Positions 1 to 49,253 of a stretch of 49,253 nt of DNA are shown here, piece after piece. The DNA comes from a virus. Position numbers and translations under genes: made by a program. Each line of letters starts with the position of its first letter. Position 1 is the first letter of the stretch. A model generated the notes under the pieces. That model had not been told where the DNA came from and did no database searches. It worked only from the letters and a program-made list of their open reading frames with translations. The DNA is taken from IMG/VR virus record IMGVR_UViG_3300017941_000014, positions 1 to 49,253 of that record. One strand, written 5' to 3'.

Positions 1-2238
1 ATAGGACTCGCCCAAGTTGTCTAGTGAGGTGGCACGATAGCAATATTGCGTAGCAGGGGCAAGTGTTCCTCCAGTTGGCACGTCAGCGATGTAGCCAATA
101 CTCGGTGATGCAATTTGAGCCACGGAAAAACTGCCCAATGGGACGGCAAAAATCTTTAAGGCCGAATATAATCGTTCCTTCCAATTAAGATCATCCGGCA
201 GATAATTGATGTATTGCGAAATACTAGTCGGTGCCCTGAAACATAGTCCCGTCGCATCCAGGCAAGCCGCTGAATCAGCCGCATCATAGGGAGGGTGGTT
301 GCTTACGTAAGACGCAGTTTTATTTGGGTTGGAGTCCCTATAGGTCTCCAGATCGGTCGGCCCACCACCACTGTAGATGCTCGCACTTACTCCAAAATTG
401 ATTCCGCCTTTGATGGCACCTCCAAGAGTTGAGTAAAATCCTGGGAAGACCATTGTATTGTATGGCTGGTACAACGTGCCCGCACCGGGCGGTGTCGAAA
501 CCACAACAGGACTGAAAGGTTCCAAGTCCTGGTAGTAAGCGGCTGTCGGTCCACTTAGAATATTTATCCGTCCTGGAGAGGGCGGGTCGGGGGTAACGAA
601 AATCCCGCCTAGTGGAAGGCCGTCACCGTAATACGATGCGCCCGCTGAAAGCACCACCGCGCCGCCCCAAAAATCCAGTGTCGGTGAATACCCCCCGGCA
701 GAAGAAACCGTGTAGGAAGCTGGACTTGTCGTGGTGTCTACGAAAGTGCAAAGGTCGCCCGTGCAAACGCTCGCTTCAGTAAGTGGCCCTGACACATCCC
801 AGTTTCCCGTGCCGTATGGAGCCGGGGTGGTGATTCCCAATCCTACTTCGATCTGTCTTAGAACCCTGTATGTGTACGCCGGATGGCCTTTTTCAAAATT
901 ATACCAAGTCGCTGTGATGTGGTTTGTGGAGTTGACTGTGGCCGCGCCGTTGGTGAGGTATCCGGCGCTGATGGGCGTCGTCGTGCCGCTTCCGTTGCTT
1001 CCGATGATGTAGTAGCCGTAATACACATTCGCCGGAGTGCCAGCCTGCGGGAATCTCGGAACTCCTCCGCCTTGCTGCCCGCCGAAATTGGATATATTCG
1101 CCCCTATCCCGATGAGTGACGCGATGCCCACGTTGCCAAGCGGATTGGTACAGGCCCCGACTTCAGCGTGAACCTGATTGATGTTATAGTCTCTAGTTAT
1201 CCCACCCTCGATTCGCATCGCGTACTGGTTGTAGCCCTGGATGACTCCGCCGTTTATATGCAGATCGTTTCCACTATGAAAGTCGATTCCGTTCCCGCTG
1301 CATCCTGGAGCAAAGTTGAAATCCGAGAGGTACGTGATGCCCGCGTTGGTCATCAGTGGCCCCGGCTCGTAAAGAGTAGACCCGCAAAAGCTGGCATCGC
1401 AGTTCAAGTAATGCCCGTTGGTGAAGATGTGCCTCACGACTTGCGACTGGTCGTCAAGATTCACGATGAACTGATCGAATCCGTAGAAAGCAGGCCATGT
1501 GGACCAGTTGACGACGTTGGTAATGTCCTCAATCAGCGTTCCTTGTGCGTTATCGGCTATCGCATAATGACCTGCCGAACCCGCCCCAGGCTCCAGGGCG
1601 AGACCCCTTATGACGATGCCGTAGTTGGCCGTGGGATTGGCCAGATCACCAGCCACCAAGCAATGGTCAGATACGTCGCACAGCAGGGTCGCTCCAGAAC
1701 CCGAAACTACGGTCTGGCTCTTATTCACAGTTACCCGTGCCGAAAGGATACGACAAGGCGTGGCGCTAGGTGGGATGAAAAGCGTTCCACCTCCCGTTAC
1801 CGTCCCGTAAGGCACGCTCGGAGCCCAGGGAATCGCAGCTATCGCCGCCGCGAACGCCGCGCTGTCATCTGTCGTGCCATCGCACTTCGCGCCGTAGTTC
1901 ATCACGTTGACCATAATCTTCGACGTAACAGCGGCACCGAAACCATCAGTACCCAGAGGATCGACTGACACTGGTAGACCTCCTCCGCCGCCACCGCTGA
2001 CCAGAGACCAGCCTCCCCCCTTGCAGACAAATAGGTTCCCGTTTGTATAATCTGTATAGGTTCCATTTACGGCGCTTGCGCATGTTCCAACTGGAGAACC
2101 AGAGCCATAGGAGTTTCCGCCTCCGTTTGAGGATGGCAAAACCCCTTGCACCTGAGTTTGAAGATTGATCTTGTTCTGCGTTAATCCAGGCGCAGTCAAG
2201 AAGGCCAGGATTGCAATAATCCATGCTAATTTCTTCAC
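1..2238 (-). CDS. Signal-peptide beta-helix spike/fibre protein, 3' end outside window
   Basis: The frame is open for 746 codons from a GTG at 2238 to the window edge, so the C-terminus is missing. The GTG overlaps the stop of the upstream gene and has GGAGG just before it. The N-terminus MKKLAWIIAILAFLTAPG looks like a Sec signal peptide. A segment of the kind found at phage fibre N-termini follows (INLQTQVQGVLP), then a Gly-rich linker. At about residue 105 a pectate-lyase-3 style opening appears (NYGAKCDGTTDDSAAFAAAI), followed by repetitive beta-strand sequence typical of right-handed beta-helix tailspikes. It is the last gene of the leftward late block here. It may bind or degrade a host polysaccharide; no catalytic residues were identified. 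Confidence 0.85.
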   Translation of the reverse strand, partial: MKKLAWIIAILAFLTAPGLTQNKINLQTQVQGVLPSSNGGGNSYGSGSPVGTCASAVNGTYTDYTNGNLFVCKGGGWSLVSGGGGGGLPVSVDPLGTDGFGAAVTSKIMVNVMNYGAKCDGTTDDSAAFAAAIAAIPWAPSVPYGTVTGGGTLFIPPSATPCRILSARVTVNKSQTVVSGSGATLLCDVSDHCLVAGDLANPTANYGIVIRGLALEPGAGSAGHYAIADNAQGTLIEDITNVVNWSTWPAFYGFDQFIVNLDDQSQVVRHIFTNGHYLNCDASFCGSTLYEPGPLMTNAGITYLSDFNFAPGCSGNGIDFHSGNDLHINGGVIQGYNQYAMRIEGGITRDYNINQVHAEVGACTNPLGNVGIASLIGIGANISNFGGQQGGGVPRFPQAGTPANVYYGYYIIGSNGSGTTTPISAGYLTNGAATVNSTNHITATWYNFEKGHPAYTYRVLRQIEVGLGITTPAPYGTGNWDVSGPLTEASVCTGDLCTFVDTTTSPASYTVSSAGGYSPTLDFWGGAVVLSAGASYYGDGLPLGGIFVTPDPPSPGRINILSGPTAAYYQDLEPFSPVVVSTPPGAGTLYQPYNTMVFPGFYSTLGGAIKGGINFGVSASIYSGGGPTDLETYRDSNPNKTASYVSNHPPYDAADSAACLDATGLCFRAPTSISQYINYLPDDLNWKERLYSALKIFAVPLGSFSVAQIASPSIGYIADVPTGGTLAPATQYCYRATSLDNLGESY

Positions 2239-4250
2239 ACTGTTACCTCCACATCGCTCTCGCGGCGGGGTGATCGTGTTGCTTGCCGCTGACTTTGGCC
2301 TTGCGTAGCCTGAATGTAAGTTGAAGAGCCAAGCAGTCGGTCATTATAAATGGCCGCCTCACGAACGAAATTCTCATGCAGGCTAATTGATCCCTCAAAG
2401 TCGTCACCACCCATTTTCAGGCAAGCTAGGTGCTGAGCTTCATCTAGGATGGCGTCCAGTTGCTCCCGCCCAAGTTGAACAAACGCAGCATTGCTTATTG
2501 GGACGTTGGCATTCGTAACTATGTCCAGCGTAATCGAATATGGCCCTGCGGTGTCGGGCAATGGGCACGGAGCAATGAGATTCAGTCCAGCGGAGATGAT
2601 CTGCTTTGGAGGCCGAACTCCACTTGGGGGAATCTGCCAAGTTGGGTAAAATGAATCTGCATCTTCTACCGCTCCGATTTGGCAATTCACACCCTGAATC
2701 TTAGCCTGAATGATGACCGGAGTAATCCTCGAAATTTCTACAAACTCTTGATAACGCTGCTGACAGTAGGCGGATCGTTTCAAATCCTTGGCTGGCCCAT
2801 CCTGAGCAAGCAAGTCTGCCAAGGCTCCCCACTTCACGGCTGGACTGAGATTGTCGAGAATCCCTAACACCACACCCGTTGTCGGGTTCAAGGTTGGACC
2901 AGCGGAAGTCACAAGCAAGTCAAGGCTCCCGCTGGCAACAGGAGCAGGAATCAAGCGGAAGGAAAGCGGGGATTGCGTCACTATTTCAAATGCCTTTGGA
3001 GTTCCTGGAGTGACGTTGTATTGCGGCTGAAACGCTGTGGCGCTGAAGGCTGAGGAACGCCATAGCGGAGTTACCTTTACAATTGGCGCCGGATACCAGT
3101 CAAAGGCTTGGAGATTCCAACTGCCCGATAGAGGAGCAGGAAAGGTTACAGACATACCGGAAATCGTGTAATCAAGCCCAAGCCCAGGTTGAAGTAGCTG
3201 ACCATTCTCAAATAGCTGAAAGCATCCCCCAATAGTAGGAAAGGCAGACAAGGTGAAATGCTGATGATCTCCGCTGTCCGTTATGGTCAAGATTCTTCCA
3301 GAACCAATGAACGCTTGTATGTTCCAGACACCGCTCAATGCACTTGTCAACGTGACGGTAGGGCCAAGGATTGAGTAATCGCCTGGAATTGCAAGCAATA
3401 AGCCATTCAGGAAGACCTGACAAACTCCAAGTGGACCTGAAGGCAGCATGAAATTCTGATGATCCCCACTGTCTACGAGTGGAACGAAATTGCCGATGCC
3501 CGCAAATCCCTGTAGGTTCCACACACCAGTCAAAGGCAAAGGAAATGTCAGGTTTACTCCCGTGAGTATGTAATCCGAAGCAAGCGCCTGTAGTTGACCG
3601 TTGAGAAACAGCGGGAAGCCGGAAGGATCAATATAGGTTGGAAGAGAGAAGTGTTGGTTGTCTCCTGAGTTGGCTGGTGTTGCGTAACCATAAAAGGGAA
3701 TCCCTGGCAGAGTTTCAATCCAGCCCACTCTGCGAATATCAATTATCGTGTCGGGCACCAAAACAAGGTCATCCGAAGGCGTTGGGCCTATCAGAGAAAG
3801 GGTTGAAATCTTGCAGCCAGTATCCTGGATGAATTGATTGAGTGCTCTTTGCAGGGCAGCCGTTACGTCAGCAAGGGTGAACATCTCTGTGCCGACCCAA
3901 GTTTTGCCGTTTACTTGTTGGTCTGCGTTCTCTATTAGGTGGTACTGGATAGATTGCACCACAAGTGAATCTGTGACGGTTGGTCCGAGCAAAGCGGCGG
4001 GATTTTGGGGTCCGCTTCCGGTAGACCCCGAGTCTGATATGTCGTACCAAGTATTTCCAGGTAGCAGGTTAAAAGTGCAACGTCCTCTGGCGAAAGCTGT
4101 ATACGCTTGCCAAGTTCTGAGAGCTTCAAAGATGTAGACTGAGAGTTCATCTCCATAGGCCGCATTCCTCCAATAAATCGACGCTGGGTCGCCTAAGCGA
4201 TTTGCGAGGGCCTGGCAAAGGGAACCGAACGTAGTATGGCTGTAACTCAA
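2235..4250 (-). CDS. Virion structural protein with three tandem beta repeats
   Basis: A 671-residue protein between a neck/tail-type gene and the spike gene. The N-terminal ~190 residues are mixed alpha/beta. Residues about 194-258, 260-323 and 325-388 are three copies of a ~65-residue unit: (D/N)SGD(N/H)Q(H/N)F, then FLNG or FENG, then a DY..(T/S)(G/L) turn, then LSGVWN(L/I)QAF. The C-terminal part is helical (ISNAAFVQLGREQLDAILDEAQHLA region). The repeats look like small beta-sandwich modules as found in tail or fibre-attachment proteins. ATG start, four bases from the preceding stop. The exact virion role is unknown. Confidence 0.85.
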   Translation of the reverse strand: MSYSHTTFGSLCQALANRLGDPASIYWRNAAYGDELSVYIFEALRTWQAYTAFARGRCTFNLLPGNTWYDISDSGSTGSGPQNPAALLGPTVTDSLVVQSIQYHLIENADQQVNGKTWVGTEMFTLADVTAALQRALNQFIQDTGCKISTLSLIGPTPSDDLVLVPDTIIDIRRVGWIETLPGIPFYGYATPANSGDNQHFSLPTYIDPSGFPLFLNGQLQALASDYILTGVNLTFPLPLTGVWNLQGFAGIGNFVPLVDSGDHQNFMLPSGPLGVCQVFLNGLLLAIPGDYSILGPTVTLTSALSGVWNIQAFIGSGRILTITDSGDHQHFTLSAFPTIGGCFQLFENGQLLQPGLGLDYTISGMSVTFPAPLSGSWNLQAFDWYPAPIVKVTPLWRSSAFSATAFQPQYNVTPGTPKAFEIVTQSPLSFRLIPAPVASGSLDLLVTSAGPTLNPTTGVVLGILDNLSPAVKWGALADLLAQDGPAKDLKRSAYCQQRYQEFVEISRITPVIIQAKIQGVNCQIGAVEDADSFYPTWQIPPSGVRPPKQIISAGLNLIAPCPLPDTAGPYSITLDIVTNANVPISNAAFVQLGREQLDAILDEAQHLACLKMGGDDFEGSISLHENFVREAAIYNDRLLGSSTYIQATQGQSQRQATRSPRRESDVEVTV

Positions 4251-4253
4251 GCA

Positions 4254-4460
4254 TCATCCCCTAATTCTCTTGCTCTGGTATCGCGGCTTGATCCAATGGT
4301 GAAGAAAACTCCCCGGAGACTGCGAAGAAACTAGGAATTGGTAATCATCTCGCGGCACGCCTTGGTAGGCGTACTGCTCCCCGCCGATGAAAGTGAGCTT
4401 CATTGTCGAAGTCCTCTCATCATAATCAGCTTCGAGAATGTGAGAGCTTCGCACCTTCAT
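4254..4460 (-). CDS. KTSC-domain protein
   Basis: 68 residues matching the KTSC domain (named for lysyl-tRNA synthetase C-terminal similarity), which is common as a stand-alone phage protein. Visible marks are SSHILEADYDE, a strand with FIGGEQYAYQGVP, then SPGSFLHHWIKPRY near the end. Its ATG overlaps the stop of the upstream gene, so translation is coupled. The molecular function of the family is not established. Confidence 0.85.
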   Translation of the reverse strand: MKVRSSHILEADYDERTSTMKLTFIGGEQYAYQGVPRDDYQFLVSSQSPGSFLHHWIKPRYQSKRIRG

Positions 4461-4651
4461 TAGTGCTTCTTTTTGAACGTTTCCTTGAGGGGAGAATCGT
4501 CGTTGCTGCCGTGTCCCTTCGGCAAGTTGGCAACATTGTGCGTGTTAATCTTAGCTTCGTGTTTGCCGCTTACTCTGACGGCTCCCCTCGGAGCGGTGTT
4601 AATCGGGTAAGCATCTTTCATCGGACTTGCATCTGTTCTCGACTTTGCCAT
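4460..4651 (-). CDS. Small hydrophilic protein, unknown
   Basis: 63 residues, Lys- and Asn-rich, no membrane segment, ending FKKKH. The ATG overlaps the stop of the upstream gene (TAATG) with GGGGAAAAA upstream. It is one of three tightly coupled small genes between the neck protein and the repeat protein. No family recognised. Confidence 0.65.
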   Translation of the reverse strand: MAKSRTDASPMKDAYPINTAPRGAVRVSGKHEAKINTHNVANLPKGHGSNDDSPLKETFKKKH

Positions 4652-4845
4652 TACTTTTTCCCCTTTCGTTGACGCGGCGGCATCGGAATTGCACAGCAGA
4701 TGTCCGGTCGCGGTGGTATTTCGGACGGCTTGACAAGGTGCATGTTGCGCAAAATCATTGTCGCTCCAGGATGTTCTTCACCCTTCACTCGTCCGGTCTT
4801 GTCGTATTCGTCAAATCGAGCAAATTTAGGTCTTTGGTCAAGCAT
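4651..4845 (-). CDS. Small conserved-looking phage protein
   Basis: 64 residues starting MLDQRPKFARFDEYDKTG. This ATG was chosen over upstream in-frame starts because AAGGAG sits about 6 bases before it. The protein has a central MILRNMHLVKPSEIPPRPD segment and a basic tail (PPRQRKGKK). It is coupled to both neighbours. Function unknown. Confidence 0.65.
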   Translation of the reverse strand: MLDQRPKFARFDEYDKTGRVKGEEHPGATMILRNMHLVKPSEIPPRPDICCAIPMPPRQRKGKK

Positions 4846-4855
4846 GAAAGACTCC

Positions 4856-5836
4856 TTAGAAAAGCTCCCCAGGGTACAAACCATCGTGAGTTTGTTCCCA
4901 TTGAGACGTGTTCGGATGTCCCTCGTCCTCGGGCGTAGAACTCGGAATCAGATTGGTTTGGAACGTGTCCTCATCCTCGTTTTCCGCATCTCGCAGAAGT
5001 TCCAAATAGGTCGCCAGATGGTTTGCCTTCTCGGTGTTCCAGTTTGTTCCCGCTAACTCTCGATAAGTGCCTGCCATCTTTGAGGCCCACCCACAACCAT
5101 AGAACATGGCGCGTTCCATCAACATCGCATCCGAAATTGTCTCTGGCAATTCATCGGCATCATCAACGAAGGGTGTGTACGCCGAGAGCCATTTGCAACG
5201 ATAGCCTATCTGCTCTACTGGATGAGGCCACAATTCGTACAGCTTTGCTCCATTCACTACTTTGTAGTACCCGAGGTAGTAGGGGTTACTGAAATCTCCG
5301 CGCTGCGGATCCCAGTGGTCAAAGTCCTGCGATGACTTGTTGAGTCTTAGCCAGTAGGCGTTGATGGGATCAAACACCGAAAGCCACTTGCGAAATTTCG
5401 TGTCCCCGATGATTGTTGCCCCCGGCGCGGCATAATAGCACTGGTAAATTTGATATTGATTCGCACTCGCAGAGCCTTCCGCAAAGACTCGATCAAGGGT
5501 CAGTGTATTCGTTGAAGGATTCCAGCCTGTAATGTTATAGATAGGCCCAAAGGGAACTCGAAACTGTTGAAGCGTGACGGGGGTTTGAATCGGAATGAGA
5601 TTGATTGCTGCGGAAGCCGTTGCGTCCATCACCACGGCATCTTGGTACTGCGTGACATTTGCGGTGCCGATGCTTACGATGGCGGAGGTAAGTAGAGCGG
5701 AATCCTTAATCAGAAAAGACCAGAGGCGTTTTTGTTGGATGTCTTGCCAAGCACGCTGCACGATCTTTTGAGCAAGGAAAACGTCGCACTTTGGAAAGCT
5801 GCCTTTAATTTCCGAGTAGTAATCAAGGAACGCCAT
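4856..5836 (-). CDS. Neck/tail adaptor-like structural protein
   Basis: 326 residues beginning MAFLDYYSEIKGSFP, overlapping the end of the upstream gene by 14 bases. The N-terminal half is helical (IVQRAWQDIQQKRLWSFL) followed by beta-rich sequence. The C-terminal part has a conserved-looking YELWPHP, then ISDAMLMERAMFYGCGWAS and an acidic tail. Proteins of this size and style lie between portal/capsid genes and spikes in short-tailed phages, where they form the connector or tail tube. The role is inferred from layout and style. Confidence 0.75.
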   Translation of the reverse strand: MAFLDYYSEIKGSFPKCDVFLAQKIVQRAWQDIQQKRLWSFLIKDSALLTSAIVSIGTANVTQYQDAVVMDATASAAINLIPIQTPVTLQQFRVPFGPIYNITGWNPSTNTLTLDRVFAEGSASANQYQIYQCYYAAPGATIIGDTKFRKWLSVFDPINAYWLRLNKSSQDFDHWDPQRGDFSNPYYLGYYKVVNGAKLYELWPHPVEQIGYRCKWLSAYTPFVDDADELPETISDAMLMERAMFYGCGWASKMAGTYRELAGTNWNTEKANHLATYLELLRDAENEDEDTFQTNLIPSSTPEDEGHPNTSQWEQTHDGLYPGELF

Positions 5837-6206
5837 AGATTTTCTCGCTAGGCGTCTCGTTCCATCCAAACGCCTTGTCGATCTCTCGCACTATCCTCAT
5901 TCGCTCATCGTTCTTGGCTGCAATCTCTTTCGCTACTTTCGCCAAATCCAACACGGCGGTTGAGGGCAAGGCTCTTACCTTGTCCTCAAGCTGCCACAAC
6001 TCACCGTTCACACAATACACCGAATGCTCAAGGTCTGCAAATCCTTTTCGACTAGGGACTAAGGGGTTAAGATAGCCGTTTAGCTCCGCGATTTCTGCCA
6101 ATAATGAACCTACGTTTCGGTTCGTCTGAGCAGAAGCCTTGATCTTCAGGAGGAGGATTGAGAGCCGGTCAATCACTTCACCGGGGCTGGGTTTTAGAAG
6201 GCTCAT
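5823..6206 (-). CDS. DUF6165-like protein of the glycosyltransferase island
   Basis: 127 residues from MSLLKPSPGEVIDRLSIL. The opening (SPGE-IDR-SIL--KI) and following helices resemble DUF6165, a small helical family often found beside TPR glycosyltransferases. It overlaps the end of the multidomain glycosyltransferase gene by four bases (ATGA), so it belongs to the same operon. Function unknown; role in glycan transfer inferred from context. Confidence 0.65.
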   Translation of the reverse strand: MSLLKPSPGEVIDRLSILLLKIKASAQTNRNVGSLLAEIAELNGYLNPLVPSRKGFADLEHSVYCVNGELWQLEDKVRALPSTAVLDLAKVAKEIAAKNDERMRIVREIDKAFGWNETPSEKIYGVP

Positions 6207-8455
6207 TGTGATATTCCCGACAACTCGGGATGCTCCTTTATCTGCGGCTGTGGATGTATGCGCCAAGGTTGTTTCATTGCCACGGGCGGAGGCTTCACGA
6301 TTCTATGTCGCTGAGGGATTGGAACCTGCGGAGGAGCGTCAAGATAACGTTGTTTTAGGTGCTCATAGAGGGAAGTAGCCGGGTATGTGGCATCTCGGTC
6401 TTTACCCGCTTTCTTCCACATATCCCGCCACAAATGAACCGCATAAGCCTCTGTAGGGACATTTTCTGTATTAGCCGAGATGAGCCTTTCCCAATTCCAG
6501 TAAGGAACTGGATTGAACACTGCGGGAACGTGAACCGCGATATCGAATTTTCTAGCACCTTCCGTTACCAAGTCATTTGCAGTTGTCGCCCATGCCATTG
6601 TCATGGGATCGGCCATCTTGCACCTGTCAATGCACCACTTCATAAACTCAGACTTAACAGGTGCCTTCAGGTAGGCATTATTGCAATATCTGGCAATGGT
6701 GTTATCCTCTCCCGAACACACATGCGTTTCGTGCATAGTGAAGGCTCGCAGGCAAACCGTGTCAATGTCCACCCACCAACCCCCTTTTTGGTAAAGCAGA
6801 TTGTACCGGAACCAGTCTCCAAAATGAGCCAAATGCTTGAATCGTGAAACTTCCGATTCTGGCAGGATTTCGTTGGCATCCTTAACCATCGTTCCACGTG
6901 GAACATTAGCGCAAGGGCCATAGCTGTAGACGTGGAACTCGTGCCCACAGGCAAGGTAGGAAGCTACGCTCAGTTTCTCCATTGTGCCTAGCGACGGCCA
7001 CCAGAGGGATTGTATTATTTGGTTTGACCCACTGGGCCATCCTCGATCATCCGAGGCGATAAGTGCGGTCCACTCAGGAGTGTAAATTGCTTCGGGACGC
7101 CATCCAGACACCAAGGGCGAGCTCGGAGCAACGACAAAATCATCTAGGTGGACCGGAAGTATATCATGCTCACGAAGCGTTTTAGCTACCCAGTTATCCT
7201 CATTCTTAAAAGGCCCGATTTCTGCCTTCGCTATGATCCTCATTGCCTTGCGAGAGAGCCAATAGCAACCACCCTGACAATGAATCCAAGTACATGAGGG
7301 ATTCGTGGTAACAGTCGTCACCCATCCAGCATACTCCGCGCCTGTAGGCAGATTGAGCCGATTAGGACGAAGTTCCGTGTCATCGTCAACCTTGAGAAAC
7401 CAATCGTAGCCTTGTTCCAAGGCATACTTGACCGCAGCTTTAACTTTTTCGCAAAGGCTTCCGTAATCATCTGGTACTGACAGTTGCTTGCCCGTGCATA
7501 GTTTAAGATCGTACCCAAGAGGCAAAGATTTGGCCCACGTATTCAGACATTGTTGTTGCCGAATTTTATACTTAGGCGAATCGCAAGAGATCAGACCCAC
7601 ACAAACACGATTCGAGGTTGAGGTCTTCACTTGACTAGCCTTCAAGTCTCCACTTCGGTCTGCTTGCAAAAGTATAGCCCAGTTTGGGTCAAAAGTCTCC
7701 GAAGGACGCCACAAATTCCGCCACTTCCAAGTGGGATTCATAACAAAATCTGGCAAGTGTACAGGCTTAATTCCAGCATCGGACAGAACCATCTCTACCC
7801 AACGATCTTCTAACCTTCTCAAATCGTAGGAATCTTCTATTGACTCACGCTCGATTACCTCCAAGGATCGCCTTGATAGCCAATAACATCCTCCCTGGCA
7901 GTGCTCCCGAGGCCAGTCACAGTTACGTTTCCAAGTTACCCACCCGGCGTAGTCCGCTGAGTGCGGTATCTTTAGACGGTAAAACCGAATATCTGTGTCG
8001 TCATCGGTTTTCAGCACCCAATCGTATCCGTGGTCAAGAGCATAAGTAGCAATCGCTTTCATCCGCTCTCGATTACCCCATTGCTCTGAAGTCGAGAGGT
8101 TTGCTCCTGTACATACTTTTAGATCAAAGCCCTCTGGTAGATCACAGCCCCAGGTATCAAGGCAAAACTTTGTTCGCTCTATATGGGGATGAAGATTGCA
8201 GGAGATCAGGGCGACAAGAACTTTCCCAGACTTTCGCGAAGCCGTAGCCCAGCGTTTAGGCACAACATCATGGGAATCGTATTGCGGATGAATGAACCAA
8301 GGCCGGGGCGCAATCACAACTCGATCCTCATCTGGCACGGTGCTGAGCCACGCTCCCCACCAAGCGAAGGAACTGTTCGATAGGATGGCATGATAACAGC
8401 AACTCATTGCCCAAATATCTTCATCTTCGCGGCCTAAATGATTGGCCGTGGTCAT
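6203..8455 (-). CDS. Multidomain glycosyltransferase: GT11 tail, two tandem DDD domains, GT32-like domain
   Basis: 750 residues if started at the ATG at 8455. The same frame continues upstream without interruption to an amber codon at 8504-8506. Residues 1-65 are the C-terminal part of a GT11 fucosyltransferase (SNSSFAWWGAWL, IAPRPWF). Residues about 79-270 and 283-470 are two similar domains, each with an acidic DDD metal-binding motif (151-153, 357-359), YAGWVT and HCQGGCYWLSR. These resemble fringe/beta-1,3-galactosyltransferase (GT31-type) folds. Residues about 479-700 are GT32-like with a DXD motif (DWFRYNLLYQKGGWWVDID). The tail is Pro/His-rich. Together the domains could build a short glycan. 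Whether the piece is made as readthrough, by re-initiation, or not at all is unknown. Confidence 0.8.
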   Translation of the reverse strand: MTTANHLGREDEDIWAMSCCYHAILSNSSFAWWGAWLSTVPDEDRVVIAPRPWFIHPQYDSHDVVPKRWATASRKSGKVLVALISCNLHPHIERTKFCLDTWGCDLPEGFDLKVCTGANLSTSEQWGNRERMKAIATYALDHGYDWVLKTDDDTDIRFYRLKIPHSADYAGWVTWKRNCDWPREHCQGGCYWLSRRSLEVIERESIEDSYDLRRLEDRWVEMVLSDAGIKPVHLPDFVMNPTWKWRNLWRPSETFDPNWAILLQADRSGDLKASQVKTSTSNRVCVGLISCDSPKYKIRQQQCLNTWAKSLPLGYDLKLCTGKQLSVPDDYGSLCEKVKAAVKYALEQGYDWFLKVDDDTELRPNRLNLPTGAEYAGWVTTVTTNPSCTWIHCQGGCYWLSRKAMRIIAKAEIGPFKNEDNWVAKTLREHDILPVHLDDFVVAPSSPLVSGWRPEAIYTPEWTALIASDDRGWPSGSNQIIQSLWWPSLGTMEKLSVASYLACGHEFHVYSYGPCANVPRGTMVKDANEILPESEVSRFKHLAHFGDWFRYNLLYQKGGWWVDIDTVCLRAFTMHETHVCSGEDNTIARYCNNAYLKAPVKSEFMKWCIDRCKMADPMTMAWATTANDLVTEGARKFDIAVHVPAVFNPVPYWNWERLISANTENVPTEAYAVHLWRDMWKKAGKDRDATYPATSLYEHLKQRYLDAPPQVPIPQRHRIVKPPPVAMKQPWRIHPQPQIKEHPELSGISQ

Positions 8456-8503
8456 GTCGATGTCGCTTACTACCGTGCAAGGGTAAGGAATCTTGAAATA
8501 CCG

Positions 8504-8506
8504 CTA
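8504..8506 (-). other. In-frame amber codon splitting the GT11 domain
   Basis: A single TAG lies in the frame shared by the two glycosyltransferase pieces. Upstream it reads FSDDPEWC, downstream RYFKIPYPCTV with no further stop. In GT11 enzymes the SDD-EWC motif is normally followed by a Lys- or Gln-like residue, so one substitution (AAG or CAG to TAG) would explain it. Other genes here (major capsid protein at 12148, surface proteins at 46175 and 47696, nuclease at 35546) end in TAG, so TAG is not generally reassigned. Confidence 0.85.
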
Positions 8507-9049
8507 GCACCATTCTGGATCATCGGAGAACACAAAGAAATGCGGATTTTTGACCCGCTCCGCTACTCTGTTGCACGCAGTCAGGTAGTACTCCCGCGTC
8601 ATCGGACCAAAATCGTCGGCTATACGGTCGGTGCGTCGAACCGAAACCATCACGCTCGATTCGCCTGCTTTAGAGATTTCTTGGAGAAGTGACTTTGCTC
8701 GGGGAGTGAATGGGTAGCGGGGTCTGAAGATGCGCAGTAAATCCTCTCGCACATCTGCGAAATACTTCTCCGTCTGCCAGTAACCCTCAAGACAGTCACC
8801 ATCCTTGAGCTTTGTAACGATCTCCGCACTGTAGGGCATCCCCTGTTCGCAAACCGTTGGTCTAATGCCCATCACTCTCGCCTCTTTAACTCCTTCCCAC
8901 AGGCCCAAGTTATATCCACGATATGCCTGCCTTGTGTAGTGGGTAACGTCGAGTCGGAGCGGAATCCCTAGACGCTTGGCTTGAGCGTATGCCATTGCGT
9001 ACTCAAACATCTGGTTTCCAGTTCCGCAGGAGAGGCAGGCGGTCAGCAC
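8504..9049 (-). CDS. GT11 alpha-1,2-fucosyltransferase-like, N-terminal part, truncated by amber stop
   Basis: 181 residues from a GTG at 9049, which has GGGAGGAGAG before it and overlaps the previous gene by seven bases. The family signature is clear: GTGNQMFEYAMAYAQAKRLG near the start, GYWQTEKYF in the middle, SVRRTD (nucleotide-sugar contact region) and FFVFSDDPEWC at the end. GT11 enzymes are about 290 residues and transfer fucose from GDP-fucose. The missing third lies in the same frame after the TAG. An upstream TTG at 9085 is possible but fits the family start less well. Confidence 0.8.
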   Translation of the reverse strand: MLTACLSCGTGNQMFEYAMAYAQAKRLGIPLRLDVTHYTRQAYRGYNLGLWEGVKEARVMGIRPTVCEQGMPYSAEIVTKLKDGDCLEGYWQTEKYFADVREDLLRIFRPRYPFTPRAKSLLQEISKAGESSVMVSVRRTDRIADDFGPMTREYYLTACNRVAERVKNPHFFVFSDDPEWC

Positions 9050-9822
9050 GGGGAACTCTCCTCCCTTTGATGGCTTCCGTGCCAATAACGGATACCTGGA
9101 ATCACTTGATGGTTCTGCATAAAAAGGTTCATCGCCACGCCCAGGATCGGTAAATCACCCCAGCGAAATTTGATGAAGTGTGGGGAGTTCACCATTGCAG
9201 ACAAGAAAGGATGAACTGGATCAGAGCGCATAAAGTCAACCCTAACGACGCAAAGGTTAGTGTATGGGAAGTTATGGTCGTAGAAATCTTTGGGAGGGAA
9301 CTGAGGTAGGTTCTTCCACACATACTGGCGAACATACGTGGACAGGGTTTCGTTTGTTGGTCCGTATGTCTCAGGCTCATAGCGCACCGGCGCAATGTTT
9401 ACCATGAAATTCCTTGCCCAAATGAGGGGGTTTAGCGAAACAGACTTGAGCACGCAATCCTCGTCTAAGCGGAAGATGTACTCAAAGTTGGCGGAGTGCT
9501 CCCATATCTGATACGTGTAGAAACGACACATGCGGCGATATCCGAGAGGAAAATGCTCAGCGTCAACATAATCATAGTCTGCCTCTGATGGCTGGCAGAA
9601 TGAAGAAGACACATCAATAAAGCGCACGTCTTTGTTTTTCTCGCGCGACAAGATGAATTGCTGATGTTCTGCGCTAATGTTTCCCTCGTGCCAGATGATT
9701 AAGGGGTATTGATGTTCTCGGAGGCTGTTTATGTGTTCGTAGACTGACAAATTTCTTTCGATGAGGCTGGAATAACGTTCTGGAGTGGGGTAGGCCCGAC
9801 ATAGGCAGACGATTGCGTTCAT
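9043..9822 (-). CDS. GT15-like (KRE2/MNT1-type) glycosyltransferase
   Basis: 259 residues. The central GYRRMCRFYTYQIWEH followed by FEYIFRLDEDC, and later FIKFRWGDLPILGVAMNLFM with IRYWHG, parallel landmarks of GT15 alpha-1,2-mannosyltransferases (YRHMCRF, a D/E-x-D metal site, RWGDAP). That family is best known from fungi, so its presence in a phage is unusual. The gene overlaps both neighbours by a few bases (ATGA at its start), so it is translationally coupled. Acceptor and sugar are unknown. Confidence 0.7.
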   Translation of the reverse strand: MNAIVCLCRAYPTPERYSSLIERNLSVYEHINSLREHQYPLIIWHEGNISAEHQQFILSREKNKDVRFIDVSSSFCQPSEADYDYVDAEHFPLGYRRMCRFYTYQIWEHSANFEYIFRLDEDCVLKSVSLNPLIWARNFMVNIAPVRYEPETYGPTNETLSTYVRQYVWKNLPQFPPKDFYDHNFPYTNLCVVRVDFMRSDPVHPFLSAMVNSPHFIKFRWGDLPILGVAMNLFMQNHQVIPGIRYWHGSHQREESSPC

Positions 9823-11033
9823 GGGATATTTAGGCTTCCACAGGCAAGTTTTACTTCCTCAATAAGTTTATCCCATCTGAGAATATCGTGATTCCAGAAT
9901 GGACGCACCGAAGGATACCACTGTTCGACAAATGAATCTTCCTCCGTTCCCCATTGCCAGAATGAGTTTTTAGGGAGTAGTAGCCAAGTGGGTTTTCCCA
10001 TCGCTCCGGCCAGATGAGCATTCGCCGTGTCAATGGTGATTACCAAATCGCAGCGGTCAATCACCGAGGCTGTATCCACCCAACCCCGGTTCAAGACCTC
10101 TCTGGGGTCACTGCACCATGTTGGAATCCGTTTCGAGATGTTCAATGCTGTCCAATTAACCGGGATGTTTTGCAATGGAGCAAGGTCTTTCATGGGTATC
10201 GAGCGAAATTTCCTTGCCATGCCCATTTCTTCGGCTTGCCAAGAAATTCCTACTGTGAAGTTAGCCTTATCTATCGCCAACTTAGCAGGGACGACGTAAG
10301 GTTCTGTCATGCACAGTGGACCATCCCAAAGCGAAAGCAGAGACCAATGGCCACACTGAAAGTCGTAGTCGTTTGTGTCCAGAAATTCATCAGCCGCAAG
10401 CACGCAGTCGATCCAAGGACAGAGTTTTTGGGCAAACTCTTTTTGCTTCTTCCAGGCCAAGTAGGTTACGTGACACCCCTGCTCTTTGAGCAACTTGAAG
10501 TAACGCATCAGCCAGAAGAAATCTCCATAGCCGCCCTCGTGAACAACCAAAAGGCGCTTGCCGTCTAGCAATTCTCCTCGCCAAATTGGGATTCCTTTGA
10601 AGCTGTACCAGTAGAACTCTTCCCTGCCGAACTCAAAGGCGTCTCGCACCGCTTCCCAATTACCCAAACGCATGTTGATTGTGGCGTAATGAATAGCGAT
10701 TTCTTTTTCTACAGGTAGAATTTTATGGGCAATTTCGATGGCTTCTCTAGCATGCTCGAACTCTCCATAATCCTCCATCAGCAGGGCGAGGTTGTACCAA
10801 GCATTCTCGCAACGCTGGTTTAGTTCTATAGCTTTCTTGACGTGTTCCTTGGCCTCATCTAAACGCCCAAGAGTTCTCAGGCAGGCTCCCATATTCACCC
10901 AAGAGCGAAAGTCATCTTCCTGGAACTCTTTCTTGAGGAAGGGAAGGGCTTGTTTGGCTAGGCCGTGCTGGAGTAGAACTTCTCCAGGTTTGGGTTTAGT
11001 TGGAGCGTCCACTTCGTAGATGGCGCGTCGCAT
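9819..11033 (-). CDS. TPR-glycosyltransferase (GT9/heptosyltransferase-like)
   Basis: 404 residues from the ATG at 11033; an in-frame TTG at 11054 would add seven. Residues ~20-120 form tetratricopeptide helices (RSWVNMGACLRTLGRLDEAK, ENAWYNLALLMEDYGEFEHA). The rest is a GT-B type domain ending in the typical DTASVIDRCDLVITIDTANAHLAGAMGKPTWLLLP, cited here only by its parts: CDLVITIDTANAHLAG and KPTWLLLP. Such TPR fusions act in protein or surface-polymer glycosylation. It is the first gene of the island and follows directly after a strong terminator. No clear Shine-Dalgarno is visible. Confidence 0.8.
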   Translation of the reverse strand: MRRAIYEVDAPTKPKPGEVLLQHGLAKQALPFLKKEFQEDDFRSWVNMGACLRTLGRLDEAKEHVKKAIELNQRCENAWYNLALLMEDYGEFEHAREAIEIAHKILPVEKEIAIHYATINMRLGNWEAVRDAFEFGREEFYWYSFKGIPIWRGELLDGKRLLVVHEGGYGDFFWLMRYFKLLKEQGCHVTYLAWKKQKEFAQKLCPWIDCVLAADEFLDTNDYDFQCGHWSLLSLWDGPLCMTEPYVVPAKLAIDKANFTVGISWQAEEMGMARKFRSIPMKDLAPLQNIPVNWTALNISKRIPTWCSDPREVLNRGWVDTASVIDRCDLVITIDTANAHLAGAMGKPTWLLLPKNSFWQWGTEEDSFVEQWYPSVRPFWNHDILRWDKLIEEVKLACGSLNIP

Positions 11034-11068
11034 GTGGAAAGCATAACACTTCAAAAGGGATTTTCAAC

Positions 11069-11098
11069 AAAAAACTCGGGAGGGAAAGCCTCCCGAGT
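11069..11098 (-). terminator. Intrinsic terminator before the glycosyltransferase island
   Basis: On the minus strand a perfect 10-bp stem (ACTCGGGAGG / CCTCCCGAGT) with a 5-base loop is followed by a run of six T. It lies between the structural gene ending at 11124 and the TPR-glycosyltransferase start, so much leftward transcription should end here unless antiterminated. Confidence 0.85.
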
Positions 11099-11123
11099 CG
11101 AGAGGAGGGGAAGAGTCACTGTG

Positions 11124-11474
11124 TTATTCGCCCGTGACTCGGAGGCGGAATTTGTAACTGGCAACCGTGCCCGCTCCAGCCACTACCTCTGCCCCTGTTA
11201 TGCTCGAAAGAATATGGAGTCTGCCTCCGCTCAATCCAAGGGGAAGGGTAGTGTAGGCAAAGAGAGGAACGTACAGAAACGACGTGCCATCTCCTCCGTA
11301 GGGCTCCAAAGTAAAGAGCGCCGTGAGGCCAAACATATCAGGCGTAATGGTATATCCGCCAGTCGGATAAGTGGCTCCAAGGGTTATGTCCACGAGCCGG
11401 ACTCTCGCATGAGACCCCCACACGTCTTCACCGTCCGCCACGGGATATATGGTAAAAGAATCAATTCCAGCCAT
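11124..11474 (-). CDS. Putative virion structural protein
   Basis: 116 residues, beta-rich, Gly/Thr-rich, beginning MAGIDSFTIYPVADGEDVWG, with GGAGAAAAC before the ATG. It lies two genes after the major capsid protein and ends just before the intrinsic terminator, which suits a capsid decoration or head-completion protein. No family recognised. Confidence 0.65.
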   Translation of the reverse strand: MAGIDSFTIYPVADGEDVWGSHARVRLVDITLGATYPTGGYTITPDMFGLTALFTLEPYGGDGTSFLYVPLFAYTTLPLGLSGGRLHILSSITGAEVVAGAGTVASYKFRLRVTGE

Positions 11475-11483
11475 GTTTTCTCC

Positions 11484-12110
11484 TTACCAATTCTCAATTC
11501 TCGGGAACACTTCCACGCGGTTAAGGGCCGCACCGACCGGCACCGCTTCTGCCATGCCGAAAAAGCGCTTCAGTTCCGAGTCCGTAGTAGGCGAATACTG
11601 CGGGTCATCGAATGTGGCTGCCCCCGAAGTGACGTAAATACGGTCCTTGATAGCCGGAGTCGCCGCCGTCAACGTGGCCTTATATTGAACCGTGCAAAGC
11701 CCGTCAAGCTGAATCCAGCCATAGTAGCCCTGCGTGAGCGCGCCAATGAAAACGCCAGCGTGATCTCCGTCAGTTGCGTCGGCAGTGACTTGATAGCGAG
11801 TTGCTTGAGCTAAAGCCGAAAGCGAAGCAGCAGGCCAGAAGGCAGCGTAACCCCTCACTCCGGCAGCTTGACTCGTAGAAACCAGTTGCACAAGCTGATA
11901 GCGCCCATGATACAGTGTCCCAACGTTCGTCCGATCACTCGCCATGTAAGCGTCGGCGTTGTCGAGATAAATCACCGCTCCCAAGAATCCCTGGAACCTG
12001 CCCACACTTCCGGTTGGACTCGTGTAGGTGGTTTCGACTCCGACCGTATTGATGGCGTTAATGTCAATGAGCGGAAACGGAACTTTGTCGATCTTTGTAT
12101 TGTGACCCAT
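11484..12110 (-). CDS. Putative capsid-associated/decoration protein
   Basis: 208 residues directly after the major capsid gene. The sequence is beta-rich with YQVTADATDGDHAGVFIGAL and a central GYYGWIQLDGLCTVQY. This pattern is similar in style to small phage capsid decoration proteins (DUF2190-like); no firm family match. Its ATG has GGAGAACATT upstream. Confidence 0.65.
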   Translation of the reverse strand: MGHNTKIDKVPFPLIDINAINTVGVETTYTSPTGSVGRFQGFLGAVIYLDNADAYMASDRTNVGTLYHGRYQLVQLVSTSQAAGVRGYAAFWPAASLSALAQATRYQVTADATDGDHAGVFIGALTQGYYGWIQLDGLCTVQYKATLTAATPAIKDRIYVTSGAATFDDPQYSPTTDSELKRFFGMAEAVPVGAALNRVEVFPRIENW

Positions 12111-12147
12111 AATGTTCTCCTTCGTTCAATCAGTCGAGGCCGAAAGC

Positions 12148-13296
12148 CTACGAACCCCATCCGTAAGATACGATTCCAGACCAGGGAGCCAAATTCTGCA
12201 AGTTGGCCGCAGACAATTCCTGACCGCAGACGCGCGTGTTATCGCCAGTCATCAGGAAGGGTTTGAAACCGAAGCCAAACATCTCGTCATTCACCACCCG
12301 GAAGAGCATCTTGTTGGTGTTCATCATTAGCAGGACTTCTCCCACTGTGGCGGTAGTTGTTCCAGCCGTAACCATCGCAGCGATGTTTGACCAAGCGGTA
12401 GCGGTGGCGAAACTCTGAGGGTTAAATGTCGAGGTGGCGTAGTTGCCAAGCAGAGGATCGTTCACACCGTCATTCGTTGACGCTGAGGGAGCATAGTCGT
12501 CAACCAAGATGTTGCAATCCATGATCTGGATGCCGTCCGCGCCCCAAATCACGTCATGGACGATCCCGAAGCGTTGCTGCGTCTGAATGCGTTGCAGCAT
12601 GAAACTGAACAGTGTCTTATTGCAGACGCCAAGGTTGGGAGCTTGATTGCCGCGCCGCGCCTTGAGGTACATCTTTACCAAGTCCTTATAGGTAATCATC
12701 CCCGTAGCGCCAGCCGCCGTTCCGCCCCAATAGACCCAGCCGTTGACTGCGGCACCGACCGCCCCGTTGCGCGTCTGGTTTCCGTATGTCGTGAATGTGT
12801 TCCCATAGTAGGACGGGTCATAGCCATTGTTGAAGATTTCTTCGAGGCCGTTGGGGGCAGAGTGCCGGTCGGAACCTGCGATAGTCTGACCATGCTGCCA
12901 GAGCGCGATATTCCAGAGCGCGTTCATGGTGTGCATTGCGGTGCGTAGGTCAGTGTCTACCATCGAGAAAACGGCGAGTTCACCTTTGTTTGTGATCCGC
13001 AAGTCTTCCAAATACTCCGTGATGTTCACGTAGCATTTCTTGGGATCAAATGCCATCCCACCGATGGTCTGAGGTTTAGAAGTGATAAAGGTTTTCCCAA
13101 TGTCGTAGAAGCCTCCAATCAGAGGCGCGTAGGTGAAGTCGTTTTGCATGAACGCTCCACCCTCAAAGGGCACCAGACAGTGATCCCGCAGATAGGCCAG
13201 AAAAGGCGCACCTTTGAAATACTCGTCCTGAATCACGTCTGGATAAATCTCTTGTAACGTGGTTGCCGATATTTCGTCAAAGAGGGGGTCTGCCAT
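12148..13296 (-). CDS. Major capsid protein
   Basis: 382 residues beginning MADPLFDEISATTLQEIYPD, placed directly after the scaffold gene. Size, position and composition fit an HK97-fold phage coat protein: an N-terminal helix, a beta-rich middle with FGIVHDVIWGADGIQIMDC, and a C-terminal domain with NTNKMLFRVVNDEMFGFGFKPF. The stop is TAG. GGAGTATGACCT lies before the ATG. Confidence 0.88.
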   Translation of the reverse strand: MADPLFDEISATTLQEIYPDVIQDEYFKGAPFLAYLRDHCLVPFEGGAFMQNDFTYAPLIGGFYDIGKTFITSKPQTIGGMAFDPKKCYVNITEYLEDLRITNKGELAVFSMVDTDLRTAMHTMNALWNIALWQHGQTIAGSDRHSAPNGLEEIFNNGYDPSYYGNTFTTYGNQTRNGAVGAAVNGWVYWGGTAAGATGMITYKDLVKMYLKARRGNQAPNLGVCNKTLFSFMLQRIQTQQRFGIVHDVIWGADGIQIMDCNILVDDYAPSASTNDGVNDPLLGNYATSTFNPQSFATATAWSNIAAMVTAGTTTATVGEVLLMMNTNKMLFRVVNDEMFGFGFKPFLMTGDNTRVCGQELSAANLQNLAPWSGIVSYGWGS

Positions 13297-13308
13297 AGGT
13301 CATACTCC

Positions 13309-14244
13309 TTATGTTGTTTGCTGCGCTCCCGTCTGATACTTACCAGACCGAAACGCTTCTACTGCTCTCTGGACAGTGCTCACTCTGCGTTGCACTGGGC
13401 GCTCGTGGGCAACGGGAGGCTTTGCTTGGTCAGTTGGCTTGGGCGCTTCCGCTGGCTTCATAGCAAAAACCCTTGCTCCCGGAAGCTGGGGCCGCGTGCT
13501 GGTTGGTACATGCGCTTCGCTGAGCTTCACCTGAAGTTCTTTCTCGTACTTTGTTTTGTACTTTTCCTCGATCTTAGCGTCATTTAGTTCTTGACGCTTG
13601 TCTGCAAACTTGTAGTGCTCAGAGGCAACTTCCTCAAGATTCCTTCCCGATTCAAGCGCGGCCTTGACCACCTCTGACATATCCTCGGGGAACTTGCCGA
13701 AGAGGTTGTAGTGCTGTACTGCAATCTTCTGCTGAAGGGCCGGAAGATAGGCCAGCTTATTTGCAAATTCCGTGGCTTGACGCTTGAACTCCCCGACAGT
13801 CAGGTTGGCATCGTCACCTGTCGGGACTGCAACAGGCTTCGGTTCGGGAGAGGCTTGCGTATCTCCAAACACTTCCTTGACCTCTTCCTCGGGTACGCCG
13901 TGGGTCTCCATCCAGCGTGCGGCGCGATTCTGCGCCTTCACGAGCTTGCTTTGGGCAGCTTCTACGGCCTGCTGTGCCCTCAAAACTTTCGCGTCTGCAT
14001 CGGTTCCGTAAGTCGCGTACCTTGCAAGTTCGGAGTCACAAAACTTTTTTGCGGCCTCAAGTTCTTTCTCTTTCTTCTGAATCTCATTCAAATGCTTCGA
14101 GTAATCTGCCTGCCGCAGAGCATTTCCCTTCAAAACTTCTTGCGCCTTTGGAGCTTCCTCGAACACGGCGCGAAACTTCACTGCCTGCTCGGGTGTTAAT
14201 CCCGAGTCCACAATGAATTGCTCAACTGCCTGATCTATTGCCAT
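13309..14244 (-). CDS. Scaffolding protein
   Basis: 311 residues, strongly charged and mainly helical. Long coiled-coil stretches lie near residues 45-115 (KKEKELEAAKKF) and 190-245 (DKRQELNDAKIEEKYKTKYEKEL). A Pro-rich linker at about 125-145 separates them, and the tail is basic (RRVSTVQRAVEAFRSGKY). Position just upstream of the major capsid gene and this composition are characteristic of an internal scaffold. The basic end probably contacts the coat; that is inference. Confidence 0.85.
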   Translation of the reverse strand: MAIDQAVEQFIVDSGLTPEQAVKFRAVFEEAPKAQEVLKGNALRQADYSKHLNEIQKKEKELEAAKKFCDSELARYATYGTDADAKVLRAQQAVEAAQSKLVKAQNRAARWMETHGVPEEEVKEVFGDTQASPEPKPVAVPTGDDANLTVGEFKRQATEFANKLAYLPALQQKIAVQHYNLFGKFPEDMSEVVKAALESGRNLEEVASEHYKFADKRQELNDAKIEEKYKTKYEKELQVKLSEAHVPTSTRPQLPGARVFAMKPAEAPKPTDQAKPPVAHERPVQRRVSTVQRAVEAFRSGKYQTGAQQTT

Positions 14245-14332
14245 TTTCCACCTCGCCTTTCCCTCTTGGGTTCCGGCCTAAGCCTTCCCATTCGGGCTTC
14301 CGGTTATCGGTCAATGCCTGGCGGCTCCGCAT
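14222..14332 (-). CDS. Possible small peptide between scaffold and upstream gene
   Basis: A 36-codon frame starting one base after the preceding stop (GGGTGAGATG) and overlapping the scaffold start by 23 bases. The product is hydrophilic (RKPEWEGLGRNPRGKGE). Only the location and start context support it. Confidence 0.3.
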   Translation of the reverse strand: MRSRQALTDNRKPEWEGLGRNPRGKGEVENGNRSGS

Positions 14333-14333
14333 C

Positions 14334-14612
14334 TCACCCGAAGCGTGGGGCGGGAGCTTCCGCTGGCTGGGTTGGGTTCTGAAGGACATCACGCATCATC
14401 GCCATGATTGCCTGTTTTGCCACTTGAGCGTTTTTCCCGGTTTTGGGATACTGTCTTGCCAGAGCATCAATTTGCTCTCTCAGTTCCCGAAGAGTCCGCA
14501 TAACAGCCTCATCCGTTTGGTCGGGCTGGGCCTGCGGTGGAGGGACTAGCTTTGTCGCATCGCCCGTGGGCGTTGCGGTCAAAGGAGGAACGCGCTGTGG
14601 ACTAAGACTCAC
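14334..14612 (-). CDS. Small Pro-rich helical protein
   Basis: 92 residues from a GTG preceded by AGAGGTAAC. The N-terminal 30 residues are Pro/Gln-rich and the middle is one long helix (AVMRTLRELREQIDALARQY). Possibly a minor head or scaffold-assisting protein from its place before the scaffold gene. No family recognised. Confidence 0.65.
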   Translation of the reverse strand: MSLSPQRVPPLTATPTGDATKLVPPPQAQPDQTDEAVMRTLRELREQIDALARQYPKTGKNAQVAKQAIMAMMRDVLQNPTQPAEAPAPRFG

Positions 14613-14616
14613 GCCG

Positions 14617-14733
14617 TTACCTCTTGCCCTTTCCTCTCTTGCCGAAGGTGAGTTTCATGGGGCTTCCAACTTTGTTGGTTCTGCCACCATGAATCATCCG
14701 CTTTACGTGACTGCTGGCTTTCTTTCGCTTCAT
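14617..14733 (-). CDS. Basic 38-residue protein
   Basis: MKRKKASSHVKRM, then HGGRTNKVG, ending GKRGKGKR. More than a third of residues are Lys, Arg or His. AAGGA lies eight bases before this ATG; a longer GTG-started version (14817) has no ribosome site. Member of a run of three basic mini-proteins. May bind nucleic acid; inference from charge only. Confidence 0.6.
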   Translation of the reverse strand: MKRKKASSHVKRMIHGGRTNKVGSPMKLTFGKRGKGKR

Positions 14734-14855
14734 GTGCGTTGTCCTTGTGAGATGAGGGAGGAAACCGTGTTGCGGCTCCCTCCCGTCGTCCTTGTACCCG
14801 TTTTCCGGGGAGGCCACTTACCCTTGCGGGTCAAGCCTTCTCCAACGGGCAGGGT

Positions 14856-14909
14856 TTACCGCTTGCTCTTACTGCGTTTCTTGCGCCGCTTATCGCGAGT
14901 GATTTCCAC
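14856..14909 (-). CDS. 17-residue basic micro-protein
   Basis: A GTG start with a strong AAAGGAGAAAACC leader opens an 18-codon frame giving MEITRDKRRKKRSKSKR, with eleven Lys/Arg residues. The ribosome site and tight packing between two other basic genes support translation despite its size. Confidence 0.45.
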   Translation of the reverse strand: MEITRDKRRKKRSKSKR

Positions 14910-14922
14910 GGTTTTCTCCTTT

Positions 14923-15120
14923 CTAGCGCTTGCCTGACTTCCGCTTGCGCTTCCGGTGCTTTGCTGTCCCTGCGACTGCCGCATTAGCTTGGCGGATTGC
15001 GGACCCTTCAGAAGCACCGCGCTTCAAAGCGCTGTCAGTGACGTGTTTCCACTGGCGTTTCTTCTTTGGCGTCCGCGCTTTCTTGGTGAATCGCTTCGCG
15101 CTCTTCGATGTCCAGGGCAT
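14923..15120 (-). CDS. Basic MPWT-type small phage protein
   Basis: 65 residues starting MPWTSKSAKRFTKKAR, with KHVTDSALKRGASEGSAIRQ in the middle and an RKRKRKSGKR tail; 23 of 65 residues are Lys/Arg and only two are acidic. This layout (aromatic start, ALKRGASEGSAIR motif, basic tail) recurs in short phage proteins of unknown function. The T-tract of an intrinsic terminator abuts the ATG, and no Shine-Dalgarno is visible. A GTG at 15138 inside the terminator stem is an alternative start. Confidence 0.7.
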   Translation of the reverse strand: MPWTSKSAKRFTKKARTPKKKRQWKHVTDSALKRGASEGSAIRQANAAVAGTAKHRKRKRKSGKR

Positions 15121-15161
15121 AAAAACAAAAAGAGCCACGAAGGGAAAATCCCTTGTGGCTC
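15121..15161 (-). terminator. Intrinsic terminator abutting a start codon
   Basis: Minus-strand stem of 12 bp (GAGCCAC/GTGGCTC outer, AAGGG/CCCTT inner, one bulged base) with a 5-base loop, followed by TTTTTGTTTTT that runs directly into the ATG at 15120. A small CCCGC-TTCG-GCGGG hairpin lies just upstream (15171-15184). Confidence 0.85.
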
Positions 15162-15213
15162 AATTTACTTCCCGCCGAAGCGGGCTAGATTGATTTCCAG
15201 TTACGAGTCTATT

Positions 15214-15402
15214 CTAGTCCTTTGATTTGTCAAGCACTATTTTTTCCTCAAAAGACGCTGCCACAGCCCCACCCTCTGAAACGTCTACGGCGAGATGCCC
15301 CGACTTTTTTTTGTAGACAATCATCGCAGCCAGTTCCTTGACGCGCTGCTTCCCCTGGACGCCAATGGAGGCTTTGAGAGTTACCTTTGGTTCATCGCTC
15401 AT
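15214..15402 (-). CDS. Small protein, unknown
   Basis: 62 residues from MSDEPKVTLKASIGVQGKQR, alpha/beta with charged ends (FEEKIVLDKSKD). Starts inside the end of the upstream gene (11-base overlap) with GGA about ten bases before the ATG. The last gene before the 15121-15161 terminator. Confidence 0.6.
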   Translation of the reverse strand: MSDEPKVTLKASIGVQGKQRVKELAAMIVYKKKSGHLAVDVSEGGAVAASFEEKIVLDKSKD

Positions 15403-15634
15403 GCGATTTTTTTCCAATAACCTTGTTAAATATTTTTATAATCTTGTTCAATTCTCCGTAGGTTATCTTGTATTCTCCTTCTCGTCTTGAACTATTGCAA
15501 GCCGCCCATACGTCGTCATCGAAGTGGCGTCCAGTGCGAGATGCAAGATCGAGAAAGGGAAGAATTACCCTAATTGCGCTCTTAGTATCCACGATAGGAG
15601 CGTTTTTAACTTTCGGGTATATGTATCCGCTCAT
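15392..15634 (-). CDS. Small protein, unknown
   Basis: 80 residues, MSGYIYPKVKNAPIVDTKSA start, helical C-terminal half (ELNKIIKIFNKVIGKK). Coupled to the upstream gene by an ATGA overlap. More AT-rich and Lys/Ile-rich than its neighbours. No family recognised. Confidence 0.6.
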   Translation of the reverse strand: MSGYIYPKVKNAPIVDTKSAIRVILPFLDLASRTGRHFDDDVWAACNSSRREGEYKITYGELNKIIKIFNKVIGKKSHER

Positions 15635-15828
15635 CGGCTCGTCTGCGTAATTGGAGGATTACCACCTTGGCTCGTTTTCCGCCTTTCAAACCACGCTTGA
15701 ATTGCACTCTTACGAAAGAATATAATGGCAAAATGTACGGGATTATGCTCTTCTTCATGTCGCTTATATTCCCAGGAAAGATTGGTACGAAAACCGCAAA
15801 TTGAAACATAGCGACAGCGATACATCAT
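15631..15828 (-). CDS. Small zinc-finger-like protein
   Basis: 65 residues beginning MMYRCRYVSICGF, with AGAGGG before the ATG. Two Cys and two His fall in an order like a C2H2 finger (C-x5-C-x12-H-x3-H, HEEEH), although the Cys spacing is wider than usual. Follows the portal gene and overlaps the next by ATGA. Zinc binding is a guess from spacing. Confidence 0.55.
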   Translation of the reverse strand: MMYRCRYVSICGFRTNLSWEYKRHEEEHNPVHFAIIFFRKSAIQAWFERRKTSQGGNPPITQTSR

Positions 15829-15872
15829 GCCCTCTTTTGCAGAATAATCAATCTCTTGCTTTTCGGCATACT

Positions 15873-17861
15873 TTACCTACTCTGCTGACTAATAGGCTTC
15901 CCGTCAGTTCTCATTTTCTGCTGGGGAGGATGCGTTCCCCCAGGCTTTCTTCCGGCAGGCTGTCCTTCTCCACCTTCTCCGCGCATTTCTTGTTCCAGCA
16001 TTTTCTGAGCCATAAACTTCTGCATGACGGTGTTGCAGCCTTCGGGTGCCTTGCCGAAGTTCGGGATATTGAAAATCTTAGCCAGCGTCCACCAGTCAAT
16101 AGGCACAACCCCGCGCATGGCGAGTTGCATGTACTTTAGCTGCTCGGTCAGTTGCGGAATCTTATGCAGACTCCCCGGCACGATGCTGCAATAGAATCCT
16201 GCGATATGTCGCCGCGCCCGTTGAAGGTAGGATAGTTTCGGCTCTCCCGGCTGGCTTTCAGGAATCATATCGCCTGACTTGTACTCAAAATCTTCCTTGG
16301 TCAGCATGTCGTCGCCGCCAATCTTCATGCGGCGGTCCGCGCGATACCACTGGAAAAACATGAATTTTAGAATCTCCATTAGCCGAGCGATGCTGCTTTC
16401 CTGTTGGCGCACCATGTCCTGAGCGATAGGACCAATGGCTTGCAGGAATTTCTCCATCCCATCTGCGCCGGAAGTCCTGGCTTTAACTAAGGCTTGCAAG
16501 TCCGCTGTACCCGCCTGATTATCCATGCGAGCTTCGGTCTTGTCCTGAGACTCAAGAATCCACTGGGGAACCTGCTGATAGCCGGTTTGCAGCGCTGCCT
16601 CAACGGGCTTTCCCCCCATAGGATCATATGCTATGCGAACGCTTGCCTTCCTAACGAGCAATCGCTCAGCGTCAGCCTTCGGAATCTGGTTCTTGTCGAA
16701 AAGTAAGGGCGGGTCAAGCGCCACTTCAACCTGATCGTCAACCGCACGCATTGATTTTTCCAGTGAATATTGAAGAGACCAAAGATCGTGAGGGGCGGAG
16801 AATCCTCCAAACATGAACGGCCAATCGTCGTTGACTATTGGAACGAGCGGAAAGAGACCGCTCCAATCAGGGGCAGGCCCATCGTAGAGAAGCAAATCTT
16901 TGACGCTTGCTGGGCACTTAATCAACCTGCCGAGAGGGTAGAGCATCGCATCTTCCGCGGTAGCCTTACGGAAAGTCGGGTGTCCTTCTGCGTCCTTGTT
17001 GCCTGTGTCAATATCGGAACCAACGGAGGGGACTTCATAATACCAAGACGTATCCGGTTCCCCCATCGGAATCGTTTTGCGTGTCTCATTGATGGCCGTG
17101 TCGTGCACGTAGACGTAGTTGATGTCAATAGTCGGGAATACTGGCTCATCCTCTTTCTTGGCTACGCCCATTGCATTCAAGGCGGGACTGAGATATTTCT
17201 TCACGGCCTTTGCAGTACGAGCCAGCCAAGAAGGTTTTGTGCGGCTGGGGATAAGTTGGTCTGCAAATTCAGGGAAAAGCGCATGAGCGCGGGCAATGGG
17301 CATTTCTTCGGTCACGATTATCCCATAGCACTTCTGCTCGTCGTGCTCCCGGCCCATTTGAATTGGCCTGACATCTCGCGGCCCCAAGATTTTCAATTCA
17401 ATGTCTGAGTGCCCGAACATCGGGAAATCTTTGGTCCATACAGGCCAAATCCACCCGATGCCACCAACCTCAGCCCACATCTCAGCTTCACGGATGCGGC
17501 GGTCAGCCATCGTGAAGTACCACCAGAACCTAACGAGTTGATTGAGTGCTGTGTTCGCTTGCTCATCTGTCTTGTCTCCGACTTCAAACTCTGGTGGAGT
17601 GCGGAAGTTCGAGAGCGTACTGCAACGCTCACGGATAATCCGTTTGATTTTGTTGTACTGGACATGAGAAAGGCGCGCAATAGGCTGGCGGTTTGAAGTT
17701 CCGCAAATGATGTCAATGCCACGATCTAGGTCTTTCCACCAAGGCTGCGCTTCGAGGTAGGCCGTGCCATCGCTAAACATGCGGTTGACCCAGGATACTA
17801 TCTCTTGCGGCGGGGCATCTCTTGGCGGAACTTTCCAATCATCGGAGGTACTAGGAGGCAT
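15873..17861 (-). CDS. Portal protein
   Basis: 662 residues, within the size range of P22-like portals. The N-terminal region has RLSHVQYNKIKRIIRERCSTL and a CNTVMQKFMAQ helix lies late. The middle contains FSAPHDLWSLQYSLEKSMR and the basic/polar KASVRIAYDPMGGKPVE. A Gln/Gly/Pro-rich tail ends the protein. It lies after the large terminase and a zinc-ribbon gene and before scaffold and capsid genes, the usual portal place. The portal forms the dodecameric DNA channel of the head. Confidence 0.88.
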   Translation of the reverse strand: MPPSTSDDWKVPPRDAPPQEIVSWVNRMFSDGTAYLEAQPWWKDLDRGIDIICGTSNRQPIARLSHVQYNKIKRIIRERCSTLSNFRTPPEFEVGDKTDEQANTALNQLVRFWWYFTMADRRIREAEMWAEVGGIGWIWPVWTKDFPMFGHSDIELKILGPRDVRPIQMGREHDEQKCYGIIVTEEMPIARAHALFPEFADQLIPSRTKPSWLARTAKAVKKYLSPALNAMGVAKKEDEPVFPTIDINYVYVHDTAINETRKTIPMGEPDTSWYYEVPSVGSDIDTGNKDAEGHPTFRKATAEDAMLYPLGRLIKCPASVKDLLLYDGPAPDWSGLFPLVPIVNDDWPFMFGGFSAPHDLWSLQYSLEKSMRAVDDQVEVALDPPLLFDKNQIPKADAERLLVRKASVRIAYDPMGGKPVEAALQTGYQQVPQWILESQDKTEARMDNQAGTADLQALVKARTSGADGMEKFLQAIGPIAQDMVRQQESSIARLMEILKFMFFQWYRADRRMKIGGDDMLTKEDFEYKSGDMIPESQPGEPKLSYLQRARRHIAGFYCSIVPGSLHKIPQLTEQLKYMQLAMRGVVPIDWWTLAKIFNIPNFGKAPEGCNTVMQKFMAQKMLEQEMRGEGGEGQPAGRKPGGTHPPQQKMRTDGKPISQQSR

Positions 17862-18448
17862 TAGCGTTTGTCCTTAAAGTCACTGTCCACATCATTGTGC
17901 GGAAGTCTGTTGCTTGAGTCAAACGAAAACGCTTGGACATGGAAACCAGGGTCATAGGCTTGCGCTTGGCGGGAAAGGGAAGGACGCTCATCAGACTTCT
18001 TCATAGCGAACTCAGCGAACTTCCTGCCAGGTCCGCTGAAGTTCTGCATCTGGCTCTTGAGTGCTTCGCGCTTGGCTCGCTTCAGGGGACGGAAAGCACT
18101 GTCCTCTCGTTCCAGCTTTTGCTCTTTGACGGACTTTAAGCGGGCATTCTCCCTGCGCTCAAAATCTCTCACTGCTTGGGCGCTTGTCAACTCTACGCGC
18201 TGCATTCCCTCTGGAGTTGCCTCATTCGATCTTCCAGGAAAGTAATAACTTCCATCAGGCTTCCTAAAGAGCGTCACAGGATCGAAGCGGCGTGCCGGAC
18301 TGTGGGCAAGGGTACCGGGGAACTTTAGCCACGTTACCTTGGCATCGAGTCCGCAGAGGCATAGCATCTCCTCGATGTATCGGTCAACCGTCATCTCGAA
18401 GATATGCCCAGCGGGGCAGCGGTAGTCATACTTGCGAAGGAACGACAC
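17861..18448 (-). CDS. Zinc-ribbon (FmdB-like) head-region protein
   Basis: 195 residues from a GTG with GGAGGGAAGG before it. The N-terminus YDYRCPAGHIFEM followed 18 residues later by LCLCG resembles FmdB-type zinc ribbons often found beside phage terminase and portal genes. The middle is a charged helix (DFERRENARLKSVKEQKLERE) and the end is disordered. Its stop overlaps the portal start. Role unknown. Confidence 0.75.
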   Translation of the reverse strand: MSFLRKYDYRCPAGHIFEMTVDRYIEEMLCLCGLDAKVTWLKFPGTLAHSPARRFDPVTLFRKPDGSYYFPGRSNEATPEGMQRVELTSAQAVRDFERRENARLKSVKEQKLEREDSAFRPLKRAKREALKSQMQNFSGPGRKFAEFAMKKSDERPSLSRQAQAYDPGFHVQAFSFDSSNRLPHNDVDSDFKDKR

Positions 18449-18644
18449 GAGGCCTTCCCTCCATGATCTTAAAAATCTGTTCTGGCGTTTCCATCACCGC
18501 GAAATCTCTATCATGGCAGGCTACTATTTCTCCGCCTCCATTTTGAAGCATCGGCTCATGGATGGCAATAATTTTGTCGATCAAAATAAAGAGTTTAACT
18601 TTTTGGTCTGCTTTAGATGTCAATTCAAGCCAATGAAGATTCAT
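18426..18644 (-). CDS. Small alpha/beta protein, unknown
   Basis: 72 residues, MNLHWLELTSKADQKVKLFI start, followed by DKIIAIHEPMLQNGGGEIVA. The ATG lies one base after the large-terminase stop, with GGAGTGGTG upstream. Its 3' end overlaps the next gene by 23 bases. Longer upstream starts overlap the terminase and are unlikely. The strand pattern resembles small phage proteins that test sequence identity of short peptides; no family assigned. Confidence 0.7.
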   Translation of the reverse strand: MNLHWLELTSKADQKVKLFILIDKIIAIHEPMLQNGGGEIVACHDRDFAVMETPEQIFKIMEGRPRVVPSQV

Positions 18645-18645
18645 T

Positions 18646-20862
18646 TCACCACTCCGCCATATTATCGCCGCCAACCTCCGAAGGCACAAGAGCACGGTCA
18701 AATTCGTCACACTCTTGAGGGGAGCGAGGAAACCCAAACAACTCTTGAGGCATTTCTTGGTGACGCATAACGTCTGCTGGAATCTCTTCCTCATTCGAAC
18801 TGGGCATCCACACTCTTCCTTTGAAGCGCTTCTTTATTCGCTCAAGCGCCACAGAAGGATCAGTTTCCACAAGTTCAAAGCTATGCAACGAGTGAAGCAC
18901 GAAAGCCATCGCACAAATTCGGTCATCGTGATGTCCCCTGTCCGCCCGGAAAGATTGAGTGGACTCGTCCCGACTCAGTGTTTTCATTTCCTTCACAAAC
19001 CACGGCGAGTTGATTTCCAGTAATTCATCGCGCAGGAACTTCACAATCCAGTCCATCATCTGCGGGCGAGACCAAGAGTTTGTGTACCAGCCGATTTTTT
19101 GCGACTGCAAATGCTGTTGCGGCCTGCGATTGTCGATGCGGCTCCACAAATGAAACTTCGTCCAGCCGCGCAGTCGCATCTGCTGTTGCGTGTTGTCTCC
19201 GTTGCCACGGACTTCGATCACACACCTGGGTTGGACAATCTCGCCCTCACGACAAACCGAAAACAAAGTACCCAAGGCAAGGGACATCGGCCACATATCA
19301 ATAGAATTTACATAGCCGCTTGCAAATTCAGCGCATTGTGCTGCCGGTTCGTAGTGCGTGATCTTACGCATCATCTCGCAGACGCTTCGATCCTGACCTA
19401 CTCCGTCACCCATATCAATGCCTTCTGCGTAAACGTAATTGGGATCAGGCCAGTGCCAAATGTAGAGTTTATCGAGACCATCATCTTCCGATTCACCTTG
19501 CCATTTCAGGGGCATCAAGCGAATAGCATTGATCTTGTGCGCCTGACCCCAGGCAGGAGTTATGATGATGGGCTTCTTATTTAGGTCGATCTCCCGGTCA
19601 AGGGGCTTGAGCCTTTCAGGGATGTCAATTCCCTCAAAGGCGTAAACTCCCTTGGGAGGCTTACGGCCTTCTTGGTGTCGGATGATAGTCTCTAAATCAA
19701 AGACCGAAATTGAGCGCGACTGGAAAGCCTCAGTCGCATTGGCTGGCATCTCCGCAAAGAATTGGGGAAGGATTTTCTTCTGCCGAGCAGTCAGGTATTC
19801 ACATTCCCAGTACCACATCTGATTACGAGGCAACTTCCAGTTTTCTCCGAGATAGTGCCGCAGGTAGTCGTTCGCCTTCACGTCTTTCTCGCAATGAGCG
19901 GCGTGCTGATAGGTGATGTCGAGCGGATTCCAGTCGTCAGGAATCGGACGAGCTTTCATGTCGGATTCTGAAGGATAGATGTCAGAGCCGACAAACCAAG
20001 GTAGGAACACAGGCCGGATAATAGTCTGGTGTTTCGGCCATGCCTTTACATTCGCATCCCAGGTGTGATTCCAATAGTCTCCCATCTCCCCCGCCGTGGA
20101 CTCTTCCATGAGAAACATCCAGGGGCTTGCGTGCATGGCCTTAAGCAGTGCGGCGTCAATTAAGTTTTCGGGGTCTGACCAGTCCGGGATTTCACTTAAA
20201 TGCACGACTGATGGAGTAGTACCGCGAGCAATCCCGGAGAATTGATTGCCATGTTGAATGCTAATAGCGCTGTTCTGGTTGCCGAAAGTGATTGAGATTC
20301 CAATTCGGCTAGGCGGGGTCATGGGTGCCTGCATCCAGTAAGGCATGTGCTGATAGCACAATTCTGCCATAGCTGCCAGCTTCATAGACTTGTCAGGGTC
20401 AGATGAAGCGACAAGAGCATTCACATCCGGCCAAAAGTTCGCACGATGGAGGATGGCGCTTATAGAAGTGGTGGAAACTCTTAACTGGCGGGCCTTTAAC
20501 TGTTGAATCGCAATCGCAACCCGCTGTTCTTCCATCTCACCCCAAATATCCACGATGATATTCTGAGCCACTGACATCTGAGGTTGATGGACTAAAGAGT
20601 GCCCATCCCAGTGCATGACTGTGGCATAGCGGGAGTACCAATAGCGGAAATCAAGCTGGCAAATTCCGTTTTCGTTCTTAATCCATTTTTCTTCATCCGG
20701 TCCGAACTGTTTATGTCCATCTAAAATTCCGTCATCATTCAAGAAGGTATCGAGATGGGAGTTTGCTGACTGGACTTCTTCCAGGGAGTGACGAACCGGC
20801 TCGAATGCCCACTTTGCGTGGAGTTTCTTGAGCCGACGTTCAATAACTTTGGGAGAGTACAT
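18646..20862 (-). CDS. terL: Terminase large subunit
   Basis: 738 residues with both expected domains. The ATPase half has a Walker-A-like QLKARQLRVSTTS at about 121-133 (as KARQ-G-ST in other terminases) and the strand-end acid motif VVHLSEIPDW at 219-228. The nuclease half has the RNase-H-like GIDMGDGVGQD at 481-491 and HHDDRICAMAF at about 644-654 with paired Asp. It packages DNA with the small subunit, whose candidate gene is immediately upstream and overlaps by one base. Confidence 0.92.
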   Translation of the reverse strand: MYSPKVIERRLKKLHAKWAFEPVRHSLEEVQSANSHLDTFLNDDGILDGHKQFGPDEEKWIKNENGICQLDFRYWYSRYATVMHWDGHSLVHQPQMSVAQNIIVDIWGEMEEQRVAIAIQQLKARQLRVSTTSISAILHRANFWPDVNALVASSDPDKSMKLAAMAELCYQHMPYWMQAPMTPPSRIGISITFGNQNSAISIQHGNQFSGIARGTTPSVVHLSEIPDWSDPENLIDAALLKAMHASPWMFLMEESTAGEMGDYWNHTWDANVKAWPKHQTIIRPVFLPWFVGSDIYPSESDMKARPIPDDWNPLDITYQHAAHCEKDVKANDYLRHYLGENWKLPRNQMWYWECEYLTARQKKILPQFFAEMPANATEAFQSRSISVFDLETIIRHQEGRKPPKGVYAFEGIDIPERLKPLDREIDLNKKPIIITPAWGQAHKINAIRLMPLKWQGESEDDGLDKLYIWHWPDPNYVYAEGIDMGDGVGQDRSVCEMMRKITHYEPAAQCAEFASGYVNSIDMWPMSLALGTLFSVCREGEIVQPRCVIEVRGNGDNTQQQMRLRGWTKFHLWSRIDNRRPQQHLQSQKIGWYTNSWSRPQMMDWIVKFLRDELLEINSPWFVKEMKTLSRDESTQSFRADRGHHDDRICAMAFVLHSLHSFELVETDPSVALERIKKRFKGRVWMPSSNEEEIPADVMRHQEMPQELFGFPRSPQECDEFDRALVPSEVGGDNMAEW

Positions 20863-21470
20863 TACTCATCCGCTCTAACCGCTTCTGCTATTTCCCTGCG
20901 TTGGGAATCAAACTGAGGTAGCGAGGTTTCGCTTTTGGCGGCGGCATTCGCGGTGTTGACATTGGATTGCACAACATTGACATTCGTTCCGCGAGAGGTC
21001 GGCATTACGCCTGCGGCCTTAAGGAACAAATTGCGATCACCAAATCCTGCCTTCCCCGGAAGAATGGCGTTATCTGCATTCGCTTGAGCTACCTTGTGAG
21101 CATTCTTGGAATGGATAAAGCGGATGGTTTGCTGACCTTCTCGATAGGCTCCCTCGGATGCCCAAGCCCAAATAATCGAAGCGTCAACGCCTTTTTTTTT
21201 GGCGTATTCGTCCAGGAAAAGATTTTTGTTATTCCCCCTGGCCTTACGGAATCCTTTAGCGAATTCTTGCGCTCTAGGGTCGGACATCGAAGCCGCGATG
21301 AACGATATGAACTGCTCCATGCTTTCCGCCACATGAAGGGCTTTATAGTGCAGGCTCTTCGTATGGTGCATGTCGAGAGGCAGGTATCCGCCTTGTTCTG
21401 AATCGAGATTAACAATCACTCCCTTGGGTCTACCTGGTCCCCTCTCTATCAGCTTGATCTCTTTAATCAT
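20862..21470 (-). CDS. Putative terminase small subunit
   Basis: 202 residues, mainly helical and basic, directly upstream of the large terminase. It opens MIKEIKLIERGPGRPKGVIV, then has a helix-rich middle (KKKGVDASIIWAWASEGAY) and an Asn/Ala-rich tail. GRPKG may act like an AT-hook. Position and helical DNA-binding character suggest the small subunit; no family signature was found, so another DNA-binding role is possible. Confidence 0.6.
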   Translation of the reverse strand: MIKEIKLIERGPGRPKGVIVNLDSEQGGYLPLDMHHTKSLHYKALHVAESMEQFISFIAASMSDPRAQEFAKGFRKARGNNKNLFLDEYAKKKGVDASIIWAWASEGAYREGQQTIRFIHSKNAHKVAQANADNAILPGKAGFGDRNLFLKAAGVMPTSRGTNVNVVQSNVNTANAAAKSETSLPQFDSQRREIAEAVRADE

Positions 21471-21679
21471 GTCTCATCCTGGTCCCATGGAACATTCCCA
21501 GCCCGTTCGTCAAAGGGCAGCTTGGCCTCTTCCGCCTCGTTAAATTCTACCACTTCGGCAGTCGTTGAGTTTTTTTTCTTCGCAGGGGGGTAAGCACGCT
21601 CCAGCGCGTCCGCAATTCTATTGAGACTTCGGAGGATTCGCCACGCCATACGAAGTTGAGCAAAACCGGGTATTCTCAT
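21467..21679 (-). CDS. Small protein, unknown
   Basis: 70 residues: a basic amphipathic helix (QLRMAWRILRSLNRIADALER) followed by an acidic tail ending WDQDET. Overlaps both neighbours by four bases (ATGA), so translation is coupled to the terminase genes. Confidence 0.65.
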   Translation of the reverse strand: MRIPGFAQLRMAWRILRSLNRIADALERAYPPAKKKNSTTAEVVEFNEAEEAKLPFDERAGNVPWDQDET

Positions 21680-21945
21680 CCCTCTTCTTTCAACTGATAA
21701 ATCTTAACGGCTTCGATACTATCAGAGGCAAGCCAAATTGATTTTATTCCGTTCTTGGAGAGGGAATGCACCGCATTATCTGCCGTAACTCTACTTATCC
21801 AACAACGATCGTAAACCACAAAGTACACCCCATCCCTAGAAAGCAGTGTATCGGACACTGAGATCGGTTCCGTTTTCGTCGCCTTGGCGATGCGGGAAAA
21901 GAAAGGAAGTGTCATCAAACTTTGCACGAATTTTCTCCTTAACAT
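21676..21945 (-). CDS. Small alpha/beta protein, unknown
   Basis: 89 residues with DGVYFVVYDRCWISRVTADNAV and a following helix. GAGG lies eight bases before the ATG inside a duplicated leader (repeat at 21954-21984). No family recognised. Confidence 0.65.
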   Translation of the reverse strand: MLRRKFVQSLMTLPFFSRIAKATKTEPISVSDTLLSRDGVYFVVYDRCWISRVTADNAVHSLSKNGIKSIWLASDSIEAVKIYQLKEEG

Positions 21946-21953
21946 TTTAGTAC

Positions 21954-21984
21954 CTCACCATTGGATTTAGTAGGCCGAGATTCT
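21954..21984 (-). repeat. Duplicated ribosome-site leader, copy 1
   Basis: About 31 bases nearly match 22179-22209. The common core on the minus strand is CTAAATCCAATGGTGAGG, whose GAGG serves as ribosome site for the gene starting at 21945. Confidence 0.75.
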
Positions 21985-22169
21985 CATTTTCTTTTTCTGT
22001 TCGCTGCTTCAATGAGTCTGATTATTGCTTTGAGTGGACGAACCCCGAGTCTTATGGGCTTCTTGAAGAACCAAGCGTGGGCTCTATTCTTTCTGTCCCA
22101 ACACATTTCTCCCAACACCTCGTCATTCTTTGAAGGCCGATCAGTAATGGATATTCTTGGCGTTTTCAA
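21984..22169 (-). CDS. Small basic protein, unknown
   Basis: 61 residues from a TTG preceded by GAGG eight bases upstream. It contains DRPSKNDEVLGEMCWDRKNR and a basic helix ending AANRKRK. The start overlaps the upstream stop by four bases. In the +1 frame after its stop the duplicated leader would encode an ending like that of the upstream gene (LNPMVR). Confidence 0.5.
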   Translation of the reverse strand: MKTPRISITDRPSKNDEVLGEMCWDRKNRAHAWFFKKPIRLGVRPLKAIIRLIEAANRKRK

Positions 22170-22525
22170 TTCCCTATCCTCACCATTGGATTTAGAGGGC
22201 CGGGCTTCTCCGATTCCTCTTCAGGAGTTCGAGGCTCCTGCTGCATTTCAGGGCGCAGCGAGTCCGGGTCCGTGACCATTTGTTGCTCGAAAGCCAATTC
22301 CTTCGACTCGCCCAGTTTGCCAATCGGCGTTCCTAGTTCTCCCGAAGTTTGAACCGCAATAGGCTTTTCATCCGTGTAGTAGGGAGTGATTACGATAGCC
22401 ACCCTCCAACTCACCCGTGGGTAAGCGTAGATAGCTGACAAGTCGGAGTGTTGATCGAGCAGCGCTCTGAGATTACGCAGGACGCATTCCTTGACTTCGG
22501 TTCCTGAAAGCGGTTCGTAAGCCAT
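22166..22525 (-). CDS. Small protein, unknown
   Basis: 119 residues: an alpha/beta N-terminal half (NLRALLDQHSDLSAIYAYPR, WRVAIVITPYY) and an acidic, Pro/Glu-rich C-terminal half ending PLNPMVRIGN. Its last codons form copy 2 of the duplicated leader. Possibly a small virion or DNA-packaging accessory; no family recognised. Confidence 0.65.
   Translation of the reverse strand: MAYEPLSGTEVKECVLRNLRALLDQHSDLSAIYAYPRVSWRVAIVITPYYTDEKPIAVQTSGELGTPIGKLGESKELAFEQQMVTDPDSLRPEMQQEPRTPEEESEKPGPLNPMVRIGN
22179..22209 (-). repeat. Duplicated ribosome-site leader, copy 2
   Basis: Matches 21954-21984. Here the same bases are coding (PLNPMVR) and also supply the GAGG used by the TTG start at 22169. Confidence 0.75.
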
Positions 22526-22533
22526 GCTTCTCC

Positions 22534-22905
22534 TTATCGCGGTCCTGTGTAATCAGTGTCGAATGCCTCTGCCGTGATAGGCAAACCTCTTGCGGTCTGG
22601 AAAACTTGCTGCACTCGCCCCGCCGCTATGTTCCCAGATACGTTCTCAGCTTCATGGGAAACTCGCGGCACCGTAGGAGTAGGCGCAACCCCAGCCTGAG
22701 CTAGTTCGGCGTCAATCGCGGCATCTTCGGCGCCAGGAATAATAGGCGGTCCCGGCGGCTGCGCACCTTGTAACCGATCAACTGTGTCCAGTAATTCGAT
22801 GATGTCTTTCTTTTGCTGCGCATTCTCCGCCCGAAGCCGCTTCACTTCCTCCGCTAGATTAGACGGCTGCGCTCCGTACCGCTTTCGGATGTCGTCAATA
22901 GCCAT
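22534..22905 (-). CDS. Coiled-coil small protein
   Basis: 123 residues. The first 50 form a short leucine-zipper-like coil (LAEEVKRLRAENAQQKKDII, LLDTVDRL) and the rest is Pro/Ala-rich and probably flexible. GGAGATATA lies before the ATG. Could be a small structural or packaging accessory; function unknown. Confidence 0.65.
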   Translation of the reverse strand: MAIDDIRKRYGAQPSNLAEEVKRLRAENAQQKKDIIELLDTVDRLQGAQPPGPPIIPGAEDAAIDAELAQAGVAPTPTVPRVSHEAENVSGNIAAGRVQQVFQTARGLPITAEAFDTDYTGPR

Positions 22906-22915
22906 TATATCTCCC

Positions 22916-23125
22916 TCACCGCTCTTCGTGCACTGTAACGGAAAGGCTGGAGGCAGGACTCAAACCTGCGTCTCTACGGTCGTCAACAAGCTGACTCCGA
23001 GGTTCTGCCCGTTGAACTACACCAGCCATACATGCCCAGTTCCTAGATTTGCACCTCGGGCACTCGACCGGGCCCGCTACCCTCGACTTCCAACTGTACC
23101 TGCATTTCTGACAATTACAAAACAT
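22916..23125 (-). CDS. Zinc-ribbon protein, first gene of the leftward block
   Basis: 69 residues from the ATG at 23125. The zinc ribbon is MFCNCQKCRYSW followed by VECPRCKSRNW (C-x2-C and C-x2-C pairs), a small phage family with a W after each pair. The -10 box of the promoter at 23133-23160 ends seven bases before this ATG, so the message would be leaderless. The second half of the frame overlaps a tRNA-like sequence, so the true C-terminus may be shorter. Confidence 0.6.
   Translation of the reverse strand: MFCNCQKCRYSWKSRVAGPVECPRCKSRNWACMAGVVQRAEPRSQLVDDRRDAGLSPASSLSVTVHEER
22945..23026 (-). tRNA. tRNA-like sequence with expanded anticodon arm
   Basis: 82 bases on the minus strand. Acceptor GCTGGTG pairs with CTCCAGC (one T-T mismatch). 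The D-arm is GTTC/GAAC with GG in its loop, and the T-arm is GCAGG-TTTGAGT-CCTGC. Between them no 5-bp, 7-base anticodon arm can be drawn: CGG/CCG closes a 17-base loop that can itself fold as GTCA/TGAC. It is about ten bases longer than a normal tRNA, and the T-loop lacks the usual C56. No isotype can be assigned. It may be a degenerate tRNA, a tRNA with an insertion or a mimic. Confidence 0.5.
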
Positions 23126-23132
23126 AGTCATA

Positions 23133-23160
23133 ATCATATTAGGGTTTCGGTTGCTGTCAA
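23133..23160 (-). promoter_or_regulatory. Sigma-70-like promoter for the leftward late block
   Basis: Minus strand TTGACA, 16-bp spacer, TATGAT. The -35 is preceded by GATTTCTC, and the same 14-mer GATTTCTCTTGACA occurs again at 24117-24130. Predicted start is at or beside the ATG at 23125. Confidence 0.7.
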
Positions 23161-23614
23161 GAGAAATCGACGGGAAAAGAAAAAAAGAAAACCAAAAACA
23201 AAATTCGTGGTGACTCAGGGCATACGTAAGCGCAAAGGGGCCAGCCTCGGACTATGGGAAGGGGTAGAGGTTGTGGTAGTCTATACGATCTGTGACGCAT
23301 CCTGGTCCATCCTATGTGACCACCCGGCGCCCGGTCACGGTCGCAAACTTCACCGAAAGTGTGCGTAAAGTCTGCTAATGGGCTAGGGTTAGGGCTTTTT
23401 CGATACTACGTAGCCTGCTAAGTATTTGATAATAAAGGATGTTTCGTAAAGTTGGTCTTATAAGTAGTCTTATGTTAACCTAAGTAAATTACCCAACTTT
23501 ACTACCAACTGCCTATATTTCGGCACATATATGGCAATCCGCATATATAGCCTGAATAAGTCTGTGCGCCGTGGTTTTGACCTATTCTGACTTGTCAAAT
23601 GACACTTAGGACTT
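23161..23614. other. Non-coding control region, possible origin
   Basis: No convincing gene. 23170-23207 is an A-rich purine tract. 23400-23610 is AT-rich and holds a perfect 10-bp inverted repeat, GTAAAGTTGG at 23446-23455 and CCAACTTTAC at 23493-23502, around CTTATAAG and GTTAAC palindromes, plus two CATATAT elements near 23525-23550. AT-richness and palindromes between divergent blocks suit a replication origin or regulatory site; neither is shown. Confidence 0.4.
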
Positions 23615-24122
23615 AAAAGCCAGTACTTAGCTTTTCCCTTCCGCTTTATGTATACCAGCCAAACAGTAGTCAATCAGAAAGGATTACACGCAAGTCAGGG
23701 GCTTAGGGTCGCAAGTCAGCGGAGCCGGTTGTATCCGGTGGCCTGACCTAGCAAGGTAACTTGACTTGCTTACGAGGCTCACTCTTGAATCTTGCGCCTT
23801 GTGCCTTTGAGCATAAAATCTAGAGTTGAGCGGGACTTTACCGCATGTGCGGCTGGCTCGCCCGCTATTGTCTATTTTTTTCTGGTCTGATTGTGATGGC
23901 GTGGCATTGTTGCGCAGTATCCCGAGCGACCGCTTTAGCTGGTCCTGAGTTGTCAGGTCAATTGTTTGGGGGTCGAATTTTGGCTGGAAGTTGTTCATTC
24001 CCGCTTCACCCGGGATACTGGGCTTGAATGGGTGAAGCATCCAAGCCCGAATCTTGATCCATCCTGCTGGCTGCGCAAGCCAACATTAGGCTAAGGGTAT
24101 TCCTGGGGATTGTGATTGTCAA
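23615..24122 (-). other. Duplicated transcription unit, copy A
   Basis: Collinear in reverse orientation with 29681-30203. Exact shared blocks include a 15-mer at 23793-23807 (GGCACAAGGCGCA core), a 14-mer at 23699-23712 (GCGACCCTAAGCCC) and a 16-mer at 23656-23671 (GACTACTGTTTGGCTG). A 19-mer at 23893-23911 matches at 17 positions. It has its own promoter (24094-24122) and ends in an AAAAGC/GCTTTT hairpin (23615-23635). Read in the frame of copy B it gives QCHAITIR and KAQGARFKS but is broken by stops and shifts. It is therefore either a decayed gene copy or a non-coding RNA. A 104-codon frame starting at 23998 (MNNFQPKF) also exists; it looks incidental. Confidence 0.5.
24094..24122 (-). 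promoter_or_regulatory. Promoter of duplicated unit copy A
   Basis: Minus strand TTGACA, 17-bp spacer, TACCCT, followed by TTAGCCTAATGTTG. The same order (TTGACA, spacer, TA---T, TTAGC, TGTTG) is seen at copy B. The -10 is weak. Upstream context GATTTCTC matches the late promoter. Confidence 0.45.
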
Positions 24123-24147
24123 GAGAAATCTTCATCCCTTCGCAGGG

Positions 24148-24212
24148 TAGTGGAAAATGTTTTCCACTAATAGTGGTAAACGCTTTCCACTAGTAGCAAA
24201 TGCTTACAACTA
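24148..24212. promoter_or_regulatory. Three tandem operator-like palindromes
   Basis: 22-bp sites at 24148-24169, 24171-24192 and 24191-24212. The first is a perfect 10-bp inverted repeat (TAGTGGAAAA / TTTTCCACTA) around TG. The second keeps TAGTGG and CCACTA ends. The third is degenerate (TAGTAGCAAA / CTTACAACTA arms). They lie between the divergent leftward and rightward units, the usual place of repressor or activator sites. No repressor gene was recognised nearby. 24213-24332 holds no other clear element. Confidence 0.65.
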
Positions 24213-24332
24213 TTCGGTCAATGAGTTTTTGGCTATCTATTGTATTATCAACAACTTGCGATTACTCGGTGTTTGGTTCTTGCATTGCTCTATTCCATTG
24301 TGCGCAGAAACGGAAGCGCAAACGAGGGAACC

Positions 24333-24437
24333 ATGAGGATAAAATGCTTGGACGGATTCAGTTTCACAGATGTGCTCACTTTGGCGGTTGCGCTAGAAAT
24401 TGTTGTCCTATATTACTTCGGCTGGTGCCGCATCTGA
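24333..24437 (+). CDS. 34-residue membrane peptide
   Basis: Starts MRIKCLDGFSF after GAGGGAACC and contains one hydrophobic segment (VLTLAVALEIVVLYYFGW). First rightward gene after the operators. Too short to place in a family. Confidence 0.5.
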   Translation: MRIKCLDGFSFTDVLTLAVALEIVVLYYFGWCRI

Positions 24438-24494
24438 GCCCAGTGCTTAGCATCCTCGGGTAGGCAGTACGCTTAGACAAGGGAGGGAGTGACA

Positions 24495-24710
24495 ATGGCC
24501 AGCACATTCAACATAACGGCTCGTGAGACGGAAGAGGAATTGAAACAGCGAGAGATTCCCCCGGCGCTTTGGTTCGACTATCCCAATCAAGCGTGGGTGA
24601 GGAATGGTAGGTACATCCGCTGCGGTCATCCTGAATCTATGGATTGCGGCTGCTATGGCCGTGAGCACGAGAGCCAAGTTGCTGACTCTTCGCTTTATAA
24701 CCAAGCCTGA
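24495..24710 (+). CDS. Small early protein with Cys/His cluster
   Basis: 71 residues. GGGAGGGAG precedes this ATG, so it is preferred over a GTG six bases upstream. Aromatic-rich middle (ALWFDYPNQAWVRNGRYIRC) then GHPESMDCGCYGREHE, a possible metal site. No family recognised. Confidence 0.65.
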   Translation: MASTFNITARETEEELKQREIPPALWFDYPNQAWVRNGRYIRCGHPESMDCGCYGREHESQVADSSLYNQA

Positions 24711-24785
24711 CCCCTGCGGCCAGCACGCGACTGGCCGGAGTAGTCAAAAGGGTGGCGACCTACGCCAGAAAGAGAATGACAACCA

Positions 24786-25262
24786 ATGAGCAAAGGTATT
24801 CGACGTAATAGCCCACTACTGAAAGCTATTTTCGAGAATGCGCGAAACGTGCAATGCTACACTCTTGACAATTGCTTTTCGGGAAAGCCAATGAGGGACC
24901 GGCCTTGCTACTACGAGAATGGCGAACTCAAGCAAACAACTCAAGGCGGATATCTGGCTGCGATTTACCGCATGTTCTCTTTCGCTAGAGTCAGCGATGA
25001 TGGGGGTGGACGCTTTAACTTACACGTCACGATGCGGGAATGGTACGAGTTTATGTCTGAAGCGAGACAACAGCACGCCTTGTGTTACTGTGCTTCATTG
25101 CCTGGAACGACCTGCGATTTTTGCGCCGGTTTAAGACACGGGACTATTGACGATTACCGATCGACAATTGAGTGGCTTGAAGCCACTCCGGGCGGGTGCG
25201 TGGATTTCACGGCGAGGATCGCCCGATTAAAGGCCGGGCTACAGGAATTGGGCGAAGCGTGA
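24786..25262 (+). CDS. Early protein, unknown
   Basis: 158 residues. Begins MSKGIRRNSPLLKAIFENAR and has several Cys (CYTLDNC, CYCASLPGTTCDFC) that could bind a metal. The C-terminal part is helical (DFTARIARLKAGLQELGEA). It overlaps the following gene by four bases (GTGA). Function unknown. Confidence 0.7.
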   Translation: MSKGIRRNSPLLKAIFENARNVQCYTLDNCFSGKPMRDRPCYYENGELKQTTQGGYLAAIYRMFSFARVSDDGGGRFNLHVTMREWYEFMSEARQQHALCYCASLPGTTCDFCAGLRHGTIDDYRSTIEWLEATPGGCVDFTARIARLKAGLQELGEA

Positions 25263-25441
25263 TTGACCAACGCAAACTCGAAGCGCTGGACCGCCGAATC
25301 ACGATTCTGTTACAGCGGAGGATTGAGGCTGGTTCGCAAGACTCGCTGGAAGAGTTTGACCGGATCGACGATGAATTGAGCGCCTTGCGGATCAAGAGAG
25401 TCGAGCTAGTTACCCAAGGGAAAGAGGCACATTCTGAATGA
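25259..25441 (+). CDS. Short coiled-coil protein
   Basis: 60 residues from a GTG overlapping the upstream stop. Almost wholly a charged helix (RKLEALDRRITILLQRRIEA, EFDRIDDELSALRIKRVEL). Lies directly before the annealing protein gene and could be a partner for it; inference from position. Confidence 0.6.
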   Translation: MIDQRKLEALDRRITILLQRRIEAGSQDSLEEFDRIDDELSALRIKRVELVTQGKEAHSE

Positions 25442-25453
25442 GGGGGAGGAAAC

Positions 25454-26404
25454 ATGGAAGCGCAGGAAATCCTTGAAGCCGAAGAGGTAACGGATTTTGG
25501 GTGTGTGGTTCACAGCGCATGTATTGGTAAGCTCGCGCTGGCGCTTGCGAAGGCGCAAGGGCAGATCAAGGGAGCGTTGAAGGACAGCACCAATCCCTTT
25601 TTCAAATCCAAGTATGCCGACCTGCAATCGGTTTGGGAGGCTTGCCGAGCCCCACTTTCTGCTAATGGCCTGTCTGTTATCCAGCTCCCTGGATCAGCCA
25701 CGGAAACTGTTCGTGTGTTTACCTACCTGCTGCATGAATCTGGCGAATATATCGGATCGGAACTGCTAATGACTCCCGTGAAAACCGATCCTCAGGGCAT
25801 CGGAAGTTGCATTAGCTATGCACGCCGTTATGCGTTGGCATCACTCGTCGGCATCTACCAGGCTGACGATGATGCCAACTCAGCTAGCGAAAAAGCTGGT
25901 GCTGACGGTCACAATCAAGCGCAGCGGGAACTCGTCTCTCAAAAGGTCGAAGCGCTGAAATCTAAGGTGGAAAATCCCAGCGGAGATATTCAGTCCTTAC
26001 TCACTGAGTTCGAAAAGGTCGGCGTAACGCCCGGCCAAGTAGCTACTAGGCTGCGAAAGAATCCTAGCGATGCCACGCCGGAGGAAATCGCCATCTTGAA
26101 GTCCACGCTTACCGACATCAAGGCTGGGAAGGCACACTGGTCGGGCAAGGCGAACAGCAAGCCGCCCGCCACCGCTGAGGCTGACCGCCCAATCAACGCC
26201 AATGAGTTAAAGGTGTTTTGGGGTGCTGTGAAGGGTGGATGGGGTTGGACGGAGGAAGAGACCCACGCTCAATTAATGGGCAAGTTTGGAATCCGTAGCG
26301 TAAAGGAAATCACCAAGTCACGGCTTGATGAGATTATGAAGTACTTTCAAGACAACCGGACACGTCCAGCGCAGCAAGTCACAGATGAAGACTTTCCATA
26401 CTGA
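25454..26404 (+). CDS. erf: ERF-family single-strand annealing protein
   Basis: 316 residues. The ERF core is clear: LALAKAQGQIKGALKDSTNP, FFKSKYADLQSVWEACR, then GSCISYARRYALASLVGI at about 116-133. ERF proteins anneal single strands during phage recombination and genome circularisation. The C-terminal ~90 residues form a separate helical domain, and the last residues VTDEDFPY resemble the acidic tip of bacterial SSB (DDDIPF), which recruits repair proteins. GGGGGAGGAAAC precedes the ATG. Confidence 0.88.
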   Translation: MEAQEILEAEEVTDFGCVVHSACIGKLALALAKAQGQIKGALKDSTNPFFKSKYADLQSVWEACRAPLSANGLSVIQLPGSATETVRVFTYLLHESGEYIGSELLMTPVKTDPQGIGSCISYARRYALASLVGIYQADDDANSASEKAGADGHNQAQRELVSQKVEALKSKVENPSGDIQSLLTEFEKVGVTPGQVATRLRKNPSDATPEEIAILKSTLTDIKAGKAHWSGKANSKPPATAEADRPINANELKVFWGAVKGGWGWTEEETHAQLMGKFGIRSVKEITKSRLDEIMKYFQDNRTRPAQQVTDEDFPY

Positions 26405-26416
26405 CAGGAACCCAGC

Positions 26417-26731
26417 ATGAGCGACTTCGATGGAAGAGGCTACCGATTTGCCAGTTACTTTGAACCGTGCAGATGCGGGCGCACCAAGACGGAAGCAATG
26501 ACTTTCTGCGATTCATGTCTAGCGGTACTACCTGCCACGCTGAGCGGGGTCGCGTTTTGGGCTGACGTGCTCAATGACGCGACTCCGTGGCGGCTGGCAC
26601 GCTACAAGATCGCAGAAAAGTTTCTCGAGGAAAGCGGACGGTTCACAACGGGGAAGGTTCCTGATTGGTCAGACGCGAAGGAATTATTTCAGATCACAGG
26701 GAGTCCCTATCATGTCGGTTTGGGGCGATAA
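26417..26731 (+). CDS. Zinc-finger-like early protein
   Basis: 104 residues. FEPCRCGRTKTEAMTFCDSC gives a C-x-C and C-x2-C pair near the N-terminus. A helical second half (ARYKIAEKFLEESGRF) follows. Directly downstream of the annealing gene and overlapping the next gene by 20 bases. May be a recombination accessory; inference. Confidence 0.65.
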   Translation: MSDFDGRGYRFASYFEPCRCGRTKTEAMTFCDSCLAVLPATLSGVAFWADVLNDATPWRLARYKIAEKFLEESGRFTTGKVPDWSDAKELFQITGSPYHVGLGR

Positions 26732-26915
26732 TCCTGAATGGTTCGATGAGTGGCTTGAGAAAAGGGCGCTGGAAGGCAGATTCGGCCTGGAGGTACAAGC
26801 AAGGGCTGAAGCTGGTGACTTTGAAGCCTACATGGAATGGAACAAACTTGATCCCACTGGCGAGTTGGGGACCGAAGCCACTCAGGATTATTGGGAACGG
26901 CGAATGTCTGATTGA
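26712..26915 (+). CDS. Small acidic early protein
   Basis: 67 residues, MSVWGDNPEWFDEWLEKRAL start, rich in Trp and acidic residues, helical. AGGGAG lies about ten bases before the ATG. Longer upstream in-frame starts overlap the previous gene too far. Unknown function. 26916-27076 contains no gene I can support. Confidence 0.6.
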   Translation: MSVWGDNPEWFDEWLEKRALEGRFGLEVQARAEAGDFEAYMEWNKLDPTGELGTEATQDYWERRMSD

Positions 26916-27076
26916 TTTTTCCGTGGATGGCCCTGGATAGCAGGACCAGCGGGAAAGGGAGGCGCGTGCGGCGAAAAGTTAAGGGAGACGGCACGGCCCT
27001 TACAGCAATCCGTCACACCTAGAAGAGGCCGTAATGGTTACTGACGGCCACGCGCTTTACTACTGAAGGAGGAATC

Positions 27077-27292
27077 ATGGCACAGAAATTGACGACTGAG
27101 GCAAAAGTGGTGAATCTTTTTATGGACGTTGACTTGGGAGAGACCGCACGTCTGCTGGCTCTCGCTCGTCAGATAGTCCACAAGCGGCAAGGTGCGGTCA
27201 CTGTAACGGCAAAGGCCCGCAAGCCCCGTGCGGACAAAGGATCGAAGCGCAGCCAAATGGCTCCGATGCCACAAATGCCGAAGGAGCAATGA
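27077..27292 (+). CDS. Small early protein with basic tail
   Basis: 71 residues after a strong GGAGGAATC site. Helical first half (LGETARLLALARQIVHKR), then a Lys/Arg-rich and Pro/Met-rich tail (KARKPRADKGSKRSQ). Possibly nucleic-acid binding. Confidence 0.65.
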   Translation: MAQKLTTEAKVVNLFMDVDLGETARLLALARQIVHKRQGAVTVTAKARKPRADKGSKRSQMAPMPQMPKEQ

Positions 27293-27453
27293 TGTCTGCC
27301 GTTTGGTGGCTTCCATTCTCGGTCGTCTGCCTCAGCTTTGAGATAATAGGCCGGGGTATGTGGCGCGGGTATCGAGGCGGATTAGCTTTTCTCGGCCTTG
27401 TCATGGCGGCGATGGGGATGGCGGGAATAGCTTTGTTGGTGGCGGGAAACTGA
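27292..27453 (+). CDS. 53-residue two-helix membrane protein
   Basis: The ATG overlaps the upstream stop (TGATG). Two hydrophobic segments (AVWWLPFSVVCLSFEIIG and LAFLGLVMAAMGMAGIALLV) flank a basic GMWRGYRGG turn. One of many tiny early membrane proteins here. Confidence 0.6.
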   Translation: MSAVWWLPFSVVCLSFEIIGRGMWRGYRGGLAFLGLVMAAMGMAGIALLVAGN

Positions 27454-27475
27454 CTATAAAGGAGGACAAATCATC

Positions 27476-27697
27476 GTGAAAATCACAATAGAAAGCACGA
27501 CTAAAGTAGTGACCGCTAATGGAATCCAATGCCGGGTATGGGAAGGCGAGACCGCAAGTGGGATTAAGGTTCAATGCCTTATTCCTCGCATTGCGGTTAG
27601 TAGAGATGATGATACGGGCCAATTTGAGAAAGAATTACAAGAACAGCGAGCACCTTTAGCGGAGGTAATGGCCTTCCCACTACGCATGATTCTCTGA
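27476..27697 (+). CDS. Small conserved-type phage protein
   Basis: 73 residues from a GTG after GGAGGACAAATCATC. Beta-rich opening MKITIESTTKVVTANGIQCR, then VWEGETASGIKVQCLIPRIA and QEQRAPLAEVMAFPLRMIL. I recall this arrangement as a recurrent short phage protein of unknown function. Confidence 0.7.
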   Translation: MKITIESTTKVVTANGIQCRVWEGETASGIKVQCLIPRIAVSRDDDTGQFEKELQEQRAPLAEVMAFPLRMIL

Positions 27698-27748
27698 ATT
27701 GGAACGATGGTCACGCGCAACCGAAGGCTTATCTTGGAGGTAAAATCA

Positions 27749-27928
27749 ATGGCTAGGATTGGTGAAAGGGTATCGTGGGAGGACGAAGGCGGCAACCGCC
27801 AAGTGGCGAGTTTGGTTGACTACATCCCCGAGGTTGACGTGGTACTCTTGCGCGACGACTACGGGAATTACATGGCGCTCAACGTAGCTGAGATCGAGCA
27901 GGGCATTGAGTACGAGGCGGAGGCATGA
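27749..27928 (+). CDS. Small SH3-like protein
   Basis: 59 residues from the ATG that follows GGAGGTAAAATCA. The strand pattern MARIGERVSWEDEGGNRQVA, ASLVDYIPEVDVVLLRD suggests a small beta-barrel. Fold guess only. Overlaps the next gene by four bases. Confidence 0.6.
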   Translation: MARIGERVSWEDEGGNRQVASLVDYIPEVDVVLLRDDYGNYMALNVAEIEQGIEYEAEA

Positions 27929-28236
27929 TGAGCCGATTTCACATAAATATTGTGCATCCTGAGTGGCTCGCTTATTCAAATCCAGGTAGGACCTTGCAGT
28001 TGTTTCACCAAGGTAAGCTTCCTCAGTCGGTAGCTGGTTGGATGCTAGTCGTGTCGCTAACACGTCCCCTTCGTGCGATTTACGGAAGCGATTTCCGAGC
28101 AGCCTTAGCTCTTCTTTGGAGGTCTATTCATTCCATGATTTATACGCGGTATCTGAGACTGAAATGGTCAATTTTCGGATACCACGAGGACGAGCACGAG
28201 CATCAGGAGGAGGCTGATGATGGCCTGGCCCCATAA
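27925..28236 (+). CDS. Early protein, unknown, His/Glu tail
   Basis: 103 residues beginning MMSRFHINIVHPEWLAYS. Hydrophobic, aromatic middle (AALALLWRSIHSMIYTRYLR) and an acidic, His-rich tail (YHEDEHEHQEEADD). Overlaps the next gene by 20 bases. Confidence 0.5.
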   Translation: MMSRFHINIVHPEWLAYSNPGRTLQLFHQGKLPQSVAGWMLVVSLTRPLRAIYGSDFRAALALLWRSIHSMIYTRYLRLKWSIFGYHEDEHEHQEEADDGLAP

Positions 28237-28414
28237 CAGCTTGCCGCCGAAACCTTGGGTTCCGGTGGAGTCAATCCCGTTTAGCGAAGCCGTGCTTTGC
28301 GTGGACTGCAACCTCATTGTAAAGTCTACGAACGACCATTGCCCCGTGTGTGATGGACATTCTATTCTTAGACTTTCGGCTGTGCTGGACAGGAGTGTGC
28401 CGAATGCCCGCTGA
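28217..28414 (+). CDS. Zinc-ribbon early protein
   Basis: 65 residues. AVLCVDCNLIVKSTNDHCPV with a following CDG is a C-x2-C / C-x2-C zinc ribbon. AGGAGG precedes the double ATG. Overlaps both neighbours. Confidence 0.65.
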   Translation: MMAWPHNSLPPKPWVPVESIPFSEAVLCVDCNLIVKSTNDHCPVCDGHSILRLSAVLDRSVPNAR

Positions 28415-28775
28415 CATGAAGCGCTATCCGCTCGGCTGGGATGATTTTAGCATTGAGATTCGCTTTGACCGTGCTGGGGGCCGCTGTGAATGCACAGGAG
28501 AGTGTGGACTTCATAGGAATCACGACTTATACCATGAAGCATCGCGACGTTGCTTTGAGAGGCACGGACTTAGGGCAGCCTATGCAAAAGGTGTGGTCGT
28601 ATTGACTGTTGCACATCTTTGCGCCTGTGATCCTCCCTGCATGATTCCTGAACACGTCAAGGCAATGTGCCAGCGATGTCACTTGAGAACCGATCAAAAG
28701 CTTCATGTCCAGCATCGTCATAGAAATAAGCGCCTAAAGGCAGAGCAAGCCGGACAGCTAACATTGAAGGTGTAA
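28404..28775 (+). CDS. HNH-type nuclease-like protein
   Basis: 123 residues from MPADMKRYPLGWDDFSIEIR; AGGAG lies upstream of this ATG. A Cys-rich zinc part (GGRCECTGECGLH) is followed by VLTVAHLCACDPPC and EHVKAMCQRCHLRTDQKLH, the arrangement of a widespread phage HNH family (AHL, then N-L-A-C--CH). The usual Asn before the second Cys pair appears as His (EHVKAMC), so activity is uncertain. Confidence 0.75.
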   Translation: MPADMKRYPLGWDDFSIEIRFDRAGGRCECTGECGLHRNHDLYHEASRRCFERHGLRAAYAKGVVVLTVAHLCACDPPCMIPEHVKAMCQRCHLRTDQKLHVQHRHRNKRLKAEQAGQLTLKV

Positions 28776-28776
28776 A

Positions 28777-28992
28777 ATGGCCAGCCGTCAAAGGCTTTAT
28801 CAGGTTCAGAAGATTGCGAACGGAAGATGCAGCAATTGCGGCAGAAAGCGGAAGCACTATGCAAGCCTTTGCGATTCCTGCCAAATGCGATTCCGCATTC
28901 GCTGGCGCAAATGGGCAGGGTTCCGACCCTGGAGGAAAGGTCGCCCAGGCAGACCGCCGAGGATCACGGAAGTGGCGTATAGGCCAGGGTGA
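28777..28992 (+). CDS. Zinc ribbon with AT-hook-like tail
   Basis: 71 very basic residues. GRCSNCGRKRKHYASLCDSC is a C-x2-C / C-x2-C ribbon, followed by WRKWAGFRPWRKGRPGRPPR with the GRP core of AT-hooks. Looks like a small DNA-binding regulator; a candidate ligand of the operator sites, by inference only. Confidence 0.7.
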   Translation: MASRQRLYQVQKIANGRCSNCGRKRKHYASLCDSCQMRFRIRWRKWAGFRPWRKGRPGRPPRITEVAYRPG

Positions 28993-29019
28993 GATTTATA
29001 TAGAAATTGGACAATGATG

Positions 29020-29028
29020 TGGTATACT
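29020..29028 (+). promoter_or_regulatory. Extended -10 promoter of nuclease gene
   Basis: TGGTATACT with no good -35. The -10 ends six bases before the ATG at 29035, which would make the message leaderless. Confidence 0.45.
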
Positions 29029-29034
29029 TTTCTC

Positions 29035-29691
29035 ATGGATAAAAGATGCCAATTTTGTAAGAAGCAATTTCACAAGCGGGAAACTGATTCTCTGCGTTAC
29101 TGGGGCGAGAGGAAATTCTGTCAACGTAATTGCTGGAGAGAATTTCTAAAAGAGAAAAGTAAATCCAGAAATCTATCAATGTTAAGTGTTGCGAAATTTT
29201 GCTCTACAACTCAGGAATTTTGCTCAAAATCTAAAATGAAACCCAGGTCGGCACAGGTTCTTTTACGAAAACTTGGTATTAAATTACCAAGTATTGATCG
29301 TCCTCCATGTCCGTCACAGGATGAGAAAAAAGCAGCGAATTGGTTAGTGTCTAAGGGCTTCAAACCGATCTTCCAACCTTACAGGCGTTCTTACGACCTA
29401 ATTGTTAATGGTAAGCGGGTAGAAATCAAATCCGCTCGACCTCGGAATTGGAAGTGGCGCGTAAATATTCATCGACATAACCATTTAGATGAATCCAAAG
29501 TCGATGTCTATATGTTTTCGCTGTACAACTTTCCAGGAGGTAAGAGTGGGCTACACATAATAGTTCCATCTCCAGTTAAGAGGTCCACCATGTCCTTTAC
29601 CGTAAGAAGTCTGATCTCCAAATGGTCAAGGTACGTTAATGCCTTTGAGTTCCTGGAATCAAAAAAGATGAATTTAGGACTTGACAAGTGA
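29035..29691 (+). CDS. Zinc-finger PD-(D/E)XK-type endonuclease
   Basis: 218 residues. The N-terminal finger MDKRCQFCKKQF pairs with RKFCQRNCW. A helical linker leads to the nuclease core RRSYDLIVNGKRVEIKSARP at about 126-145 (D, then E-x-K). The gene is clearly more AT-rich and Lys/Ser-rich than its neighbours and has its own promoter, suggesting recent acquisition, like homing-type or free-standing phage nucleases. Its stop overlaps the next promoter. Confidence 0.75.
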   Translation: MDKRCQFCKKQFHKRETDSLRYWGERKFCQRNCWREFLKEKSKSRNLSMLSVAKFCSTTQEFCSKSKMKPRSAQVLLRKLGIKLPSIDRPPCPSQDEKKAANWLVSKGFKPIFQPYRRSYDLIVNGKRVEIKSARPRNWKWRVNIHRHNHLDESKVDVYMFSLYNFPGGKSGLHIIVPSPVKRSTMSFTVRSLISKWSRYVNAFEFLESKKMNLGLDK

Positions 29692-29710
29692 ATCAAATTT
29701 TTTCTAGAAT
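29681..29710 (+). promoter_or_regulatory. Promoter of duplicated unit copy B
   Basis: TTGACA, 18-bp spacer, TAGAAT, then TTAGC and TGTTG as at copy A. Lies across the end of the nuclease gene. Confidence 0.6.
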
Positions 29711-30203
29711 CTTAGCTGTTGTCGGAGACGCGACCGGCGACGAGGGAACAATTCCAGGGGGAGGCTGCCCAGATCAGCCTCTTCCTCTCCCAGTCTGGGT
29801 GGGAAATGTCAAGTCATTCACGAAATCCCAAACAACCAAAATTGAGAGCCGCCGCTATTTGTGTCCTCGCTTCCGGGTAGCTGTTGAGGCCCCCGTGACT
29901 GTAAAACAATGCTATGCCATCACGGTTAGGAATGAAAATAGAGGCACGGGGCACGCCATGCTCGCAGACGGGCGAGTCAAAAGTCCTCGTGTCTCTTACC
30001 TTGAGCAATATCGTTTTTGGTGTTGGAAGGCACAAGGCGCACGGCACAAGTCTGTTGACTCTTGTACGGCTCCGCCCAGGTCAGAGCATCAGCGCAGAAA
30101 CCATGCCGGCGACCCTAAGCCCTGGCTTTCACCCCTGGCAATCCTGACCGACTACTGTTTGGCTGCTAAAGAGCGAAGGGCAAAGCGAGCCGGATGGCTT
30201 TAA
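29681..30203 (+). other. Duplicated transcription unit, copy B (with open frame 29688-30203)
   Basis: Homologous to the minus strand of 23615-24122. Shared blocks lie at 29905-29923, 30027-30041, 30109-30122 and 30150-30165. Near the start a GAGGCTG/CAGCCTC hairpin (29761-29781) and near the end an AAAGC/GCTTT hairpin are visible. A 171-codon frame spans the unit, but its GTG lies between the -35 and -10 boxes and no ribosome site marks a later start. Against this, matches to copy A in that frame include synonymous changes (QCYAITVR, KAQGARHKS, DYCLA). Coding and non-coding readings remain open. Confidence 0.5.
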
Positions 30204-30213
30204 TGGAGGGATT

Positions 30214-30555
30214 GTGTGTAAAGAGTGGGAAGAGAAGAAAGACGCCGAGGAAATTAGGAAGTTAGCTGAAGAGGATGACAAGCAAGGAAGACGAGCTGCG
30301 ATATTTACTTCGCAGAGCGAAGAGGATGAAGTAAAGCATAAAAGCGAACGCTGTTGGCATTGTGGTGGAATCGGACGATGTGAATGTGTGGCGTGCTTCA
30401 ATATTAATGAGTCTGCTTGCTTGATCTGTGCGCCGATATGTAAAGTGAGGGCTTGGAGAAATTTGGCGTCCTACAGCGAGCGCGTGGGACCATCCGCGCG
30501 CCCTGGCTCGACTATTCACACTCCACCGCAAAGATATATCGAACATTTTCCTTGA
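30214..30555 (+). CDS. Zinc-binding early protein
   Basis: 113 residues from a GTG after TGGAGGGATT. Charged helical N-terminus (MCKEWEEKKDAEEIRKLAEE), then CWHCGGIGRCECVACF and CLICAPIC, a Cys-rich zinc module. Disordered Pro-rich tail. Unknown function. Confidence 0.7.
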   Translation: MCKEWEEKKDAEEIRKLAEEDDKQGRRAAIFTSQSEEDEVKHKSERCWHCGGIGRCECVACFNINESACLICAPICKVRAWRNLASYSERVGPSARPGSTIHTPPQRYIEHFP

Positions 30556-30579
30556 TCTATTTGAAAAGGGAGAATCAAT

Positions 30580-30942
30580 ATGCAGCAAGAGCTTCCCCAG
30601 TGGTTGCCACAGGACGCTTGGATAGCGTTTATCCAAATGAGGAAGGCGATCAGAAAGCCTTTGACTGAGTATGCGAAGAAATTGGCAATCAAAAAGCTGG
30701 AGCAGTTGAAGGCAGAGGGAAACTCACCAGAAGAGGTCTTGAATCAGTCGATTCTAAACGACTGGCAAGGGCTTTTCGAGGTCAAGAAAAGCGGAGGGAA
30801 TGGAAGTGGAAAACCGGCTTGGGAGAAACCAGACCTCGGAGCGTGCGCGGAAACCGCTGCTTTCATCCGTAAAATTGGTTCAAAAGCTAGTCCAAGCCAG
30901 CAAGAATGGCTCAAAAGGTGGGACGTGGAACACAGGGTTTGA
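30580..30942 (+). CDS. Replication-organiser C-terminus-like protein
   Basis: 120 residues. VLNQSILNDWQGLFEVK near the middle matches the QSI-N-W-GLF motif seen at the end of many phage replication-initiation proteins, and the N-terminus is a helical WIAFIQMRKAIRKPLTEYAK. GGGAGAATCAAT precedes the ATG. With no full initiator gene in the window, it may be a stand-alone loader-interaction piece; inference. Confidence 0.65.
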   Translation: MQQELPQWLPQDAWIAFIQMRKAIRKPLTEYAKKLAIKKLEQLKAEGNSPEEVLNQSILNDWQGLFEVKKSGGNGSGKPAWEKPDLGACAETAAFIRKIGSKASPSQQEWLKRWDVEHRV

Positions 30943-30982
30943 GTCGGTGGGGGAAATAATCAAAAGAAAGGGAGATTAGCGA

Positions 30983-31222
30983 ATGAAACTCAAGGTTGAA
31001 CGTGGCAAGAAAATACCTTTCTCTGAAATCCGTGGACTTACAATAGAACTGCAAAGCATTAGGCAAATCCAGGGTTTACTTATCGAACCTAGTGACGGAA
31101 AATCAGTGGAATGCGTGATTGCGAAAGTTAGAGAGGTAATTCACAATCGAGGCCCATATGATGCTGTAACCAGACGGGCACCTACAGGTATCCTTGTATG
31201 GAGATTGTACCAGCCAAGGTAG
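30983..31222 (+). CDS. Small early protein, unknown
   Basis: 79 residues, GGGAG before the ATG. Alternating charged strands (KLKVERGKKIPFSEIRGLTI, IQGLLIEPSDGKSVECVI), C-terminus GILVWRLYQPR. No family recognised. Confidence 0.65.
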   Translation: MKLKVERGKKIPFSEIRGLTIELQSIRQIQGLLIEPSDGKSVECVIAKVREVIHNRGPYDAVTRRAPTGILVWRLYQPR

Positions 31223-31279
31223 GCGCTGGCTGCCAACGATGCGGAGTAGAAGAGTGGTAGCGGCCACGCAGAGGGTGAG

Positions 31280-31651
31280 ATGAGACTTGGTAAGCAGCGT
31301 TCCTTAATGCGGCATGTTTCACTGAAGCGGAATCCGAGGTCAAAGATGCCAAATAGACACTATCAAAAAGGTCGCCGGGCCGAATACAAAGCGCGAGCCA
31401 TCTTGGAAACTGACGATTACCACGTCTTCAGAATGGCGGGAAGCCATACTATTTTTGACATCATTGCGCTTTCCAAGCATGGGAAACCAGGGGAACCAAT
31501 TGTCCGTTGCATCCAGGTAAAAGCTGGACGAAAGCCATCTGTGGCTGAAAGGGAAGAGATCGAGGCCGCTATTGTCCCTCCGCTGGCGAGCAAGGAAATC
31601 TGGCGGTTTATTGACCGCATTCGAGAGCCAGAGATTGAATTTCTGAAATGA
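31280..31651 (+). CDS. Hjc-like PD-(D/E)XK resolvase/nuclease
   Basis: 123 residues (an ATG at 31346 would give a shorter form). The motif order is that of archaeal-type Hjc and related nucleases: KGRRAEYKARAILE (early Glu), then FRMAGSHTIFDIIAL (Asp) and CIQVKAGR (Q-V-K, equal to E-x-K). Likely resolves or trims recombination intermediates alongside the ERF protein. Confidence 0.78.
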   Translation: MRLGKQRSLMRHVSLKRNPRSKMPNRHYQKGRRAEYKARAILETDDYHVFRMAGSHTIFDIIALSKHGKPGEPIVRCIQVKAGRKPSVAEREEIEAAIVPPLASKEIWRFIDRIREPEIEFLK

Positions 31652-31723
31652 TACTCGAAAACAAACTCTTTACGAAAGTCTAACGTGCCCCGAGAAAGTC
31701 AGCGGGGAGAAAGGAGGTATCCA

Positions 31724-32083
31724 ATGTCTACAGTATCAGTTCCACTTACACTCATCACGCAGCTTCAAGCAGATATGGTGGCACTAGCGGCTTGCGTAAC
31801 CCCGCCAACACCCGTACAGTACGGACCAGTGAAAGTTCTCGGTGTTACGGCTTCACCTACACCGTTCGGGATGAAAGCACCATATACGGTCACGGTAGAG
31901 CCGCTTTCGGCAACAGGGGCTGTGGGCGCACCAGTTGATCTAGTGGTAGCAAACGATCCGGCCACGCTGTCTCCGCCAATCGTGATTGGAAGCGTCTACG
32001 GCTTCGCATACACGCCGGGCGACGCGAGAGGCGGGACGATCACGAACGTCGTGAAGTATCAATTGGTTTACACTCCGGGATAG
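31724..32083 (+). CDS. Beta-rich Ala/Thr/Pro protein, unknown
   Basis: 119 residues from the ATG after GGAGGTATCCA. Hydrophobic helix first (VSVPLTLITQLQADMVALAA), then an Ig-like beta pattern (VKVLGVTASPTPFGMKAPYT, YTPGDARGGTITNVVKYQLV). Looks like a small structural or surface module although it sits among early genes. Confidence 0.65.
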   Translation: MSTVSVPLTLITQLQADMVALAACVTPPTPVQYGPVKVLGVTASPTPFGMKAPYTVTVEPLSATGAVGAPVDLVVANDPATLSPPIVIGSVYGFAYTPGDARGGTITNVVKYQLVYTPG

Positions 32084-32144
32084 GTGCCACCGACCCGGAC
32101 CAGCTTCCGCCCCGCGCTGGAACGGCTCTCGCCAGCGTGACTGA

Positions 32145-32176
32145 CCGCCACGGTTCTCTACCAAGAGCCGTGGCGG
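32145..32176 (+). repeat. Hairpin in intergenic leader
   Basis: Perfect 9-bp inverted repeat CCGCCACGG / CCGTGGCGG with a 14-base loop that can add CTC/GAG. No T-tract follows on either strand, so it is not a standard terminator. It may be a leader structure in the 187-base gap 32084-32270. Confidence 0.6.
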
Positions 32177-32240
32177 AGGGGCGGTGTAGGCAAGGCTGCG
32201 GCGGATGGAGTAGCCGGAGATGCTTGAAGGCCCAATAAGC

Positions 32241-32270
32241 GGCCCGCAGCCTGACTTCTAAGGAGGAATA
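32241..32270 (+). repeat. Ribosome-site cassette, copy 1
   Basis: GGCCCGCAGCCTG followed by AAGGAGGAA, directly before the ATG at 32271. The same cassette recurs at 32507-32537 inside the next gene. Confidence 0.75.
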
Positions 32271-32729
32271 ATGCCTTACCTTAAAACTGACCTAACATGG
32301 TGGGATTCCAAACGTGGGGTTACGCACTCCGCACGCGGTGACAGGATAGTGGATTCTGATCGTGAGACATTTGTAGTTTGGACAGATTGCGGTATTGATG
32401 TTCCTGCGAATGCGGCTGAGGTGCGGGATAATCAATCAGGTTGTGCACCTGAGATAACCTGTCCCAATTGCCTGCGATTCTTGGGAATATTGAACCAAGG
32501 GATAAAGGCCCGCAGCCTGCCCACCAAGGAGGAAAGCGTGAAACACATCATAAGATTTGGAGTTGGATTACTGATTTTCGCACTGCCGGTTTCAATTTTG
32601 CTAGGAGCAATATGGTTTGGCGGAAAATGGATAGCGTTAGGCTTGGGTATCCTCTGCCTAGCAGCAATAACTTATCTCATCGGTACAATTAAGATGCTCG
32701 GCAAAATCTGGCGGGGGATAAAGTTCTGA
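32271..32729 (+). CDS. Fusion of a Cys-containing soluble part and a membrane part
   Basis: 152 residues. Residues 1-89 are soluble with CAPEITCPNC as a possible metal site. From residue 90 (VKHIIRFGVGLLIFALPVSI onward) there are two membrane helices and a basic end. At the join, GTG (32538) has a strong AAGGAGGAAAGC site and lies after copy 2 of the cassette, so the membrane part may also be made alone (63 residues). A lost stop codon probably fused two genes. Confidence 0.7.
   Translation: MPYLKTDLTWWDSKRGVTHSARGDRIVDSDRETFVVWTDCGIDVPANAAEVRDNQSGCAPEITCPNCLRFLGILNQGIKARSLPTKEESVKHIIRFGVGLLIFALPVSILLGAIWFGGKWIALGLGILCLAAITYLIGTIKMLGKIWRGIKF
32507..32537 (+). repeat. Ribosome-site cassette, copy 2 (inside a gene)
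   Basis: GGCCCGCAGCCTG at 32507-32519 then AAGGAGGAA at 32526-32534, matching the leader at 32241-32270, but here read through as codons. Confidence 0.75.
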
Positions 32730-32746
32730 CCTGAAAGGAGGAAGAA

Positions 32747-32878
32747 ATGATCGTTCCAATTGGTGCGGGGCACATTAGAGGGGGAGGCATACGGTTTCCT
32801 CTGTGGGCAAAGATTATCCTTGCCTGGATAGGTTTCCTTTTTCTCTGTGAAGTGCTCGTTTTTATATTTGGGAGGTAA
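32747..32878 (+). CDS. 43-residue single-helix membrane protein
   Basis: Preceded by AAAGGAGGAAGAA. A Gly-rich start (MIVPIGAGHIRGGG) leads into one hydrophobic helix (IILAWIGFLFLCEVLVFIFG). Its final GGGAGG is the ribosome site of the next gene. Confidence 0.6.
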   Translation: MIVPIGAGHIRGGGIRFPLWAKIILAWIGFLFLCEVLVFIFGR

Positions 32879-32885
32879 AACGGAA

Positions 32886-33374
32886 ATGACACTGGAAGAG
32901 TTCAAGGGATTGGCAACTAAACTTGAGGATATTGGAGTCGAACGCGCCGATCACATAACCGGTCATCTTGAGGACTGGATTGATGGATACACGGAAAGGG
33001 TTATTACCGAGGCCCAAGCCGTGATTGTGGAGCAGTGCGCCTCGGTGCTGGAAACTAGAATCAAGAAACTTGTCGCCGAAAATCCGGACCAGGATTCAGA
33101 TGAGGGAGTGGCAGCTAGGGCACAATGCTTTCATCTTATGGAATGTGAAAACGCAATTCGCTCCCTCTCCCCCGATCCGGGCTTCCTGGACCGCGAGCGG
33201 ATGAGGGCGTGGCTCGCAGGACATGACGCGGCGGAACACTTGATGAACGGCGGAGATCACGAGGAGTATTGCTATAAGGATAACCCCTGCCGCAAGCGCA
33301 AAAAGATGCAACACCTATTGGATGAGTTCAAGCGCCAGATGGACGAGAAGGGGGCGAAAGATGTCGCTGACTGA
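32886..33374 (+). CDS. Helical early protein, unknown
   Basis: 162 residues. GGGAGGTAAAACGGAA precedes this ATG. Long charged helices (MTLEEFKGLATKLEDIGVER, EAQAVIVEQCASVLETRIKK), then DRERMRAWLAGHDAAEHLMN and a Cys/His-containing end (EEYCYKDNPCRKRKKMQ). Overlaps the next gene by 14 bases. Function unknown. Confidence 0.7.
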   Translation: MTLEEFKGLATKLEDIGVERADHITGHLEDWIDGYTERVITEAQAVIVEQCASVLETRIKKLVAENPDQDSDEGVAARAQCFHLMECENAIRSLSPDPGFLDRERMRAWLAGHDAAEHLMNGGDHEEYCYKDNPCRKRKKMQHLLDEFKRQMDEKGAKDVAD

Positions 33375-34113
33375 AGAGGAAAGGGAATTTATAGGCCAGC
33401 TAACAGACAATCACGAATTGATCGTGGCTATTGAGATAATCCGCCGCCTCACCGAGGCCAACGAGCGGTTGGAGGCGAAGTGCGAGCAGGCTGCTTGGGT
33501 TCCTTTGAAAGAGAGAATGCCGCCGCCTGATTCGATTGAGGAATTTGCGGAGCGTGGGCTTTCAAGTAGTGTTGAGCTATGGGACAACGCCAACAACCTC
33601 TGGACTGGATTCTACAACTATCAGGAATCAAGATGGTGGATTCACCAAGGAACAGAGGATGACGAACCCCTGCCAGAGATTTATGAAATCACCTATTGGC
33701 GGACTATTCTAGGGCCAAACGCTAACCCCGGCGCGGCTCTGCTGGAGGAACTCAAGGCGCTCCAGGCTCAGGTAAAAGAGGAAAAGGCAGCCTGCCGCGA
33801 GATGGCGGATTTGGCAGTGAATGCGATTGATCGTATTTGGGCCGCCATTGGGGATGCGTTGTGTAGCGGCAAAGGCATAGAAAAAGCATACGCCCATGCG
33901 GTGCTCAAGGACATTGACCTAGCAAAGAGAACCATCACTGAAGCTAACCTAGGAGGATCAGGGCTTAAAGAACTAACGGTACTCCGCGAGCGCAACGCGG
34001 AGCTGGAGGCTGTGAGGGATGCGGCAGAACTCGCTCTTAACCTATCTTCGGTTTCAGGAGATGAGGCACTGCGCGAGGCCCTCACCGCGTGCCCCAAGGC
34101 AAAGGAGGGATGA
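33361..34113 (+). CDS. DUF551-containing coiled-coil protein
   Basis: 250 residues. An N-terminal helix leads to a DUF551-like module at about 44-115: WVPLKERMPP, a VELWDNANNLWTGFY strand pair and ITYWRTILGPN at its end. The remaining half is coiled coil (LLEELKALQAQVKEEKAA, LRERNAELEAVRDAAELAL). DUF551 modules recur in phage early proteins of unknown role. Confidence 0.75.
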   Translation: MSLTEEEREFIGQLTDNHELIVAIEIIRRLTEANERLEAKCEQAAWVPLKERMPPPDSIEEFAERGLSSSVELWDNANNLWTGFYNYQESRWWIHQGTEDDEPLPEIYEITYWRTILGPNANPGAALLEELKALQAQVKEEKAACREMADLAVNAIDRIWAAIGDALCSGKGIEKAYAHAVLKDIDLAKRTITEANLGGSGLKELTVLRERNAELEAVRDAAELALNLSSVSGDEALREALTACPKAKEG

Positions 34114-34235
34114 TGAGCGACGCATGGCCTTGGATTGTGAAGTGTACGGACATTGGAGTGGGAGCGGCGATCATCATTTTGCTCGTTTCTTTCGCGTGGA
34201 GTTGGGCGGATGCGATTGACTGGAAGCTGAAGTAA
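34113..34235 (+). CDS. 40-residue membrane protein
   Basis: AAAGGAGGG precedes a double ATG that overlaps the upstream stop. One helix (IGVGAAIIILLVSFAWSWA). Followed by TAATG overlap with the next gene. Confidence 0.55.
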   Translation: MSDAWPWIVKCTDIGVGAAIIILLVSFAWSWADAIDWKLK

Positions 34236-34336
34236 TGATACCCCGCCCCAACCCGCTCTACATGGCGCTGGGCTTGGCGACGGCTCCGGTGCTCGTGGTG
34301 ATCGTGATTGTCGCAGTGAGGAGCATACTGAAATGA
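34235..34336 (+). CDS. 33-residue membrane peptide
   Basis: Overlaps the upstream stop by one base and the next gene by ATGA. One helix (LATAPVLVVIVIVAVRSIL). Supported mainly by the coupled start and stop. Confidence 0.5.
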   Translation: MIPRPNPLYMALGLATAPVLVVIVIVAVRSILK

Positions 34337-34488
34337 CCATGAGAATCAAACGCGAACCGAGGGGATTCCCCTGCTGCCAGTGCACACGCAGCACGACGCT
34401 ATATTGTTTGGCGTGCGGCAACCCTCTCTGTCGTCGGTGTGTTCAATGCTCTTGCGGAGCAAGAATAAAGGCGAGGGGAAGGCCATGA
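34333..34488 (+). CDS. 51-residue Cys-rich zinc-binding protein
   Basis: CCQCTRSTTLYCLACGNPLC followed by RRCVQCSCG: nine Cys in C-x2-C style pairs, like a B-box or double zinc ribbon. Basic ends. Coupled to the upstream peptide gene. Confidence 0.6.
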   Translation: MTMRIKREPRGFPCCQCTRSTTLYCLACGNPLCRRCVQCSCGARIKARGRP

Positions 34489-34540
34489 TTGTCGTCGTAA
34501 AGTGCCTGCTGAGATAGGCGCGACTGGCGCAAGAGGGAAG

Positions 34541-34708
34541 GTGAGTCCAACGAAAATCAGACGCGCAAGCATTATCCCGAGTACTGGATACCGATTAGTG
34601 ACACTTGTCCTGGTGGCTTTATTTGGACTGGTGGTGTTACAGGCATTGGGATCGAATGCCCAAGCGAACGGCCCGCGAGCAACTTTGAGGTTTTCGTGCT
34701 CGGGGTGA
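34541..34708 (+). CDS. Small membrane or exported protein
   Basis: 55 residues from a GTG after AGAGGGAAG; an earlier in-frame GTG at 34502 is possible. Basic start (SPTKIRRASII) and one hydrophobic stretch (LVTLVLVALFGLVVLQALGS). Confidence 0.4.
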   Translation: MSPTKIRRASIIPSTGYRLVTLVLVALFGLVVLQALGSNAQANGPRATLRFSCSG

Positions 34709-34749
34709 CGGGCCTGAGCCTGTCGCGGGAAGGAGTTAAAGCCGGATTT

Positions 34750-34874
34750 CCGGGTAATTTGCCCTGTCTCTTGGCGTGGTCGACGTAAGGACCGAGAGCA
34801 GGATGAACTGGAGCTTTTAACTATTCCACCCTGCCCCTACCCTGCGATCTCAAGGGGCGGGGCAAATTACCCGG
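34750..34874 (+). repeat. 15-bp perfect inverted repeat enclosing a structured gap
   Basis: Arms CCGGGTAATTTGCCC (34750-34764) and GGGCAAATTACCCGG (34860-34874) enclose 95 bases that can form further stems (CTCTTGG/CCGAGAG, GGTC/GACC, GCCCC/GGGGC). It lies between small early genes and the last nuclease gene. Could be a structured RNA, a site-specific protein target or a recombination site. Confidence 0.65.
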
Positions 34875-34883
34875 CGACCCCGT

Positions 34884-34889
34884 TATAAT
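34884..34889 (+). promoter_or_regulatory. Perfect -10 box before nuclease gene
   Basis: TATAAT twelve bases before the ATG at 34902, no clear -35. The mRNA would have only a few leader bases. Confidence 0.45.
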
Positions 34890-34901
34890 GGACAAGGATT
34901 C

Positions 34902-35546
34902 ATGGCTTGTGGGCGCAAACTCGGGTCTGTTGACCTCTTCCCAGAACTTCATTCTGAATTAGTCAAGAAGGGTAAGCAATGGCTGAGAGGAACGAAACGA
35001 TGCTACCCAGTTTTCTCCGAGTCAACATCTTGTCGGGAGTCTCCTGATGCAATTGGCTGGAATTCTCGCGGCTCAATAGTGGTGGAATGCAAGACATCTG
35101 TGATAGATTTCCGCAGGGATCGCAATAAGTATGTCGGCTTCAGGAATCCACGCGACGGTTATATTCACAGATCAGGCAGAGGATGGAACACCAAAAAGTT
35201 CCAAGAATTAGGATGGGAGAGAGTTGACGTTACACGGATGGGAACTCGACGCTATATACTTTGCCCATTTGGTCTCATCAATGAAGAGGATTTGCAGGAG
35301 TACGCCCCTGACCATGGTCTTTTATTTTCTCGCGGCAAACAGATCCTAGTCATGGTAGAGGCAAGCAAAAGAACGACGGCAGATTTAGAGTCCGAAGTGA
35401 GATTATTGAGATTGCATTGGGGGAGCAGGAATAATGATTCAGAGCCCGTTGGTGAACAGCGCTTTGACTTGCCAGAGGAGCAACCTGATTCCGTTGAGGA
35501 AAATCAACTGATACTTGAAAACCTGTTCAAGGACATAGCCCGCTAG
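34902..35546 (+). CDS. PD-(D/E)XK-type nuclease
   Basis: 214 residues. The core SPDAIGWNSRGSIVVECKTS at about 47-67 has Asp then E-x-K on the next strand, followed by DFRRDRNK, a pattern of a recurrent phage nuclease-like family. The second half includes RRYILCPFGLI and a Gln/Glu-rich end. AAGGA lies four bases before the ATG. Last rightward gene, convergent with the lysozyme gene. Role in recombination or host DNA breakdown is inferred. Confidence 0.75.
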   Translation: MACGRKLGSVDLFPELHSELVKKGKQWLRGTKRCYPVFSESTSCRESPDAIGWNSRGSIVVECKTSVIDFRRDRNKYVGFRNPRDGYIHRSGRGWNTKKFQELGWERVDVTRMGTRRYILCPFGLINEEDLQEYAPDHGLLFSRGKQILVMVEASKRTTADLESEVRLLRLHWGSRNNDSEPVGEQRFDLPEEQPDSVEENQLILENLFKDIAR

Positions 35547-35580
35547 ATACTCCGCCATGACCCAGCGCAGGTCAATCAGC

Positions 35581-36075
35581 TTAGCCGCAAGCTCTCACTA
35601 GCCAGCCCATCAGATTCCCCGCCTTTGAAGGATTAGCTTGGACATCTTTGAGGTAGTAGAGGACTCTGGCTACCCGAAGCCTTGGCAGGATGTCATTCTC
35701 CGCGCAGCCGTTGAGATGCGAGATGGTGTCCGGCCCAATCTTGCCATCCTCGGCCACGGTTCCGGCGCGATACAAGTTGATCGCCTGCTGGATGACACGC
35801 GGGCCGGCGCCCGGCCCTGGATTCACCAGGCAGTCACCGCAGGCGTTGGCAACATCCTGGTCCCGAACCTGGTCAAGCTGCGCGGGAAGTATGTACTCGT
35901 TTAGGTAGATGCTGCGGGCGTCCGAAAGAGACAAGTTGGCGACATCCAAGCCGGGATGGAATTTAGAAGCTATGCCCCAGCGCGTCACTCCCCCGGCATC
36001 GGTCGTTACTTTCCCGCTTAGCGTAGGGTCTTCATGCCAAAGAATGAAGTCTACGATCTGGTTTATTGAGGCCAT
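35581..36075 (-). CDS. Endolysin, GH108-type lysozyme
   Basis: 164 residues. The N-terminal half has the GH108 (N-acetylmuramidase) pattern around the catalytic Glu: ILWHEDPTLSG, then TTDAGGVTRWGIASK. The C-terminal half resembles the predicted PG-binding part (EDGKIGPDTISHL). It would cut the glycan strands of host peptidoglycan at lysis. No signal peptide is visible, so it needs the holin. Last gene of the late block. Confidence 0.85.
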   Translation of the reverse strand: MASINQIVDFILWHEDPTLSGKVTTDAGGVTRWGIASKFHPGLDVANLSLSDARSIYLNEYILPAQLDQVRDQDVANACGDCLVNPGPGAGPRVIQQAINLYRAGTVAEDGKIGPDTISHLNGCAENDILPRLRVARVLYYLKDVQANPSKAGNLMGWLVRACG

Positions 36076-36283
36076 CTTATTGACCTTTCAAGACTTAGGC
36101 GGGCCGCTTGGCATGGTGGGATGTAAGGTGGGGTAGTCATTTTGATTTGGTTATCAGGGCTTGCCTGGTGGGAGCGACCCGCCTGTAAGAGTTTGGGCAT
36201 AGAATCGTATTGCCTTGGGTCTCAACGTCGCTGTGCGTGTCACTGGTGAGCGCCGTTGGGGGATTTAACGGCCTTCTTACCCG

Positions 36284-36514
36284 TTAGGTTGACGACGCAG
36301 ACGTCGCCGGGGGCAGAGCAGCCGCCAAGCTCGTGTTGACAGCTTCCAAAGCATCATCAAGGGCGCTGAGCGCTTGGGATGCCGCTTCCACTGCCGCGTC
36401 CGGGTCGCCAGCGGTTTGAATCGCCGAAATCGCGCGCTGAACGATGTCTTGCAGGGCCTTCACGTCTGCCTGCAACTTTACAACCACATCCTGAAGGTCA
36501 GTAAGTCCACTCAT
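36284..36514 (-). CDS. Small coiled-coil protein of the lysis region
   Basis: 76 residues from MSGLTDLQDVVVKLQADVKA, with AAAGGAGAATGCC before this ATG. Almost entirely helical with Ala/Asp-rich repeats (ALSALDDALEAVNTSLAAAL). An upstream start at 36595 would add a basic segment. Between it and the lysozyme gene, 36076-36283 contains only a GCCGTT/AACGGC hairpin. Confidence 0.6.
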   Translation of the reverse strand: MSGLTDLQDVVVKLQADVKALQDIVQRAISAIQTAGDPDAAVEAASQALSALDDALEAVNTSLAAALPPATSASST

Positions 36515-36596
36515 TATGGCATTCTCCTTTCCAAGAATCAGGTCTATCTTGTCCTCAATTAGCTTGAGCCGGTTGTGTCGGCAAAATATCCGCATC

Positions 36597-36734
36597 TTAT
36601 TTCGCGGCCATCCTCGCCGCTGCCTGTAAGTTGGCAATCTTGCCGCTGGCTACGACGTGGTAGCGGTACCAGAGGTAGCCAAGGCCGCCGGCCCCGATGA
36701 GGACGCCGATCAAGAATACGAGCAAATATCCCAT
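36597..36734 (-). CDS. 45-residue membrane protein of the lysis region
   Basis: AAAGGAGTAGGCG precedes the ATG. One helix (MGYLLVFLIGVLIGAGGLGY) and a basic, helical tail (SGKIANLQAAARMAAK). May be an accessory holin or spanin part; too short to classify. Confidence 0.6.
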   Translation of the reverse strand: MGYLLVFLIGVLIGAGGLGYLWYRYHVVASGKIANLQAAARMAAK

Positions 36735-36737
36735 CGC

Positions 36738-36989
36738 CTACTCCTTTGCGGGCGGCTGCCCATTCGGGGCTTGACCCGCATTGTAGCGCTGAACTGTTTC
36801 GTTAATTTTCCCGAGGGCGTAGAGCGCCGAGATAAAGGCCGTCAGACCGTCTAAGGCCGGGAGTGAGGTCTTGAGGTGCCATACGATGAACGTGACCCAC
36901 CCACAGGCGAATACCAAGGCGATAAACGTCGCCAGGCGGCTAAATGACGCCGAACTGGAATCCGAGAAAAGGCCCCTAAAGAATCCCAT
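36738..36989 (-). CDS. Holin
   Basis: 83 residues with two membrane segments (LATFIALVFACGWVTFIVW and LDGLTAFISALYALGKI). SSSASFSRLATFIAL near the start and LPALDGLTAFISALYAL resemble a common small phage holin family. The tail is polar (PNGQPPAKE). Two genes upstream of the lysozyme. A holin would let the signal-less endolysin reach the wall. Confidence 0.75.
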   Translation of the reverse strand: MGFFRGLFSDSSSASFSRLATFIALVFACGWVTFIVWHLKTSLPALDGLTAFISALYALGKINETVQRYNAGQAPNGQPPAKE

Positions 36990-37004
36990 TGGAACCTCCC
37001 ACCC

Positions 37005-37172
37005 TTACTGAATCTGAACGGTTTTAGGTTGCTGTCTGACCATTTCCTTCCACGCACCAAAAGGCCCTAGCCATAATTGGCCGGATGGAGATCTCCAAAC
37101 ACACGGAAGTTTTTGACTCCATCCAGCAGCTTCCAATTCCTTAATCATCCGCTCTATAGCTGGGGTCTCCAT
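37005..37172 (-). CDS. Small protein, unknown
   Basis: 55 residues from METPAIERMIKELEAAGWSQ after AAGGGAGGAAC. A short helix then an aromatic C-terminal half (VWRSPSGQLWLGPFGAWKEM). Starts within the end of the upstream gene. Confidence 0.6.
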   Translation of the reverse strand: METPAIERMIKELEAAGWSQKLPCVWRSPSGQLWLGPFGAWKEMVRQQPKTVQIQ

Positions 37173-37837
37173 GTTCCTCCCTTGTGATGGTGCGTCCTGA
37201 ATGGCTTGACCACGGCCACGGTAATGCCTCCGATGATTACTCCCGTGAGGATGGCTACCGAAGTGAGTGCCACATCGTGCGTCAGTCGGTGCCAGAGGGA
37301 GCCGCCTTTCGCGGCGTTTTTCCATGTCTTGACTTCCTCCGTGCAGACCTTTAGTTCCTCGTTGATGAGGCCGTTCGTGTTCCTTTCGGCAAACAGATTG
37401 ACTTCACATTCCTTACATTGCTCGCCCTGTTTTGCCAGCGTCATCAATTGCTCGGGCGTCATCACGTACATCTGCTGAGTGGTGGCGGGTGTCGCGGGGC
37501 TAGTCGCGGTTGCGGCCTGCGCAGGAACGGGCACCTGAATGACGGTCGGCTGGACTCCCGGGAAGTACTGCGGGATCACCTGCTGTGCCTGAGCGGGAGT
37601 CTTGATCTTAGCAAACGCATCCCGCAGTTCTTCAATCTGCTGCTGCTGGTTGGCAGCGATCTTTTCCGCTTGCTCCTTGTCAGCCTTGCGTAGGGCGTCC
37701 GCTTCAGAGGACTTTGCTTCGGCAGCAGCTACGAGATCATGCGAGCGCCGAATCTCTGACCACGAGTAGATGCCCAAGCCCGTCAATATCACGATGACGA
37801 GCGCCACTTCGATAGTAACCCGTTCACGGTGGGTCAT
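37154..37837 (-). CDS. Two-helix membrane protein with coiled coil, spanin-like
   Basis: 227 residues. An N-terminal membrane segment (VALVIVILTGLGIYSW) is followed by a coiled coil (AAEAKSSEADALRKADKEQA) and a Pro/Thr/Gln-rich linker. A Cys-bearing helical part (CKECEVNLFAERNT) leads to a second membrane segment near the end (VAILTGVIIGGITVAVV). Its place beside the holin and this shape suggest an envelope-spanning lysis protein such as an i-spanin, or a tail-associated membrane protein. Not assigned to a family. Confidence 0.65.
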   Translation of the reverse strand: MTHRERVTIEVALVIVILTGLGIYSWSEIRRSHDLVAAAEAKSSEADALRKADKEQAEKIAANQQQQIEELRDAFAKIKTPAQAQQVIPQYFPGVQPTVIQVPVPAQAATATSPATPATTQQMYVMTPEQLMTLAKQGEQCKECEVNLFAERNTNGLINEELKVCTEEVKTWKNAAKGGSLWHRLTHDVALTSVAILTGVIIGGITVAVVKPFRTHHHKGGTWRPQL

Positions 37838-37846
37838 TGCGTTTTT

Positions 37847-38149
37847 CTACTCCTGCCGCTTTAGTCTTGCCTGCTCCAAGAGAATGTCAGTCTGCTTTTC
37901 CGCTATCCCTCCAAGCGTTCCAATCATAGTCTTTAGCATCTCATTTTCCGCTATAAAATGCGGTTCAAGTGCTTTGCTGACGCTTCTTCCAATGGCATCG
38001 CTGAGCCTTGATTCCCAAAGCTCGACCTGTAATTCAAGCGGGCACCGCCGCCCATTCCCGTTCTTACGCGACTTCAGAAAGGCAAACATCTGAGCCAAGG
38101 CTAGGAGCACCAAGGCTCCCCCTATTCCAAGTTGACTTATGCCATCCAT
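37847..38149 (-). CDS. Membrane-anchored helical protein
   Basis: 100 residues from MDGISQLGIGGALVLLALAQ; GGAGGCCCT precedes this ATG. One N-terminal membrane helix, a basic turn (KSRKNGNGRR) and a long amphipathic helix (MLKTMIGTLGGIAEKQTDIL). Single-anchor helical proteins in lysis cassettes may be spanins or pinholin partners; not decided here. Confidence 0.6.
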   Translation of the reverse strand: MDGISQLGIGGALVLLALAQMFAFLKSRKNGNGRRCPLELQVELWESRLSDAIGRSVSKALEPHFIAENEMLKTMIGTLGGIAEKQTDILLEQARLKRQE

Positions 38150-38193
38150 AGGGCCTCCGCACTGTGCATTAAGAGCATGAGCTTTTCCACCGT

Positions 38194-38346
38194 TCACTTT
38201 ACCAGCAGGGAAAGGGTGTAGAACATCAGTCCGCCAGCGACCAGCTTCAAACGCCACGGCTCGACTGGCGCGGGCCAAGCGAATGCGGCTAAAGCGAACA
38301 GAACGAACGCAAAAATCAGGCAAATCAAACTCCACGGTGCATTCAT
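38194..38346 (-). CDS. 50-residue two-helix membrane protein
   Basis: TGGAGGATTGAC precedes the ATG. Two hydrophobic segments (LICLIFAFVLFALAAFAW and LVAGGLMFYTLSLLV) around a Pro-rich, charged turn (PAPVEPWRLK). A second holin candidate. Confidence 0.6.
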   Translation of the reverse strand: MNAPWSLICLIFAFVLFALAAFAWPAPVEPWRLKLVAGGLMFYTLSLLVK

Positions 38347-38367
38347 GTCAATCCTCCATTGAAAAAA

Positions 38368-41052
38368 TTAGTACGCGCTTATGTAAATCTCGTACACGAA
38401 AATACTGTCTGAGTACGCCGCCGCTGGATAAGGCTGAATGGCCTCTACCTTGACGTGACTAAGATTCTGACTACCGCCCAGCGTCACCGTGTCCGGCGTC
38501 ACGCTCTTGTCCCAGGTCGAAGTCGTGGAATGCAGATTCGTCCAGGTGCTTCCGCTATCTAGCGAATACCTGAGAACTGCCGTGCTAGGAGAAGTCGTAT
38601 CCTGATACTCTTTGCTGTAGATCGTCAAGACAGCAGAGGTCCAGGGTCCAGCGGTGTTTGTGAATCCCGCGAATGTGCAATCACCGCTCCAATTGCCATA
38701 ATAAACCAGTCCGGTAACTGAGGCGAAGGTAGCGAGATTGCCGTCATAGGCTTGGGCAGGACTTGTTGTGACGTATGTTCCCGTGTCGGTGGCGGTCGTC
38801 GGCCTATAGATGGTAGACGGCGTGGCGGTCGGCGTCGCCGTGACCTCAACTGAGTTCGGGCTTGGCCCAATGCCATTCGCGGCTTGAACCACGAAATAGT
38901 ACGGAGTTCCATTGGTCAATCCAGTTTTCGTGTAAGTCAAACCGGGAATAGAAGGACTGAGACAGGTATAGGGTCCGCCGCTCGTGGTGGACCAACAGGG
39001 AGTGTACAAAGTCGCGCCCAAACTAGCGTTCCATGTCAGGACAACCTGAGTGACCCCCGCCACAGCGCTCAATCCTGTTGGGGCAAGTGGAGCACTTCCC
39101 GCAACCGGGGCGCTCCCTGTAACGGCGGCAAGGACGCTGGGGTTCGCTCCTGTTTGATAGACCTGGCCGGTGGTCATCCCCGCTGCAAGGGCGAGTTCGT
39201 TGGTTGCATAAGTCGGGAAGTTGCTAGTGAGGCTCGTCCAGCCACTCGGCGTGACCGCCGCAACCGAGTGTGTCTGCATCTGTGCATCGGTTAGGCTCTG
39301 ATTTGTGTTTCCTGTGCTCGGCACAGCGTAAATGTTAAGAGTGCCCCCACTACTGCCACCAATCATCGCACCGCCATTCGACACACTATCGGTCTGACTC
39401 TCCCAGCGCCAGGTGGTGTCGTTCCAACACACGTCAGTGCCGAAGTATCCGTAGGTGAAGGTTCCGCCTGAACCTGGCCCGGAACCAATGCAGGCGTTTC
39501 TGGCGCTATTCGCTCCCGCATAAGGTGGTTCCCCTACATGTAGGGTCGTGGCACCTACGGGAGTGAATCCCGTGTTGCCAGCGCAGTACATAGTGGCGTT
39601 CTGACCGCCAAACCCGACTCCTAGCATAGTATTCCCCGCGCTTGCTAGCCCCCCATAACCCTCCATCGTGTTCGCACAACCCACGATGGTAGGTGGCATC
39701 ATACCGAAGGTGTCAATCGAAAACGTACTCATCCCCCAATCAAAAGCATTCAGTACTGAACTCGGAAAATGCCCAGTGCGAGTATTCGTCGCCAAGTCAA
39801 ATTTTGAGTACTGGACTATGCTTTGAGGAACCGACAAGAACGGATATTCGTTTGCCTCTATGGACGCGTCACAGTGCTCTTGAAAGGCATTTTCAAAGTC
39901 GAGTCCAAAAATCACCAGACCGTTCGTCGAAAAAGCTGAACTTGTTTCACTGATTGCAGCCGCGTGACTGGAGCAGGAGTTCGTGTAACTCTGCTTACTC
40001 GTGATCTGACCCATTGTCGCTCCGAATATGTCATCGTCAAAAACTATCCAGGAGCCATAGGCAAGAGTTACGGAGTTGTTTGCCTTCCCAAGGTTGATCT
40101 TTGTCATCGAAACGGGCGGAGTAGCAAGAGTGGTAAAAGCGGACGTAACCCCGGACGGCGGAGTTAGCGTTGCGGAATTGGCTGTCGATAAAACCAAATC
40201 CGCTAAATGTGCCGTGCCGATATAACCCGGTTTTGACCAAGTCATGGCATCGTAATCCGTGCTCTCTGCACCATAGTTAAAGAGACCGAAACTGCCGAAG
40301 GTGCTGACAGTTACATGATCGAATGTGTGCCAACTTCCGTTGCTGGTGGTTGTTTTGCCAGACAGGACAAGTATTCGAGGCGCGTCCGCCGCAGATGTTC
40401 CGCCCTGTATCCAGAGGTTGGAGTATTGAGTGTGTTCATCCCCACTCTCGTCAATGCAGGTTCCGGTGTTGGCGACTGAGGAAACGCACAAGATTTCACT
40501 TGTGCCCTCAGTTGAGCCTTCAATCCTCCAGTGATCGTGTCCAGTAAAGTTAAGGTTCTTTACCGTGCATGTTGCAGGGGGAATCGTCAAGACACTGCTA
40601 CTTGCGACCGCCAGGTTGAACGCAGCTTGAACTTCTATTGTGTCGTCAATCGAGCCGCAAAGAGCGACAATCGGTGCCGCAAAAACTTGTATGCCGCCTA
40701 AAGTGAATGGTGTAGTAATTCCCGTGCCGCTGAATGTAACGTCAATCGTTGTGGGTCCAATCCAGAATTGAGCCAATCCATTCGAGTCGCACGTGCCAGG
40801 ATTCGGAGCGGGGTTCCCCGAAATATCATAAAGCGTTGCTTGCGTGTAGGGACTACTGCCCGTAACATAGACCGTATAAGTCGCCTTCGGGTAGGAACCG
40901 ACAATGTTAGTCGGCACATTCACCCCGGGAGTTTGCATTACCGAACGCAACGCCAGCGCCTTGCCGCCTTGGGTACATGGCACTGTCATTTTGACTTGCG
41001 CCTGCCCAGTCGCTGCGAAGAGTAAGATGAATGCGAGTAAGTATTTGGTCAT
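38368..41052 (-). CDS. Large spike protein: signal peptide, beta-helix, Fn3, C-terminal beta domain
   Basis: 894 residues from MTKYLLAFILLFAATGQAQ, a Sec-type signal peptide with GQA as cleavage site; its ATG overlaps the upstream stop (TAATG). Residues ~25-115 form an N-terminal beta domain (YPKATYTVYVTGSSPYTQAT). From ~135 a beta-helix begins (DDTIEVQAAFNLAVASSSVL). Residues ~653-740 are a fibronectin type III domain (PTGLSAVAGVTQVVLTWNAS, GTPYYFVVQAANG). Residues ~745-894 form a separate beta-sandwich, discoidin-like in look. About 15 Cys. Probably a receptor-binding or depolymerase spike. Confidence 0.85.
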   Translation of the reverse strand: MTKYLLAFILLFAATGQAQVKMTVPCTQGGKALALRSVMQTPGVNVPTNIVGSYPKATYTVYVTGSSPYTQATLYDISGNPAPNPGTCDSNGLAQFWIGPTTIDVTFSGTGITTPFTLGGIQVFAAPIVALCGSIDDTIEVQAAFNLAVASSSVLTIPPATCTVKNLNFTGHDHWRIEGSTEGTSEILCVSSVANTGTCIDESGDEHTQYSNLWIQGGTSAADAPRILVLSGKTTTSNGSWHTFDHVTVSTFGSFGLFNYGAESTDYDAMTWSKPGYIGTAHLADLVLSTANSATLTPPSGVTSAFTTLATPPVSMTKINLGKANNSVTLAYGSWIVFDDDIFGATMGQITSKQSYTNSCSSHAAAISETSSAFSTNGLVIFGLDFENAFQEHCDASIEANEYPFLSVPQSIVQYSKFDLATNTRTGHFPSSVLNAFDWGMSTFSIDTFGMMPPTIVGCANTMEGYGGLASAGNTMLGVGFGGQNATMYCAGNTGFTPVGATTLHVGEPPYAGANSARNACIGSGPGSGGTFTYGYFGTDVCWNDTTWRWESQTDSVSNGGAMIGGSSGGTLNIYAVPSTGNTNQSLTDAQMQTHSVAAVTPSGWTSLTSNFPTYATNELALAAGMTTGQVYQTGANPSVLAAVTGSAPVAGSAPLAPTGLSAVAGVTQVVLTWNASLGATLYTPCWSTTSGGPYTCLSPSIPGLTYTKTGLTNGTPYYFVVQAANGIGPSPNSVEVTATPTATPSTIYRPTTATDTGTYVTTSPAQAYDGNLATFASVTGLVYYGNWSGDCTFAGFTNTAGPWTSAVLTIYSKEYQDTTSPSTAVLRYSLDSGSTWTNLHSTTSTWDKSVTPDTVTLGGSQNLSHVKVEAIQPYPAAAYSDSIFVYEIYISAY

Positions 41053-42365
41053 TATTTTATCAACCCGACCTTTCTTGCACCCTCGTAGACAGCACCTGCT
41101 CCAGCCGTCCAAGCCAGTCCGTGGCCAGCGTATCGCGCCAACTCTCTACGAGTAGAGCCTTTTGGTCCTAAAATTGGGTGAGCCTTACTTTCTGCCTTTC
41201 TCAGTAGTTCCTTTGCGACAGGCTGATTCGTGGCCTTCTGAAGCCCGATGAGATCAGATTGCCACTGCTTTAGGGATCGCAAGTCTTGACCAGAGAGATT
41301 CGATAGATTTTCATAATAGGCATTCCTGACTGTGTCAGTTTCTTGTTTCAGGAATTTCATACGGGGATTATGCTGACCAAGTGCCGCTTCGACTTCGGGC
41401 TTAGAGTAAAGTGCCTTTGCTTCCTCATTCAAAACTCGAAGACGTACTTGCATTCTCCGGGGCGTCCAATTTTGTTTTTCGTAAATCGCCGCATCTTTCT
41501 CAATCTGCTTTACTAATCGAGGCTCAAACGACCTCATGTTTTCATCTATCAATGAGCGAAGTTTGTCAGCTATCGGCTGTCCAGAGATAGGGGTATCTCC
41601 CAATGCCCCAAATTTAGGCGTGGTAACCGGTTTTTTCCCGATGCGCGAAACCTCTTCCTGCCATGGAAGGAGATTCGATTTAGGGGCGGTTCGAGCAATC
41701 GGTGTAGAAAGAATCTTGTTCTCAATCTCGCTAATCTTAAGGGATGCTCGTTTAGCCTCTTGAGATATTTTCGCCATACTTTCTTTTCCAGTTAAGTTCA
41801 ATCCTGGCGTCACGCGCTTTACAAGTTCTGCTGTGGGCTCTCCCTCAGTGAGAGGAGAAAGCCTTTCAGTAATTCTTGCCGCTGCCGTTTCGGAACGCGC
41901 CGTCTGATAGTTTTTAGCCAACGCAGGAAAGTCACCCATCAGCTTTCCTGTTACTACCATTCCTGCGGCTTGTCCTATAAATCGCGGTGCCTTGGAAAGC
42001 AAATAGGCATAAGGGTCAGCTTTGAACGTCTCGTATTCATGCTTCCAGTACTGAATCATGGCTTGCCTTTCCGCTTTCGCCTTGCCCGGTTCTCTTATTT
42101 GTTCTATGCCAGTCTTGATTCCCTGATAGACAAGTACGGGGGAAGATTGAGTAACCAGTCCTTTTGCCACATCTCCTAAACCTTTAGCTTCTTCTAAGAG
42201 AGCCGTTCCCGTTCCTTCCCACCAGGGGGCTTTGAGTGGCTCAACCGAATATCTAGTTTGACCACCAAGAATCGGCTTGGCTTTAGACATATCTATCTTG
42301 ACTCTGCCAGTGGCAGAGATTAGCTTGGCCTTGCTCATGTCTAAAACAACTTCACCATTAGCCAT
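41052..42365 (-). CDS. Internal virion/ejection protein
   Basis: 437 residues from the ATG at 42365, overlapping the upstream gene by eight bases with GGGAG before it; an upstream ATG at 42419 is possible. Near the N-terminus the motif VVLDMSKAK recurs as VKIDMSKAK. The middle is long charged helices (EIENKILSTPIARTAPKSN, DTVRNAYYENLSNL). Hydrophobic Gly/Ala segments lie near the ends (GHGLAWTAGAGAVYEGA). Large helical proteins in this place of short-tailed phages are ejected with the DNA. No enzyme motif seen. Confidence 0.7.
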   Translation of the reverse strand: MANGEVVLDMSKAKLISATGRVKIDMSKAKPILGGQTRYSVEPLKAPWWEGTGTALLEEAKGLGDVAKGLVTQSSPVLVYQGIKTGIEQIREPGKAKAERQAMIQYWKHEYETFKADPYAYLLSKAPRFIGQAAGMVVTGKLMGDFPALAKNYQTARSETAAARITERLSPLTEGEPTAELVKRVTPGLNLTGKESMAKISQEAKRASLKISEIENKILSTPIARTAPKSNLLPWQEEVSRIGKKPVTTPKFGALGDTPISGQPIADKLRSLIDENMRSFEPRLVKQIEKDAAIYEKQNWTPRRMQVRLRVLNEEAKALYSKPEVEAALGQHNPRMKFLKQETDTVRNAYYENLSNLSGQDLRSLKQWQSDLIGLQKATNQPVAKELLRKAESKAHPILGPKGSTRRELARYAGHGLAWTAGAGAVYEGARKVGLIK

Positions 42366-44010
42366 TTGGGGCAACTCCCAAATCTTGTCCGCTGTCGTTC
42401 GTGTAATGATTTTGTCCATCAGATCCAGGAGCTATGTGTGTTGCTCCTGCTGGCGCTCCACCAGAGCGTGGTTCACTTTCTGTCTTAGTGCTTGGAGGAG
42501 TCTCGCCCATCTCTCTGTAGACCTTTTCTACTTGCGGGCTGATGAGTTGTGGAAAGTCTTTCCCTGAAGTGCGCTTGTAGGCGGTGTTGGCCTCTTCAAG
42601 TCTTTCGGTTCCAACCCTTACCATGCCTTTTAGAACCTCTAGCATTTGCAGAGGTGTGGCGTTTTCGTCAATCAAGGCTTGAGCTTGCTCCCTATCGTCC
42701 TCGTAAAGAGCACGATTATTCATTAGAAAGGTCATGTACTCTGTCCTTGCGGCAGTCAAGGGAACCAGGAAGGCCCTAACGCTGGGGTTCCCGGTATTAG
42801 TTTTCAACCAGTTTATCGAACGATTTGCCAAGGGATAATTCGTGTTTACGAGCGAAGATATTCTGCTGTAAGTATCTCCGCTGTGCCTTACAAGAGTCCC
42901 GTAGGATTGAACCTGTGTGCCGATGTTCTTTGGTGCCATCGAGTGAGCGGTAGCGACGGCAGCTACGACATCAGGGCTGTAAGCCGGGGAAACAAACCTA
43001 CTAGGGTAGGCTTTGTCCATTCGCTTGAACTCGTTCCATGTCATTGGCCTAGTCTGGCCTGTCACGGTATCAGTCACGGATCCTGGACCACGGACATCTC
43101 CAAGGGCTTCCATTCTAATCACACCCGGTTCTACCTTGGTCTTCTTGGTAAACTCATCAAACGCCTTCATTTTGTTCGCTGGCGTTGGCGGAAGATTGTG
43201 AAAGGCGAGGTAATTTTGCTCGTATCTTGCAGCCTGGTCCGGTTTACCCCCTTCCGATTTAATCTCAGCTATTTGGGAGAGTATCGTTTCTCCCTGTTCT
43301 TTAGTTTTCCTGCCCGCTTGCATTTCGGTAATAGTTTGCGCCGCTAGTTGGTCAAGAGAGAATTTGCTTTCAGTCGGCTCCTTGCCAGGATAGAACGCTA
43401 TCTCCTTCGCACGCGCAATTAGGCCCGCCTTCTGCCCAGCAGGTATTGTAGGGTCTTCATTTACAGCTTTGGCGTAATTCTCTAGCTGCCTCTGTGAAGC
43501 TTGCTCGTCAACATTCAGCCTTGCCGTTTCTCTCGCGCTTTCTTCGGCTCCAACTTGAGCGACCTTCGCTTGCTGTCTCTGGCGTTCTGGTTCTTCGGAG
43601 AATGGCCCCTGTGCCTGCGGTGCCTGAAACTCCCTTACTTGCGGCAGTCCCTGGCCGTGTGGTTGCGCTTGAGCCTCTGGCTGTCCACCTTGAGCCTGCT
43701 GCTTCCCCCCGCCAGTGAAAAGACTGGAGATCGAATCAAGGACGCCTCCGCCACCACCCTTCTTTCCTCCCTTCCCCCTTTTACCCGATGGCTGCCCTAT
43801 CGTTTCATCGAGTTGAATAATGGAACTAAACGCCGCGTTCTTCGCCTCAATTGAAGCATCAGGAGAATTGATAACGAGTCCAAGGGCTTCCTTCTCAGCC
43901 TGAATTTTGTTGAGCTTCAGGGTCAAATCTTGCGCACGCTTGTCCTGAATGTCGCTTCCCAGCGTCCCCAGGAAACCGCTCAGAAAAGAGTTTATGGCGT
44001 TGCCACCCAT
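42358..44010 (-). CDS. Internal virion/ejection protein, Gln/Gly-rich
   Basis: 550 residues from MGGNAINSFLSGFLGTLGSD; GAGG lies six bases upstream. A helical start, then a Gly/Lys-rich linker (SGKRGKGGKKGGGGG), a Gln-rich region (EAQAQPHGQGLPQVREFQAP), long helices and a Gly/Pro/Thr-rich tail. Composition and position match the large internal proteins of podoviruses that form a channel during DNA entry. Confidence 0.7.
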   Translation of the reverse strand: MGGNAINSFLSGFLGTLGSDIQDKRAQDLTLKLNKIQAEKEALGLVINSPDASIEAKNAAFSSIIQLDETIGQPSGKRGKGGKKGGGGGVLDSISSLFTGGGKQQAQGGQPEAQAQPHGQGLPQVREFQAPQAQGPFSEEPERQRQQAKVAQVGAEESARETARLNVDEQASQRQLENYAKAVNEDPTIPAGQKAGLIARAKEIAFYPGKEPTESKFSLDQLAAQTITEMQAGRKTKEQGETILSQIAEIKSEGGKPDQAARYEQNYLAFHNLPPTPANKMKAFDEFTKKTKVEPGVIRMEALGDVRGPGSVTDTVTGQTRPMTWNEFKRMDKAYPSRFVSPAYSPDVVAAVATAHSMAPKNIGTQVQSYGTLVRHSGDTYSRISSLVNTNYPLANRSINWLKTNTGNPSVRAFLVPLTAARTEYMTFLMNNRALYEDDREQAQALIDENATPLQMLEVLKGMVRVGTERLEEANTAYKRTSGKDFPQLISPQVEKVYREMGETPPSTKTESEPRSGGAPAGATHIAPGSDGQNHYTNDSGQDLGVAPNG

Positions 44011-44011
44011 T

Positions 44012-44494
44012 TCAAACCTCATATCCCGGACAGCATGGAAGAAAGATCTCGCCTGTTTCCAAGACACATTTCGGGTCACTTTTCAGACCATCATGCACGC
44101 TACCCGATAACCAAGAGAGCCGATCATTTTCGGAAGGCGCAGGGAAAATGAATTTGTATTTTAGGCCCCCGCGGTAAAGCGCCAATGCATCAGTCCAAAT
44201 CCTTTCGCTCTGTTGAAAACAATCAATTCCTCCGTATGTGAGGCGGTTATACTCTTCCTGCGCTGCTGCCTTCGCTGGCGTCCAAGTCTTTTTGCAATGT
44301 TCCGATAATCCAGGAAGTTCTACATCCCACTCTTCTGGTGTCAGGTCTCGCCCGAGTTCGCGCTTCTTTCTTTCGAGGAATTGGTTGATTTCCCCCTTCA
44401 CCCACATTTGGCGAGCTTCCTCAAGCATCTTTATCGCCCTAGCACGCAGACGATTGCGCTCTGTCCATGCGGGTTCGAGAAATAGGTCTTTCAT
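44012..44494 (-). CDS. Helical virion-region protein
   Basis: 160 residues, mostly charged helices (RARAIKMLEEARQMWVKGEI, FLERKKRELGRDLTPEEWDV), with YGGIDCFQQSERIWTDALAL and a Cys-bearing end (EIFLPCCPGYEV). Overlaps the next gene start region by a few bases' distance. Probably a minor internal or tail protein. Confidence 0.65.
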   Translation of the reverse strand: MKDLFLEPAWTERNRLRARAIKMLEEARQMWVKGEINQFLERKKRELGRDLTPEEWDVELPGLSEHCKKTWTPAKAAAQEEYNRLTYGGIDCFQQSERIWTDALALYRGGLKYKFIFPAPSENDRLSWLSGSVHDGLKSDPKCVLETGEIFLPCCPGYEV

Positions 44495-44533
44495 TTTATG
44501 CTCCTATAAAGTTTATGGCATTTCCAGCCATAG

Positions 44534-45184
44534 TTACCCCATTGGACCTTCGTTTAGACTGGCAGCAGGATTCCCGCTTCCTCCAAATAGATTCATCATC
44601 GCAGTGATTAGTGGATTGTCACTCGGTAGATTTGCTGTCGGTCCTTTCGTCATCGTCAACCCTACAATTTTCCCCAGTGCCGAACCAAGATCAGCCATTG
44701 TCCGTCCAGTCATTTCCTGTTCTTTAAGGCCAGCCTCAATCGAAGTTGCCGCTGCTGGCCCCGCTTCTCCTAACGCCTTGCCCCCAATGTTAGCCACATT
44801 GGTTGCCGCGCTCGACCTTGCGCCTTGGATTAGCTGTGTGATTTGGTCGGCCAAGTTAAACGGCTGTTGCGCCATCGTAGACGCCGTCCCACCACCGCGT
44901 TGCCCAAACTGGCTAAGCGTCTGCCTCGCCTTTGCGTACTCTTGTGCGAGACCAGAGATATTCGGACCTTCGGCGGCTGTCAAGGCTGTCCGGTCGCCAG
45001 AGACCAACGGAGAGAAATAGCTGAGGGCTTCATTGATAGCTCCCCCGCCTGTCGTTAGACCGAAATTGGTAAGCGCCGACTCAGCGTTAAGTGCATTCTT
45101 GACAGAGGCGGGCTGGCGGTTGGCAAGGAGTCCACCACCAATAGCACCCCCAGCCCCGATGACCGCCGCTGCTATCGCAGGCAT
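44534..45184 (-). CDS. Small internal virion protein with Gly/Ala-rich membrane-like start
   Basis: 216 residues. The N-terminus MPAIAAAVIGAGGAIGGGLL is a Gly-zipper-like hydrophobic segment. The rest is Ala/Gly/Ser-rich helices (AQEYAKARQTLSQFGQRGGG, RSSAATNVANIGGKALG). Podovirus ejection proteins often start this way and insert into host membranes. AAGGAGTTGTAAT precedes the ATG. Confidence 0.7.
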   Translation of the reverse strand: MPAIAAAVIGAGGAIGGGLLANRQPASVKNALNAESALTNFGLTTGGGAINEALSYFSPLVSGDRTALTAAEGPNISGLAQEYAKARQTLSQFGQRGGGTASTMAQQPFNLADQITQLIQGARSSAATNVANIGGKALGEAGPAAATSIEAGLKEQEMTGRTMADLGSALGKIVGLTMTKGPTANLPSDNPLITAMMNLFGGSGNPAASLNEGPMG

Positions 45185-45185
45185 A

Positions 45186-45557
45186 TTACAACTCCTTCTG
45201 GAAAACTTTCATCCCAAGGTCTTTCCAGCCAAGCCTTAACAGTTCCTTTTCAATTCCCGTAGCGCCATTCCAGATAAAGGTCAAAAGTGAATGTCTGCCG
45301 AGCCTTTCCCTCACGATTTCTTCTAGCTTTTCAGCCATAGCCTCAGCAAGCCCCGTTGCAAGTTGATCGTGGGCAACCCATACACCTTCCATGTGAGGAA
45401 GGGCAATCATGCCGACCCGTCCTTTAAGCTTGCCTTGCTCATCAAACGCGCAAATGGCAAACGAGTCGGTTGGCCATACCACCTTATCCGGCTGCTCGAC
45501 TTTGTTCATCTCTTCCGCCGAAAGCAATCGAAGTTCAAGCGCCGCCATCGTTTCCAT
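45186..45557 (-). CDS. GNAT-like small protein
   Basis: 123 residues. Strand pattern SFAICAFDEQGKLKGRVGMI, helix GLAEAMAEKLEEIVRERLG and the ending LRLGWKDLGMKVFQKEL resemble a compact acetyltransferase fold (LGF-x-G near the end). No acetyl-CoA loop is obvious, so it may be an inactive relative. Lies between virion genes, where acyltransferase-like proteins are sometimes found. Confidence 0.55.
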   Translation of the reverse strand: METMAALELRLLSAEEMNKVEQPDKVVWPTDSFAICAFDEQGKLKGRVGMIALPHMEGVWVAHDQLATGLAEAMAEKLEEIVRERLGRHSLLTFIWNGATGIEKELLRLGWKDLGMKVFQKEL

Positions 45558-45566
45558 TTTATCTCC

Positions 45567-45956
45567 TCAGTGTATCGTTACCACAACTCCTGTCACGGTC
45601 GAGGGGGTAGACGGCCAAGTTGCGCACGCCTCACCGGAACTGGCGCTGTTGAGCACTACTGCCCCAGTCGTAGTCTGAAACTGAACCACGTAGCAGCGGG
45701 TGGTTCCGAGGTAGGTGTTCATCGCCACCCCGTCATCCGTGTAGGTCAGGGCACTCACGGTCGCGAGAGGCGCCGTCATGACCTCCGCCCCAGGTGACGG
45801 TCCCTCGAAAAGAAGGTACTTGCCCACGCATGGACTCGTGCAAGTTGCCGCACTCGTGGAGGCTGTCCATGTTAAGGTTACGCCGTGGTTCTCCGCCTGA
45901 CCCTTTGCCACAGCAGCTACGAATAAGATGGCAGCGAAAAGTAGAAGTCGTTTCAT
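45567..45956 (-). CDS. Exported Ig-like surface protein
   Basis: 129 residues from MKRLLLFAAILFVAAVAKGQ after GAGGGAAAC. Clear signal peptide (GQA before ENHG), then one beta-sandwich (GVTLTWTASTSAATCTSPCV, TTTGAVVLNSASSGEACATW) with two Cys pairs. Resembles a single Fn3/Ig-type domain. It may be a secreted or surface protein or a spike accessory. Confidence 0.7.
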   Translation of the reverse strand: MKRLLLFAAILFVAAVAKGQAENHGVTLTWTASTSAATCTSPCVGKYLLFEGPSPGAEVMTAPLATVSALTYTDDGVAMNTYLGTTRCYVVQFQTTTGAVVLNSASSGEACATWPSTPSTVTGVVVTIH

Positions 45957-45980
45957 GTTTCCCTCATCAAAGCTCAACAC

Positions 45981-46166
45981 TCAGTCCCACACCACAGTGA
46001 ACGGAAGGGTTGAATGAATTGTTTTCCCCTCTTTATTCTGGAACTCAATTGCTCCAACCGGAACCTCTCGGATGTGAATGTGAGTTGCGTTCTTGTACAC
46101 CACCGCAGGTTGCATGTGTTCGACCTCTGCTGGTGGATACAAATAGACAGTCGCTTTTTCAGACAT
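45981..46166 (-). CDS. Small beta protein, unknown
   Basis: 61 residues from MSEKATVYLYPPAEVEHMQP, with GGGGGAAAG before the ATG. Short strands (VYKNATHIHIREVPVGAIEF). Lies between two exported proteins but has no signal peptide itself. Confidence 0.65.
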   Translation of the reverse strand: MSEKATVYLYPPAEVEHMQPAVVYKNATHIHIREVPVGAIEFQNKEGKTIHSTLPFTVVWD

Positions 46167-46174
46167 CTTTCCCC

Positions 46175-47695
46175 CTAATGCGGTACCGCCCGCAGATTTA
46201 TTACCGGATACAGGGACGAAGTATATTCGAACACCCCGCGATCCCACTGCCGGTCCTGTCCCCGAAGCACACCGTCCGGGTCACTGTTGTACGGCGCAGA
46301 GAGAGTTAGCCCCTTATTCCAATCGGCGTTCTCCCCGACGAGGTGCAAATTCGGCGGCGACGCGGTCCATGCCACAAACGGCGTCGGAGCGCTCGACGGG
46401 ACTTTTACGTCATAAGCCCCGGCTGGCGCGGTGTTTGTGGCTGAATTGAGCCAAGAGTTGTAGTCCTCCGTCATAACGCACGCCGTACATCCCTTGGCAA
46501 TCGTTGCCGGGACGGTATTGTTCCACCAGAGGTTGTTTTTGACGGTCCAAGTGGATGCCACGCTGCCTTCACCCGTGCAGTCCTCGCACAAACCTGAGTC
46601 TAGGCCGTAGATATTCACGAAATCATTTTGGTAGATTTTCCAATTCGTGCAAAGCATTTTATTGATGCAGGCAATTGCGCCGTCACCGACTCCGGTGTTG
46701 CAGGGCCCGGTCTGACAAGAGAGCGCGTTGCCGTTGTCGTAGAAAAAGAGATTTCCATAAATCGACCAACTGTCTGCGGTGCAGCTTGGTGGGCAAGCGC
46801 CACGGTCAAGCTCCACGATGAAGCCCGACCCCTCGATAGACTCCCAGGCGTTGTTGCTGACCGTGACCGTGCTGGTGAGGTCGTCCGCCCAGCCCTCGCC
46901 GTGGTTGGAGGCGGTCGAAGCGTTGCCAATGATGTAGCAGTGGTCAACCGTGATGTTGCTGGCGCGTTCGGTAAAGATCGGGACGCAGCTTGAATTGTGA
47001 ATGTAGAGATGCGAAAGCGTAAAGTTCGAGCCACCCCCGTTCGAACTTGTGCCCCCACCAGAGTCGTCATGGACGTTGAGGTCCACGTTCGCGTCTACTT
47101 TGGCGTAGCCCGCGCCCGAAATCTCCATGTAACTTACGCTGATGTCGTGGGGGCAGGACGGCCAAGCGTAAGAGGCCGCTTCGCAGAGTCCCAGGTTGTG
47201 GCATTCGCTGTTGGTGCAAGCTGAGCCGTCGATCTTGAGGCCGCACCCCGGACCGCCCGCGCCACAACCCATTCCCGCATAGGTTCCCGCCCCAGTCACG
47301 ACCCAGTAGTCAGACGAGTAGTTGAAATAGAGCCCCACGCCCCCGGTCGATGCGTTGAAAACCGCTGGCCCCGAAACATCAGTCGCATAGGAGCTTAACC
47401 AGCCGACTGCCGTCCCGTGGCTGGCCGCAGTCGCCGCTTGAATTGTAATGGTCGTTGTGCCCGAGTTCGAGGTGTTGGCGAAGTACGCGGCGTAGGTTCC
47501 CGAGGCGAGGTAGTAGGTGTACCCTCGCGTAAGCGTAGCTGGCAGCGTGGTGTAGGCATTCGTCCAGTCGCTTCCATCAGCGGCTCCACTTGCGCCAACC
47601 CTAACATAACAGGCGGAGTTGGGTACGTCACAGGCCGTCGCCCAGCCCAGGACTGGAAAAGCTAGAAAAGCGAGAATGAGGATCAATTCGCGCAT
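46175..47695 (-). CDS. Exported Cys-rich beta-helix protein
   Basis: 506 residues. MRELILILAFLAFPVLGWATA is a signal peptide, cited here as its first part MRELILILAFLAFPVLG, ending before ACDVP. The body is a right-handed beta-helix (pectate-lyase-like): DWTNAYTTLPATLTRGYTYY, then repeated strands such as NITVDHCYIIGNAS and WSIYGNLFFYDNG. About 20 Cys, mostly in pairs (SCPH, CPPSC, CEDC, CTAC), suggest disulfides formed outside the cytoplasm. The ATG directly follows the upstream TAG in the same frame. Probable glycan-binding or -cutting protein; catalytic residues not assigned. Confidence 0.82.
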   Translation of the reverse strand: MRELILILAFLAFPVLGWATACDVPNSACYVRVGASGAADGSDWTNAYTTLPATLTRGYTYYLASGTYAAYFANTSNSGTTTITIQAATAASHGTAVGWLSSYATDVSGPAVFNASTGGVGLYFNYSSDYWVVTGAGTYAGMGCGAGGPGCGLKIDGSACTNSECHNLGLCEAASYAWPSCPHDISVSYMEISGAGYAKVDANVDLNVHDDSGGGTSSNGGGSNFTLSHLYIHNSSCVPIFTERASNITVDHCYIIGNASTASNHGEGWADDLTSTVTVSNNAWESIEGSGFIVELDRGACPPSCTADSWSIYGNLFFYDNGNALSCQTGPCNTGVGDGAIACINKMLCTNWKIYQNDFVNIYGLDSGLCEDCTGEGSVASTWTVKNNLWWNNTVPATIAKGCTACVMTEDYNSWLNSATNTAPAGAYDVKVPSSAPTPFVAWTASPPNLHLVGENADWNKGLTLSAPYNSDPDGVLRGQDRQWDRGVFEYTSSLYPVINLRAVPH

Positions 47696-49253
47696 CTAGT
47701 CCACTTCCATCGAGCAGCTTGAAATAACCGCAGCCGTACCACCCGACGCATTTAGATACTGCAAGCTGAAGCTGTCCGCCGCAGCGAAACTGATTGTGTG
47801 AGCCACATCGGAGACTTCTTCGGGCACGCCGTCGCCAACGGCAGCCGTAGCAACAAGGCCACTCCCTGGACCTGATCCATTCTTAAACACCGTCATTACT
47901 TCGGGCTGAACCAACGGGGCCGCTGTCACATAACAGATCAGATTCTTCGCGGTAACTGCGCGTGGCATACCTGTTGCGACATAGGACGGGGCAGTCAATC
48001 GGACATTTGTAAAAGGCGCTCCGTAGGTGGTGCCAGCAGCGGGAAGTGTGATTCCGTCCGTACCCCAGATAATCATCCCTGTAGATGTTCCGGTCGGCAC
48101 CAACTCCATACTGATTGACTGAATTGCGCCGGAGGCCGCACCCGCGTTTCCATTCACTATGCTAACGTCTATACGATCTCCTTGAGCAAGGGTGATGGCA
48201 TGGCCTGTCACAGCGAAATTGTCACAATAGACATCTCCCGCATAGGAGCTTAGGGGTACGGTAGCCACAAGAAGTGTGTCCGCCATCGCCCCAGCAGCTC
48301 CAATTCCCTGACGAAGAGTGAATACTAAATTGCCACCAGCAGCATTGGCAGTAGCCATGTACACACACAGATTCCGAGCCGTCGCGCCAAGCGTGTAGGG
48401 GATTGGAACTTCCACGTTCGCTTCGGTGGCTGTGGGAGTTCCAGACATTGAAAACCCTGTGTAGACTGTTGCGCCAGTTGATACCGTAACGCCAGCGTAG
48501 GCATTCCCCAATAGTTGCGACGTGGTGCCCACCAATTGAGCGGATAAACCACGGAAAGTGTCACTGCCTGCTGATACTGCCGCTGAAATCACCGCTGCGC
48601 TCAAGGCACCCGCAGGAACCCACGTAGGAGGAGCACCTATACCGGATACAACGGTCCGTGCCGCTGTTCCTGGCAGAATCGTAAAAGTATTTTGGGATGG
48701 CGTAACAGAACTACCGCCAAGAATTGTCCCAACCCCAATGCTTGTGGGAACGTGCCCTGCATTGTCGCCGGTTGAAACCACAAGATTATTTATCCAGGCA
48801 GAAAACGGGATGTATGTAGCATAATAGAAACCTCCCTCAACTGCATTCCCAAACCAGGGATATGAGCGATTCGCTGCCCAGCCACTTGCGCCGCCATATG
48901 TTCCGATGATCCCGCCCACAAGGGTCATGTTCGGACCAGTCATGCAGGTAGGGCAGGAGATTACCGGCGCTGTAGTACCAGTAGAAACAACGGGCGAAGT
49001 TGCCGTGACTCCCGTAACGCCAGTATTAGCGATAGTCAGGGTATCAGGAGCGCGTGTCAAAGAAATGCCCGTTCCCGCAACAAGCGTGGCATTGTGGCAG
49101 TTGGCATCCCACGCGCTGCCTGCCGGGACCACGTACACAAAGCAGGATTGGCCCTGATCTATAGTGAGAGTTGCCCCCGGCGTGCCCCCATTCTTGCTGA
49201 TCTGCCAAGTCGTGGGCGTAACCGTAACCGCTGTCGAGGAGCCAGTAGTATGG
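47696..49253 (-). CDS. Surface/fibre protein with repeated jelly-roll-like domain, 5' end outside window
   Basis: The frame stays open to the right edge (at least 518 codons), so the start is missing; a GTG at 49138 is only an internal codon. The visible N-terminal part is Thr/Gly-rich (VTPTTWQISKNGGTPGATLT). Two related C-terminal domains follow: one around ARNLCVYMATANAAGG to IQSISMELVP, one around AKNLICYVTAAP to ISSCSMEVD. Both look like small lectin-like sandwiches. Ends in TAG immediately before the next ATG. Probably a receptor-binding or fibre protein. Confidence 0.82.
   Translation of the reverse strand, partial: HTTGSSTAVTVTPTTWQISKNGGTPGATLTIDQGQSCFVYVVPAGSAWDANCHNATLVAGTGISLTRAPDTLTIANTGVTGVTATSPVVSTGTTAPVISCPTCMTGPNMTLVGGIIGTYGGASGWAANRSYPWFGNAVEGGFYYATYIPFSAWINNLVVSTGDNAGHVPTSIGVGTILGGSSVTPSQNTFTILPGTAARTVVSGIGAPPTWVPAGALSAAVISAAVSAGSDTFRGLSAQLVGTTSQLLGNAYAGVTVSTGATVYTGFSMSGTPTATEANVEVPIPYTLGATARNLCVYMATANAAGGNLVFTLRQGIGAAGAMADTLLVATVPLSSYAGDVYCDNFAVTGHAITLAQGDRIDVSIVNGNAGAASGAIQSISMELVPTGTSTGMIIWGTDGITLPAAGTTYGAPFTNVRLTAPSYVATGMPRAVTAKNLICYVTAAPLVQPEVMTVFKNGSGPGSGLVATAAVGDGVPEEVSDVAHTISFAAADSFSLQYLNASGGTAAVISSCSMEVD

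Follow-up and report, generated by a model that had tools for sequence, protein, structure and literature searches.

The window, i.e. the whole stretch of DNA that was analysed, comprises the 49,253 bases of an IMG/VR record, probably a virus of a soil bacterium. Matches to head protein, portal and terminase models, together with an endolysin, Erf and a replication O-like protein, identify it as a tailed phage. Its nearest isolates are the Tunturiibacter phages Tunturi_1 and Tunturi_2, whose terminase and portal are about 30% identical to those of the window. The hosts of both isolates are Acidobacteriota (PMC11924767).

Two segments were characterized, A on the minus strand (24122-23615) and B on the plus strand (29681-30203). 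Their features are collected in Table 1. Just upstream of the promoter of A, between divergent promoters, lie three tandem palindromes of 20-23 bp (TAGTGGAAAATGTTTTCCACTA and variants, 24148-24213), which as judged by their sequence are likely repressor operators. The promoter of A has a perfect -35 element and a likely, weak -10 element (TACCCT, 24099-24094, read directly), so that it does not pass the consensus scan. An exact 14-base repeat, GATTTCTCTTGACA, occurs both in this promoter and at the next leftward promoter (23168-23155), where it precedes the -35 element. The latter precedes a tRNA-like sequence: the Rfam tRNA model matches 22945-23026 (minus) with 38.6 bits, within a predicted 73-aa ORF (22916-23137) and with no ARAGORN call. 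Just upstream of B are an HNH endonuclease gene (28350-28775, PHROG 1571) and a gene at 29014-29691, whose product has a weak FCS-like zinc-finger match at the N-terminus and, by eye, the look of a PD-(D/E)XK nuclease in its C-terminal half.

Table 1. Positions of the two copies, their promoters and their predicted structural elements in the window.
Feature	Position	Strand	Basis or remark
Copy A promoter, -35 and upstream element GATTTCTCTTGACA	24117-24130	-	read directly
Copy B promoter, TTGACA-18-TAGAAT, 11/12	29681-29710	+	promoter scan; -35 overlaps last codons of upstream gene
RNA copy A, ~475 nt, stand-alone	23613-24090	-	homology and structure; ends inferred from promoter and terminal hairpin
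RNA copy B, ~488 nt	29716-30203	+	homology and structure; ends inferred
Small gene directly downstream of B	30214-30555	+	113 aa, GTG start, zinc-finger-like cysteines
A: hairpin HP1, apical loop CUUCACC (24037-24031)	24020-24048	-	fold and complementarity
A: strand GGGUGAAG complementary to HP1 loop (pseudoknot or kissing loop)	24004-24011	-	
A: 5' strand of long-range helix P3 (GCCA-UCAC-AAUCAGA)	23886-23900	-	
A: mid hairpin P4, invariant AAAGUCC	23828-23866	-	
A: 3' strand of P3, invariant GACUACUGUUUGGC	23658-23678	-	
A: terminal hairpin AAAAGC..GCUUUU	23615-23635	-	
B: hairpin HP1, apical loop CCCAGAU (29768-29774)	29757-29785	+	
B: strand GUCUGGG complementary to HP1 loop	29793-29799	+	
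B: 5' strand of P3 (GCCA-UCAC-GGUUAGGA)	29916-29931	+	
B: mid hairpin P4	29945-29991	+	
B: 3' strand of P3, invariant GACUACUGUUUGGC	30142-30163	+	
B: terminal hairpin AAAGC..GCUUU	30182-30201	+	read directly

The sequence-only reading had described A and B as an inverted duplicate of one promoter-driven unit, and this was borne out. The two segments are homologous, with a local alignment score of 87.5. In the comparison with shuffled sequence, set beforehand as the test on which this claim could fail, the real score was far above all of 300 dinucleotide-preserving shuffles (mean 23.0, sd 2.8, maximum 34.5). The elements it had listed were also found, in the same order in both units: TTGACA (24122-24117 on the minus and 29681-29686 on the plus strand) followed by TTAGC and TGTTG, the near-identical block ACAATGCcAcGCCATCAC, the exact 15-mer AAGGCACAAGGCGCA, the exact 14-mer GCGACCCTAAGCCC, the exact 16-mer GACTACTGTTTGGCTG and an AAAGC-GCTTT hairpin ending each unit. 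Neither local alignment nor a model search with filters off detected a third copy in the window.

Scanning IMG/VR with the 16-mer led to a third copy, C, on contig 3300017988_000011 (L092, record G001), which matches B with 81% identity over 176 nt (E = 2e-37). The alignment of the 5' halves of B and C likewise beats all 300 shuffles. Copy C opens with a promoter-like TTGTCA-17-TATCTT, shows the 5' hairpin arrangement of A and B and is devoid of most of the mid domain. Like B it is followed directly by GGAGG-N4-GTG and a short gene, and the start and the N-terminal RAAIFT motif of the gene behind B are kept downstream of C. The two phages share 36% of the amino acids in the terminase and 40% in the head protein. 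In the 3' domain the identity is 87% between B and C, 83% between A and B and 74% between A and C. From their common position B and C are likely orthologs, in which case A would be an older or faster-evolving paralog. Although A is the most diverged copy, it retains promoter, pseudoknot, hairpins and 3' block. That it keeps every element argues that A is in use and not decaying. Just upstream of C in the related phage we noticed, by eye, an IS1595-like transposase gene (8533-9450, minus, on L122).

It had been left open whether the units are a regulatory RNA pair or a gene with a decayed twin. In the coding alternative, the ORF at 29688-30203 (171 aa) would be a protein gene and A its decayed twin, or the copies would be mRNAs with their start just behind the pseudoknot. 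The sense-strand open frames of A (133 codons) and B (163 codons) are indeed longer than in 98.6% of shuffles (p = 0.014 each), each of the three copies has an ATG behind the pseudoknot, and C has a frame that runs on into the downstream gene. However, the 171-aa frame has no Pfam or PHROG match and no viral relative, the C frame has no phage match, the matching blocks of A and B are in different frames, B is frameshifted with respect to C, and A contains stops. Within a 36-codon 3' block of B and C, 24 codons are identical, 3 differ synonymously and 9 non-synonymously, the substitutions being spread 7/7/8 over the codon positions. Thus, neither the excess of synonymous changes in a shared frame that marks a protein gene nor a third-position excess was seen. 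Blocks of 31 and ~20 nt are unchanged between B and C, and ten consecutive codons are without synonymous change. In contrast, the gene directly downstream has 14/15/26 substitutions, and 11 of its 14 conserved residues have synonymously changed codons. This difference indicates a nucleotide-level constraint that ends at the gene start. The codon-usage score was not clearly gene-like, in a test of little power. The earlier observation of a frame with synonymous changes holds locally, but the positions concerned (ACA ATC AGA / ACG GTT AGG) are the 5' strand of a covarying helix. With frames that disagree, conserved blocks free of synonymous change, no match to a protein family and an A copy that retains its elements, the decayed twin is disfavoured, and we regard a coding function as improbable. 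A pair of RNAs, regulatory or not, is supported by compensated helices, own promoters and the third copy.

The consensus fold of A and B had a z-score of -5.0 against shuffled columns (RNAalifold), and single-sequence folding gave z = -3.1 for A and z = -1.7 for B. For an automatic alignment of all three sequences the RNAalifold value was weak (z = -2.0), since MAFFT misplaces the 5' half of C; for B and C alone it was +0.6. Helix P3, in which the block before the mid domain pairs with the invariant GACUACUG, appears in the single-sequence folds of both A and B and can form in C as well. Its pairs in A/B/C are CG/CG/UG, AU/GC/GC, AU/GC/GC, UA, CG/UG/UA, AU/AU/UU and GC, such that 20 of 21 cells are paired and three pairs are doubly compensated, while a slid partner reaches at most 10/21. 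Past an internal loop, the 3' side of which (ACUACUGUU) is invariant, P3 continues as GCCA:UGGC (GCUA:UGGC in C). The outer stem of P4, a hairpin anchored by AAAGUCC, is paired in 13 of 14 cells with two doubly compensated pairs (slid, at most 9/14), and the inner stem adds one compensated pair. A further helix, P5, joins the region of the 15-mer to that of the 14-mer (AAG:CUU in A and GCA:UGC in B). In the 5' part the entire apical loop of HP1 (CUCACU in C) is complementary to a segment that lies 7-9 nt behind the hairpin; this holds in each copy, with different letters every time (shuffle p = 0.018 for A, 0.044 for B and 0.027 for C). The alignment of HP0, HP1 and inner P4 was partly guided by the fold, such that their counts lean towards structure; the weight lies with P3 and outer P4, whose positions are anchored in invariant flanks. 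The family comprises three copies in two genomes, and the covariation rests on few independent changes.

The G-U pairs in P3 and P4 identify the promoter strand as the sense strand. This bears on the alternative that the copies are a DNA-level element, i.e. an origin, packaging or recombination site that is self-complementary by chance. Such a site would suit the near-invariant sequence blocks and the two copies in inverted orientation, but on the other strand the G-U pairs become A-C mismatches, and promoter-like sites precede all three copies. We consider this alternative very improbable. The data support A and B being a structured RNA whose shape was kept while its letters changed, rather than a decayed gene.

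How the RNA acts is less certain. With about even confidence we favour that A and B are paralogous genes for a ~480-nt structured non-coding phage RNA with own promoters, which most likely acts free-standing. The main rival is a cis-acting leader, i.e. a structured 5' UTR, riboswitch-like or protein-binding, that would control the gene behind it, with A controlling the leftward late transcript. Taken alone, B and C are just as compatible with a leader: each is followed at once by a gene with GGAGG, a GTG start and a conserved N-terminus (AAUGGAGG behind the terminal hairpin of B being the Shine-Dalgarno sequence of that gene), only UUU follows the terminal hairpin in either copy, making read-through likely, and compact pseudoknots are common in leaders. 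Behind the terminal hairpin of A, however, there is no start site; the next leftward promoter and gene lie ~450-480 nt downstream, this gene being ~480 nt off with its own promoter. The absence of a gene directly behind A is what favours a free-standing RNA. In addition, ~480 nt is long for a leader, and no Rfam riboswitch matched up to E = 10. A leader thus appears rather unlikely to us.

In a second cis-acting alternative the copies would be antitermination or late-control RNAs, with one copy per divergent transcript. This resembles the put RNA of phage HK022, a cis-acting RNA that lets RNA polymerase pass terminators and that also occurs once in each of two opposed transcripts. The oppositely directed transcripts of one phage, the location of A next to three palindromic repeats of 20 bp, as is typical of operators, and the covarying paired hairpins agree with such a role. 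The put sites measure only ~70 nt, however, compared to ~480 nt for A and B, and B, which has a promoter of its own, is located 5.6 kb inside the early block, away from the early transcript start and outside the early-promoter leader. We therefore hold antitermination to be as improbable as a coding function.

None of 4227 Rfam covariance models gave a family match to A or B, either in the scan of the window at the gathering threshold or in that of both copies up to E = 10; the sole match on the copies was NEAT1_1 on the other strand (E = 3.5), attributable to chance. At the thresholds tried, these comparisons exclude membership in the families described in Rfam. Short motifs of the copies (CCUAAGCC, GACUA) bear what we take to be a resemblance to group I introns, but Rfam gave no match up to E = 10, GACUA had no UAGUC partner by eye, and no exon pair was seen. 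A search for antisense targets gave a longest perfect complement elsewhere in the window of 12 nt, by estimate about the chance level; 16-nt matches were those between the A and B loci.

The scan of IMG/VR with the 15-mer returned 90 stretches, by our own estimate about the chance number for a 15-mer in such a collection. The remaining exact-motif scans of IMG/VR yielded the contig of copy C as the one true relative, and 17 matches from a motif scan of genome contigs were all due to chance. A covariance model of the 3' domain with an imperfect automatic structure (R1) found nothing above noise in 396 Acidobacteriota genomes and 162 genomes of one class. One R1 match of 9.6 bits (13051-13222), in an Acidobacteriota prophage (G288) related by its terminase, overlaps an open reading frame and does not represent a homolog. 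A recognisable copy is absent from this prophage and from Tunturi_1. Separately, we observed upstream of an Acidobacteriota prophage terminase a long G+C-rich non-coding stretch (L141, 13340-13820, minus) with strong hairpins, a z-score of only -0.7 and no Rfam match. Having no Rfam, PHROG, Pfam or annotated-phage match and being known from one other virus only, the RNA would constitute a new virus RNA family.

Among known RNAs the closest in kind are GOLLD, a phage and prophage RNA often >800 nt long, and ROOL, found in phages and prophages with a 659-nt example; both are phage RNAs with loop-loop contacts and of unknown function (PMC12286853). Like GOLLD, the RNA described here is large, structured and phage-encoded, with a conserved 3' part, a variable 5' part, loop-loop pairing and a tRNA-like element nearby. 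It differs in that the GOLLD model of Rfam is not matched (window at the gathering threshold, both copies up to E = 10), the copies measure ~480 nt, two of them occur in one genome and a tRNA array is lacking. Assembly into a multimer made of RNA alone is a further trait of GOLLD. With ROOL it shares a phage origin, several pseudoknots and the lack of a known protein partner, while the Rfam model of ROOL is not matched and A and B are shorter.

In our preferred explanation, a free-standing RNA, A and B would each be transcribed from an own sigma-70-type promoter. In the 5' domain the apical loop of HP1 would pair with the segment just downstream as a pseudoknot or kissing loop. The 3' domain would be closed by P3 with the invariant internal-loop strand ACUACUGUU and would contain P4 and the terminal hairpin. 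B and its putative ortholog C lie ahead of the small gene within the early gene block, and A sits on the opposite strand, which is the late one, next to the putative operators. The RNA may then act in trans as a scaffold or binding partner, with the two copies serving two expression programmes. That it forms a new class of ornate phage RNA in a probable Acidobacteriota phage lineage, kept as two diverged paralogs in one genome that are expressed in two phases of infection and form assemblies by intra- or intermolecular loop-loop contacts, is a doubtful, quite unlikely proposition.

Phages have few large structured RNAs without a known function, GOLLD and ROOL being the examples. With two diverged paralogs in one phage and an ortholog that keeps the structure in a phage with a terminase only 36% identical, the family would be a compact system for testing the role of such RNAs, and the nearest isolates infect culturable Acidobacteriota, though Tunturi_1 is without the RNA.
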